Shown: positions 1-41,945 of the stretch, in pieces
Layout of the letters: each line of letters begins with the position of its first letter
Position numbering within the stretch: position 1 is the stretch's first letter
NCBI GenBank assembly: GCA_903919985.1
Contig: CAIXKG010000154.1
Location: forward strand, 1-41,945
From: an uncultured Opitutia bacterium
GTDB taxonomy: Bacteria > Verrucomicrobiota > Verrucomicrobiia > Opitutales > Opitutaceae
Direction: 5' to 3'
DNA length: 41,945 nucleotides
Notes under the pieces: model-generated
Database searches by the model: none
Seen by the model: only the letters and a program-made list of their open reading frames with translations
Told to the model about the DNA's origin: nothing
Position numbers and translations under genes: made by a program

Positions 1-1
1 C

Positions 2-604
2 ATGAACGACCTGATCGAGGGCACGCGCGTCGCGCAGGGCTCGATCAAGATCCGCGGGATTGATATCTACGATCGGAGTGTCGACGTGATCGAGCTGCGC
101 AAACGCGTCGGCATGGTGTTTCAGAAATCAAATCCATTCCCGAAATCGATCTACGAAAACATCACCTACGGACTTCGCTTGCAGGGTCGTAACGGCAAGT
201 CGGATCTCGACGCGGTCGTCGAAAAATCCCTGCGCGGCGCCGCGCTCTGGGAGGAAGTGAAGGACCGGTTGCACACTTCCGGTCTTGGCCTGTCCGGCGG
301 ACAGCAACAGCGCCTCTGCATCGCTCGGGCCATCGCGGTGGAGCCGGAGATCATCCTGATGGATGAGCCGTGTTCGGCGCTCGATCCCATCGCCACGGCG
401 AAGGTGGAGGAATTGATTCAGGAACTGCGGACGAAATTTACCATCGTGATCGTGACGCACAACATGCAGCAGGCCGCGCGCTGCTCTGACAAAACGGCGT
501 TTTTCTACATCGGCAAACTCATCGAATACGCCGATACGCGAAATATCTTCATGAATCCCGCCAATCCACAGACTGAGGCCTACGTCTCGGGGCGGTTTGG
601 CTAA
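2..604 (+). CDS. pstB: Phosphate ABC transporter ATP-binding protein PstB (5' partial)
   Basis: This is the ATPase that drives the PstSCAB high-affinity phosphate importer at the inner face of the cytoplasmic membrane. The visible 200 residues contain the Q-loop ([13 protein letters not shown]41), the ABC signature LSGGQQQR (97-104), Walker B IILMDEP (117-123) and the switch histidine in VTHNM (H153). The [12 protein letters not shown] stretch and the DEPCSALDP form are typical of PstB rather than of general ABC ATPases. The Walker A motif and about 50 N-terminal residues lie upstream of the window, so the first ATG seen here is internal. phoU, phoB and phoR follow on the same strand, as in many phosphate-starvation operons. 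The family call is secure; only the start is missing. Confidence 0.95.
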
Positions 605-714
605 AACACTGCGGTAAGTTTCAAGTGACAAGTGGTAAGGGCCGAGAACCCTTCTCATTCGAACTGATCCCTTACTGATAGTGGATCCGTGTTACTTCAT
701 ACTTCTTTTCACCA

Positions 715-1395
715 ATGACCCACTACTCCGAAGAAATGACGCGCCTGAAGGAAAGTCTTTTGGCGATGTCGAGCCACGCCGAGTCGGCCGTGGCCCGTGC
801 GATGCGATCCTTGGTCGAGCGCGATGATGCGCTGGCCCGTCAGGTGCAACAGGACGATGCGATTCTCGACCAGTTCGAAGTCGAGATCGATGACACGGCC
901 ATCCATCTCCTCACGAAGGCCCCGCTCGCGACTGAACTCCGTCTCATCACCGTCGCGATGAAAATTTCCCAGAACCTCGAGCGCGTCGGCGACGAAGCCG
1001 TGACCATTACCCGCCGCGCTATCGAGCTCGGCGCGGAGCCGCAGCTCAAACCTTACGTCGATCTGCCGCGCATGGCCACGATGGCCCTCGAGATGTTGCG
1101 CGAAGGCATCACCGCTTTCATCAACCGCGATCCCGAGCGCGCTCGGGCCGTGGTGCCGCGGGACACGGAAGTCGACAACCTCAACCGCCAGCTCCACCGC
1201 GAGCTTTCGAGTTACATGGTCGAGCGCCCTTCCAACATTTCCCGCTGCCTTAACCTGATGGTGATTTCCAAGAGCCTCGAGCGTATCGCCGATCACGCGA
1301 CGAACATCGCCGAGGAAGTCGTCTATTTGTACGAGGCGAAGGATATTCGCCACACCGCTGCCAAATCCCATGAAGTCGAAAATCCTAATCGTTGA
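715..1395 (+). CDS. phoU: Phosphate signalling protein PhoU
   Basis: PhoU links the Pst transporter to the PhoR kinase and represses the Pho response when phosphate is plentiful. The 226-residue length is typical. It has the two-fold repeated three-helix layout: the first half contains LATELRLITVAMKISQNLERVGDEAVTI, and the second half repeats the pattern as SRCLNLMVISKSLERIADHATNIAEEVVYL. The E(R)xxDxAxNI-type motifs in both halves are the metal-binding signatures of the family. The start follows a pyrimidine tract (701-714) with no Shine-Dalgarno sequence. The gap to pstB is 110 bp, and the 3' end overlaps phoB by 26 bp, which suggests translational coupling. Confidence 0.95.
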   Translation: MTHYSEEMTRLKESLLAMSSHAESAVARAMRSLVERDDALARQVQQDDAILDQFEVEIDDTAIHLLTKAPLATELRLITVAMKISQNLERVGDEAVTITRRAIELGAEPQLKPYVDLPRMATMALEMLREGITAFINRDPERARAVVPRDTEVDNLNRQLHRELSSYMVERPSNISRCLNLMVISKSLERIADHATNIAEEVVYLYEAKDIRHTAAKSHEVENPNR

Positions 1396-2059
1396 CGACG
1401 AGCCGGACGCGCTCGAGGTACTCGGCTTCAAGCTGCGCGAAGCCGGCTATGTGCCCCTCTTCGCGAAGGACGGCGCGCGCGCCATCGCCATCGCGCGCGA
1501 TGAGCGTCCGGCTCTGATCGTACTCGACCTGATGCTCCCGGAGGTCGACGGACTCGAGGTGTGCAAAATCCTCCGGCGCGATTCAGGCACCGCGTCGATT
1601 CCCGTTATCATGCTGACGGCTCGCGCCGCCGAGATGGATCGCGTGTTGGGCCTCGAACTTGGCGCCGACGACTACGTCACGAAACCGTTTAGCCCGCGTG
1701 AACTCGTGCTGCGGATCAAGAAATTACTCTCGCGCAGTCAGGCGGCCTCCGAGGAAGTTGGATCGCGCTTGCGTCTGGGCGAACTCGACATCGACGTGCC
1801 GCGGCATGAGGTGAGCCTGTCAGGCCAGCCTCTCGTTTTGACGGCAACCGAGTTCAAGCTCCTTGAAATTCTTGTCCGCCGCCGCGGCCGCGTGCAATCG
1901 CGCGACCGGTTGTTGCAGGATGTCTGGGGTTACGAAAACCCCATCGACAGTCGCACGGTCGACACCCACATGCGCCGGCTGCGGGAGAAGCTGGGAGAAT
2001 CGGCGCACTATTTGGAAACGGTGCGTGGCGTCGGCTACCGGTGCCTGGCCGAGGATTGA
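1370..2059 (+). CDS. phoB: Phosphate regulon response regulator PhoB
   Basis: This is an OmpR/PhoB-type response regulator of 229 residues that would bind Pho boxes after phosphorylation by PhoR. The receiver domain (about 4-118) has the acidic pair D9/D10, the phospho-acceptor D53 in IVLDLMLP, T83 and K105 in the DDYVTKPF motif. The C-terminal winged-helix domain (about 132-226) ends with the usual ETVRGVGYR strand. The start ATG lies inside the last codons of phoU (26-bp overlap) in a different frame, so the two are probably co-translated. Placement directly before phoR, after pstB and phoU, separates it from other OmpR-family regulators. I cannot see a Pho box here because the operon promoter lies upstream. 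Confidence 0.93.
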   Translation: MKSKILIVDDEPDALEVLGFKLREAGYVPLFAKDGARAIAIARDERPALIVLDLMLPEVDGLEVCKILRRDSGTASIPVIMLTARAAEMDRVLGLELGADDYVTKPFSPRELVLRIKKLLSRSQAASEEVGSRLRLGELDIDVPRHEVSLSGQPLVLTATEFKLLEILVRRRGRVQSRDRLLQDVWGYENPIDSRTVDTHMRRLREKLGESAHYLETVRGVGYRCLAED

Positions 2060-2100
2060 GGGGAGCCGGGGCGTGCGTCAGTCGGCATCCTGAAGGGAGA

Positions 2101-2142
2101 CGGTTCCGGATCGGAACGCGGGACGGGAAGCACCGCGTTCCG
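2101..2142 (+). promoter_or_regulatory. Two mutually exclusive hairpins in the phoB-phoR gap
   Basis: In the 130-bp gap between phoB and phoR, CGGAACGCGG (2112-2121) pairs perfectly with CCGCGTTCCG (2133-2142) to give a 10-bp stem with an 11-nt loop. Part of the left arm, CGGAAC (2112-2117), can instead pair with GTTCCG (2103-2108) across a 3-nt loop. The two folds exclude each other. No T-run follows, so this is not a standard terminator. It could modulate phoR expression or mRNA stability, or be a palindromic repeat element with no such role. Confidence 0.45.
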
Positions 2143-2189
2143 GCAGAAAACCTTCGTCAGCCTCAGGCACGAGACTCAATAATTTTTCC

Positions 2190-3365
2190 ATGACATTTGC
2201 CCTCATCGTTGTCTGCAGTCTCGCTGGAGCGTTTGCGGTGGCGTGGTGGTTGGAGCGGAGACGCCATCTTGTGGCGGAGGAAAATCATCGCCGTGATCTC
2301 GCGGAGCAGCGCGCGCATCGCGTCGATGAGTTGCGCGAGCAGACGGAGCGCACCGTTGCGCTCTTTGACCGCATGGTCGAGGGCTTGATCGTGGTCGACG
2401 CGGCGGGTCGCATCCGGGTGGCCAACCGTGCGGCCGGGGCGTTGTTCGGGTTCGCCCCCCCTGCGACCGATTGTACCATTCTCGAAGCGACCCGGCATCA
2501 TGAAGTCGCGGCGCTCGCCACGCGGCTGGAGCGGGAGGGTGAAATTCTCGGTCATGAATTGCGGCTGGAGGCCGTGGGGCCGCTGCGCTTTTTGCAGGTC
2601 AACGCGCTCGCATTGCGCGACCCGGCCGGCCGGTGGGATGGCGCGATTCTGGTGTTTCACGATCTGACCCGGCTCCGTCAACTGGAGGCCGTCCGGCAGG
2701 AATTCGTCGCCAACGTCAGCCACGAATTGCGTACACCGCTTTCGCTCATCAAGAGCGCGGCCGAAACGCTGCTCGATGGCGGTAAGGACGATGCGGCCGC
2801 GCTCACCCGGTTTCTCCAGATCATCGACAAGCACGCGAACCGGCTGACGTTGCTGATCGATGACCTCTTGATGTTGTCGACGCTCGATTCGGGCAACGTG
2901 CGCTTGAATTTGCAGCCAGTCTCGTTGCGCGCCGCGGTGCAGGAAGCGATCGACGATCTTAAAATGCGCGCGGGCTCACGCGGGTTTACGCTCGAAAACA
3001 ACGTGACCGCCGATCTCATTGCGCAGGCCGATTCGGACCGGTTGAGGCAGGTGCTTTCCAACCTGCTCGACAACGCGATCAAATACGGCCGGCTCGAAGG
3101 CCGGGCGGCCGTTTCGGCGCAAGTCATCGACAAGCGGGTGGAAGTCGCGGTGCGTGATGACGGTCCCGGGATTGCGCCCGATGCTTGCGCGCGCATTTTC
3201 GAGCGATTCTACCGGGCGGATAAAGCCCGCTCGCGCGAGCAGGGCGGCACGGGCTTGGGACTGGCAATCGTGAAGCACGTCGTCCAGGCGCACGGTGGAG
3301 AAGTACGCGTGGAGAGTAACCCGGGTGCGGGCGCGACGTTTTTTTTCACCCTGCCGGTGGCGTGA
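2190..3365 (+). CDS. phoR: Phosphate regulon sensor histidine kinase PhoR
   Basis: This membrane-bound histidine kinase of 391 residues is the likely partner of the PhoB-like regulator. One N-terminal membrane segment (about 3-20) is followed by a charged helix, a PAS-like domain (about 56-165) and the kinase core. The H-box is FVANVSHELRTPL with phosphorylated H178. The N-box is NLLDNAIKYG (291-300), G1 is DDGPGI (323-328), the F-box is FERFYR, and G2 is GGTGLGLAIVKH (352-363). With a single membrane anchor and no periplasmic domain, it resembles PhoR, which senses through PstB/PhoU rather than by an external ligand. The ATG follows the tract AATTTTTCC and has no Shine-Dalgarno sequence. Confidence 0.93.
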   Translation: MTFALIVVCSLAGAFAVAWWLERRRHLVAEENHRRDLAEQRAHRVDELREQTERTVALFDRMVEGLIVVDAAGRIRVANRAAGALFGFAPPATDCTILEATRHHEVAALATRLEREGEILGHELRLEAVGPLRFLQVNALALRDPAGRWDGAILVFHDLTRLRQLEAVRQEFVANVSHELRTPLSLIKSAAETLLDGGKDDAAALTRFLQIIDKHANRLTLLIDDLLMLSTLDSGNVRLNLQPVSLRAAVQEAIDDLKMRAGSRGFTLENNVTADLIAQADSDRLRQVLSNLLDNAIKYGRLEGRAAVSAQVIDKRVEVAVRDDGPGIAPDACARIFERFYRADKARSREQGGTGLGLAIVKHVVQAHGGEVRVESNPGAGATFFFTLPVA

Positions 3366-3382
3366 GAGTGGGCCTAAACAAG

Positions 3383-3421
3383 GCAGGGCTTTATCCCCGA
3401 CGCGCCGGTTAATTCGGCGTG
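3383..3421. repeat. Dispersed palindromic repeat, family A, downstream of phoR
   Basis: The segment TTATCCCCGACGCGCCGGTT matches TTATCCTTAACGCGCCGGTT near 24436 at 17 of 20 positions, so it is a member of the repeat family also found near 14630, 24424, 24500 and 28460. It folds as CGCGCCG (3401-3407) against CGGCGTG (3415-3421), with one G-T pair. It lies between convergent genes (phoR and the minus-strand gene ending at 3544), where it could help end transcription, although no T-run follows. Confidence 0.55.
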
Positions 3422-3543
3422 GGCTGGCGGACCCGCGGCGCTGTATCGGGCGGCGGTTTCCCCGATCATGGCTTGAGGACGCGCGGGGTGGCTGGCGGGT
3501 GAAATACCGATGCTTAAATCCCGGCCACTCCCGGGCGCGGGAC

Positions 3544-5238
3544 TCAGGGTTGACGAGAGCCGCGGGGCAGCGGCGGATCCATCGTCTGGAAAGCGGCGAC
3601 GAGCAGCAGCCGCCGCTGGCCGGGACTTAGGCCGGGCTCGAATACGGCCGCATCATAGTCGCTGTACTGCTCCCAGATGCTCCGCTCCTGATATTCGCGC
3701 GCAAATCGCCGGAGTAGGTCATCGACCGAAGCCGTTCCTCCTGGCGTGTTGCCGGGAGCGAGCTTGGCCAAGTCGGCCCGGATCGCGGCCCTCATTGCGC
3801 CCAGGCTCACGAAGCGCTTTTCCTGTTCATCGTTGAAAAGGGCGATCTCGGTTTTGTAGGCCTCGATTTTTTTCGACTCGGATTTCGACTGCTTCCGATT
3901 GGCCGTGATGCTCAAGCCCTGGCCCTCGCCAATGCGCGTGAATTCGATGCGCGCGGTGGGGAACATTTTTTGGGACAAGGCCAGCTTGTCCTGCAAGGCG
4001 CGCAACAGCGTCTGGCGTTCGCGCATGTAAACTTCCACGCGGTCGGCGAGCTCATTGGAGCTGGTCACCCGACGGGGGCGGTACGAATTTGGCACGGTCG
4101 CGAGACCGCGGCGAATTTCTTCGGCGAGATTTTCGAGCGCTGCGATGCGCGGGGCCTGGGCGTCGGCCAGCGGGTTCATGATGCTCTTGCGAGTGAAATA
4201 GAAAAAACTGCGGTCGAGTTTATAGATGGCGGCGCGAATTTCCTCTTTTAATGCAGCCTTCTCCTTTTGATACGCCGCCAGCTTCGCGCCGAGATCGGCG
4301 GGCAGATTGCGGGGAATGAAAACGCGGGCCGTCTCGGGGGAGAAATAAACGCGGGCCTCCGGCGCATCCAACGCGACCGCGGCGGTTGGTTCCGTAAGCG
4401 GCTCGTCCAACTCCATGGCGAGTTCCTGCAACAAGCGGCGCTGGCCGGGGATGAGATTTGCGTAGAAATAGGCGGCGGCGCGGATCACCTTGAACTCGTC
4501 GAGACGCGACTCGTAGCGCAGGTCGTCGCCGAGGCGCCAGCTGCGGACGGCATCCCAATCGTCCCAGGCCACACCCGATTTGAAGAAGCCCCCTTGGACG
4601 AGATCGGCACGAATGGTCTCGGCTTCCTGTTCCAGCGCGTCGATTGGCGCGGCCTGTTCCCGGGCAAACGAGACCAAAGCGCGTTCCCGCGTCGGTCCAT
4701 CCGCGTCCTTGAGCGATTCCAATTTGGTGCGCAGGGCGGAAACCAACGCCGCGCGATTGCCGCGATAGGTTGCCAGTGCGGCGTGCTGCCCACGGGTGAG
4801 ATCCTCGTTGTGGAGATGGGTGGCGAGGGGTGGATAAAAAAGCTCGCCGACATAGGGCGAGAGTTGCGGCGTGATCGGATCCGAAAATGCCGGCGAGTTC
4901 ATGTACATCAGCAGCGAACTCGTGCGGCGACCGATCGGTTCGCCCAAGGCGGGCAGCGTGGGGGGGAAATAAAAATAGTTGTTCCGGTAGTAGTAAGTAT
5001 AGGTGCTCGAGTTGGAGCTGAAGGTGCCGAAAGAACTGGTGGAGGAGGTATCGTTCGAGCTCGAGACACTCGGCGTGTAGGTGTCCACCGTAACGGTAAC
5101 CGGCGGCAGCTGATTGGTGTAAGCGGACGATGTAGGAGTATCGCTGCTGCTGGACGTCGGCGCGGCCTGTATCGCTGTCGCCAAGGTGCTCGCGACTAGC
5201 GCAAGGGTGAAGCCGATCGTTTTCGAATTCGTTTTCAT
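3544..5238 (-). CDS. Secreted protein of unknown function, paralogue of the 5586-6911 product
   Basis: I do not recognise a named family. The 564-residue protein starts with a clear signal peptide (MKTNSKTIGFTLALVASTLA, cleavage near AIQA-A). About 60 residues very rich in Ser and Thr follow, with a short Tyr/Asn/Phe-rich stretch (about 81-92). The rest is mostly charged helix. After the linker comes YVGELFYPPLATHL, then LTRGQHAALATYRGNRAALV, and two copies of a QRRLL motif: LIPGQRRLLQELAMEL in the middle and GLSPGQRRLLLVAAF at the C-terminus. The same landmarks occur in the same order in the product of 5586-6911, so the two are paralogues. A periplasmic or outer-envelope location is likely. 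ATG 5238 follows CCTTCTTCAT rather than a Shine-Dalgarno sequence. Confidence 0.8.
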   Translation of the reverse strand: MKTNSKTIGFTLALVASTLATAIQAAPTSSSSDTPTSSAYTNQLPPVTVTVDTYTPSVSSSNDTSSTSSFGTFSSNSSTYTYYYRNNYFYFPPTLPALGEPIGRRTSSLLMYMNSPAFSDPITPQLSPYVGELFYPPLATHLHNEDLTRGQHAALATYRGNRAALVSALRTKLESLKDADGPTRERALVSFAREQAAPIDALEQEAETIRADLVQGGFFKSGVAWDDWDAVRSWRLGDDLRYESRLDEFKVIRAAAYFYANLIPGQRRLLQELAMELDEPLTEPTAAVALDAPEARVYFSPETARVFIPRNLPADLGAKLAAYQKEKAALKEEIRAAIYKLDRSFFYFTRKSIMNPLADAQAPRIAALENLAEEIRRGLATVPNSYRPRRVTSSNELADRVEVYMRERQTLLRALQDKLALSQKMFPTARIEFTRIGEGQGLSITANRKQSKSESKKIEAYKTEIALFNDEQEKRFVSLGAMRAAIRADLAKLAPGNTPGGTASVDDLLRRFAREYQERSIWEQYSDYDAAVFEPGLSPGQRRLLLVAAFQTMDPPLPRGSRQP

Positions 5239-5585
5239 ATGAAGAAGGTTCCGGGCTGGGGCAGGCGTGATTGGATCCGCAGACCGTCTGCCGACTGAGG
5301 GGTGCCGTAACCGTTACTTAAAATTAAAGTGATTACAGGTGCTAATTTGAAAAAACTCCGCGGAGCCTACAACGGAGGACGCTCGCGTGTCTTTGGGTGA
5401 CACCTCCGGATTTGGGCCGCCGCCCGTCCGCGGAGGTGGGGCGAATCAACCGGGCTGAGGCTTTAGCCGGCTGACAAATGTGATCGTATGGTCGCGAGAT
5501 CCGGGCGCGACAGATGGGGAATCGCGCGTGGTCAAACCGTCCGGCCCGGAGGTCTCCGTTCTCTTGTTCGGAGCCGCCCGTCGGT
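5239..5585. other. Intergenic stretch between the two paralogous secreted-protein genes
   Basis: I see no convincing gene in these 347 bp. On the minus strand a short palindrome CTCCGCGGAG is followed by TTTTTTC (about 5353-5368). It could be a weak terminator for the gene ending at 5586, but the stem has almost no loop. Closer to the downstream start lies GTAACNGTTAC-like sequence (5307-5317) in an AT-richer segment that probably holds the promoter of the 3544-5238 gene. These are suggestions, not firm calls. Confidence 0.35.
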
Positions 5586-6911
5586 TCACTCCGGGATTTC
5601 CCCGGTTGGGAATAGTCGGTCGGGAAAACGGGCGAGGCGTTCGCCCGCGGGGAGCGGCAGGTCGATTTCTCTCAGGCCTGCGCTGAAGAGCAGGCGGCGT
5701 TGCGCCGGGGAAAGCCCGATCTGAAACAGGGCGATACGGCAGGTGAATGCGGCCGCCGAATTTTCCCGCTTCGGCGCACCGGGCGGGGCGGAAGGGGGAA
5801 ACATCATGCGCCGAATTTCTTCTGCTTGCAGCGCCAGCGCCGTGATCGCCGCGTGCTGTTGAGTGGCGAAAGCAGCGAAGGCCGCGGTGCGCTTCTTTTC
5901 CGATTCGTCGGCGTGAGCAATCACCGTCGCTCGAATTTCCTTCTTCAGGATCGAATTGTCGCGCGTATAGCGGTCGAGGGCATCCTTCAGCGCGGCTGAT
6001 AGACTCGGCGCCGTCCGGACCCGGCCCGGAGCGGGATCGAAGCCGAACTCGAATACCTCGTCGGCGAGCGCGGTGAGATCGCCCGGAAAGTCGTTGATGC
6101 GTCCGCGGGCTTTCAATTCTTCAGCCGTCTCCTCGAAAAGACCCCGTTGCTCGACCGAAACGCCCTTTTGGTAGTAGGCGGCCATGCGGATCACCTGGGC
6201 TTCAACGACGGGCAGGTCGTCGGGATTGATATCGGTGTTATCGAAGGACCAAATGCGCCGGGTAAACCAATTGATCTCCTTCTCGAAAAACCGGCTCGTC
6301 ATCAATTCGTCGCGAAGGGCCACGGCCTCTTTTTCGAGGGCCTCGATCCGCGGCGCGTGTCGGCCCCCAAGCTCTTCGAGTACGGCGATCCTCGTGGTCG
6401 GATCTTTCGGGCGGAGGGCAAGCAGGGCGTCTTTGATTTCATTCACTAACGCGTCCCGTCTCTCCTGGTAGGCGTGGAGGCGAGACTCCTGTTTTTTGGT
6501 GAGCGAGTGATCCGCGAGCCGCGTGCCCAGCACCGGATAAAATATCTCGCCGACAAAAAGGGCGAGAGTGTCGGGCGCCGCAAAGTCGTGGAGTCCCGAC
6601 GGAGTCGGCCGCGGCGTTTCGGGCCTTGCGAAGCCAGCCGGAGTGAAGATGGGCACGGCCGGTGGCAAAAATACGAGAGTGCCTTGAGATGTTGCAGGTG
6701 AACCTGGCCGAACGATCGGCGCACTGCGGGCGGCGGTTTCGGCGAGCGGTATGACGGGGGCGAGGCTCGAGGACGGAGTCGACGCGCCCGCGACTACGGA
6801 AGCGTGAAGAGCTGCGAGGGCTGTCACCGCGATCACGCGGAGGATCGATTCGCGATGCAGGCGCGGAAGCCGCGAGGTAGACGTTCCCATGTTCGGGGAG
6901 AAGGCGGGCAC
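5586..6911 (-). CDS. Exported protein of unknown function, paralogue of the 3544-5238 product
   Basis: The family is unnamed as far as I can tell. The 441-residue protein has a hydrophobic export signal (SILRVIAVTALAALHASVVA, cleavage near GAS) after a basic start, then a Pro-rich linker and a helical body. Landmarks shared with its larger neighbour are FVGEIFYPVLGTRL, LTKKQESRLHAYQERRDALV, VSVEQRGLFEETAEEL and GLSPAQRRLLFSAGL, followed by LPLPAGERL near the C-terminus. It lacks the Ser/Thr-rich linker and roughly 120 residues of the middle region. GTG 6911 has an AGAGG-like sequence just upstream; ATG 6890 would also keep the signal peptide. It follows the 6930-7955 gene by 18 bp, so those two are probably co-transcribed. 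Confidence 0.78.
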   Translation of the reverse strand: MPAFSPNMGTSTSRLPRLHRESILRVIAVTALAALHASVVAGASTPSSSLAPVIPLAETAARSAPIVRPGSPATSQGTLVFLPPAVPIFTPAGFARPETPRPTPSGLHDFAAPDTLALFVGEIFYPVLGTRLADHSLTKKQESRLHAYQERRDALVNEIKDALLALRPKDPTTRIAVLEELGGRHAPRIEALEKEAVALRDELMTSRFFEKEINWFTRRIWSFDNTDINPDDLPVVEAQVIRMAAYYQKGVSVEQRGLFEETAEELKARGRINDFPGDLTALADEVFEFGFDPAPGRVRTAPSLSAALKDALDRYTRDNSILKKEIRATVIAHADESEKKRTAAFAAFATQQHAAITALALQAEEIRRMMFPPSAPPGAPKRENSAAAFTCRIALFQIGLSPAQRRLLFSAGLREIDLPLPAGERLARFPDRLFPTGEIPE

Positions 6912-6929
6912 TGACCTCTTGCGCTGCGC

Positions 6930-7955
6930 TCAGCGTGGCGCCGCTTTGTCCGGCACCGCTTGGTCAGAAGGAGTCGGCAGCGTTTCTTCGACGACTCTCG
7001 CGTCGCCGATTTCGACGTGGCCGCGGCGATCGAGGCGCTGAGTCACCCAGGACGGATCTTGTTCCCGACCGATAAAATTCCCGGTGTTGATGATCAATGG
7101 ACGAAAAATTTCCTTCATCGATACGCCGTTGGCCTCGATCGCCATGCGAGTTTGCCAGAGCGGGATTTTCCGCTTTTTGGCGACGCCTTCAAAATCGTAG
7201 GCGGTGGCGGTGACGAAATAGCAGGTGTGAAAAATCATCTGAACGTAATGTTCGATCAATTCCCGGCTATAACCCCGCATAAAGCTGTCTAAAGGGGGCG
7301 GGAAATTGTTCGGGTTGTAGACCCTGAGGTAATCTCGGAGTGCTTCGTCCAAGTCCTGGGCAAATTTATCGCCGGCAACCAGGCGGGCCCGTTCGACGAC
7401 ATCGCGGGCCAACCGGTCCACGTCCCGCGCGTTGATCGCCGCGATCAGGAACTCGTCAGCCGTGAGGGCTCCCTCGACCATGGCGGCGCCGCTGGAGCCG
7501 TAGGTAGAAACGATCAGGACGTCGGGCCGCTGGTGATCGTCGGGGATGGGGAGATAACCGTTTTGGGCGAGCACCTTTCGCAGCGCTTCTTCGAGTTCTG
7601 CGCTGGAAGGCGGTTTTTCTCCGGCTGAAACCTCGTCGCCGGTTTGCACGAAGCGTGCAGGCACGGCGTAAAAATACATCGGCTGGCTCGTTGAAGGCAC
7701 CCTCCGCTTTCGGCCTTCCGGCGTCATCTCGGTGATGGCGTTAAAACGTAACCGCGGCTGGCTTTGGAGTGAGGTGGGCAGAAGCTCCTGGAGAAAGTTC
7801 ACGACCCTTTCGCGGCCCGATATATTGGCCGAGTTTTCGGATTTGTCGCTGACAGGGGTCCGTTCCGACGCCGCTGCCGATAATGCGATCCATCCGCAGA
7901 AAATACCGGCAACAAGACAGAATTTCTTTGGCAGGGATGCAGCGACAGGGGGCAT
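6930..7955 (-). CDS. Exported protein of unknown function
   Basis: The 341-residue product is not one I recognise. It begins MPPVAASLPKKFCLVAGIFC and continues into GWIALSAAASE, which looks like a signal peptide or an N-terminal membrane anchor. The body is mixed alpha/beta. It has FYAVPARFVQTGDEVSAGEKPPS, a segment NGYLPIPDDHQRPDVLIVSTYGSSG that reads like a beta-strand/turn/strand unit, and a helical region RDVDRLARDVVERARLVAG. ATG 7955 is preferred because it places the hydrophobic segment at the N-terminus and follows a pyrimidine tract (CTCTTTCTATCCC). A TTG at 8009 would add 18 Pro-rich residues. The gene is probably first in an operon with the downstream paralogue gene. Confidence 0.72.
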   Translation of the reverse strand: MPPVAASLPKKFCLVAGIFCGWIALSAAASERTPVSDKSENSANISGRERVVNFLQELLPTSLQSQPRLRFNAITEMTPEGRKRRVPSTSQPMYFYAVPARFVQTGDEVSAGEKPPSSAELEEALRKVLAQNGYLPIPDDHQRPDVLIVSTYGSSGAAMVEGALTADEFLIAAINARDVDRLARDVVERARLVAGDKFAQDLDEALRDYLRVYNPNNFPPPLDSFMRGYSRELIEHYVQMIFHTCYFVTATAYDFEGVAKKRKIPLWQTRMAIEANGVSMKEIFRPLIINTGNFIGREQDPSWVTQRLDRRGHVEIGDARVVEETLPTPSDQAVPDKAAPR

Positions 7956-8196
7956 GGGATAGAAAGAGCGGGGGGGTGGCGGGGGACCACCATCGGTATC
8001 CCCGTTCAAGGAATTGGCCAGCGGGATGTTTTAAAGCGGTCCGGTGAAAGGAGTCGAATGACGGTAAAGATTTTGGGTGCGAGGCCCCGGCGAAGGGCGC
8101 CTAAAATGCGTCGACTGGCGGCGGATCCTCCCATTCGCACATGCGGACGTCGGACGTTCCCGTTGGCCGCGCAAAATGGTTGGTAATCTTGTTTTC

Positions 8197-9240
8197 TTAG
8201 GTACCGAAAGCGCTGAACGCCCGCTCGAGCAAGTAGCCGAGGAGTGCGGTCACGGGCAACGTGAGCACCCACGCCCACAGGATGCGTTCGACGATACCCC
8301 ATTTCACGGCGCTCAGGCGCTTCGTGGCGCCGACGCCCATGATCGACGTCGAGATGACGTGCGTCGTCGAAACCGGCACGCCGAGGGTCGACGCTCCGTG
8401 AATGATCAGTGCGGCGGTGGTCTCGGCGGCGAAGCCCTGCACCGGCACGAGTTTCACCATTTTGTGGCCCATCGTTTTGATGATGCGTTTGCCGCCGCCC
8501 GCGGTGCCCGCGGCCATCGTGATCGCGCAGGTGACGATGACCCAGTACGGCACGTCCTTGAAATCCGGCAGGCGGAGAAAATGGGCCCACGCTGGCAAAT
8601 CGTTGAACGCGCCCGATTGCGTGCCGGTGAACAGCGCGAGCGTGATGATGCCCATCGTTTTTTGGGCATCGTTTGAGCCGTGGCTATAGCCCATGAAACC
8701 CGCGCTTAAGAGCTGGGCCTTGCCGAAGACCACCGTGACAAACCGCGGCGTCGCGCGTTTCAACGCGAGCGTGAGCAGCATCATGAGCAGCGCGCCGCCG
8801 AAAAATCCGATGAGCGGCGAGGTGAGCATCGGCATCAAGACTTTGGGCCAGAGCCCGGTCGACCATTTCAAAACGGACCAATTGCCGTGCGCGGTCGCGA
8901 GCGTTGCTCCGCACAATCCGCCGACGAGCGCGTGACTCGAACTCGACGGCAGCCCCAGCCACCACGTGAAAAGATTCCAGATGATCCCGCCGAGCAAGGC
9001 GCAGAGCACGGTGAGCATCGTGACGGAATTCGTGTCGACGAGGCCCTTGCCAATCGTCGACGCCACGGCGGTGCCCGCGAGCGCGCCGAGGAGATTCATC
9101 ACCGCGGCGAGGAGGATCGCCATGCGCGGAGTGAGGACTTTTGTGGAGACAACCGTCGCGATGGCGTTGGCCGTATCGTGAAAGCCGTTGATGTATTCGA
9201 ACGCCAGCGCGGTCAGCAGCACGAGCAGGAACAGCGTCAT
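8197..9240 (-). CDS. pit: Low-affinity inorganic phosphate permease, PiT family
   Basis: This membrane protein of 347 residues, with about ten hydrophobic segments, imports phosphate with cations (PiT/PHO4 family). Both halves carry the family signatures: GFHDTANAIATVV (19-31) and GYSHGSNDAQKTMG (184-197), plus the paired PSSSSHALVGG (98-108) and GVPVSTTHVISTSIMGVG near the C-terminus. The inverted-repeat halves confirm the fold. The start lies 12 bp after the stop of the DUF47 gene and has a good AAGAGG site, so it is translated from the same mRNA. DUF47-PiT pairs are common, and the DUF47 partner is thought to modulate transport. The Pst operon about 6 kb away gives the cell a second uptake route. 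Confidence 0.94.
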   Translation of the reverse strand: MTLFLLVLLTALAFEYINGFHDTANAIATVVSTKVLTPRMAILLAAVMNLLGALAGTAVASTIGKGLVDTNSVTMLTVLCALLGGIIWNLFTWWLGLPSSSSHALVGGLCGATLATAHGNWSVLKWSTGLWPKVLMPMLTSPLIGFFGGALLMMLLTLALKRATPRFVTVVFGKAQLLSAGFMGYSHGSNDAQKTMGIITLALFTGTQSGAFNDLPAWAHFLRLPDFKDVPYWVIVTCAITMAAGTAGGGKRIIKTMGHKMVKLVPVQGFAAETTAALIIHGASTLGVPVSTTHVISTSIMGVGATKRLSAVKWGIVERILWAWVLTLPVTALLGYLLERAFSAFGT

Positions 9241-9252
9241 GAGCGGCGCCTC

Positions 9253-9894
9253 TTAAGAATGCTTGAGCACGATCTGAACAACGATGTTGCCGGCATTGCG
9301 GCAGCGGTCGACGCCCTGTTCGACCATCTCGAAGATCTTCTGCAGGATCACGAGTTCCTTCGCGTCGCAGGGGCCATGATAAATTTCCTTCAGCAGGGTG
9401 ATCATCACCTTGTCGGCCTCGCCCTCGGCGAATTGCAGCCGGTCGCTGGCTTCCTGAATTTTTTCCATGGTCGTTCCACCGCGCAGTTGTTTCACCATGA
9501 ACGCGACGGCGTCGGCGGCTTGCAGCATGAGCTCGGCCTGCCGGACGAATGCGGTCGCGGGCAGTTTTCCCGGATAGATGCCGATGCGTTCCACGATTTT
9601 TTCGACCTGCTTCGGGATGCGGTACAGGGCGAACGACAACGCTTCGATGTCCTCGCGTTCCAGCGGGGTCACGAAGGTGCGGCCCAGTTCGTCGGTCATT
9701 TGCTGACGCAGCCGCTTTTCCTTCCGGCGCGACTGGATGAACTCGTCGTTGCTGACTCCGGTGCCGCTGTCGCTGGCGAGAGCCTGGAGATATTGGCCGA
9801 AAAGCTCGACGCTGGCCCGGGCTTCATCCGCGCCGGCCTCCAACAGATCGAAGAACTTTTCGTCTTTGCCGAAGAGTTTTTTGAGGGAAAGCAT
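9253..9894 (-). CDS. DUF47/PhoU-like protein paired with the PiT permease
   Basis: This 213-residue, all-helical cytoplasmic protein belongs to the DUF47 (TIGR00153) family, which is distantly related to PhoU. It begins MLSLKKLFGKDEKFFDLLEA, typical of the family. It contains RRKEKRLRQQMTDELGRTFVTPLEREDIEALS, with the highly conserved TPxxREDI motif, and GADKVM-like AEGEADKVMITLL. It precedes the PiT gene by 12 bp. Members of the family regulate PiT-mediated phosphate uptake; that role here is inferred from gene pairing. The start ATG 9894 has neither a strong Shine-Dalgarno sequence nor a pyrimidine tract. Confidence 0.9.
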   Translation of the reverse strand: MLSLKKLFGKDEKFFDLLEAGADEARASVELFGQYLQALASDSGTGVSNDEFIQSRRKEKRLRQQMTDELGRTFVTPLEREDIEALSFALYRIPKQVEKIVERIGIYPGKLPATAFVRQAELMLQAADAVAFMVKQLRGGTTMEKIQEASDRLQFAEGEADKVMITLLKEIYHGPCDAKELVILQKIFEMVEQGVDRCRNAGNIVVQIVLKHS

Positions 9895-9907
9895 GCGTTC
9901 GCTCTGC

Positions 9908-9924
9908 GTAACGGTGAATGTTAC
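9908..9924. promoter_or_regulatory. Inverted repeat GTAAC-N7-GTTAC upstream of the DUF47-PiT pair
   Basis: GTAAC (9908-9912) and GTTAC (9920-9924) form a perfect 5-bp dyad spaced by seven bases, 14 bp before the DUF47 start codon. The position suits an operator or the edge of a promoter. It does not match the direct-repeat Pho box, so I do not assign PhoB. Chance occurrence is possible. Confidence 0.3.
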
Positions 9925-10154
9925 GGATGCGAAACAAAATGTTGGAGTCCCCGATGAAATCGCCGCGAAGTCCGCCCGCTCACCCCCGCGCTTTCAGATG
10001 CCTAAACTTCAAACCAGGTTTTTCCTCTTCGCGGACCCCGAGATAACCGTTTCGCTCGCGGACGGCCTAGGTTGAACGTTGGAGCGTGTCCACGGCCCGA
10101 TTTCTACCCTCGACAGCCGCGGCTGACTGCGAAGATTGGGCTACCTTTTACCCC

Positions 10155-11147
10155 ATGAAGAAAATCTTTTTTACCCTCTGTCTTCTTGCTTCGACCGGTC
10201 TGATGCGCGCGGCCGACACGGTTTACCAAATCGCTGTGATCCCAAAGGGGACCACCCACGAGTTTTGGAAATCGATCAATGCCGGCGCTGAAAAAGCCGC
10301 GCTCGAACTCAACGAGCAGCTCAAACCCCAGGGTATCACGGTGAAAATCATCTGGAAGGGCCCGCTGCGGGAGGACGATCGCGACCAGCAGATTTCCGTG
10401 GTGCAGAATTTCATCGGACGGAAAGTAAATGGCATCGTGTTGGCGCCCCTCGACAAGAAGGCCCTCGTCGGCGCCGTCGAAGAAGCGGTCGCCGCCAAGA
10501 TCCCCGTGGTCGTCGTGGACTCCGGTCTCGAGTCGAAGGCGCAGTCGAGCTTCGTGGCCACCGACAACACCGAGGGCGGCCGGATCGCGGCGCGCAATCT
10601 TGGCCGGGTTCTCGGCGGCAAGGGCAACGTCATCTTGCTGCGCTATCAGGTCGGTTCCGCGAGTACGGAAGAACGTGAGACGGGCTTTCTCGAGGTGATG
10701 AAAAAAGATTTCCCGGCCATCAAACTGATCTCCACTGACCAGCACGCTGGTGCGACGCGCGACAGCGCGAAACGGGTTTCGGAAAATTTGCTCAGTCGTT
10801 ATGGTAAGGAAGTGAACGGCATCTTCGCGTCGAACGAGTCGGCCGCGTCCGGCATGCTGCTGGCTTTGCGCGATGCAGGCCTCGCGGGTGGCAAGGTGAA
10901 GTTCGTCGCATTTGACGCGGGTGAGACACTCAACGCGGGCCTGAAAGCCGGCGACCTTGTGGGTTTCGTCGTCCAGAATCCGATGGCGATGGGCTACCTT
11001 GGGGTGAAGACGGTCGTCGCCGCCATTCGCGGGGAGAAAGTCGCGGCCACGATCGACACCGGCGTGGGCTTTGTGACCAAGGATAACATGAACGAGCCCG
11101 CCATCGCCGAGCTGATGAATCCACCGCTGGCGAAGTATCTGAAGTGA
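10155..11147 (+). CDS. Sugar ABC transporter periplasmic substrate-binding protein (RbsB-like)
   Basis: This is a periplasmic binding protein of the ribose/galactose type (Peripla_BP_4), 330 residues long. The signal peptide is MKKIFFTLCLLASTGLMRAA. Family motifs follow: the first strand YQIAVIPKGTTHEFW, the DQQISVVQNFIGRKVNGIVLAPLD region, IPVVVVDSGL, the hinge segment TDNTEGGRIAARNL, and GIFASNESAASGMLLAL near the C-terminal lobe. It delivers a sugar to the ATPase and permease encoded downstream (11351-14032), but the substrate cannot be read from sequence; RbsB/AlsB-like pentoses or hexoses are possible. The ATG follows TACCTTTTACCCC. The gap to the ATPase gene is 203 bp and is filled with repeat sequence. 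Confidence 0.9.
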   Translation: MKKIFFTLCLLASTGLMRAADTVYQIAVIPKGTTHEFWKSINAGAEKAALELNEQLKPQGITVKIIWKGPLREDDRDQQISVVQNFIGRKVNGIVLAPLDKKALVGAVEEAVAAKIPVVVVDSGLESKAQSSFVATDNTEGGRIAARNLGRVLGGKGNVILLRYQVGSASTEERETGFLEVMKKDFPAIKLISTDQHAGATRDSAKRVSENLLSRYGKEVNGIFASNESAASGMLLALRDAGLAGGKVKFVAFDAGETLNAGLKAGDLVGFVVQNPMAMGYLGVKTVVAAIRGEKVAATIDTGVGFVTKDNMNEPAIAELMNPPLAKYLK

Positions 11148-11202
11148 GATTCTGACGAGTGCGCTCCGGCGATGGACGTTTCTTTATTCCGGCTCGACCA
11201 TC

Positions 11203-11363
11203 CTGAGACGCGGACCGCACTCGTTCCTCTCGTCGCTGGGCCAATGACAACTGTGGGCCTGGTGCCCTCACGCCGCGAAACGTCGTTCAGCCAGCGATTT
11301 TCAAGCGGGGCGAGGGTGCCCCGCCCACATCGATCAGCGCTCCGCTCAGAATGACAACTGTGG
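11203..11363. repeat. Repeat cluster between binding-protein and ATPase genes
   Basis: The gap holds a direct repeat AATGACAACTGTGG (11243-11256 and 11350-11363) and a hairpin GCGGGGC (11305-11311) / GCCCCGC (11318-11324) followed by CCACAT. The second copy of the direct repeat covers the ATPase start codon and reads through its first codons. CCCCGCCCACAT recurs at about 12968-12979 after the ATPase gene. The reverse strand reads CATTCTGAGCGGAGCGCTGA, resembling short intergenic repeats scattered through many bacterial genomes. Confidence 0.6.
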
Positions 11364-12889
11364 TCACCGCCGTTCCCGCGCTCCGCCTCGCCGGCATTCA
11401 AAAAAGTTTCGGCGCCACGCGCGCCCTGCGGGGCGTCTCGCTCACGGTTGCGCCCGGTGAGGTCCACGCGCTGATCGGTGAGAATGGCGCGGGCAAAAGC
11501 ACGCTGATGAAAATCCTCAGCGGTGCGCACGCGGCCGATGCCGGCACGATGGAACTCGGCGGCCGGCCCTATGGGCCGACCGGTCCGCACGACGCCCGGC
11601 TCAAGGGTGTCTCAATGATTTATCAGGAGCTTAATCTCGCGCTCCACCTCACCGTGCGGGAAAATATCCTCCTCGGCGCCGAGTCCGCCACCGGCGGTTG
11701 GATCGATCGTGCGGCCTCGTGCGCCCGAGCTCGCGCCGCGCTGGCCCAGTTGGGGCACGAGAGCATTGATCTCGAACGCCTCGCCGGCGATTTCACCATC
11801 GCAGAGCAACAGGTGATCGAAATCGCTCGGGCGCTGCTCATGCGGCCGCAGGTGCTGATCATGGACGAGCCCACGAGCAGTCTCACGCAGGCTGATACCG
11901 ACAAGCTTTTCGCGGCCATCGCGCGACTGCGCGACCAAGGCGTCAGCATCATCTACATCAGCCATTTTTTGGAAGAGTGTCGCCGCATCGCCGACCGCTA
12001 CACGGTATTGAAGGACGGCGAAACCGTGGGTAGCGGCGAGATGAAGGCTGTCAGTCTCGATCAAATCGTGACGTTGATGACTGGGCGGGAAGTGCAGGAT
12101 CTCTATCCGCGCACTGCGCACGCGCCCGGCGCGGTCGTGCTTGAGGTCAAGGCCGCGGCGCGACCGCCGCGCTTGAAACGCGCGGCGCTGCAACTGCGTG
12201 CAGGCGAGATTTTCGGGCTCGCTGGTCTGATTGGCGCCGGCCGCACCGATTTGCTGCGCGCGATTTTTGGACTCGATGCGCTCGATTCAGGCGAGGTGTG
12301 CATCCTCGATGCTCCGACGGGCGCTAGTTCGCCCCGGCTACGCTGGCAGCAGGGACTCGGTTTCCTGAGCGAGAATCGCAAGGAGGAGGGCTTGATGCTC
12401 AACCAATCCATCGCCGACAATCTCACGCTCACGAAGCACGAAACTTTCGGCCGTTTCGGCTGGATCAGTGCGCGGCGTCAACGCGCGGCGGCCCAGCGCT
12501 GGCTCGATGAGCTGCGCGTGAAGTGCCGCGACGCCACCCAACCCATCGGACAGCTCTCCGGCGGCAATCAACAGAAGGTCGCGCTGGCCCGTCTGCTGGA
12601 ACACCCCGCCCGCATTTTTCTCCTCGATGAACCGACGCGCGGAATCGACGTCGGCAGCAAGGCCCAGATCTACGAGCTGATCGGACGTCTCGCGGGCGCG
12701 GGGAAAGCCGTGATCGTAGTGAGCAGTTATCTCCCGGAATTGCTTGGGCTGTGCGACACCATCGGGGTGATGTGCCGCGGCGAACTCAGTGCGGTGCGGC
12801 CGCGCGCGCAGTGGAATGAGGCCGAGATCATGCGGACGGCGACCGGGAGTGAAAGCCGGGCGAACGAAATATCATGCCGAACGCAGTGA
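11351..12889 (+). CDS. Sugar ABC transporter ATP-binding protein with two ABC domains (RbsA-like)
   Basis: This 512-residue double-ABC ATPase powers the sugar importer. The first domain has an intact Walker A GENGAGKST (43-51), Walker B VLIMDEPTSS (from 168) and the usual AEQQVIEIARAL signature. The second domain has the degenerate P-loop GLIGAGRTDLL typical of RbsA/MglA/AraG, a canonical LSGGNQQKV signature and FLLDEPTRGIDVG. The domains are fused tandemly, and length and order fit the family. Oddly, the start codon lies inside a copy of a 14-bp direct repeat, and the last codons (ending ISCRTQ) run into another repeat-like sequence that supplies the stop. Both ends may have been altered by repeat insertion. 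The permease gene follows. Confidence 0.92.
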   Translation: MTTVVTAVPALRLAGIQKSFGATRALRGVSLTVAPGEVHALIGENGAGKSTLMKILSGAHAADAGTMELGGRPYGPTGPHDARLKGVSMIYQELNLALHLTVRENILLGAESATGGWIDRAASCARARAALAQLGHESIDLERLAGDFTIAEQQVIEIARALLMRPQVLIMDEPTSSLTQADTDKLFAAIARLRDQGVSIIYISHFLEECRRIADRYTVLKDGETVGSGEMKAVSLDQIVTLMTGREVQDLYPRTAHAPGAVVLEVKAAARPPRLKRAALQLRAGEIFGLAGLIGAGRTDLLRAIFGLDALDSGEVCILDAPTGASSPRLRWQQGLGFLSENRKEEGLMLNQSIADNLTLTKHETFGRFGWISARRQRAAAQRWLDELRVKCRDATQPIGQLSGGNQQKVALARLLEHPARIFLLDEPTRGIDVGSKAQIYELIGRLAGAGKAVIVVSSYLPELLGLCDTIGVMCRGELSAVRPRAQWNEAEIMRTATGSESRANEISCRTQ

Positions 12890-12980
12890 AGCTGCCGAGC
12901 AAAGCGACACGGCCGGGTCATCCCCTTGGACGGCGCGGGTCGAACGACGATTTGCGGGATGGGGGCACCCCGCCCACATG
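12873..12980. repeat. Repeat-like gap between ATPase and permease genes
   Basis: The 126-bp gap opens with CATGCCGAACGCAGTGAAGC, which overlaps the end of the ATPase gene. It closes with GCGGGATGGGGGCACCCCGC (12954-12973), an imperfect hairpin followed by CCACAT, as after the hairpin at 11305-11324. The matching CCCCGCCCACAT at both junctions shows that the same element sits on both sides of the ATPase gene. Confidence 0.5.
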
Positions 12981-13015
12981 TAGTTCCTGCTGCTCACGCT
13001 CCCCCGAATTTTTTC

Positions 13016-14032
13016 ATGAATGACACGTTAAAACGCCTTTCCGCAAAGCTGGGTCCGTTCCTCGGCCTCATCCTGGTGGTGGGACTTTTTTCCCTGCCGG
13101 CGGAGATGCGCGAGGTGTTTCCGACGTACGCTAATTTCCGTTTTGTTTTCATTCAAACGGTGATCGTCGCGATTGGAGCGCTAGGCATGACGATGGTGAT
13201 CGTCAGCGGCGGCATCGACCTTTCCGTCGGATCGAGCATCGCGTTCACCAGTGTTGTCGGGGCCTCGCTCATCCAACGCGGCTGGGGCCCGGCCGGGGTG
13301 GTGCTCGTTTCACTGGCCTCGGGCGGGTTGATCGGATTGCTGAACGGCAGTGCGATCGCTGCGCTCCGGATGATTCCGTTCATCATTACGCTCGGCACAC
13401 TCGGCATCGCGCGGGGCTCGGCCAAGTGGCTCGCCCAGGACCAGACGGTTAACTACGAGACTTCGCCGATCAACACGTGGATGACGGCGCCGACCATCAC
13501 GTTCCCCGAGGGCGGACCGGTGTGGCTGCCGGGATTTCTCGGGCGGTTGGTCGAGTTTGCGGGAAAACTTCCACTGGGCGTTTGGATCGCGGTGGTGCTT
13601 GCGGCGCTGACGTCGCTGTTGCTGCGCAACACGATTTTCGGGCGCCACGTTTTTGCGCTCGGTTCAAATGAGGCCACGGCGCGGCTGTGCGGTATTCCCA
13701 CGACGCGGCTCAAGGTGATGATCTACGCGCTGGCGGGTTGCTTCTTCGGGCTCGCGGGGCTCTTTCAACTTTCCCGTCTGCGCCAGGGCGACCCCACGGT
13801 GGCAGTCGGACTCGAACTCGATATTATCGCCGCCGTGATTATTGGTGGCGCGAGCTTGTCCGGCGGGGTGGGCACGATTCTCGGTTCGATGATCGGCGCG
13901 CTCATCATGGCGGTCCTGCGCAACGGCTCGCAGCAGATGGGCTGGCCGACCTATTTTCAGGAAATCATCATCGGCGTGGTGATCATCGTCGCGGTTTTTC
14001 TGGATCGGCTGCGGCAGGGCAAGGCAAGCTGA
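13016..14032 (+). CDS. Sugar ABC transporter permease (RbsC-like)
   Basis: This 338-residue inner-membrane protein has about eight to ten hydrophobic segments and forms the channel of the sugar importer (BPD_transp_2 family). Diagnostic stretches are TMVIVSGGIDLSVGSSIAF, the EAA-like loop SNEATARLCGIPTTRLKVMIYALAG, and DIIAAVIIGGASLSGGVGTILGSMIGALIM near the C-terminus. ATG 13016 follows CCCCCGAATTTTTTC; an upstream in-frame start would run into the repeat and is rejected. A GC-rich stem CCCTC...GAGGG followed by AATAAATTT (about 14050-14076) downstream could end the transcript, but it is weak. Confidence 0.9.
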   Translation: MNDTLKRLSAKLGPFLGLILVVGLFSLPAEMREVFPTYANFRFVFIQTVIVAIGALGMTMVIVSGGIDLSVGSSIAFTSVVGASLIQRGWGPAGVVLVSLASGGLIGLLNGSAIAALRMIPFIITLGTLGIARGSAKWLAQDQTVNYETSPINTWMTAPTITFPEGGPVWLPGFLGRLVEFAGKLPLGVWIAVVLAALTSLLLRNTIFGRHVFALGSNEATARLCGIPTTRLKVMIYALAGCFFGLAGLFQLSRLRQGDPTVAVGLELDIIAAVIIGGASLSGGVGTILGSMIGALIMAVLRNGSQQMGWPTYFQEIIIGVVIIVAVFLDRLRQGKAS

Positions 14033-14154
14033 GGGCCGATCCGAAAACCCTCTGGCTGCGCGGAGGGAATAAATTTGACCGCCCCGGATCTATCTGCGGC
14101 GCAGGGCACCGTTCGCTCAAACCCTGGTCGATGCGTGGAGTCACCACTGCACCG

Positions 14155-14610
14155 ATGAAAAAAACGCCAGCCATCACCCGCAAAGAAATGATCGAGTTCC
14201 TCAACGAGGACTTAGCCCGTGAATTTCAGTCGGTCATCACCTGCGTGGTTTACAGCCAGACGATGAAAGGCGCGAAGTATCAGCACATCGCCGGCGAATT
14301 GCAGCAGCACGCCGGCGAGGAGCTCGAACACGCGATTAAAATCGCTAAGCAGATCGACTATTTTAACGGGACGCCGGTGCCCACACCGAACGCCGTTAAG
14401 ATGTCGGAAGACCCGGACGATATGCTGCGCTTCGAATTGGAAAACGAGCGCGTGACCATCCTCAACTATCGCGAACGCATCCGTCAGGCCGAGGCCATGG
14501 GCGAATACGCGTTGAGCGAAGTGCTGCGTGAAATTATCGTTCAAGAACAGGAACATCTCACCGATCTGGCCAGTGCCCTCGGCGAGGAAAATCCTAAGAT
14601 CCAGTCTTAG
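14155..14610 (+). CDS. Bacterioferritin-like ferritin-fold protein
   Basis: This 151-residue four-helix ferritin-like protein probably oxidises and stores iron or protects against peroxide. All six di-iron ligands of bacterioferritin can be placed with steady spacing: E23, E56, H59 (in EELEH), E98, E131 and H134 (in EQEH). The position of the haem ligand Met52 of Escherichia coli Bfr corresponds to L57, so haem binding in the usual way is not expected. It reads as a haem-free bacterioferritin or a related ferritin-like protein. ATG 14155 fits the family N-terminus; the open frame extends further upstream only because it overlaps the permease gene. It follows the sugar operon by 122 bp and is probably separate. 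Confidence 0.82.
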   Translation: MKKTPAITRKEMIEFLNEDLAREFQSVITCVVYSQTMKGAKYQHIAGELQQHAGEELEHAIKIAKQIDYFNGTPVPTPNAVKMSEDPDDMLRFELENERVTILNYRERIRQAEAMGEYALSEVLREIIVQEQEHLTDLASALGEENPKIQS

Positions 14611-14622
14611 ACGGCGGGAATT

Positions 14623-14724
14623 GCCTAGGGTAGGGCGGGTTATCCTTAATCCGCCGCTGTCACTCGCCGCCTAGGGAAGTGATATCAAACCGGCGCGTTA
14701 AGAACAACGCGCCGCACCTTTTAC
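14623..14724. repeat. Family A repeats with a strong hairpin between convergent genes
   Basis: GTAGGGCGGGTTATCCTTAA (14630-14649) matches the family A repeats at 24426 and, inverted, 24496-24514. It is bracketed by GCCTAGGG at 14623-14630 and 14669-14676. Next comes a perfect 9-bp stem, CGGCGCGTT (14691-14699) with AACGCGCCG (14706-14714), followed by CACCTTTT. The stem separates the ferritin-like gene from the convergent AsmA-like gene and may act as a two-way terminator built from repeat DNA. Confidence 0.6.
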
Positions 14725-14729
14725 GCCCT

Positions 14730-17504
14730 TCACGGCGACGGAGCTGGTTTCACGGGCGGTAAGGGCAAGTCTGGCGCCGGCGCCCCTTCGTTTGGGTTGC
14801 GGAGCAGGTTGCTCGGCCCGATGGCGAAACGCCACGACGGCTGGTCGAGAGAACCGCCGAGTTTCACTTCAAATACATTTGAGAGTGGCGACAGCACGGC
14901 GCCCACCAGGGTTTTTAAGCCGGGGTCGCTTTCCTGAAATGGGAAAATCTTCGCGTTGAAATCGAGTGCGCGTCGGTCAAGCGCGTACGTGCCATGGGCA
15001 TTGATCGCGGAATTCGCGCCCGTGAGACTGACGTCGGAAAAAACCAACTGCGTCCCGTCGATGCGAAAGGTCGCGCGCGCCATGTTGAACCGGAGCGCGG
15101 TGAAACTAAAAAGATCCGAGAGCAGGCCCAAGAGTTTCACTTCGCCGAGTTCCGCACCGCTCAAGGAGGCGTTGCCCTCGCCGCGATAGCTGAAGGGGTC
15201 GTCGTATTTTCCCTCGGCTGAGGCGGCGAGTTCGAACCGCAGATTGGCTTTGTCGTTGAGAAACCGATTAGGTGGCGGCATCGGCGCTTTTTTCCGCTGA
15301 GCGGCGAAATTTTCCAGGGTGGCGATCGCGCGGCCAAGTCCGGCCCCTTTTAACGCGTAGTCGAAGCCGAGGCGGCGATCCCCGCCGCGACCCCATACTT
15401 TTGTGCGCCCGGTAACCGTGCCACCAGCGAATCCCGCTTCGACCGATTCGAGCGCGAACACGTCGTCACGTAGGACGACTTGGAGCGCGGCGTATTCGAG
15501 TGGGAAATCATGAAAGCGAAACGCGCCGTTCGAGCGGGCATCGACGTCGACGGACGTATGCGCACCGCCCGGTGCCGCCGCGCCGTCGATTCGCCCGCGG
15601 ATCGTCAATGCCGGGGGCTGGTCGAAAGCAAACGGCTCTACCAACTCGCGTCCGGCGTTGCCAAACATCCGGGCCGGGCCGGCTGGATCGATGTTCGAGA
15701 CCACATCGAATTCCGCGCTGTTCAAAGTTTGCGTGGTCGCATCGAGGCGCCGGTTAAATTTTCCGCTGACGCGCCCCGGTCCGGCTGCGCCGGAAAACTC
15801 GTAGACGTCTAGAAAATTGGGGCGGATGAAAAGCCGGGCGCGGGCGTCCTCGAATTTCGCCCCATAGATTTCCAGTGCAGGACTTGCAGCGATCACCAGC
15901 ACACGGGATTCACCCGCGGTGTTGCGGCCCCAGCGTCCCGCCACTTCCACGCTGGCGCTGGGCGTTGCGGCTGGGAAAACGAGGTTGTTGAAAAAATTCG
16001 GCCACCAACTGCCGTTGAACCACCCGGAGATGGCGAGCGGGCGCAGTTCACCGTCGAGGAGGAACCGGTAGCGATTCGTCGCCGGGTCGTGATCATATGT
16101 GCCGCGGGCAAAATTTTCGCCGATGCGGGCAAAGGCCTCCGGCGCGTAGAGCCGCGTCGGCGTCAGCTCGACGGCCACGCGACCGTCGGTGAGTGGCACG
16201 TGAAAGGCGTTAATCGCGGGAACGACGATCCGGGCGTTGAGTTTTTCCCATTTCCAGCCGGCCGCGAAAGAGGCGTCCGCCGCGAGGACCGAGGCGGGTT
16301 CGGGAAAATCGATCCACGCCCGCACGTCCTGGCCGATTTGTTGGCCGATGACTCCGAGCAGACCGTTGTCGACGAACCCGCTGAAGGCGACCTGCGCGGC
16401 CTGCGCTTCGAGATCGGCGGTGACAGTCGCGCAAAGTGGCTGGCCGGCGAAGCGAGTGGTTAGGTTGACGGCGAGACGTGGGAGTGGCCCTGGCGTGAGG
16501 TGCAGAGCGGTGCTGCTCAACCGAGCCCCGGCGATCCGAAATTCAGCCGCCGTTAGATCCGCCGCGATCGGGTCGAAAGCGCCGGATGCGGCGCGGAGCG
16601 TGCCGTTGATCTGCGCGTGTAATCGTTCGCCCGCACCATTGCCCGGTACGGAAAAGCGATCGAGGTCGATGGCCAGGTCGATAGGGGTGGGCGCCTCGGA
16701 AGGCAGCGTCACTTGGGTGGTCACTAAGAGCGGGCCGGTTTGAATCGCGGGGTTGGACCAATGGAAACCGCTGGCGGTCAAAACGACGTCTGCAATTGCG
16801 CCGCGATTTTTCGCGGGCGTTAGCTCCAGGTGCACGTGAGGCGATTCGAAACTGTTCAAGCGAACCAACGCGGTGGCGATGCGACGCGAGAGCGCAGCGT
16901 AGTTTTGGGCGAGGAACTCGGCGACCGGCGGCGGAGAGGGCTGGCCGGCGCGGTGCGGGGCGAGCTGGACCGTGCCGTGCGCCGAAATCGGGAGTGAACC
17001 GATCATGCCGGCTAGATTTAGCAGCGTAAGCTGCTCGCCGTGGGGCGCGAAGGTGACGTCGAGATTGCGGACGAGTTCCTCGACCCGACCTGAGGCCGAA
17101 AGCATGGCGGGCACGAAGAGGGTCACTCCGGTCGCGCTCACTTCGAGTTCATCCACGCGCCCGACGAGCAGTGTCCATGGATTGAGCCGGGCGGAGAGCG
17201 TCCGAACGGTGACGATGGGCTCCTCGAACGAAGGAACCGTGGCGCGTAGGTCTTCGATCAGGAGATGGCCGGAAGGATCGAAGCGCGTGCGCCCGAAGGT
17301 GGTATGGAGCCCGGCGGAGAGGTAACGCTGTTCGACCGCTCGCAAAATGTACGAAGGCACTTCGAGCTCGTGCACGCGGGCGATGTAAATCTGGAGCCCG
17401 AGTAGCAGTCCGAGGCCCAGCCAGAAAGTCCACAGCACGAGCGTGCACACGCTGAGCACACAATGCCGGCTGGCCGTCAGGCAGATTTTTAGAAAAGCGC
17501 GCAT
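14730..17504 (-). CDS. AsmA/TamB-like envelope protein, 924 residues
   Basis: This large protein has one N-terminal membrane segment (about 18-40, LSVCTLVLWTFWLGLGLLLG) and a long periplasmic beta-rich body. The C-terminal region (about 680-890) has the AsmA-like pattern: repeated strands such as FRFHDFPLEYAALQVVLRDD, then LRFNMARATFRIDGTQLVFSDVSLTGANSAINAHGTYALDRRALDF and VFEVKLGGSLDQPSWRF. AsmA/TamB relatives form bridge-like grooves that move phospholipids between membranes or affect outer-membrane assembly. The specific role here is unknown. Start 17504 (MRAFLKIC) is chosen because the open frame upstream runs into the DUF4340 gene; the gap is then 26 bp. It is the last gene of the probable birA-gld-like operon. 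Confidence 0.8.
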   Translation of the reverse strand: MRAFLKICLTASRHCVLSVCTLVLWTFWLGLGLLLGLQIYIARVHELEVPSYILRAVEQRYLSAGLHTTFGRTRFDPSGHLLIEDLRATVPSFEEPIVTVRTLSARLNPWTLLVGRVDELEVSATGVTLFVPAMLSASGRVEELVRNLDVTFAPHGEQLTLLNLAGMIGSLPISAHGTVQLAPHRAGQPSPPPVAEFLAQNYAALSRRIATALVRLNSFESPHVHLELTPAKNRGAIADVVLTASGFHWSNPAIQTGPLLVTTQVTLPSEAPTPIDLAIDLDRFSVPGNGAGERLHAQINGTLRAASGAFDPIAADLTAAEFRIAGARLSSTALHLTPGPLPRLAVNLTTRFAGQPLCATVTADLEAQAAQVAFSGFVDNGLLGVIGQQIGQDVRAWIDFPEPASVLAADASFAAGWKWEKLNARIVVPAINAFHVPLTDGRVAVELTPTRLYAPEAFARIGENFARGTYDHDPATNRYRFLLDGELRPLAISGWFNGSWWPNFFNNLVFPAATPSASVEVAGRWGRNTAGESRVLVIAASPALEIYGAKFEDARARLFIRPNFLDVYEFSGAAGPGRVSGKFNRRLDATTQTLNSAEFDVVSNIDPAGPARMFGNAGRELVEPFAFDQPPALTIRGRIDGAAAPGGAHTSVDVDARSNGAFRFHDFPLEYAALQVVLRDDVFALESVEAGFAGGTVTGRTKVWGRGGDRRLGFDYALKGAGLGRAIATLENFAAQRKKAPMPPPNRFLNDKANLRFELAASAEGKYDDPFSYRGEGNASLSGAELGEVKLLGLLSDLFSFTALRFNMARATFRIDGTQLVFSDVSLTGANSAINAHGTYALDRRALDFNAKIFPFQESDPGLKTLVGAVLSPLSNVFEVKLGGSLDQPSWRFAIGPSNLLRNPNEGAPAPDLPLPPVKPAPSP

Positions 17505-17530
17505 TGCAGCGACGTGCGGCGGCGTCGGTT

Positions 17531-19561
17531 CTATTTGGTAACGGCACTCGGATCGCGCGGGCCGTAAGTGATGGCCCAGAGTGCGTCGACGAGCGGCTGT
17601 TCGATTTCGAAGACCAGATCGGATTCGCGCGAGCCCGCGATTTGTTGCGCTCCGCCACTGCGCTCGGTGAAGAGGAGCGTGCTGGTGGTCGTCTGCGCGT
17701 TGGCCGCTCCGGCGGGCAAAACGATGGTGGTGTCGAGGCGGAACCGCCACGCGCGTTCTTCCCCGCGGATGAACATCGTTTCGGTGAAATTGTCCTGCAC
17801 GAAACTTTTTGCGCGGAGGACGCGAAGCGCGGCGGCCAGCTCGGTGAGCGGTTTGGCGTTGGGCGTCTCCGCCGGCAGATTGCCGGACGCGTCGAAGGCG
17901 ACCTCGGCCAGGACGGTGTTGTTGGCGAGGTCGGTGAGTTTCAACGCACTGATGCGGACGGGGCCGGGCAATTCGCGCACGAGCCGGTCGCGCCAAGCGC
18001 GGAAAGCGGTCGGGGTCTCGCGGAGAATGTCGGGCGAAACCGCGTAGACCGACGGCACGGGTCCGACGAGCTGGGCATAGGCGAGGTTGTCGCGTTGGGT
18101 GGCGAGGCCGACTTTTAGCGTGATCTGAGAATTGGCGGCGGCGGGATTTTCGCCGGGCTTCGAGGCGGGTGAAAGCGGGGTGCCTGCTGGTCTGGGCCCA
18201 GCGAGGCTCAGCGTGATTTCCCGTTCCGGCCGGTTGAAGCCCCAGTTTTCTAATTCGGCGGCGGTGGGTGCATCGCTGGAGAATTTTTGGACCGTGAGCA
18301 GCGCAAGTTGCTCAAGTAAGCGCTGCACGGCCGCGCGGTCGGCGGGCCGTGTTTGCGGCGCCGGGGAATTCTCGCTGCGTCGTACGACCTGCCACGGGGC
18401 GGTGTCAGCCGAGTTGGCCGCGAGGTCTCGCTGCAGGATTAGGGGCGGCTGGTTCGGCGCGTTGATGGTGATTGCGGTCACACTGCGGGGTTCGAATTCG
18501 AGCAGGAGCGTTTCGCGAAGTTCTTTCTGGGCGTTGAGCAGCGTGGCCTGAAGCGTCTCTTCGATCACGACGGTGAACAATGCGGTGCGGCCCTCCAGCT
18601 GGGCGTAGTATTCGGTTGAGGCGGGGGCGGCGGCGGCGCCCGGTTTTGAGTTCGGGGTTTCGGGTTTCAGGCTGGCCGGCGGTACGGGCTCGCCGAGCAG
18701 AAGCGTTTCGCGCCGGTTGTTGCCTTCCACGGTGACGCGCAGGGTGGGTGCGGCCGACGGCAGCGCGCCCGGCGGATTGTCGGTGAGAAAGGTTTTCGCC
18801 CGGAGCGAGAACAGGGAATTCAGCGTGAGTTCAGTGGCATTTTTGCTGGCGCGAGCGACGATCGGGGTGTCGAACGACCAGTGGGCCACTTCGCGGGCAC
18901 CGTCGCGGTGGAGCACGACGGCCGCGGTGCCCGTGCTTGCCGTGCTGGTGCGGACCAGGCGCAGACCGCGTGCCTCGTAGACGGGGATGCTGAGGATGCC
19001 GTCGTTGCGGAGCTGGTCGATCGGAAGCGTCAGGCTTTCGGCCACGGCGCGAGGGACAACGTGGACGCGTTCGCCGTCGGCCGAGAGCAGGTACAGGCGG
19101 TTGCCGTCGGGAGTCGTGTCGCCGATTAGAATCGTGGTCGTGCGGGAGGAAACATCTCCGGTGGCGTCGCCGGAATTGAACGCGAGCGTGAGCCGCGGTT
19201 TGTCGAGGCCGTAGTCGGCGAGGGACTGGCCGTTATTTTTCAACGCGGCGACCTCGAAGCTTGCGTCGTGCTCGAGGAGTTTAAGTTCACCGAGGATGCG
19301 GTTGACCGCGTGGACGTTAGCCGGCCAGTCGAGAGGCGTGGTGAGAAACCAGTTGGCGCCGCGCCGGCTGAGCGCGAATGAGCCGCCGGGGGCGGTACTC
19401 GTAACGGAAAGCGTGCGAATGTCGGCGGCCTCCGCGCCGAGCACGCGGCGGCGGGCTTCGAGCGAGGCGCGTTCGGTGCGCCAGCTACCCTCGAATTTGA
19501 AGATGAAGAAGAACAGCGCGACGTTCAGGAAGAGCAGGACCAGCGTGACTTTGGTGCGCAT
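17531..19561 (-). CDS. DUF4340 domain protein
   Basis: The 676-residue protein has one N-terminal membrane helix (VTLVLLFLNVALFFFIFKF) and a large extracytoplasmic part. The DUF4340 pattern is visible: RGANWFLTTPLDWPANVHAVNRILGELKLLEHDASF, LADYGLDKPRLTLAF, TTILIGDTTPDGNRLYLL and a later repeat ELENWGFNRPEREITLSL. This suggests two or more copies of the domain. DUF4340 genes commonly follow GldG-like genes in ABC operons of unknown substrate, as here. The ATG follows CTCTTCCTGCCCTTCTCTCCC (minus strand) and no Shine-Dalgarno sequence. A 69-bp gap with a strong hairpin separates it from the GldG-like gene. The biochemical role is not known. Confidence 0.85.
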   Translation of the reverse strand: MRTKVTLVLLFLNVALFFFIFKFEGSWRTERASLEARRRVLGAEAADIRTLSVTSTAPGGSFALSRRGANWFLTTPLDWPANVHAVNRILGELKLLEHDASFEVAALKNNGQSLADYGLDKPRLTLAFNSGDATGDVSSRTTTILIGDTTPDGNRLYLLSADGERVHVVPRAVAESLTLPIDQLRNDGILSIPVYEARGLRLVRTSTASTGTAAVVLHRDGAREVAHWSFDTPIVARASKNATELTLNSLFSLRAKTFLTDNPPGALPSAAPTLRVTVEGNNRRETLLLGEPVPPASLKPETPNSKPGAAAAPASTEYYAQLEGRTALFTVVIEETLQATLLNAQKELRETLLLEFEPRSVTAITINAPNQPPLILQRDLAANSADTAPWQVVRRSENSPAPQTRPADRAAVQRLLEQLALLTVQKFSSDAPTAAELENWGFNRPEREITLSLAGPRPAGTPLSPASKPGENPAAANSQITLKVGLATQRDNLAYAQLVGPVPSVYAVSPDILRETPTAFRAWRDRLVRELPGPVRISALKLTDLANNTVLAEVAFDASGNLPAETPNAKPLTELAAALRVLRAKSFVQDNFTETMFIRGEERAWRFRLDTTIVLPAGAANAQTTTSTLLFTERSGGAQQIAGSRESDLVFEIEQPLVDALWAITYGPRDPSAVTK

Positions 19562-19600
19562 GTTGGGAGAGAAGGGCAGGAAGAGGGTGCGGGGTGGAGC

Positions 19601-19621
19601 GGGCGCGGCAAGACCGCGCCC
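19601..19621 (-). repeat. Intercistronic hairpin between GldG-like and DUF4340 genes
   Basis: GGGCGCGG (19601-19608) and CCGCGCCC (19614-19621) form a perfect 8-bp stem with a 5-base loop. No T-run follows on the minus strand, so transcription probably continues. It may protect the upstream mRNA 3' end or be a dispersed palindromic element. Confidence 0.5.
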
Positions 19622-19630
19622 CAGCTTGGA

Positions 19631-21163
19631 TCAGTGGCGGCGGGTCCAGTAGACGATGATACCGAGAAACGCGCTGAGGCCGGGCAGGGCGAAAAGCAGG
19701 GCGTAGCGCAGGCGCGCGAGTTCGCCGGCACTGAGCGCGAGTTGAAAACGCTCGATGGGGCGCGCGGGGATATTCAGCTGGGTATCGCGGTCGACGGCCC
19801 AGTTCACGGCACTGATGAAAACGGTTTGGTTACCGGCATCGGCGATGCGCTGATTGGCGATCAAATCCCCCGTGCCGAAGGCGACGACGCGACCGCCGCG
19901 CACGCTGAACGCAAGGCCGGGGCGAACCGCGGTTTTTTCCGCGGCGACAATCACGCCGAGCCGGTCTTTCGGGTCGAGTCCGGGCAGCGGCCGGAAGTCG
20001 ATGCCCGGGTTGTAGGCAAACGGGACTTTCCGATATTCCTTCTCGCCCCACGCGCCGGGGGAGGTGGCGGCGAGAGTCACCGTGGTCAGTCCGTTGCCAA
20101 CGGAGCGGGCAGGATTCGGGTGGACACTGCGAGCGAGCCCGAGGCGAAGGGGGGTGTTAGAAGTGATGAGCGCTTTTGTGACGGGATGATCCTGAAACGA
20201 GTAGAGCAGAAGTTCGCCGTCTTCCGTGATGTTGTTGGACCCGGTATCCCAAATCAGATCGTCGTCGACGATGATGCCCCAGTCGTCGAAAAGCAGTTCG
20301 TCGAGACCGAGACCGAGCGCCCCGACCTCCAAGCCAGGCTCGAGAAAAAGCAGCAGGCGTCCGGCTCGGGCGCCTAGATATTCGCGGAGGAGCTCCTGTT
20401 CGGCGGGGCGGTAGCGACTTTGCGGACGGGTGATAATAAGCAAGCTGGCGTCGAGCGGTACTTGGCGGGCAGCGGCAAGATCGAGGGTATCGACGTCGAA
20501 GTTGCGCAGGCGAAGCTGGTCCCGAACATCGGAGAGACCTCTCGCTGGGTCCGTGCTGCCGGGGTCGAGTTCGCCGTGGCCTGACAGGAAATAGATTTTT
20601 TTGCGATCGGGACTGGAGACATCGAGCACGGCGCCAGTGAGCGCCTGTTCGCCTTGGAAGTGCGTACGTTCGAGGGTGGTGGCGCCGGGGAGGTTGGTTG
20701 ATTTGTCCTCTATGCGACGGGTCTTGTAGAGTTCGTTAACCGTCAGCGCCCGGCTCCGGTCGCCCGAGAACAGGCGGATGACGCCCGGTTGTTTGAGACC
20801 GAGTTCCTCGGCTTTGCGCCGGTCCTGATACACGTCGATGTAGTCGACCGTGATCTGGGCGTTGGGGTTGGCTTCGGTCGCGATTTTGTATTCCTGCAGC
20901 AAGCCGCGCAGCTCGGGGGCCTCGTTGTCGTCCGCGCTCTGCGTAACGACGATGCGCACTGGTTGGCGGAGATTTCTGATGTACGAGAGCGTTTCGGGCG
21001 AAAGCGAGAAACGGCGAAGGCGCGTCAGGTCAAAGCGCACCGGATGATTCCGCGCGAGGTAGTTAAGCCCGCCGACGAGCGTGAGAACGAGGAGGGCCTG
21101 CAGCAGCAGGTTGATGGTGCGAAACCACCGCGCCGTGCGGAAAGCGTCAAATGGGGCGGACAT
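19631..21163 (-). CDS. GldG-like ABC auxiliary protein
   Basis: This 510-residue protein of the 'ABC-type uncharacterised transport system' family (PF09822, GldG) has an N-terminal membrane helix (about 17-37) and a C-terminal one (about 485-505). The large extracytoplasmic part lies between them. Family landmarks are FSLSPETLSYIRNLRQPVRIVV, the segment ITVDYIDVYQDRRKAEELG, KKIYFLSGHGELDP and LLIITRPQSRYRPAEQELLREYL. In gliding Bacteroidota GldG works with GldA and GldF; in non-gliding bacteria the role is unknown. ATG 21163 is one base after the permease stop codon (TAA-A-ATG), so the two are translationally coupled. A longer start would overlap the permease gene. Confidence 0.85.
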   Translation of the reverse strand: MSAPFDAFRTARWFRTINLLLQALLVLTLVGGLNYLARNHPVRFDLTRLRRFSLSPETLSYIRNLRQPVRIVVTQSADDNEAPELRGLLQEYKIATEANPNAQITVDYIDVYQDRRKAEELGLKQPGVIRLFSGDRSRALTVNELYKTRRIEDKSTNLPGATTLERTHFQGEQALTGAVLDVSSPDRKKIYFLSGHGELDPGSTDPARGLSDVRDQLRLRNFDVDTLDLAAARQVPLDASLLIITRPQSRYRPAEQELLREYLGARAGRLLLFLEPGLEVGALGLGLDELLFDDWGIIVDDDLIWDTGSNNITEDGELLLYSFQDHPVTKALITSNTPLRLGLARSVHPNPARSVGNGLTTVTLAATSPGAWGEKEYRKVPFAYNPGIDFRPLPGLDPKDRLGVIVAAEKTAVRPGLAFSVRGGRVVAFGTGDLIANQRIADAGNQTVFISAVNWAVDRDTQLNIPARPIERFQLALSAGELARLRYALLFALPGLSAFLGIIVYWTRRH

Positions 21164-21164
21164 T

Positions 21165-21926
21165 TTAGCTGTGCAACAACTTCGCCTCGACACTGAGAAT
21201 GCTGAAGATCAGCGCGAGCACCGTGCCGCTCGCGTAAAATAACAGGTGACGGGCATCGATCACGCCACGCGTAAAATCGTCGCGGTGGTTAAAGATCTGC
21301 GCGTAGTCGACGATGGCCTTGGCCGGCGCCAGGATCTCGCGATTCAGAAAAGTCGCCTCGCCGAGCCAGCGTCCGCCGATGATGAGACCGGCGAGCATGA
21401 TGAACGCGAGAATCCCCGCGACCGCCTGATTGCGCGAAAGGGAACTCGCGAACACCCCAACCGCGATAAACAACAAGCCCGACACTGCGACGAAGAGGTA
21501 GCCGCCGAAAAGCGGGCCGCGGTCGAGGAGCCGGGGATCGCTCGAAAATTTCTGGAGGATATAAAAGAAGCCGCCGGTCGCGCCCCACAGTGCGACGTAG
21601 AGGGCGTAAGCCGCGGCGTATTTTCCGAGGACGACCTCCGTGGTGGTCACCGGCGTGGTGAGCAGCGTCTCGATTGTCCCCAAGCGCCGTTCCTCGGCGA
21701 GGCACTTCATGGTAAGCAGCGGCACGATGAAAAAAACCGGCAGCCAGAACACATCGAAGAAGACGGTCGCGGGCGACGCGTCTTGGGCCGCTTTCGCGTA
21801 GCTCTCGAGAATGCCCGTGAAAATAAAACCCATGAAAAACAAAAATGCCGTGCCCGCGATGTAAGTGCTCGGGCTGACGAGCAGCATGCGCAACTCATGG
21901 CTCAGGAGGGTGGGAAAATGTTTCAC
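21165..21926 (-). CDS. GldF-like ABC permease
   Basis: This 253-residue, six-segment membrane protein is of the ABC-2 type, related to GldF. It opens MKHFPTLLSHELRMLLVSPSTYIAGTAFLFF, and PST/Y near the first helix is typical. The segment PLLTMKCLAEERRLGTIETLLTTPVTTTEVVLGKY matches the conserved cytoplasmic loop of the family (RxxGTIExLLTxPV). It pairs with the ATPase encoded just upstream (24-bp gap) and the GldG-like protein downstream. The start is GTG 21926, preceded by the pyrimidine tract CACTTCTCCTCCCCTC. The substrate is unknown. Confidence 0.88.
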   Translation of the reverse strand: MKHFPTLLSHELRMLLVSPSTYIAGTAFLFFMGFIFTGILESYAKAAQDASPATVFFDVFWLPVFFIVPLLTMKCLAEERRLGTIETLLTTPVTTTEVVLGKYAAAYALYVALWGATGGFFYILQKFSSDPRLLDRGPLFGGYLFVAVSGLLFIAVGVFASSLSRNQAVAGILAFIMLAGLIIGGRWLGEATFLNREILAPAKAIVDYAQIFNHRDDFTRGVIDARHLLFYASGTVLALIFSILSVEAKLLHS

Positions 21927-21950
21927 GAGGGGAGGAGAAGTGATTGGAGC

Positions 21951-22952
21951 CTATTTTAAATTTCCCGGCACCGGGGCCGCGGCCACTGCATCCCAGCTTC
22001 GGCGGGTGGCGGCGAGGAAAACGTCTTCGAGGGTCGGATACTTCCGGCTGAGCGCGCGCACCCGGAAATTTTTTTCCAGCAGGCCGCGCAACAGTGGTTC
22101 GCCCAGTTCATCGGCCCGCTCGGTCGTGAGCGTGAGCGTCGAAAAACCGGCAGCGTCAGGCTCGCTCTGCGCCGAGATCGTCAGCGTCGGCTCGAGAGCG
22201 ACGAGCAGCGCCGGCAGTTCGGCCACGTTCCCGGCCGCTTCGATTTTATAGGTGGAGCGGCCGAACATTTCACGGCGCAACTCGGCCGGCGTGCCTTGAG
22301 CGACGACCCGGCCGCGGTTGATGATCAGCACGCGGTCGCAGGTCATTTCGATCTCGGGCAGAATATGGGAGGAGATGATGACCGTCATGCGTCCGCGCAG
22401 ACTGGCGATGAGATCGCGAACGATGAGGATCTGATGCGGGTCGAGGCCGATGGTGGGCTCGTCCATAATGATCACCGGCGGCTCCGCGAGAATGGCCTCG
22501 GCGATGCCCACGCGCTGGCGGTAACCCTTTGATAGCTGGCCGATGATTTTGTGTCGGACCCGTTTCAAATCGCAGAGTTCGAGCACTTCATCGATGCGTG
22601 GGCCGAGCTTCCGGCGCGGGATTTCTTTGAGTCGCCCTCGGAAGTAAAGGTATTCCGAGACGCGCATGTCCTCCGGCAGCGGATTATTTTCCGGCATGTA
22701 GCCGATCAGGCGTTTGACCACATCGGTCTCGGCCGCGACGGAATGTCCGCAGATCCGCACGGTGCCGGAGTTGGCCGGGAGATAACCCGTGAGGATGCGC
22801 ATCGGAGTGGACTTGCCCGCGCCGTTGGGCCCGAGAAAGCCGATGATCTCGCCGCGCGCGACCGTGAAACTGATATCCGCGACCGCGGCCGCGCCGGCGT
22901 AGGATTTCACCAAGTGCACAACTTCGATGGCGGGTGGCAGCGGGGCGGACAT
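21951..22952 (-). CDS. GldA-like ABC transporter ATPase
   Basis: This 333-residue ATPase energises the GldF/GldG-like complex. It has Walker A GPNGAGKST (41-49), a Q-loop region in GYMPENNPLPEDM, which is characteristic of the GldA branch, the signature LSKGYRQR (140-147), Walker B IIMDEP (161-166) and H196. A C-terminal extension of about 100 residues (from 230) is typical of this branch. One oddity is that the residue after Walker A is Pro (GKSTP), where Thr is usual; a single A-to-C change would produce it. The start follows CTTTCTTCCTTTTCCTCACC on the minus strand. The gene lies 50 bp after birA. Confidence 0.9.
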   Translation of the reverse strand: MSAPLPPAIEVVHLVKSYAGAAAVADISFTVARGEIIGFLGPNGAGKSTPMRILTGYLPANSGTVRICGHSVAAETDVVKRLIGYMPENNPLPEDMRVSEYLYFRGRLKEIPRRKLGPRIDEVLELCDLKRVRHKIIGQLSKGYRQRVGIAEAILAEPPVIIMDEPTIGLDPHQILIVRDLIASLRGRMTVIISSHILPEIEMTCDRVLIINRGRVVAQGTPAELRREMFGRSTYKIEAAGNVAELPALLVALEPTLTISAQSEPDAAGFSTLTLTTERADELGEPLLRGLLEKNFRVRALSRKYPTLEDVFLAATRRSWDAVAAAPVPGNLK

Positions 22953-23002
22953 GCGGTGAGGAAAAGGAAGAAAGTTGCTCGAGAAAGAAATGGAATCGGG
23001 CG

Positions 23003-23998
23003 CTAGATCGCGGGCGATTTTTCAATTGTGACCTCACCGGCCCGGAAACGTTGCGTGCGACCGCGGGCATCGCGCATGAGCAGAGCACCTTCATCATCGA
23101 CGCCGGTCACAAGGCCAGTGTGGCGGGTTTTGCCCTCCAGCACGGTGACGTTCTTCCCGCGCAGCACATCGTAGCGGTGCCACAGATCCGCGAAACTGTC
23201 ATGGTAGTCGCCCCCGGTAAATTTCTCGTAGGCGAGTAGCATGCGGCCGATGATCGCCGCGGTGAGCCGGTTGAAATCCAAGGGCGCACCCGTGAGTTCG
23301 GTGAGCGAGACCGCGCTTTTTCCAAGATCGGAAGGCCAGTTCTTCGCGGGACTGTTGACGTTAACGCCGACCCCAAAGACGAGATCGCGGATCTGGTCGG
23401 CGTCGATGCGGGCCTCGGTCAGAATGCCGCCCGCTTTGCGTCCGTTGAAAAGCAGATCGTTCGGCCATTTCAGTCCCGGTGAGAGTTGCGTGAAATTGGC
23501 GATCACCTCGCAGAGATTTAGTCCCATCCAAAGCGTGAACGGCGTCATGCGCGCGGGCTCCAGGCGGGGCCGAAACGCGAAGGTGATGTAGAGATTGCCG
23601 TTAGCCTCGCTGTGCCACGCGCGCCCGAAGCGACCGCGACCCTTGGTCTGGCTGCGCGCGATGATAGCGAAGGGAGTCGCGCGATCCGCGGCGAGCTCCC
23701 GGACGGCTTCGCTGTTGGTGCTGTCGACCTCGTTGAGGACGGTAAACGTGAAGTTACGCGGCCTGACCTTGAGTAGCAGATCGATCAACGGGGCATGCAC
23801 GTCGTTCGGCGGGGCGACGAGGCGGTAGCCCTTCGAGCGTTGGGATTCGAGGGTGTAGCCGGCCTGCCTCAGCTTTTCAAAATGCTGCCACACGGCGACG
23901 CGACTGACCCCGAATTTTTCCGCGAGGGTTTCGCCCGAGACCCAGCCGGCGTCCTGCGTGAGCAGGGCACGGAGCAGGGCGTGTTCAGGAATCGACAT
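23003..23998 (-). CDS. birA: Bifunctional biotin-protein ligase / biotin operon repressor BirA
   Basis: BirA attaches biotin to the carrier domain of acetyl-CoA carboxylase and, when it has an N-terminal helix-turn-helix as here, can repress biotin genes. The winged helix covers about 5-60 (VSGETLAEKFGVSRVAVWQHFEKLRQAGY, then SKGYRL). The ligase domain has the biotinyl-AMP loop TKGRGRFGRAW (118-128), KWPNDLL (177-183) with the catalytic Lys, and GVGVNVN (209-215). The C-terminal SH3-like part ends FRAGEVTIE. The length (331) suits the bifunctional form. The gene leads the run to the GldA-like ATPase with a 50-bp gap, possibly as one operon. No biotin biosynthesis gene is adjacent. A BirA site was not found by eye. 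Confidence 0.93.
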   Translation of the reverse strand: MSIPEHALLRALLTQDAGWVSGETLAEKFGVSRVAVWQHFEKLRQAGYTLESQRSKGYRLVAPPNDVHAPLIDLLLKVRPRNFTFTVLNEVDSTNSEAVRELAADRATPFAIIARSQTKGRGRFGRAWHSEANGNLYITFAFRPRLEPARMTPFTLWMGLNLCEVIANFTQLSPGLKWPNDLLFNGRKAGGILTEARIDADQIRDLVFGVGVNVNSPAKNWPSDLGKSAVSLTELTGAPLDFNRLTAAIIGRMLLAYEKFTGGDYHDSFADLWHRYDVLRGKNVTVLEGKTRHTGLVTGVDDEGALLMRDARGRTQRFRAGEVTIEKSPAI

Positions 23999-24095
23999 GT
24001 TGGAGAAATGAACCGGCGGCGGCGGCGGAGAAACGAAGGCGAGTGTTATGGGTTGAAGGGTTGAAAATCTGGGGCCGTACCCCAGCGTGGCGCAA

Positions 24096-24392
24096 ATGTC
24101 ATTTGAGGAATTTCGCGAATCGCTGCAGCGAGAGGTCCACCCCCCGGCGGCACTCGGTAGCGCGCTGGCCGCGTTGTGGCTCGAAGCTCGGGGCGAGTGG
24201 GATTCTGCTCACGCGGCAGCGCAAAAAGAGCCGGGCCGCAGCGGTGCGTGGGTCCACGCCTACTTGCACCGCAAGGAAGGGGACCTCGGCAACGCCGGGT
24301 ATTGGTATGCGAGGGCGGGTCGGACGATACCGGATGTGAATGTGGAATTGAAGACCGAGTGGGAGCAGATCGTCCGCGCCTTGCTTGGGTAG
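24096..24392 (+). CDS. Small conserved protein of unknown function
   Basis: This 98-residue acidic, helical protein probably has a TPR-like fold: ALWLEARGEWDSAHAAAQ, then WVHAYLHRKEGDLGNAGYWYARAG. The HRKEGDxxNAxYWYxRAG segment resembles a small conserved hypothetical family that I recall from several phyla, but I cannot name a function. ATG 24096 (MSFEEFRESL) and GTG 24087 are both possible. It is the first plus-strand gene after the long minus-strand operon and shares a short divergent region with birA (about 97 bp), which must hold both promoters. Confidence 0.65.
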   Translation: MSFEEFRESLQREVHPPAALGSALAALWLEARGEWDSAHAAAQKEPGRSGAWVHAYLHRKEGDLGNAGYWYARAGRTIPDVNVELKTEWEQIVRALLG

Positions 24393-24422
24393 GAACGGGG
24401 CGACGGCCGGGGCGGCTTAAAT

Positions 24423-24515
24423 GGGTAGGGCGTGTTATCCTTAACGCGCCGGTTTGGCGTCGCTCCCTCCGTGAGCCGAGTCGCAGTGGCGGGTTTAGGG
24501 ATAACCCGCCCTACC
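24423..24515. repeat. Inverted pair of family A repeats
   Basis: GTAGGGCGTGTTATCCTTAA (left arm 24424-24444, first base not shown) and the right arm at 24495-24515 (TAGGGATAACCCGCCCTACC) are inverted copies agreeing at 19 of 21 positions, about 50 bases apart. Further homology (ACGCGCCGGTTT, 24444-24455) matches the elements near 3400 and 14690. The pair lies between convergent genes and is followed by a T-rich run (about 24526-24533), so it could terminate the small upstream gene. Confidence 0.7.
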
Positions 24516-24543
24516 TTCGGACTTATCTTTTTTCGACGCGCTC

Positions 24544-25011
24544 TCAGAGACTTCCCGGGTGGAAACCGATGCGGGGCTTTGGCGGCGGAACGGGTGGATT
24601 AAGGAGCGGGAGGAGTTTTTCTACGACGTCCTGCAGCACGACGTCGTGCTCCAAGAGTTTCTTGTCCAGCTGCGCCAGCCGCTTGAGGACGACGGCGTTC
24701 GTCAGCTGGGCGTCGCGCATCTGAACGAACGCGCGGACGACATAGACGCTCATGGCCACGGCGCGCGAGCTACGGAGAATCGTGGCGGCCATGATCGCGC
24801 CGTGCTCGGTGTAGACGAAGGGGAGATATTTCCCATGCTGGCCGCGGCGGGAATTTTTTGAGGTCACAGTTTGTGACCTCAAGTTCGCCCGCTCGTCGTC
24901 CGTCAGCTGCAAACGAAAGTCCGATGGAAAACGATCGATGTTTCGCCGTACGGTTTGGTTGAAAACTTTCGTCGGGACTCCGTAGAGCCGCGCGAGATCG
25001 CTATCGAGCAT
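24544..25011 (-). CDS. ORF6N-domain protein, shortened at the 5' end
   Basis: The 155-residue product has most of an ORF6N domain (KilA-N/Bro relatives, DNA-binding, common in phages): MLDSDLARLYGVPTKVFNQT, then RNIDRFPSDFRLQLT and YLPFVYTEHGAIMAATILRS. A helical or coiled C-terminus follows (about 110-145). Upstream of ATG 25011 the same frame still reads IPILTIRGQRV, the normal beginning of the domain, but a TAG stop comes directly before it (about 25045). The gene therefore either starts late at ATG 25011, losing the first strand, or is a pseudogene decayed at the 5' end. No other phage gene is near. It ends close to family A repeats, which may have helped bring it in. Confidence 0.65.
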   Translation of the reverse strand: MLDSDLARLYGVPTKVFNQTVRRNIDRFPSDFRLQLTDDERANLRSQTVTSKNSRRGQHGKYLPFVYTEHGAIMAATILRSSRAVAMSVYVVRAFVQMRDAQLTNAVVLKRLAQLDKKLLEHDVVLQDVVEKLLPLLNPPVPPPKPRIGFHPGSL

Positions 25012-25120
25012 GACGCGTTGCCCGCGGATCGTAAGAATCGGGATCTAGGGGAGCGAGCGAGTCGAGACGGCGGACATGGCGGCGGTGGGATTACTCGGCC
25101 GAGCGACGCCTGACGCGCCG

Positions 25121-25777
25121 CTATTTGTTGTTATTTTTCCAGCCGAAGTCGTCCGTGCGTTGATTGATTTTGAGGGCCTCGCGTTTGATGTACGCGCCGT
25201 CGGCTTTGTCACGGGCGCTGACGAGGCCGGCATCGTCGCTGAGCTGGGCCATATTTTTTAAACGCTCCTCGTCGGCATACATTTGAAGCGCGCGGCCGGT
25301 GGTGGCGTCGGATTGCAGGAGGCTGCGAGTGCCGAAAAGATTCCAACGGTTGAGCACTCCGCCGTCCATTTCACTTAGGTAGCGTTTGCGCGCGATAGCC
25401 GCCAGGCTTTCGGGCGTATTGACGTCGCGTTCGCGGAAAATCGGATCGCGCTGGGCCCGCACGACGACCGTCGGCAGACGCGGAATTTCGTTTTTCGGTT
25501 TGTCGGTCTCGCGCAAATCAGGTGCCGGGGCTTCCTCGGCCTTTTTTTCCACCGGCTTTGGTGGAGCATATTTCGGCATCGCGGCGGCGAGCGACGCAGC
25601 GACTTCGGGCGAAATCACCCGCGGCCGGCGCGGGGCGGTGGTGCTATCCGTGACTGCCGAAGCCGGTGGTTTGAGTTCGGAGAGGGGATTGGCGGGCGCG
25701 GTTTCGGCGCGAGCGGAAGCCGCTGCCGCCAGGGAAAAGATCAAGGCCAGGCCGAAGGAGGAGGGGTGTTTTTTCAC
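25121..25777 (-). CDS. Secreted protein of unknown function
   Basis: This 218-residue protein has a clear signal peptide (MKKHPSSFGLALIFSLAAAA, cleavage after ARA). A Pro/Ala-rich disordered part (about 27-105) holds AAMPKYAPPKPVEKKAEEAPAP. The charged C-terminal half holds LPTVVVRAQRDPIFRERDV and GALNRW-like GGVLNRWNLFGTRSLLQ. I do not recognise a family; the VVVRA segment after a Pro-rich linker recalls envelope proteins with a tethering stretch, but this is only a resemblance. The start is GTG 25777. It is divergent from the glycosyltransferase gene at 25894 across about 116 bp. Confidence 0.7.
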   Translation of the reverse strand: MKKHPSSFGLALIFSLAAAASARAETAPANPLSELKPPASAVTDSTTAPRRPRVISPEVAASLAAAMPKYAPPKPVEKKAEEAPAPDLRETDKPKNEIPRLPTVVVRAQRDPIFRERDVNTPESLAAIARKRYLSEMDGGVLNRWNLFGTRSLLQSDATTGRALQMYADEERLKNMAQLSDDAGLVSARDKADGAYIKREALKINQRTDDFGWKNNNK

Positions 25778-25893
25778 GGCAACGTATGGAAAGCGAAAAC
25801 CCGGCGGAGTTCCGAGGTCAAATCTCGAGCTAGCTTCACGTTTTGCGCAATCGGCTTGGCCGGAGCGGGCGGAGGACTCTAGCTTGCTTCATC

Positions 25894-27138
25894 TTGTCCG
25901 CGCCCAAGCCCGTCATCGCCTATCTTTTCACCACGTTTCCCAAGAGCACGGAAACGTTTTTGCAGCGGGAGATCATCGCGATGCGGGCGCACGGCGTGGA
26001 GGTGCGGCTCTTCTCGCTGTGGGGCGGCGGCGGGAGTTTTCGCGGCCTGCCGGTCACCCGTTTTAATAAATGGCGGCTGCTCACGCTGGGGTGGATGATT
26101 CCGTACACCGGGTGGCGGCGGCCCGATGTGTTGAAGCAGTTGTTGCACGGTTTGCTGACGCGCCGGCCGCCGTCGTGGCTCAATTTTTGGGAGAACATGC
26201 TTGGCGCCGGATTCGCCTGCATCTTCTCCGGCAGCTTGCGCAAAAATCCACCCGCTTTGATCCACGCGGCGTGGGGCGGGGCCCCGGCGACTGCGGCCTG
26301 GCTGCTTTGGCGGCTCGACGGGCATCGTTTCAGCGCGGCGGCCCATGCGTACGATATTTTCGAGCACGGCGGCGATTGGTGGTTGAGGGACAAGCTACAG
26401 CATGCGGCCTTCGTGCACACGTCGACAGAGATGGGCCGCACGGCGCTGGTGGCGCACGGATTGCCGGCCGAAAAAATTGTTCGCATTCGGCGCGGGCTGG
26501 ATCGTCTGCCGAATGTGAAGCCGCTACGGGCATCGCGCGTGCCCCTCAATCTTGTCTGCGTCGCTCGACTGGTGGAAAAAAAAGGCCTCGACCACCAGCT
26601 GCGGATTTATGCGGCCCTCCGTGCGGCCGGCGTGCCTTTTTCCGCCCGTATCGTGGGCGAGGGCCCGCTCCGTCCGGCGTTGGAACAACTGGCGGGTCAT
26701 CTCGGCGTGGCGGCGGATGTCACGTTCACCGGCCATCTGCCGCAGCACGAGGTCTGGACGCAGCTGGCGTGGGCCGACGTGTTGCTGCACACGGGCGTGA
26801 TTGCGTTGAGCGGCGACCGCGATGGCTTGCCCAATGTAATTCCGGAGGCGATGGCGGCCGGGGTGCTAGTGGTCACCTCGCCCACGGCGGGAACGACCGA
26901 AGCCGTCACCGACGGGGTGAGCGGCTTGGTCGCACCGGCCGATGCGCCTGCGGTTTGGGTGGCGGCGTTGCGGCGTCTCGCCAACGACGATGCGCTGGCG
27001 GAGCGCTTGCGGGCAAAGGCGCGGCTTTGGGTGCAGGAAAATTTCGACGCCCACAAAAACGCCGGCGTCTTGTTAGGAAAATTTGAGGCGACCATCGCGG
27101 AAATGTCCCGAAGCACCGGGACCGGGCCGCAAGGATGA
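25894..27138 (+). CDS. Glycosyltransferase family 4 (WcaL/AmsK-like)
   Basis: This 414-residue GT-B enzyme is related to exopolysaccharide transferases such as WcaL. The N-terminal lobe has AYLFTTFPKSTETFLQREI and HAYDIFEHGGDWWLRDKLQHAAFVHTSTE, a stretch characteristic of that branch. The C-terminal lobe has VCVARLVEKKGLDHQLRIYA, IVGEGPLRPALEQL and the acid-rich donor site DRDGLPNVIPEAMAAGVLVV (E318). The likely start is TTG 25894 (SAPKPVIAYLF); an upstream in-frame ATG at 25843 would add 17 basic residues before the first strand and is less likely. It opens the plus-strand part of the glycan region and is followed by another GT4 gene. The acceptor and donor are unknown. Confidence 0.85.
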   Translation: MSAPKPVIAYLFTTFPKSTETFLQREIIAMRAHGVEVRLFSLWGGGGSFRGLPVTRFNKWRLLTLGWMIPYTGWRRPDVLKQLLHGLLTRRPPSWLNFWENMLGAGFACIFSGSLRKNPPALIHAAWGGAPATAAWLLWRLDGHRFSAAAHAYDIFEHGGDWWLRDKLQHAAFVHTSTEMGRTALVAHGLPAEKIVRIRRGLDRLPNVKPLRASRVPLNLVCVARLVEKKGLDHQLRIYAALRAAGVPFSARIVGEGPLRPALEQLAGHLGVAADVTFTGHLPQHEVWTQLAWADVLLHTGVIALSGDRDGLPNVIPEAMAAGVLVVTSPTAGTTEAVTDGVSGLVAPADAPAVWVAALRRLANDDALAERLRAKARLWVQENFDAHKNAGVLLGKFEATIAEMSRSTGTGPQG

Positions 27139-27163
27139 GCAAAGCGGGCAAACTCAATCCGGG

Positions 27164-27287
27164 ATTTTGGCCACTAAGAGGCCCCAAAAGTCGATGGCTG
27201 CGGCCGAGCATGGGAGCATCGATTGGCGCGAGAGAGATTATGATGGAGGGATGGGGGATTTCCGCGCCTCTTCGTGGCCAGGATTTT
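27164..27287. repeat. Inverted repeat, family B (GGCCAC type), before a GT4 gene
   Basis: GGCCACTAAGAGGC (27169-27182) faces GCCTCTTCGTGGCC (27266-27279), one mismatch apart, about 80 bases between arms. Similar arms occur at 38472-38545 and a single right arm at 34143-34168. The 213-bp gap otherwise holds nothing I can identify. Confidence 0.65.
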
Positions 27288-27351
27288 AAGTTCAAAAAAT
27301 GGGGTGGAAGGGGAATCGCTTTTTTCTCCAGTTTGTGACCAATCGTCGGCG

Positions 27352-28368
27352 ATGATTTTTTTCGACGTCACCAAGACGGGCGGTGCGGGCCATCGGTCGG
27401 GCCTGATGCGCGTGAGCGAGCGGCTCGCACACGAACTCGGCGCGGCGGTAACCCAGGTGCGCTGGCCCGATTGGGACCGGGCAGTGAAATCGACGGATTG
27501 GTTTCTGACCGCGGAATTGTTTTCACACGAGGAACGACCCGGCTTCGCTGAATTTCTCGCCGAGCAGCGGTGCCAGACGGCCGCGATTTTTCACGACGCC
27601 ATCCCGCTGCGCTTTCCGCATATCACCTGGCCGCAAAGTGTGGCGCGACATCCGAGCTATCTGAAATTGCTCGCCGGGTTTAAACGCGTCTGGGCCGTCT
27701 CGGAAACTAGCCGCGACGATTTGCTTGGATTTTGGCAATGGCAGGAGCAGGCGAATACCCCGCCGGTCGAAGTGCTGGCTTTGGGTGCGGATTTTAACGG
27801 CCGTGCGCGGCGGGTGCACACGCCGGCGAACGGAAAAATTCCGGCCATCGTATGCGTGGGTATTTTGGAGCCGCGCAAAAATCAAACGCTGCTGCTTGAT
27901 GCGGCAGAGGTATTGTGGAACGAAGACTTGAAATTCGAGCTGCATCTCGTCGGCCGCGTGAATCCGCATTTTGGCGCGCCGATTCTGCAGCGCGTTAAAT
28001 CGCTGCGGCGAAAATTTGCGGGATTGCACTATCATCCCGCCGCCAACGATGCGCGCTTGGCGGAGCTTTACGCGCGCGTCCGGGCGAGTGCGTTTCCCAC
28101 CATGGCCGAAGGCTGCGGTTTGCCGTTGCTCGAATCACTATGGATGGGCGTGCCCTGCGTGTGCAGCGACTTGCCCGTGCTGCGCGAAAATGCGGATGGC
28201 GGTGGATGTGTGTCCGTGCCGGTCAACGACGTCGCCGCGTGGACTCGCGCGTTGCGGCAAGCACTGACCGACGATCCGTGGCTGGCGCGTTTGGGCGCCG
28301 AGGCAGCCGGACGGTCGCTTCCGACGTGGGCGGAAACCGCCGGGCGACTGCGCGCGGAAATGGTGTGA
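27352..28368 (+). CDS. Glycosyltransferase family 4
   Basis: This 338-residue GT4 enzyme is shorter than usual in its N-terminal lobe. Visible elements are IFHDAIPLRFP (79-89), VWAVSETSRDDLL, VCVGILEPRKNQTLLLDAAEVLW (167-189), the LHLVGRV strand and the E-x7-E donor motif MAEGCGLPLLESLWMG (E253, E261). The protein is clearly related to the enzyme encoded at 29812-31008: both share AA(I/L)FHDAI-L-FP, SRD-LL-(F/Y)W-W and CVG-LE-RKN. ATG 27352 gives MIFFDVTKTGG, a good first strand; the in-frame sequence upstream belongs to a repeat. The gene lies convergent to the alpha-oxoamine synthase gene. Confidence 0.85.
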   Translation: MIFFDVTKTGGAGHRSGLMRVSERLAHELGAAVTQVRWPDWDRAVKSTDWFLTAELFSHEERPGFAEFLAEQRCQTAAIFHDAIPLRFPHITWPQSVARHPSYLKLLAGFKRVWAVSETSRDDLLGFWQWQEQANTPPVEVLALGADFNGRARRVHTPANGKIPAIVCVGILEPRKNQTLLLDAAEVLWNEDLKFELHLVGRVNPHFGAPILQRVKSLRRKFAGLHYHPAANDARLAELYARVRASAFPTMAEGCGLPLLESLWMGVPCVCSDLPVLRENADGGGCVSVPVNDVAAWTRALRQALTDDPWLARLGAEAAGRSLPTWAETAGRLRAEMV

Positions 28369-28453
28369 TCGAATGCTCCGCGGTTTCCTCGCGCCGCGCG
28401 GATGCCAAGTCCGGTTTTGGCTTGGCTCCATTTGTAACCCCAGTCCCAACGAC

Positions 28454-28476
28454 GGGCTAGGGATCACCCGCCCTAC
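28454..28476 (-). repeat. Solo copy of family A repeat
   Basis: TAGGGATCACCCGCCCTAC (28458-28476) is the family A right arm with one base changed from the copy at 24496-24514 (GATCAC for GATAAC). It lies in the 123-bp gap between convergent genes, just after the stop of the GT4 gene at 28368. Confidence 0.6.
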
Positions 28477-28491
28477 TTGATAAACGCCCGC

Positions 28492-29688
28492 TCAGAGTTT
28501 CTTGACGGCGTACGCCATCGCGTCGGCGATCTTTTCGAGCTGTTCGTCCGTGTGCATGGCGGAGATCGCCGTGCGGATGAGATCTTTGCCGATGGGTACC
28601 GCCGGAGCGATCGACATCACGGTGAACACGCCTTTTTCGAGCAGTGCTTTCCAGAAGGGATAAACGCGTTCTTTCGAACCGAGCACGATCGGTGTCGCGG
28701 GGGTTTCACTGCCCCACGTGTCGAGACCGAGATTTTTAAGAATCGCGCGGTATTTTTTGGTATTGGCCCACAGGCGCTCGTGATGCTCGCGCTCGGTCTG
28801 CATCAGCTCGAGCGAGGCCTGGGCGCAGGCCGCCTGACTGGGGCTGAGAGCGGCGCTGAAGACCGTCTGCTTCGAATTCGTGCGGAGATAATCGATCGCT
28901 TCTTTCGAGGCGGCGACAAAACCGCCGGTGCTGGCCAGCGATTTCGAAAGGCTGCCGCAGATCACGTCGACTTTGTCGTTGAGTCCAAAGTGGTCGACCG
29001 TGCCCCGGCCCTGCCGGCCGAGCACGCCGAAACCATGGGCATCGTCGAGGACGGTAAAGCAGCCGTGCTCCTCGGCAATTTCCGTCAACTCCGGCAGGCG
29101 CGCGATGTGACCTTCCATCGAATAAACGCCCTCGATGACGAGAAGTTTCGGGGCGTCATTGCTGGCGGCGGCGGCGACGTCGCGAAAATCGTCGGGGCTG
29201 TTGTGGGAAAAACGCTCAACCGTGGCGCGCGAAAGTTGAATCCCTTCCCACAGGCAGGAGTGGATGTTCTTGTCGGCGAAGATCACGTCGCCCTTTTGGG
29301 CAAAGGCCGCGACGCTCGAGAGACACGAGAGATATCCGGCAGAGTGGACGTGACAGGCTTCTCGGCCGAGGAAGTTTGCGAGTTTTTCCTCCAGCTCGAG
29401 ATGGTAGGCGCGGGAACCGTTGGAGATGCGGGCTCCGGTCGGGCTAGTGCCCCATTTGAGGAGGGCCGCTCGGCCGGCTTCGATTACCTTGGGGTGGAAG
29501 GAAAGTCCCAAGTAGTCGTTGCTCGAAAGCATGATAAGGTCGCGACCGTGGAGGCGCACGGTCGTACCTTTCTGTGACTCCATGGCGTGGTAGAACGGAT
29601 CATACTTCAGGCGCATCTTCGTCGCGTAGTCGTCGCGGAAGCGGTTGAGGACGGCCTTTTTGTTTTTGGTAAAGAATGAAAGCGCCAT
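28492..29688 (-). CDS. Alpha-oxoamine synthase (KBL/BioF/serine palmitoyltransferase family)
   Basis: This 398-residue, PLP-dependent enzyme condenses an amino acid with an acyl-CoA, releasing CO2. Motifs are SSNDYLGL (55-62), TGARISNGSRAYHLELE, LDDAHGFGVLGRQGRGT (214-230) with PLP-contacting D216 and H218, and GSLSKSLASTGGF (245-257) with the Schiff-base lysine K249. The N-terminal helix with YDPFYHAMESQKG is closer to serine palmitoyltransferase-like and KBL-like proteins than to BioF. No tdh, bio or other sphingolipid gene is adjacent. It could make a long-chain base for a sphingolipid or an aminoacyl ketone that modifies a glycan. It is flanked by two related GT4 genes. The start follows TTTCCCCCACGTC. 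Confidence 0.85.
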   Translation of the reverse strand: MALSFFTKNKKAVLNRFRDDYATKMRLKYDPFYHAMESQKGTTVRLHGRDLIMLSSNDYLGLSFHPKVIEAGRAALLKWGTSPTGARISNGSRAYHLELEEKLANFLGREACHVHSAGYLSCLSSVAAFAQKGDVIFADKNIHSCLWEGIQLSRATVERFSHNSPDDFRDVAAAASNDAPKLLVIEGVYSMEGHIARLPELTEIAEEHGCFTVLDDAHGFGVLGRQGRGTVDHFGLNDKVDVICGSLSKSLASTGGFVAASKEAIDYLRTNSKQTVFSAALSPSQAACAQASLELMQTEREHHERLWANTKKYRAILKNLGLDTWGSETPATPIVLGSKERVYPFWKALLEKGVFTVMSIAPAVPIGKDLIRTAISAMHTDEQLEKIADAMAYAVKKL

Positions 29689-29811
29689 GACGTGGGGGAA
29701 ACGATGCGTCCGAAAACAGCGTTGGCAAATGCAAAGGCAGGTCCGGTTGAGCAGCCGACCTCGCCCTTTTTTAAAGACGAAACGAGAAAATGAAACTTTC
29801 TTGCCCGCCGA

Positions 29812-31008
29812 TCAAACCCGACGGGGCAGAGTGGGCAGCCAGGCGTCGAGTTCCCGGCGGTAGTCGGACCAACTGCGAAATGGGCGGGCGCGCGCGGCCG
29901 CAGAAAGTAACGGGAGGTCGTTCGGCGCCGTGAGCAGACGGTTGATCGCGGCCGCAAGGTGGGGCGCATCGACCGCATCGAGGGCCACACAACCGCCGCC
30001 CTTCGCCGCTTCGCCGAGCGCGCCGCGGGCCGAGCAAACACACGGTTTGCCGTGAGCCAGGCTTTCGAGCACGGGTAGCCCGAAGCCTTCGATCAGCGAA
30101 GGATAAACGGTGAACGCGCAATCGGCGTAAGCGGCCACCAGCGCGGCATCGGTCACCGGGCCGTCGTAGCGTAACGGGCGTCCCGCCGCTTGGAGCGCAC
30201 GAATTTTCTCCAGCGCGGCCCGACCGGTTTGGGGATGCACGAGACCGATCAGACGCAAATCGAACCGTGCGCCCTGGGTCCAAAGCATTTCGCAGGCGGC
30301 GAGGAGTGATAGATGATTTTTTCGACCTTCAAGCGATCCGACGCAGAGCACCGTGCGGAGCGATGCGGGCATCTCGCTCGCCGGATGCGGCGATGACGCG
30401 GGTCGAAGATCGGTGCCGAGGGCGATCGTCGTGACGATGGGCTGGGCCGATGTCGGCACGCCGAGCCAGCGCCAGTACGCCAGCAGCGTGTCGCGGGAAT
30501 CGTCGGAGTTGGTGGCAATACCGTCGAACGCAAGCAGCTCGCGCAGGTAGGCGGGAAAACGCCCGACCGTTTTCGTCGGGGTAAGTTCGGGAAATTTCAG
30601 CGCGATCGCATCGTGAAAAAGCGCGGCGCGCGGTCCCTTTGCCGCAGCGAATATCGCCGGCAACGCGGCGGCGACGGCCGGAGAAAATATCTCGGGGACA
30701 AAGAGGCCGGCGGCGGGATGACCGGTGGCGAGCGGAGCGCGGGACGGAGAAAAAACACGGCGGCCGCGGCCGCGCAGTTTTGCCATGAGGGGCCAGGCTG
30801 CGCCCCGTTTTGAACTGAAGGAATCGGCGGAAAGATTTTTGAGCTCCCACGTTTCCAACGCCCGCCACGCGCCGAGGTGGGGATCGTGCGTGATGGGTTG
30901 CACCTCGCCGTCGAATTCGCGCCAGAGGGCGCGAGCCACGCGCTGGATGCCAGTGCGCGCCCGCGTGTGGCTGGTGTGCGTGAGATCGAGCAAAAGCGGG
31001 GCAGACAT
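29812..31008 (-). CDS. Glycosyltransferase family 4
   Basis: This 398-residue GT4 enzyme is homologous to the one encoded at 27352-28368. It opens LLLDLTHTSHTRARTGIQRVARAL, a family pattern ('TGIQRV') seen in many GT4 enzymes of lipopolysaccharide and exopolysaccharide loci. It has AALFHDAIALKFPELTP, LCVGSLEGRKNHLSLLAACEMLW (221-243) and the E-x7-E motif SLIEGFGLPVLESLAHGKP (E307, E315). Compared with its relative it has a longer N-terminal lobe. ATG 31008 follows AACTTATCCTTGCGCC. The gene reads in the same direction as the downstream alpha-oxoamine synthase gene (123-bp gap) and the upstream membrane protein gene (38-bp gap). Confidence 0.87.
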   Translation of the reverse strand: MSAPLLLDLTHTSHTRARTGIQRVARALWREFDGEVQPITHDPHLGAWRALETWELKNLSADSFSSKRGAAWPLMAKLRGRGRRVFSPSRAPLATGHPAAGLFVPEIFSPAVAAALPAIFAAAKGPRAALFHDAIALKFPELTPTKTVGRFPAYLRELLAFDGIATNSDDSRDTLLAYWRWLGVPTSAQPIVTTIALGTDLRPASSPHPASEMPASLRTVLCVGSLEGRKNHLSLLAACEMLWTQGARFDLRLIGLVHPQTGRAALEKIRALQAAGRPLRYDGPVTDAALVAAYADCAFTVYPSLIEGFGLPVLESLAHGKPCVCSARGALGEAAKGGGCVALDAVDAPHLAAAINRLLTAPNDLPLLSAAARARPFRSWSDYRRELDAWLPTLPRRV

Positions 31009-31046
31009 GGCGCAAGGATAAGTTGCGCACGCGCGCCCGGCGACAA

Positions 31047-32618
31047 TCAGAAAGTCAGGCGCGGATCGTAAATCGCGAAGGCCAGCGCACGCGCGTCGGC
31101 GTTCGGGCTTTCGCGCGTGCCAGGCGTGTCGCTCGAAAACTCAAGACGAGTCCGGCCGGCACCGAGCGCGAGGGGAAATGTCACGCGTACGGCTTTGTCG
31201 CCCACGGGCCCACGCCAGAGTTCTACGCCCGCTTGGCGGACCACCACGGTGCGCGGGGTGAGGCTGCGCAGCGAAAATTCGAATTGCCCGGCGAGTGGCG
31301 TAAGCGGCCATGTTTCGAAGTTCAACTCCCCACGCCCTTCGCACCAGGACCAGACGTGGCGCAACGTGTGTTCGGCGCCGAACCAGCCGGCGTTGACGTG
31401 AACCAAGGTCGCGACGCCATGACTGCGCGCGGCAAAAATTTCGCGCGAGTCGTTGGGTACGTCGACAAACGTGAGCAAACCCGCTGTCACGCCGAGATTG
31501 CCGAGTATGAGCCAAGCGAGCGCAGCGCGGGTGCGAACGGCTACGACGTTGAAAGCCAGCGTGAGGGGAAGCAGCACTCGCGTCGCGGCGCCCGGGAATC
31601 CCTCCCATACGGCCGTGCCGAGCATAAGCATCAACGCGGTGTAGGCCGCGGCGATCCGCCACCAGGCATCGGCCGGGCGCCAACGGATCAGCACAAAACC
31701 TGCCTGCACCGTGAGCCCGATTACGGCGAGCAGGGTGGTCCACGCGAGCAGCGGATGCGTGGGATGCGCGACAGTACGGAGCACGTCAGTCCATTTTTCC
31801 ACGAGCCCGGCGACCGGGAGCGTGAAATTTCCCCAGCCGGCGTCGGCAGGCCCGACCCGCCACCGAACATAAATGAGCCAGCCGGCAAGCGGTGTGGCCG
31901 CGAGGATCAACGTCAGGAGATTCTTGCGGGAGAGCCACGGTCGGTCGAGCAGACCCACCACGCCCACGAAGGCCGTTTCGCGGGCGAGCGCGGCTGCGGC
32001 CAGCCAGCCGGAAGCGGAGCGCGGGCGCGATCGTTCAAGGGCCCACATCGCCGCCGCGAGCAGCGTGAGTGCGGGCAAATCCGTGAGCGCGTAACGTACA
32101 CTGCTCAGGGCGCCGGCGCTGAAAAGAACTCCGGCCCACGCGAGCACACCGCGAAAATCCGCGACGGCTAGAATCCGCCAGAGCAGTACGGCGGCCAGCA
32201 GCCACACGCCGGCGTTGAGCAAAGCGTAAACGTGGATGATGGCTCCCGGCTGACCGGCTCCGAGCAGCCAAGCCACGGCCGGCGGTAGGATGCGGCGCGC
32301 ACGATATGAAAAATTGTCCATCGCCGGCCTTAGCTCCGCGGCATCGAGCAGCGGATGGTGAGCGATCTGCGCGTAGTACAGACCATCGTAGCCGCCGGTG
32401 TCGCGGTAGACGTAAACCGGATGCTCGCGGAAGGCGGCGATTTTTAAATCGTCGTTCGTGGCGTCGAGTTGGATGAGTGCAGTGAAGCCATAGACCGGGT
32501 GCCAGAAGCGGGCCACCGCGACTAGGAAAAACCCAGCGAGCGCGAGCGCCACGAGCAGCGGAGCCCAGCGTCGCGCGGAGAGCGTCGAGTTCCGGCTCAA
32601 GTCGAAGGAGGGGCCCAC
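31047..32618 (-). CDS. GT-C-like membrane protein with C-terminal beta-rich module
   Basis: This 523-residue protein has about ten membrane segments, then a soluble tail of about 120 residues. The first outside loop has GGYDGLYYAQIAHHPL, with an Asp that fits the catalytic or metal site of GT-C enzymes using polyprenyl-phosphate sugars. Later come TDLPALTLLAAAMWALE, LARETAFVGVVGLLDRPWLS and GTAVWEGFPGAATRVLLPL. The tail reads LTPRTVVVRQAGVELWRGPVG, then LGAGRTRLEFSSDTPG, and ends DARALAFAIYDPRL; it resembles tails of the 34127 and 38563 products. GTG 32618 or TTG 32600 are candidate starts; the latter overlaps the upstream stop as TTGA. The protein is a paralogue of the 34127-35782 product. 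Confidence 0.8.
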   Translation of the reverse strand: MGPSFDLSRNSTLSARRWAPLLVALALAGFFLVAVARFWHPVYGFTALIQLDATNDDLKIAAFREHPVYVYRDTGGYDGLYYAQIAHHPLLDAAELRPAMDNFSYRARRILPPAVAWLLGAGQPGAIIHVYALLNAGVWLLAAVLLWRILAVADFRGVLAWAGVLFSAGALSSVRYALTDLPALTLLAAAMWALERSRPRSASGWLAAAALARETAFVGVVGLLDRPWLSRKNLLTLILAATPLAGWLIYVRWRVGPADAGWGNFTLPVAGLVEKWTDVLRTVAHPTHPLLAWTTLLAVIGLTVQAGFVLIRWRPADAWWRIAAAYTALMLMLGTAVWEGFPGAATRVLLPLTLAFNVVAVRTRAALAWLILGNLGVTAGLLTFVDVPNDSREIFAARSHGVATLVHVNAGWFGAEHTLRHVWSWCEGRGELNFETWPLTPLAGQFEFSLRSLTPRTVVVRQAGVELWRGPVGDKAVRVTFPLALGAGRTRLEFSSDTPGTRESPNADARALAFAIYDPRLTF

Positions 32619-34117
32619 TTCCAGACGGTTGCATCGCCCACCGAGCCCACCTGGGTCCAGCGACCGGGCATGTGCACCTCGGTCGCGTCCTTGACTTCGA
32701 AGGGCCAGAGCACGGCGTAGAGCGGCCGGCCGGTGGCGAGGCTCGCTTGGGCGAGACGGGCGGATTGTTCGGGGCTGAGAATATCCCAGCGGACGAAAGT
32801 GAAATCGCTGTAGTAGACGAGTGCGCCGGAGCATTGCATGGCGGCAATGGTAGCATTTGCCGGCAGGTGATCGCTGGCCCACTTCACCGTTTTACGGTAT
32901 TTGGCCTCACCGCGGCCGATGGTGGAAGCGTCGAGGTGGAGGTTCCAGAACACGCCTTGAGCGATCACGACGGCGGCGAGGACGAGGGGGGAAGCGTGCA
33001 ACAGAAGCGGAGAAAAATTCCGGGCTGACGCTCGTTTTAACCACCAGCTGCGAATGATCCAAAGTCCGCCCACGATGCAGGCGGGAAACGCGGGGAGCAC
33101 GAAGCGAAGGTACCACCACGTTTCATGGGTATGGTAATAGCTCAGGTAGAAACCGAGTACGGCGGTGATCCAGAGTATGAGTAACCACGCGAACGGCTCG
33201 CGGCGTTTTGTCCATGGCAGGATCAACGCGAGCACGCCGACCGGGGTGAGGAGAACGGGCAGCCATTCCGCGTAGTTGCGCAGCGTAGCCGGGATGATTT
33301 TGAGGGAGAATAATCCGCCCGGACCGCCGTAGCCGGATTCAAGTGGGTGACCGTAAGCGTGCCAGTTGTAGAGGCATTGTAGGATGGCGCCGGGCAATCC
33401 GCCGAGGAGGAACAAGCACCAGCGGCGCCAGCTCAGCCCGAGGCCAACGGCGGCAGGGAGCAGGACGACGAGATGGCTCGGGCGCGTGAGCACACCTGCG
33501 GCCATGGCGAGACCGGCGAGACTGGCCCACGCGGTGTGTTGGCGGCTGCGCCAAGCGCCCACGACCGTCATGATCGTTAACACGGTGGCGGGCACGTCGC
33601 TCATGAGCTGAACGGCGAGGAACGTGTAGAGCGGACAGGCGGCCAGGATGAGCGTGCCGAACCATGACCAGCTCCACGGCAATCCGGCGCTGCGGCCGAG
33701 AACAGCGGTGAAGATTAGTCCCAGCACGGCGAACACGCCCATCGTGAAATGCGGCGCGGCGTCCCAGCCGGTGATTTGCGCGGTGGCGGCAATAGCAAGC
33801 GGCAGTCCGATGGGATAAGTCGGAGCCATGCGGTCGCTGCCGACCGGTCGGAAACCCAGCGGGATGAACACGAATGCATCGACCTGGGTCAGATCGAAAC
33901 CGGGAACGACGCGCTGGGGCATATGGGTCGTGGCTTGGGCCACGAGGCGGGCGTTGTTAAGATAGCCCGAGGAATCGGAGCCGCCGCCATAAGCGCCCAT
34001 GTTTAGAGCGAGGAAGACGAGGTAGAAAACAAAGCTCGCGAGCACGATGCCGGTGAGCCACCGCCGTGCTGCAACGGAAGAAGAGGGGGACGGAACGGGC
34101 GCGGGCGGTGAATCCAT
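32597..34117 (-). CDS. GT39-type membrane glycosyltransferase
   Basis: This 506-residue protein has about ten to twelve hydrophobic segments. It is of the dolichyl-phosphate-mannose-like/ArnT-like class (PMT_2), which moves a sugar from a polyprenyl-phosphate donor outside the cytoplasmic membrane. The first loop has GAYGGGSDSSGYLNNARLVAQ, with the Asp typical of this class; other landmarks are LGRSAGLPWSWSWFGTLILAACPLYTFLAVQLMSDVPATVLTIM and RPSHLVVLLPAAVGL. The C-terminal 100 residues are soluble (VKWASDHLPANATIAAMQCSGALVYYSDF). ATG 34117 (MDSPPAPVPSPSSS) is chosen; its start is only 9 bp from that of the divergent gene. It overlaps the downstream GT-C-like gene. Confidence 0.83.
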   Translation of the reverse strand: MDSPPAPVPSPSSSVAARRWLTGIVLASFVFYLVFLALNMGAYGGGSDSSGYLNNARLVAQATTHMPQRVVPGFDLTQVDAFVFIPLGFRPVGSDRMAPTYPIGLPLAIAATAQITGWDAAPHFTMGVFAVLGLIFTAVLGRSAGLPWSWSWFGTLILAACPLYTFLAVQLMSDVPATVLTIMTVVGAWRSRQHTAWASLAGLAMAAGVLTRPSHLVVLLPAAVGLGLSWRRWCLFLLGGLPGAILQCLYNWHAYGHPLESGYGGPGGLFSLKIIPATLRNYAEWLPVLLTPVGVLALILPWTKRREPFAWLLILWITAVLGFYLSYYHTHETWWYLRFVLPAFPACIVGGLWIIRSWWLKRASARNFSPLLLHASPLVLAAVVIAQGVFWNLHLDASTIGRGEAKYRKTVKWASDHLPANATIAAMQCSGALVYYSDFTFVRWDILSPEQSARLAQASLATGRPLYAVLWPFEVKDATEVHMPGRWTQVGSVGDATVWKWAPPST

Positions 34118-34126
34118 ACTTGCGTC

Positions 34127-35782
34127 GTGAAGGCTGAAACTCTGCCTTTTGGGCTTTTCGTGGCCAGACTGAAACCATTTTTTAAAACCTACGCGCCCAA
34201 GGCACTGAAGCCCGCGTATGCTGGCACCGTGGTGCTGTTCATTTGGCTCTGTGCGCAATTTTATCTGCCGGGTAAAGGGTTCACCTACCTGATCAAGTTT
34301 GGGGAAAAAGAGAGTGCGCGGTACGTGCCCGCGTTGAAGGCAATCAACCATTACGAGGAGGAGGACACGAACGGTTATGACGCGCAGTATTACGCGCAGA
34401 TCGCGATGCGGCCGTGGCTGAGCAATCCGGCGTTGCGGCGCGCGGTGGACAGCCTGCCGTATCGCGCGCGGCGGATTTTGTTTTGCTGGACGGCATACGG
34501 ACTCGCGTTGGGCGACCAGGCGGCGGCACTGCACATTTATGCGGTGCAGAACATCGCAGCCTGGCTGCTACTGGCGGCGGTGTTGTTGCACTGGTTTCCG
34601 CCGAAAAGCTGGGAGAATTTCTTTCGATGGTTCGGGGTGCTATTTTCTTTCGGGCTGTGTTTGAGTGTCCGCGGTTCGCTGGTGGATGGGCCGAGCTTGC
34701 TGCTGATCGCGATCGGCATGTGGCTGGCGGAGCGGGGACATCCCTGGTGGTCGGCCGGCGTGTTGGGCGTGTCGGGTCTGGGCAAGGAGACGAATGTGAT
34801 CGCGGGCGCGGTGTTTGCGCCGGGAAATTTTGGGGATGCGCGCGGGTGGGGCCGCGCCGTCCAGCGCGGTTTGGTCGTGGTGCTCCCGCTGGCAATATGG
34901 CTCTTGGTGTTGAAGCTCTGGCTCGGCAGCGGCGGCGATGTCGGGGCGCGGAATTTCGACTGGCCGTTTTTCGCCTACGCGCGGAAGTGGAAGGAAATCG
35001 CGGCGGTGTTTAAAACCGATGCCGCCGGTTCGATTGGCGTGTGGAGCGCCCTGATCATGATCGCGCTTTCGGCGCAGTGGTTGTTTTTCGTCCTGCGCCC
35101 GCGCTGGTCGAATCCCTGGTGGCGGGTGGGCGCGGGCTACGCCGCGCTGATGGTGGTGTTGGGCGATGCGGTGTGGGAAGGCTATCCTGGCGCGGCGGCA
35201 CGGGTACTCCTGCCGATGATCCTCGCGTTTAACATTCTCGTGCCGCGGGGCCGCGCCTGGTGGTTCCTTTTGCTGCTGGGTAATTCGACCATGTTTTTCT
35301 CGAGCGACACGCTCAAGGCGCCGGGTCGCGAAAGTTTTGTTCTGTCAGGTCCGCGAGTCCTGCGCATCGCCGAGCCCAGCGGGAAAATCTTGGAAGCGTA
35401 TTTCTCAGAAAATGAGTGGTTCGGCCCAGAGCGCTCGCGCTTTGATTTCTGGCGCTGGAGCCGTGGAGCGGCCGACGTGGTGCTGCGCAATCCCCATCCG
35501 TTTCCGCTCATTGTCGACGTGACCTTCGACCTGAAAAGCAACGACGAGCGCGAAGTCGTGGTGAAACAAGGCGATCACGTGCTTTGGACGGGCGATACGG
35601 TGCGCACGTTGCGCCGCGTGGAATTGCGCGCAATAAAACTAAACCCCGGTGAGACCGTGTGGAGATTTGAAACCGACAAACCCCCGCTGCTCCCGGTGAA
35701 CGGCGATTTGAGGAAGGTGGCGTTTAGTTTGCGAAATCTGGAACTGACGGCCGTGAAAAAGGCCGAAACGGAAACACCGTAG
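34127..35782 (+). CDS. GT-C-like membrane protein with C-terminal beta-rich module
   Basis: This 551-residue paralogue of the 31047-32618 product shares TNGYDAQYYAQIAMRP, YRARRIL, a VDGPSLLLIAIGMWLAERG-like segment and GDAVWEGYPGAAARVLLPMILAFN. About ten membrane segments are followed by a soluble tail of about 130 residues: NPHPFPLIVDVTFDLKSNDE, VVVKQGDHVLWTG, NPGETVWRFETD and GDLRKVAFSLRNLEL. GTG 34127 is the first possible start, only 9 bp from the divergent ATG at 34117; GTG 34160 is also possible. The bases at 34143-34168 match the right arm of the family B repeat, so the first codons may be repeat-derived and not translated. The substrate is unknown; transfer of a lipid-linked sugar is likely. 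Confidence 0.78.
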   Translation: MKAETLPFGLFVARLKPFFKTYAPKALKPAYAGTVVLFIWLCAQFYLPGKGFTYLIKFGEKESARYVPALKAINHYEEEDTNGYDAQYYAQIAMRPWLSNPALRRAVDSLPYRARRILFCWTAYGLALGDQAAALHIYAVQNIAAWLLLAAVLLHWFPPKSWENFFRWFGVLFSFGLCLSVRGSLVDGPSLLLIAIGMWLAERGHPWWSAGVLGVSGLGKETNVIAGAVFAPGNFGDARGWGRAVQRGLVVVLPLAIWLLVLKLWLGSGGDVGARNFDWPFFAYARKWKEIAAVFKTDAAGSIGVWSALIMIALSAQWLFFVLRPRWSNPWWRVGAGYAALMVVLGDAVWEGYPGAAARVLLPMILAFNILVPRGRAWWFLLLLGNSTMFFSSDTLKAPGRESFVLSGPRVLRIAEPSGKILEAYFSENEWFGPERSRFDFWRWSRGAADVVLRNPHPFPLIVDVTFDLKSNDEREVVVKQGDHVLWTGDTVRTLRRVELRAIKLNPGETVWRFETDKPPLLPVNGDLRKVAFSLRNLELTAVKKAETETP

Positions 35783-36004
35783 GCGCGTGGATTCACCTTT
35801 CTGGCTTTGAATGCAGGCGGGGTGCGCTCCCGCCGCTTGCGGGCGGCCGCGCTCCCAAAAAAAACGGGGTGTGGGCACCACGCCTCAATTTGAGACCGCG
35901 ATGGCGTCTTGGAGTGGTAAGGCGAAAGCGTAGCCGCTAACGACGTAGCGCTAGGCGTCCCTGCCTGCTTCCACTCAAAACAGCCACGGAAAACTCAAGC
36001 CCGT
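35783..36004. repeat. Convergent intergenic region with palindromes and a family C repeat
   Basis: The 222-bp gap between convergent genes has no gene that I can support. GCGGGGTGCGCTCCCGCCGC and CTTGCGGGCGGCCGCGCTCC are GC-rich foldable stretches (about 35819-35857), followed by eight A residues. Further on, GTAGCGCTAGGCGTCCCTGC (35945-35964) matches the end of the window near 41890; the 27-bp segments at 35942-35968 and 41887-41913 agree at 25 positions. Confidence 0.6.
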
Positions 36005-37654
36005 CTAAAATCCCGCGATAGCCTCGAGCCGCCGGCGATAACGCGCGCCGATGGCGGCGGGAGAATAATGCGTTTCCATTGTCGCCTTGGCCGCGGCACC
36101 GAGCCGGGCGGCAAGCGCGCGATCGCCGCACAAACGGCGCATGTGTTCAGCCGCGTGCATCAGGTCGGGCTCGGCCCACGTCGCCCCTTTCGCGTAAGGC
36201 CCATAGTTTTTATCGAGTGTCACGAGCGACGCGCGCACCGGACAGCCGTTGGTGGCATCGACAAATTCCGCCGTGCCGGACCAATCGGTCGAGATCACAG
36301 GTTTACCGAGAAACATGCACTCGGCCACGGCCAACCCAAAACCCTCCGACCGATGCAGCGAAACGAAGGCGTCGCACGCCGCTTCCAGCGCGTAGACGTC
36401 GGCGCGGGAAAGCGTCTCGGTAATGAGAATCGTCCCGGGTAAGTCGGCGACGGCGGTTTGCAGCGCGGCATACTCGCCGGGATTGGCGTCCACGTTTTGA
36501 ACTTTGAGGACGAGCGCGGCTTTCCCGGCGAGGCCGGACGCCCGGAAGGCGGCGAGGGCGCCGCGCGGATTTTTGCGTTCTGCGTAGGAGTTGAGATCGA
36601 ACAGGGAAAGAAAGAGAAACGGCTCTAGCGGAAGTTTGAAGCGCGCGCGCAGCTCGGCGGCGGTTGCAGTTGGCCGCTCGAAGCCGATGGCGTGGGGCAA
36701 AGTGAGCACGGGCAGGGGAGATTTCGCGGCGATGGCGTCGCGGGCGAAATTGCTCGGGCTCCACACTTCGTCGAAATAATCGAAGCTCGGCAGCCAGTCG
36801 TCGGGAAACTCCGGCAGCTCCCACGCGAAATAGGCGATGTTGTATTTGCCCGCGCGAAACGCGGGCCCGTGGTGATGATCGAGGTCGCGCGCGGCCGGCG
36901 GATCGACATGGACGACGTTAACATCGTGCGGATTTTCGGCGGTGAGTCGCGCGGCGTACGTCTGGTCGCCGAGACGATTTTTACAGTTAAGCTTGAGCGG
37001 CACCGCGGCGACGGGAATGCCCGCGGCGTCGGCGGCGCGCACCATGCAGCGCGCGGACTCGCCGAGGCCGAGATCGGCCGTGAGGAAACCGACAACGTTC
37101 ATGCCCAGTCGCGCGTGGCGGCGGGCAAACTCGGCGCGGAAAGGCGCGTGGCGGTGGGAAAAATCGTAGATGAGTTCGCCGGCGTCGGTCGCCAGCGAAG
37201 CGATGCGCAGCGCGCGGTTTTTGTTTTGCGCGCGAAACGATTGCAGCGGTCCCGAGCCGGTGATGCGGCCGAGCCAGGCTAGGGTGTTGGTGAGCGCCGT
37301 GCCGCCGAGTTGCAGCGTGAGGGTGAAGCCATCCGCCGGCGCCGTGGCGGGGAGAGTAATGGAAATTTCCCAGGGGCCGACCGCGGTCGAGGTGAGCGTC
37401 GCGACGGGGGCACCATTGAGCGTAACGGTGAGCGTCGGCGCAGATTTTTCGAGCGCGCCAGCGACCGGGTGCGGACGGAATTCGCCGCGGAGCACAAGGC
37501 GGCGGATGCCGTCGAGCGGGGGCAGATGGATGATGCCGGTGTCCCGGAGCCACGCGGAATCCGGAGCGAACTCGTCGAAGAAAAGTCCCGAGTAGTGAGT
37601 GACGCGCCGGTTGAAGGCGCCGCCGGCGGGGGGCGTGCGGGGGGCGGAACGCAT
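36005..37654 (-). CDS. GT4 glycosyltransferase with N-terminal beta-rich module
   Basis: This 549-residue protein joins a beta-rich N-terminal region (about 25-165) to a GT4 catalytic part (about 185-545). The first part reads LVLRGEFRPHP, TLTVTLNGAPVATL, WEISITLPATAPADGFTLTL and NTLAWLGRI. The second part begins GMNVVGFLTADLGLGESARCM and has VDPPAARDL, FDEVWSPSNFARDAI, FLFLSLFDLNSYAERKNP and the donor motif HRSEGFGLAVAECMFLGKPVI. The GLGESAR/FAWELPEFP pattern is known from GT4 proteins of surface-polysaccharide loci. ATG 37654 is used; its CAT shares two bases with a possible ATG (37653) of the divergent methyltransferase gene. The N-terminal module resembles the C-terminal tails of the nearby GT-C-like proteins. 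Confidence 0.82.
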   Translation of the reverse strand: MRSAPRTPPAGGAFNRRVTHYSGLFFDEFAPDSAWLRDTGIIHLPPLDGIRRLVLRGEFRPHPVAGALEKSAPTLTVTLNGAPVATLTSTAVGPWEISITLPATAPADGFTLTLQLGGTALTNTLAWLGRITGSGPLQSFRAQNKNRALRIASLATDAGELIYDFSHRHAPFRAEFARRHARLGMNVVGFLTADLGLGESARCMVRAADAAGIPVAAVPLKLNCKNRLGDQTYAARLTAENPHDVNVVHVDPPAARDLDHHHGPAFRAGKYNIAYFAWELPEFPDDWLPSFDYFDEVWSPSNFARDAIAAKSPLPVLTLPHAIGFERPTATAAELRARFKLPLEPFLFLSLFDLNSYAERKNPRGALAAFRASGLAGKAALVLKVQNVDANPGEYAALQTAVADLPGTILITETLSRADVYALEAACDAFVSLHRSEGFGLAVAECMFLGKPVISTDWSGTAEFVDATNGCPVRASLVTLDKNYGPYAKGATWAEPDLMHAAEHMRRLCGDRALAARLGAAAKATMETHYSPAAIGARYRRRLEAIAGF

Positions 37655-37727
37655 GAACGTGGACGAGCAGCGAAAGGCGCGGCGTTTGCCTTGGCAAAAC
37701 ATTCCGCAGCCGCTTCCCTCGGCGCAG

Positions 37728-38471
37728 ATGGAAGCCGACGAATACCGTAAGATGGCCGCCGTGGAGGACGCGATGTGGTATTACCGGGCGCTGCACGCAC
37801 ACGTCCACCGCCTGCTGGCCGCCACTTTGCCCGCAAAAGCGGCCGCGCAGATGCTCGATGCGGGTTGCGGCACGGGTGGCTTGATGAAGCGGCTCGCAAA
37901 ACTGTATCCCAGCTGGCGTTGGACCGGCCTCGATTTGGAAACGCGTGCCTGCGAACTCGCCCGCGAACGCACCAAGGGCGTGGAAATCGTCGAAGGCTCG
38001 GTCACGGCCCTGCCATGGGGGGACGCGAATTTCGACGCGGTGGTGTCGGCGGATGTCATCTATCATCTCGACGACGACGTGGCAGCGTTGCGGGAATTTT
38101 TTCGGGTGCTGAAGCCAGGTGGGATCGTGGTGATCAATGTGCCGGCATATCGCTGGCTGTGGTCGTATCACGACGTCGCCACGCAGGCGAAGCGGCGGTA
38201 CGATCGCGGCGAGCTGATGGCGAAATTGCGGGCGGCTGGATTTGGCGGGATCGAGGCGACGCATTGGAATGCGCTGCCGTTGCCGCTGGTAGTGGCGCGG
38301 CGAAAATTACTCCCTGCGCCCGCGGACGGGAGCGACGTTCGGCTTTATCCGGCACCGGTCGAAATCGGATTCAATGTCGCGATGGCGCTGGAGCGGGGCT
38401 GGCTGCGCGGCGTGGGCCGGCTCCCCTTTGGAAGTTCGCTCCTCGCCGTGGCCACCAAGCCGGGAAACTGA
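37728..38471 (+). CDS. Class I SAM-dependent methyltransferase
   Basis: This 247-residue methyltransferase has the SAM-binding motif I LDAGCGTGG (43-51), motif II acid in GLDLE (D69) and VSADVIYHLDDD, followed by FFRVLKPGGIVVINVPAYRWLWSYHD. The N-terminal EYRKMAAVEDAMWYYRALH is the usual family beginning, which supports ATG 37728. ATG 37653 (MNVDEQRKARRL) would add 25 residues and overlap the start of the divergent GT4 gene. The target could be a sugar, lipid or quinone-like acceptor; placement among glycosyltransferase genes favours a glycan or glycolipid. A family B repeat separates it from the following membrane protein gene. Confidence 0.85.
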   Translation: MEADEYRKMAAVEDAMWYYRALHAHVHRLLAATLPAKAAAQMLDAGCGTGGLMKRLAKLYPSWRWTGLDLETRACELARERTKGVEIVEGSVTALPWGDANFDAVVSADVIYHLDDDVAALREFFRVLKPGGIVVINVPAYRWLWSYHDVATQAKRRYDRGELMAKLRAAGFGGIEATHWNALPLPLVVARRKLLPAPADGSDVRLYPAPVEIGFNVAMALERGWLRGVGRLPFGSSLLAVATKPGN

Positions 38472-38545
38472 ATGGCCACAAAAGTACAAAAAGGGTGGAA
38501 CTTGGGGCGAATTTTTTGTGAGCCTTTGGGCTCTTTGTGGCCAAT
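38472..38545. repeat. Inverted repeat, family B, between methyltransferase and membrane protein genes
   Basis: ATGGCCACAAAAGTACAAAA (38472-38491) pairs with CTCTTTGTGGCCAAT (38531-38545) as imperfect inverted arms enclosing a G- and T-rich centre. The right arm CCTTTGGGCTCTTTGTGGCC (38523-38542) is close to the single arm at 34143-34168. The next start codon follows 18 bases later. It fills most of the 91-bp gap. Confidence 0.65.
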
Positions 38546-38562
38546 GCTGACTTTCGCCTAGC

Positions 38563-40761
38563 ATGTATTTCTACCTCGTCGCGTTTGGGCTGCTGTTGCA
38601 CGTGCTTTTCTGGGGCGCGGGCGTGGCGCTGCTCGCGATGCCGCGGCCGTGGGAAAAATTTTGGCCGGTGCTCGCCGCGCCAGCGGGGTTTGCGGTGCAG
38701 TCGCTCGCGGTCTGGATCGGCGCTTATGCGGGGCTCAAGGGAACGAATCAGTACGCGTGGGCCAGCGAGATCCTGCCCGTGGGCCTTCTCATCGCCGGAG
38801 TCTGGTGGAGCGGAAGCGCGCTGGCTTGGTGCGGTCTGAAAAAAATGCCGGCCGTTTGGCTGGCCACCGCGGTGTGCCTTGCCGTGTTGGTGCTGCCGCT
38901 GGCCCGGGCCTCGAAGGGCTTGACCACGGTTTCGCTGGGGAGCTGCGACGCGGCGGATTACGCGGCGGGAGCGCGGGTGTTGATGGAATTTGCACGCAGC
39001 GACCGCAGCGGATTCCTCGGCCTGACCGAGGTGGTGCAAGTGATGTCGGTGGATAATTTTTTCGATTTCTGGCTGCGGCTGAATCATTTCACGCCGTCAG
39101 CGTTGATCGCACTGAACGGCACGGTTCTGCACTGCGCGCCGCACGAGCTGACGGGGCTCATGACCATCGTCCTGTTGGCGACGTCGCTGCCGCTGGTTTT
39201 CTGGCTCGCGCGGGTGGTATGTGGGTACGGTGGCCGGGCGAGTTTCGTCATTGCGGTGGTCTACGGCCTGAGCCCGATCACGTGGTACGCGGTGTGGCAT
39301 GTGGCGATGGCGCAGTTGCTGGCGGCGCAGGCGGTTTTACTGATCACTTGGGCGGGAATCGCATTGTGGCATTCGCGGGAAAACCTGACCTGGCGATCCA
39401 TGGGTTATGGCGGCGTGCTGACGATCGGCTACGCCTTGGTGTTGGGAGGTTATAATTTCTTTTTAGTCCTATGCCTCGTGCCGGCGCTGGCGTACGCCGG
39501 TGGACAGGCGGCGTGGAGGGGTGAGTGGTTGCGGCTGGCGCGTTGGACGGTTGCGATGCTGGCGCCGCTCGTCGCCTGCGGCCTCGTTTTTTGGGAACGC
39601 GTGGCCGGACTGGCTGAACGCTTCGCGTTGTTTCAAACGTACGATTTCGGCTGGAGAATTCCCGCGCTGTCGCCGGAGGGCTGGCTGGGGATTGTCAGGA
39701 GCAGCGGACTGGCGCCCTTTCCGACACTCCCGCGGCTGGCTTTGGCGGCGGCGGCCATTGGGCTTCTCGCGGTGGCCCTGCTGCGGGCGGCAAAACAGCG
39801 GCGGCAAAGTGCGTGGGTTGTGGTGAGTCTGGCGGGTCCGGCGTTGGTGGGCTACGGCTATCTCAATCTGCGCGGCGTGCAGCTTGGCACGAATGCGAGC
39901 TACGACGCGTACAAGGTGCTCGCGGTGTTTTATCCCGGTGTGCTCGCGGCCCTTTTTTACTGGGTCACGCTCGCACGCAACGGTTGGAGCCGGACGTTAA
40001 CGATGGCGTTTGGCGGCGTGGTGGTAGCGATGAATTTGCACGCGGCATATCGCTTCGCGGAGCGGATGGAAAATCCGCCGTTGATCGTCAACCGTGAGCT
40101 GCTGCAGGTGCAACGCGCCGAGGCGATGCCGGAGGTGGCGTCCGTCAATCTTCTCGTGCCCGACATGTGGTCGCGGCTTTGGGCCAATCAATTTCTCCTT
40201 AGCAAACCGAACTATTTCCGCACGCACACCTATGAGGGCCGGCTCAACACGGAGCTGCGCGGGGCTTGGGATTTAAACGGTGGGCTCGTGCAGTTGCGTC
40301 TGCCCGAAGGCGGGTCGTTTCCACTCAATGCGCATTTCGGCCTGGTCCGCACGGGCAGCCCTTATTTTCTGCGCGTCGAGTTGGGCGCGGGCTGGCAGGA
40401 TCTGGAACGCCTGCCGCGCGGGGCCACGCGCTGGAGCTGGACGAAGGGTGACGCGACGCTGCGTTTGGAAAATCCGCAGATCCGGCCGTTGCGCATCGTC
40501 TGGCATTTCAACGCCCGCAGCGAGGTGGACCGTGATTTGCAGCTGTGGCTGAACGGTAAACGCGTGCGCACGGTGCAGATTGGCCGTGAGCAAAAGATTG
40601 TGCGCGTGCCGGAGATGGTCATCCCTCCAGGAGTAAACGTGGTGGAATTGAAGTCGGCGGTGCCACCCACGTACTTGCCGGGCGATGCCCGGCCGCTCGG
40701 CTTCGCCGCTTACGGTATTGAGATCGAAGTGAAGGCGGACTTGGCCCCGGTCGAGGATTGA
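38563..40761 (+). CDS. Large membrane protein, probably GT-C-like, with C-terminal beta-rich module
   Basis: This 732-residue protein has about twelve hydrophobic segments in the first 510 residues. A soluble tail of about 220 residues follows. The tail reads RWSWTKGDATLRLENPQIRPLRIVWHFNARSE (split across a short turn), then LQLWLNGKRVRTVQIG, IPPGVNVVELKS, and ends GDARPLGFAAYGIEIEV. This matches the tails of the other two GT-C-like proteins in order and spacing. No short catalytic motif as clear as GYDxxYYAQ was found; SCDAADYAAGARVLMEF, with two Asp residues after the third hydrophobic segment, takes that place. I infer a transferase of a lipid-linked sugar, but a flippase or polymerase role cannot be excluded. 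ATG 38563 follows GACTTTCGCCTAGC. Confidence 0.7.
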   Translation: MYFYLVAFGLLLHVLFWGAGVALLAMPRPWEKFWPVLAAPAGFAVQSLAVWIGAYAGLKGTNQYAWASEILPVGLLIAGVWWSGSALAWCGLKKMPAVWLATAVCLAVLVLPLARASKGLTTVSLGSCDAADYAAGARVLMEFARSDRSGFLGLTEVVQVMSVDNFFDFWLRLNHFTPSALIALNGTVLHCAPHELTGLMTIVLLATSLPLVFWLARVVCGYGGRASFVIAVVYGLSPITWYAVWHVAMAQLLAAQAVLLITWAGIALWHSRENLTWRSMGYGGVLTIGYALVLGGYNFFLVLCLVPALAYAGGQAAWRGEWLRLARWTVAMLAPLVACGLVFWERVAGLAERFALFQTYDFGWRIPALSPEGWLGIVRSSGLAPFPTLPRLALAAAAIGLLAVALLRAAKQRRQSAWVVVSLAGPALVGYGYLNLRGVQLGTNASYDAYKVLAVFYPGVLAALFYWVTLARNGWSRTLTMAFGGVVVAMNLHAAYRFAERMENPPLIVNRELLQVQRAEAMPEVASVNLLVPDMWSRLWANQFLLSKPNYFRTHTYEGRLNTELRGAWDLNGGLVQLRLPEGGSFPLNAHFGLVRTGSPYFLRVELGAGWQDLERLPRGATRWSWTKGDATLRLENPQIRPLRIVWHFNARSEVDRDLQLWLNGKRVRTVQIGREQKIVRVPEMVIPPGVNVVELKSAVPPTYLPGDARPLGFAAYGIEIEVKADLAPVED

Positions 40762-40886
40762 TCCGGTTCGGCGGCGGGGGTTCAGCGTTTGGTTTCTTTC
40801 AGGGGACTCCTCGATCGCTCCACTTTGAACGACGACGTTTTCAGGTTGGCGGCCAAGGGTCTCAGGCTGTTGTGTCGGCGGCGCAC

Positions 40887-41888
40887 ATGGCCACACCGAC
40901 CAGCCTCCGCCGCACATTTTCAGGGCGGCGCGTGCTTATCACCGGCGGGCTGGGTTTTATTGGATCGAATCTGGCGCGCGCGCTCGTAGCGCTGGGCGCG
41001 CGCGTGACGATCGTTGACAGTTTGATCCCGGAATACGGCGGGAACCGGCGCAATCTTGCGGGCATCGCGGCCAAGGTCCGGGTGCACCGCACCGATGTCC
41101 GCGAACACGCCCAGCTGGCGCGCCTCATCCGGCGGCAGGATTTTCTTTTCAACCTCGCTGGCCAGACGAGTCACATGGATTCGATGACCGACCCGGAGAC
41201 GGATCTGGAAATTAACTGTCGTGCCCAGCTTGCGTTGCTTGAGGCGTGTCGCCTGCACAATCCGACGGTGCGAATCGTATTTGCGAGCACGCGGCAAATT
41301 TACGGTCGGCCCGACTACGTGCCGGTGGATGAGCGGCATCCGATCCGCCCCGTCGACGTAAACGGCATCAACAAGGCGGCGGGCGAGGGGTTCCATATGC
41401 TGTATTCGCGCGTGCACGGGATTCGCGCGACGGCGTTGCGGCTCACCAATACGATCGGACCGCGGATGCGCGTGAAGGATGCGCGCCAGACTTTCGTCGG
41501 CGTTTGGATTCGGCGCCTGCTCGAGGACGAGCCCCTGGAAATATGGGGCGGCGAGCAGCGGCGCGATTTCACTTTCGTCGACGACGCGGTGGAGGCCTTT
41601 TTGCTGGCGGCGGCGCGGCCGGAGGCGGTCGGCGAAATTTTTAACTTGGGCGGCCCGCCGCCGGTGACGTTACTCCGGCTGGCGGAGTTGCTCGTCGAAA
41701 TCAACGGCGGCGGCAGCTTCGTGGTCCGAGAATTTCCGGACGATCGGAAGAAAATCGATATCGGCGATTATTACGCCGACGACGCCAAGATTCGGAAAAT
41801 GCTCGGTTGGAAAGCGCGGACGGATTTGAAGACCGCGCTGAAACGAACGGTGGAATTCTACCGGCGGGAGTTGCGGTATTATGTGTGA
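40887..41888 (+). CDS. NAD-dependent nucleotide-sugar epimerase/dehydratase (extended SDR)
   Basis: This 333-residue extended short-chain dehydrogenase would supply a nucleotide sugar to the local transferases. The Rossmann motif is GGLGFIG (20-26). D44 follows the second strand (VTIVDSL), suiting NAD. FNLAGQTSHMDSM and VFASTRQIYGRP carry the catalytic-site region. The usual YxxxK motif reads NGINK (159-163), so K163 is kept but Tyr is Asn. The phrase VNGINKAAGEGFH matches a known subgroup of extended SDRs, so this is probably real. Later motifs RLTNTIGPRMR, DFTFVDDAVEAFLLA and FNLGGPPPVTLLRLAEL are typical. ATG 40887 suits the family start; upstream in-frame sequence lacks the pattern. The substrate is not known. 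Confidence 0.85.
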   Translation: MATPTSLRRTFSGRRVLITGGLGFIGSNLARALVALGARVTIVDSLIPEYGGNRRNLAGIAAKVRVHRTDVREHAQLARLIRRQDFLFNLAGQTSHMDSMTDPETDLEINCRAQLALLEACRLHNPTVRIVFASTRQIYGRPDYVPVDERHPIRPVDVNGINKAAGEGFHMLYSRVHGIRATALRLTNTIGPRMRVKDARQTFVGVWIRRLLEDEPLEIWGGEQRRDFTFVDDAVEAFLLAAARPEAVGEIFNLGGPPPVTLLRLAELLVEINGGGSFVVREFPDDRKKIDIGDYYADDAKIRKMLGWKARTDLKTALKRTVEFYRRELRYYV

Positions 41889-41915
41889 CGTAGCGGCAGG
41901 CGTCCCTGCCTGCCG
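41887..41915. repeat. Family C palindromic repeat at the end of the window
   Basis: CGGCAGGC (41894-41901) and GCCTGCCG (41908-41915) form a perfect 8-bp stem with the 6-base loop GTCCCT. The element begins within the stop codon of the epimerase gene and matches the copy at 35942-35968 at 25 of 27 positions. It could stabilise or terminate the transcript. Confidence 0.65.
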
Positions 41916-41945
41916 AACGAGGAGGCCGAACCGGGCGACCAAACC

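Follow-up and report, generated by a model that had tools for sequence, protein, structure and literature searches.

The window, as we call the whole stretch of DNA analysed, comprises 41,945 nt of contig CAIXKG010000154.1 (assembly GCA_903919985.1) from an uncultured Opitutia bacterium of the Opitutaceae. The genes for proteins A, B, C and D (Table 1) are part of an Opitutaceae surface-glycan locus. The frame of a further membrane protein, E, and the start of A overlap by 22 bases; in the window, E is without the tail module found on A, B and C. A promoter scan returned none, with 1.6 expected, and 18 terminator-like sites were counted against 12.0 (sd 3.9) by chance.

Table 1. Genes and domains of the locus, with positions in the window
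Feature	Position	Strand	Description
A	31047..32618	-	Multi-span membrane protein; NCBIfam NF046093 match below cut-off; putatively GT-C-like
E	32597..34129	-	Membrane protein; NCBIfam NF047440 match below cut-off
B	34127..35782	+	Paralogue of A; NCBIfam NF046093 match below cut-off
D	36005..37654	-	GT4 glycosyltransferase, PF00534
C	38563..40761	+	Multi-span membrane protein; putatively GT-C-like
Tail module of A	31053..31403	-	Residues ~406-522
Tail module of B	35408..35758	+	Residues ~428-544
Tail module of C	40375..40734	+	Residues ~605-724
N-terminal domain of D	37160..37597	-	Residues ~20-165; jelly roll, helical stretch inserted

Judged by profile searches, the C-terminal tails of these three proteins, about 120 residues each within limits refined from those of an earlier note on this DNA (Table 1), constitute one domain family. 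The earlier note had proposed that they share one motif order, and this was borne out: all three follow the pattern GW..E......WRW..G.A.L...NP ... R ... G ... PG ... P ... D.R.L.F, and profiles built from any one of them recover the others. When the C tail was the seed of a five-round jackhmmer search in 3,899 ORFs, the domain E values were 4e-53 for C, 1.7e-36 for B and 1.6e-29 for A, and searches seeded with A or B likewise recovered all three. The profile-profile comparison of the A and C tails gave an HH probability of 100% (E 1e-48). In blastp with only the eight window proteins as search space, C 522-721 matched B 362-540 (E 1.6e-7) and C 605-717 matched A 406-517 (E 9e-6); the same comparison aligned A and B along their whole length (34% identity, E 2e-67). 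A and B are thus paralogues throughout and not independent instances of the tail, so that, while all three membrane proteins carry the module as had been claimed, the window holds two membrane types with it, not three. No Pfam family matched A, B or C at E <= 1, and a literature search, with other wordings and subscription journals outside its reach, found no description of the module. The tail is a domain family without its own entry in the protein databases searched, in a kind of arrangement that is already known.

In relatives, the module also occurs on further membrane types, including a third type in many of them. The membrane parts of these carriers have no relation to each other that we could detect by sequence: HH probabilities were 1.6-1.7% between A/B and C, 0.2-0.6% between A/B and the third type, and 4.3% between C and the third type. 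NF046093, the AZOBR_p60025 family cell surface glycopolymer formation protein, matches residues ~20-255 of A (118.6 bits, E 2e-34) and B (138.6 bits, E 2e-40), both below its curated cut-off of 150, and NF047440, the LA_3751/LA_3752 family putative glycosyltransferase, reaches 32.6 bits on E, with a cut-off of 200. For C, comparison with Pfam, NCBIfam and PDB sequences gave nothing at E <= 1, and among PDB sequences A and B match only an unrelated chain (E 0.67); no Pfam or PDB sequence match backs a GT-C assignment for A, B or C. GT-C glycosyltransferases are marked by a membrane fold whose first large outer loop bears catalytic acids. A simple hydropathy count gave 4-12 segments for these proteins with no clear positive-inside signal, and placed a stretch of ~90 residues after the first predicted span of A; a G-Y-D motif is invariant in the A/B family. 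We infer that the membrane parts of A, B and C are GT-C-like and have glycosyltransferase activity. Literature searches found no paper on AZOBR_p60025 and none linking Opitutaceae, glycosyltransferase and exopolysaccharide.

The AlphaFold model of the C tail is all beta (pLDDT 94.6, pTM 0.85), and the tail is predicted to be a beta-sandwich (jelly roll) that is a CBM at the level of fold. A Foldseek search of the PDB with this model returned 67 matches at E <= 1e-3, of which the best 50 were mostly CBM35, CBM6, CBM36 or CBM61 modules or enzymes carrying them; lambda-type phage tail-fibre domains and a viral haemagglutinin were also among the matches. The query TM-scores of these best 50 lay between 0.33 and 0.51, and none of them is therefore a close structural relative. 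The nearest Pfam family is DUF7024 (PF22895), on which a literature search found no paper. A DUF7024-seeded profile of 11 rows aligned with the tail over 113-114 columns (HH 96%, P 5e-9), and CBM6 domains from genomes of the same family reached up to 77%. At E <= 0.1, the Pfam scan of 68 tail members matched DUF7024 in one (E 0.0027) and CBM_6 in none. A PDB sequence search with the tail gave no useful match; hits to phage coat proteins (E 0.02, 0.63) and to a single carbohydrate-binding module (E 0.22) were taken as chance.

The module is portable. In three relatives, an A-type tail is joined to an E-type membrane protein, which indicates that it can move as a unit; a whole-genome check found full-length A-type frames elsewhere in two of these three genomes. 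Remote copies form the end of L203, which is GH42-like, and of L206, which is pectate-lyase-like. Short lipoprotein-like forms carry one (L081) or two (L099) modules behind an N-terminus that is lipobox-like by eye, which would place these copies outside the cytoplasm. A cytoplasmic copy may also exist, since the C-terminal stretch of a soluble GT4 (L095:5752-7260) is a match to this family's profile (E 4e-8). Carrier types are strongly clustered on a tree of 176 tails, where the label changes 21 times, compared with 91 times in shuffles; most copies have thus been inherited together with their carrier.

Four residues, Glu, Trp, Asp and Arg, are mostly kept or lost together and form a candidate ligand site. 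They correspond to E416, W423, D508 and R510 in A, to E435, W442, D527 and R529 in B, and to E615, W624, D708 and R710 in C, where W611, W626 and G690 are also marked. Of 186 tail rows, 129 have all four residues and 20 have none. In the third membrane type, 19 of 36 rows lack the whole quartet and eight keep it entire, three of these from one protein (L201), while the W611 and W626 positions are each kept in 37/37. Because the losses fall mainly in this one related group, they represent few events. In the GH-like and lyase-like proteins L203, L205 and L206, the Glu, Asp and Arg are kept and the Trp is replaced.

D matches Pfam Glycos_transf_1 (PF00534) at 40.5 bits, above the cut-off of 26.4, in agreement with its GT4 assignment, and no transmembrane segment was found in it. 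AlphaFold models its N-terminal domain as a jelly roll into which a helical stretch is inserted. The earlier note had assigned this domain to the same module through the motifs LRGEFRPHP, TVTLNGAPV, APADGFTL and LAWLGRI; all four are present, but LAWLGRI, which the note had matched to the final D.R.L.F strand, falls within a predicted helix (residues 120-132 of the model). The note's reading of tail and D domain as one homologous module, joined to either end of different enzymes, has several comparisons in its favour. Larger profiles gave HH probabilities of 36-41% (P 3e-4, 74-85 columns), rising to 80-82% with AlphaFold secondary structure added. The strand order agrees as far as the aligned elements show, and the global alignment pairs W..G..L and also the N-G hairpins LQLWLNGKRV and LTVTLNGAPV. 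With the inclusion threshold relaxed to E 1e-2, 117 of the 146 D-type ORFs are drawn into the tail search, in shifted register in the rows checked. The tail-D profile scores of 28.3 and 29.6 were reached by none of 234 decoy families with at least 20 rows (of 420 seeds), which came from the same loci and probably include few beta-sandwiches, and the highest control score of the D domain itself was lower, at 26.0 (CBM6).

Against this, at inclusion E 1e-4 the D domain never joins the tail family, the two sharing 0 ORFs, and some jelly rolls of other families score about as high with the tail. Among 70 jelly-roll control profiles (of 90 seeds), 15/24 CBM6, 27/29 GH2 N-terminal and 0/17 F5/F8 profiles scored at least 28 with the tail, although these are a few families sampled from many seeds and the 24, 29 and 17 are not independent tests. 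(Six of 400 cross-class jelly-roll comparisons, at 119-134, were left out, being taken as seeds on the same domain.) Scrambled D profiles (60, giving 120 comparisons) also reached the tail-D score three times. Smaller profiles gave only 3-8% and global HH alignment 0.1-0.5%, the matches that HMMER gave between the tail profile and relatives of D were borderline (E 0.03-0.11) and in shifted register, and DUF7024, at 96% with the tail, stays below 1% with D. A PDB sequence search with the D domain gave no useful match (ribosomal S6 and others, E 0.04-1, taken as chance). The refuting condition set in the note, profiles that fail to find each other above background, thus has an intermediate outcome: the profiles separate the tail-D pair from ordinary families but not from CBM6 and GH2 jelly rolls. 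We rejected the strong form of a common module, and consider shared descent of the two domains decidedly unlikely; by these profiles the D domain is a separate family, and jelly rolls of CBM6 or GH2 lie at least as near to the tail. The proposal of one beta-sandwich on unrelated folds holds for the membrane parts, which have no detectable relation to each other, with a CBM-type fold, and is not supported for the GT4 enzyme. In some relatives the D-type jelly roll links a GT2 domain to the GT4 domain, so the D domain is probably cytoplasmic, and it and the tail most likely lie on opposite sides of the membrane. A literature search found no paper on a fused GT2-GT4 glycosyltransferase with a CBM.

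Precedents for a membrane glycosyltransferase with a C-terminal module are the mycobacterial GT-C arabinosyltransferase EmbC, whose C-terminal domain is described as having two subdomains and fold neighbours that include CBM6 and CBM36 (PMC3044687), and EmbB (PMC7341804). We judge it rather probable that the tail is likewise an outer-side, CBM-like jelly roll that holds a glycan for its GT-C-like enzyme. Located at the C-terminus of that enzyme and outside the cytoplasmic membrane, it would most likely hold a lipid-linked or growing glycan, as the acceptor, beside the membrane active site, with contacts through a site that includes the quartet, while D would carry a different jelly roll on the cytoplasmic side.

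Jelly rolls may also act in packing or dimerisation. The tail might lack a glycan site and instead hold the locus's membrane enzymes together, or connect them with a lipoprotein copy, which would fit its presence on A, B and C of one locus, on a further membrane type in many relatives and in short lipoprotein-like forms. Its class of fold, and its occurrence on GH-like and lyase-like proteins, suggest carbohydrate binding instead, and three of the four quartet residues persist on L203, L205 and L206, where a partner glycosyltransferase is not expected; we regard this alternative as unlikely. Very improbable, in our view, is that the tail acts as a stabiliser, binds no specific ligand and has been retained through descent: the clustering of carriers on the tree favours this, but a charged and aromatic quartet is conserved across carriers and lost jointly in one group, and the A-type tail has been set on a different membrane protein in three relatives. 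An extension of the glycan-holding reading that we think quite improbable makes the module a common address label, by which successive membrane glycosyltransferases of the locus, and in some relatives free lipoprotein copies, read the same growing surface glycan through the quartet, and the GT2/GT4 jelly roll reads this glycan, still lipid-linked, at the inner face before flipping.

If the glycan-holding reading is correct, it would extend an EmbC-like principle, in which a lectin-like tail holds the acceptor, from mycobacteria to Verrucomicrobiota. It offers a testable accessory domain for several unannotated membrane families found repeatedly in a single conserved glycan locus of the Opitutaceae, with four candidate residues predicted for mutation. 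The CBM6 and GH2 controls further illustrate how easily a shared fold is mistaken for a shared module. Among known families, NF046093 matches A and B, but under its 150-bit cut-off and stopping short of the tail. DUF7024 resembles the tail in its profile and in being C-terminal in its seed protein L209 too, yet its Pfam model, with its single match in the 68 members, finds none of A, B and C at E <= 1. CBM6, CBM35 and CBM36 are fold neighbours of the tail, which itself lies below Pfam detection. Compared with EmbC as described, the tail is one domain of ~120 residues and not two subdomains, and the membrane proteins differ from EmbC and EmbB in having no PDB chain (C, E <= 1) or only the unrelated one (A and B). 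What they have in common with both is the arrangement, a multi-span membrane enzyme followed by a C-terminal jelly roll; as in EmbC, CBM6 and CBM36 are among the fold neighbours of this module.

The C-terminal tails of the multi-span membrane proteins A, B and C, which are putatively GT-C-like, constitute one domain of ~120 residues, as the earlier note had proposed; blastp, jackhmmer and HH comparisons agree on this family. Among eight window proteins, and thus in a tiny search space, blastp connected C with B (E 1.6e-7) and C with A (E 9e-6). When 3,899 ORFs from 100 fetched loci and the window were searched with five rounds of jackhmmer, each of the three tails as seed recovered A, B and C, with 127 ORFs in total, and the HH probability of the A tail against the C tail was 100%. 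A tail common to A and B is expected, because these proteins are similar along their whole length (34% identity). The relationship between the membrane parts of A/B and C is, in contrast, undetectable (HH 1.6–1.7%), which, as far as the membrane parts are concerned, supports the proposal of a beta-sandwich joined to unrelated folds. No detectable kinship to A/B or C was found for the membrane part of K2 either (HH 0.2–4.3%), a third tail-bearing membrane type of relatives (L064:11000-13213 and 14 more ORFs) that was not found in the window. The picture is thus one module carried on differing membrane parts, two of which lie within the window. Against the membrane protein E, HH reached 84.6% for A and 75.2% for K2, and each is perhaps distantly related to E.

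Features of the glycan locus, which forms the right third of the window
Feature	Start	End	Strand
GT4 gene	25843		
GT4 gene	27274		
Serine-palmitoyltransferase-like gene	28492	29688	-
GT4 gene	29812		
A (membrane protein)	31047	32618	-
E (membrane protein)	32597	34129	-
B (membrane protein)	34127	35782	+
D (GT4 enzyme)	36005	37654	-
Methyltransferase			
C (membrane protein)	38563	40761	+
NAD-dependent epimerase/dehydratase-like gene			

The order GT4-GT4-SPT-like-GT4-(A)-E-B-D-(K2)-methyltransferase-C-epimerase is repeated, complete or partial, across genera. In 40 longer loci (L061–L100), picked because of hits, D is present in 22, with an A/B-type ORF alongside in 21 of the 22 (counted by eye). 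The E and A frames share 22 bases (32597-32618), as if co-translated. The top PDB match of the serine-palmitoyltransferase-like product is serine palmitoyltransferase (E 6e-89), every NCBIfam model fell below cut-off, and several relatives have such a gene next to the same GT4 genes. Given this enzyme, the glycan may be assembled on or near a sphingolipid.

The C tail was predicted with high confidence as an all-beta domain (pLDDT 94.6), and a Foldseek search of the PDB gave 67 hits at E ≤ 1e-3. Among these, the 50 listed have query TM-scores of 0.33–0.51 and are mostly CBM35, CBM6, CBM36 or CBM61 modules, or enzymes containing them, with exceptions including phage tail fibres and one haemagglutinin. 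No Pfam family matched A, B or C at E ≤ 1; one of 68 tail members matched DUF7024 (E 0.0027), and HH gave 96% between the tail and a small DUF7024-seeded profile of 11 rows.

Conservation was assessed in 189 tails after an 80% identity filter. W626 is conserved in all 188 rows that carry a letter there, and 182 of 187 keep W611. A further quartet, E615, W624, D708 and R710 (numbered on C), is present in all three window copies and is retained, in that order, in 59, 58, 53 and 59 of the 60 A/B-type rows and in 66, 65, 63 and 67 of the 67 C-type rows. Across the 186 rows without a gap at any of the four positions, it is complete in 129, partial in 37 and absent from 20, and 19 of these 20 are of the K2 type. 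Most K2 copies lack the full quartet: all four residues are kept in 8 of 36, and one or two in 9. Joint loss while W611 and W626 persist points to a functional role for the quartet more than to packing in the core, but the rows are related by descent, so that the losses represent few events.

C or its tail found a match in 86 of 150 genomes drawn from the family. With no more than 12 candidates scored in each genome, the tail profile matched at least 46 of 337 phylum genomes, at least 23 of which belong to the family; matches beyond it were weak (E 3e-13 to 8e-4). Named relatives matched with C are mostly labeled Opitutaceae, Opitutae, Opitutia or Opitutus, and some just Verrucomicrobia; on these labels the window's genome is assigned to Opitutaceae. 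In the draft genome holding the window (bases 1-41945 of the contig; 79% complete), the three tail copies seen are those of A, B and C. The 99 distinct N-terminal parts preceding tails comprise 42 of A/B type, 40 of C type, 15 of K2 type and two singletons, a membrane protein and a soluble GT4 (L095:5752-7260). Residues 411–484 of the latter match the tail profile (E 4e-8) and are possibly a cytoplasmic relative of the tail. Further carriers are E-type fusions and short lipoprotein-like proteins, some with a single module and some with two; L201 has three consecutively. Remote versions occur on proteins resembling GH42 (L203) and pectate lyase (L206) and on the L202 and L207 proteins, for which no Pfam family matched at E ≤ 0.01. 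A 176-tail tree, from a short alignment and with bootstrap not settled, required 21 label changes for the four carrier groups, compared with a mean of 91 after shuffling, so that tails are mostly inherited with their carrier, with some exchanges.

In 3 of 57 E-type ORFs (L117, L124 and L160; mutual identity 52.8–59.5%), the membrane protein runs in frame into an A-type tail. These tails, which share 36–39% identity with the A tail of the window across 127–135 residues, cluster together inside the A tails (support 100/93, within 99/93 and 100/95 groups), which suggests a single event. Such a tail could be the relic of a lost A, and within 22 kb around the fusion a B-type ORF was the sole A/B-like ORF found. 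However, searching the three metagenome-assembled genomes with A revealed a full-length A-type frame elsewhere in two (47% and 49% identity, the latter with one internal stop), so that a relic is ruled out in at least these; the third yielded a B-like frame only (35%). The fusion is thus a natural transfer, in which E received either a copy of the tail or the tail itself.

The same module had also been proposed for the N-terminus of D, and here the resemblance stood while the identity did not. Residues 1–174 of D are predicted to form a beta-sandwich with helices inserted at 120–148 (pLDDT 89.1). Its PDB matches, one of them at E ≤ 1e-3, are weaker than the tail's and form a mixed list of a binary-toxin pore component, the cellulose-synthase subunit BcsB, CBMs and PA14 domains; the porphyran-binding CBM 8xmz is common to both lists. 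Tail–D profile comparison gave 36–41% (P 3e-4), or 80–82% once secondary structure was added, and none of 234 decoy families from the same loci equaled the score. Scrambled D profiles, however, attained it in 3 of 120 comparisons, and other jelly rolls score about equally with the tail: 15 of 24 CBM6 profiles (best 33.6) and 27 of 29 GH2 N-terminal domain profiles (best 31.9) reached at least 28, compared with 0 of 17 F5/F8-type profiles. These scores argue that the similarity is that of two jelly rolls, behind which a remote common origin could still lie.

In relatives, 84 of 95 distinct D domains precede a GT4 without a recognized GT2, 5 lie between GT2 and GT4, 1 follows GT2 alone and 5 are on ORFs cut by the locus end, proportions biased by the choice of loci for hits. 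The GT2–jelly roll–GT4 fusions (861–870 aa) are L080:7901-10504, L224, L226, L228 and L170, while L062:5916-7295 joins GT2 to the jelly roll but lacks GT4; D itself, in the window, is without a GT2 part. The domain occurs in at least 18 of 288 phylum genomes, those found all in the same family, again with no more than 12 candidates scored in each genome. No transmembrane segment was found in D, and the domain, which in some relatives stands between two soluble-type glycosyltransferases, is most likely cytoplasmic.

For the tail, the closest parallels are mycobacterial-type Emb modules: PMC3044687 describes a CBM-like subdomain in the C-terminal domain of EmbC, with CBM6 and CBM36 among its neighbors, in which a Trp change lowered acceptor binding and product synthesis, and PMC7341804 places the C-terminal CBM of EmbB in the periplasm as a proposed guide for the acceptor. 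What the present analysis establishes is the family and the predicted fold; binding by the tail, its side of the membrane in A, B and C, and enzyme activity are inferred. By analogy with EmbC and EmbB, the tail would most likely hold the acceptor glycan outside the membrane.
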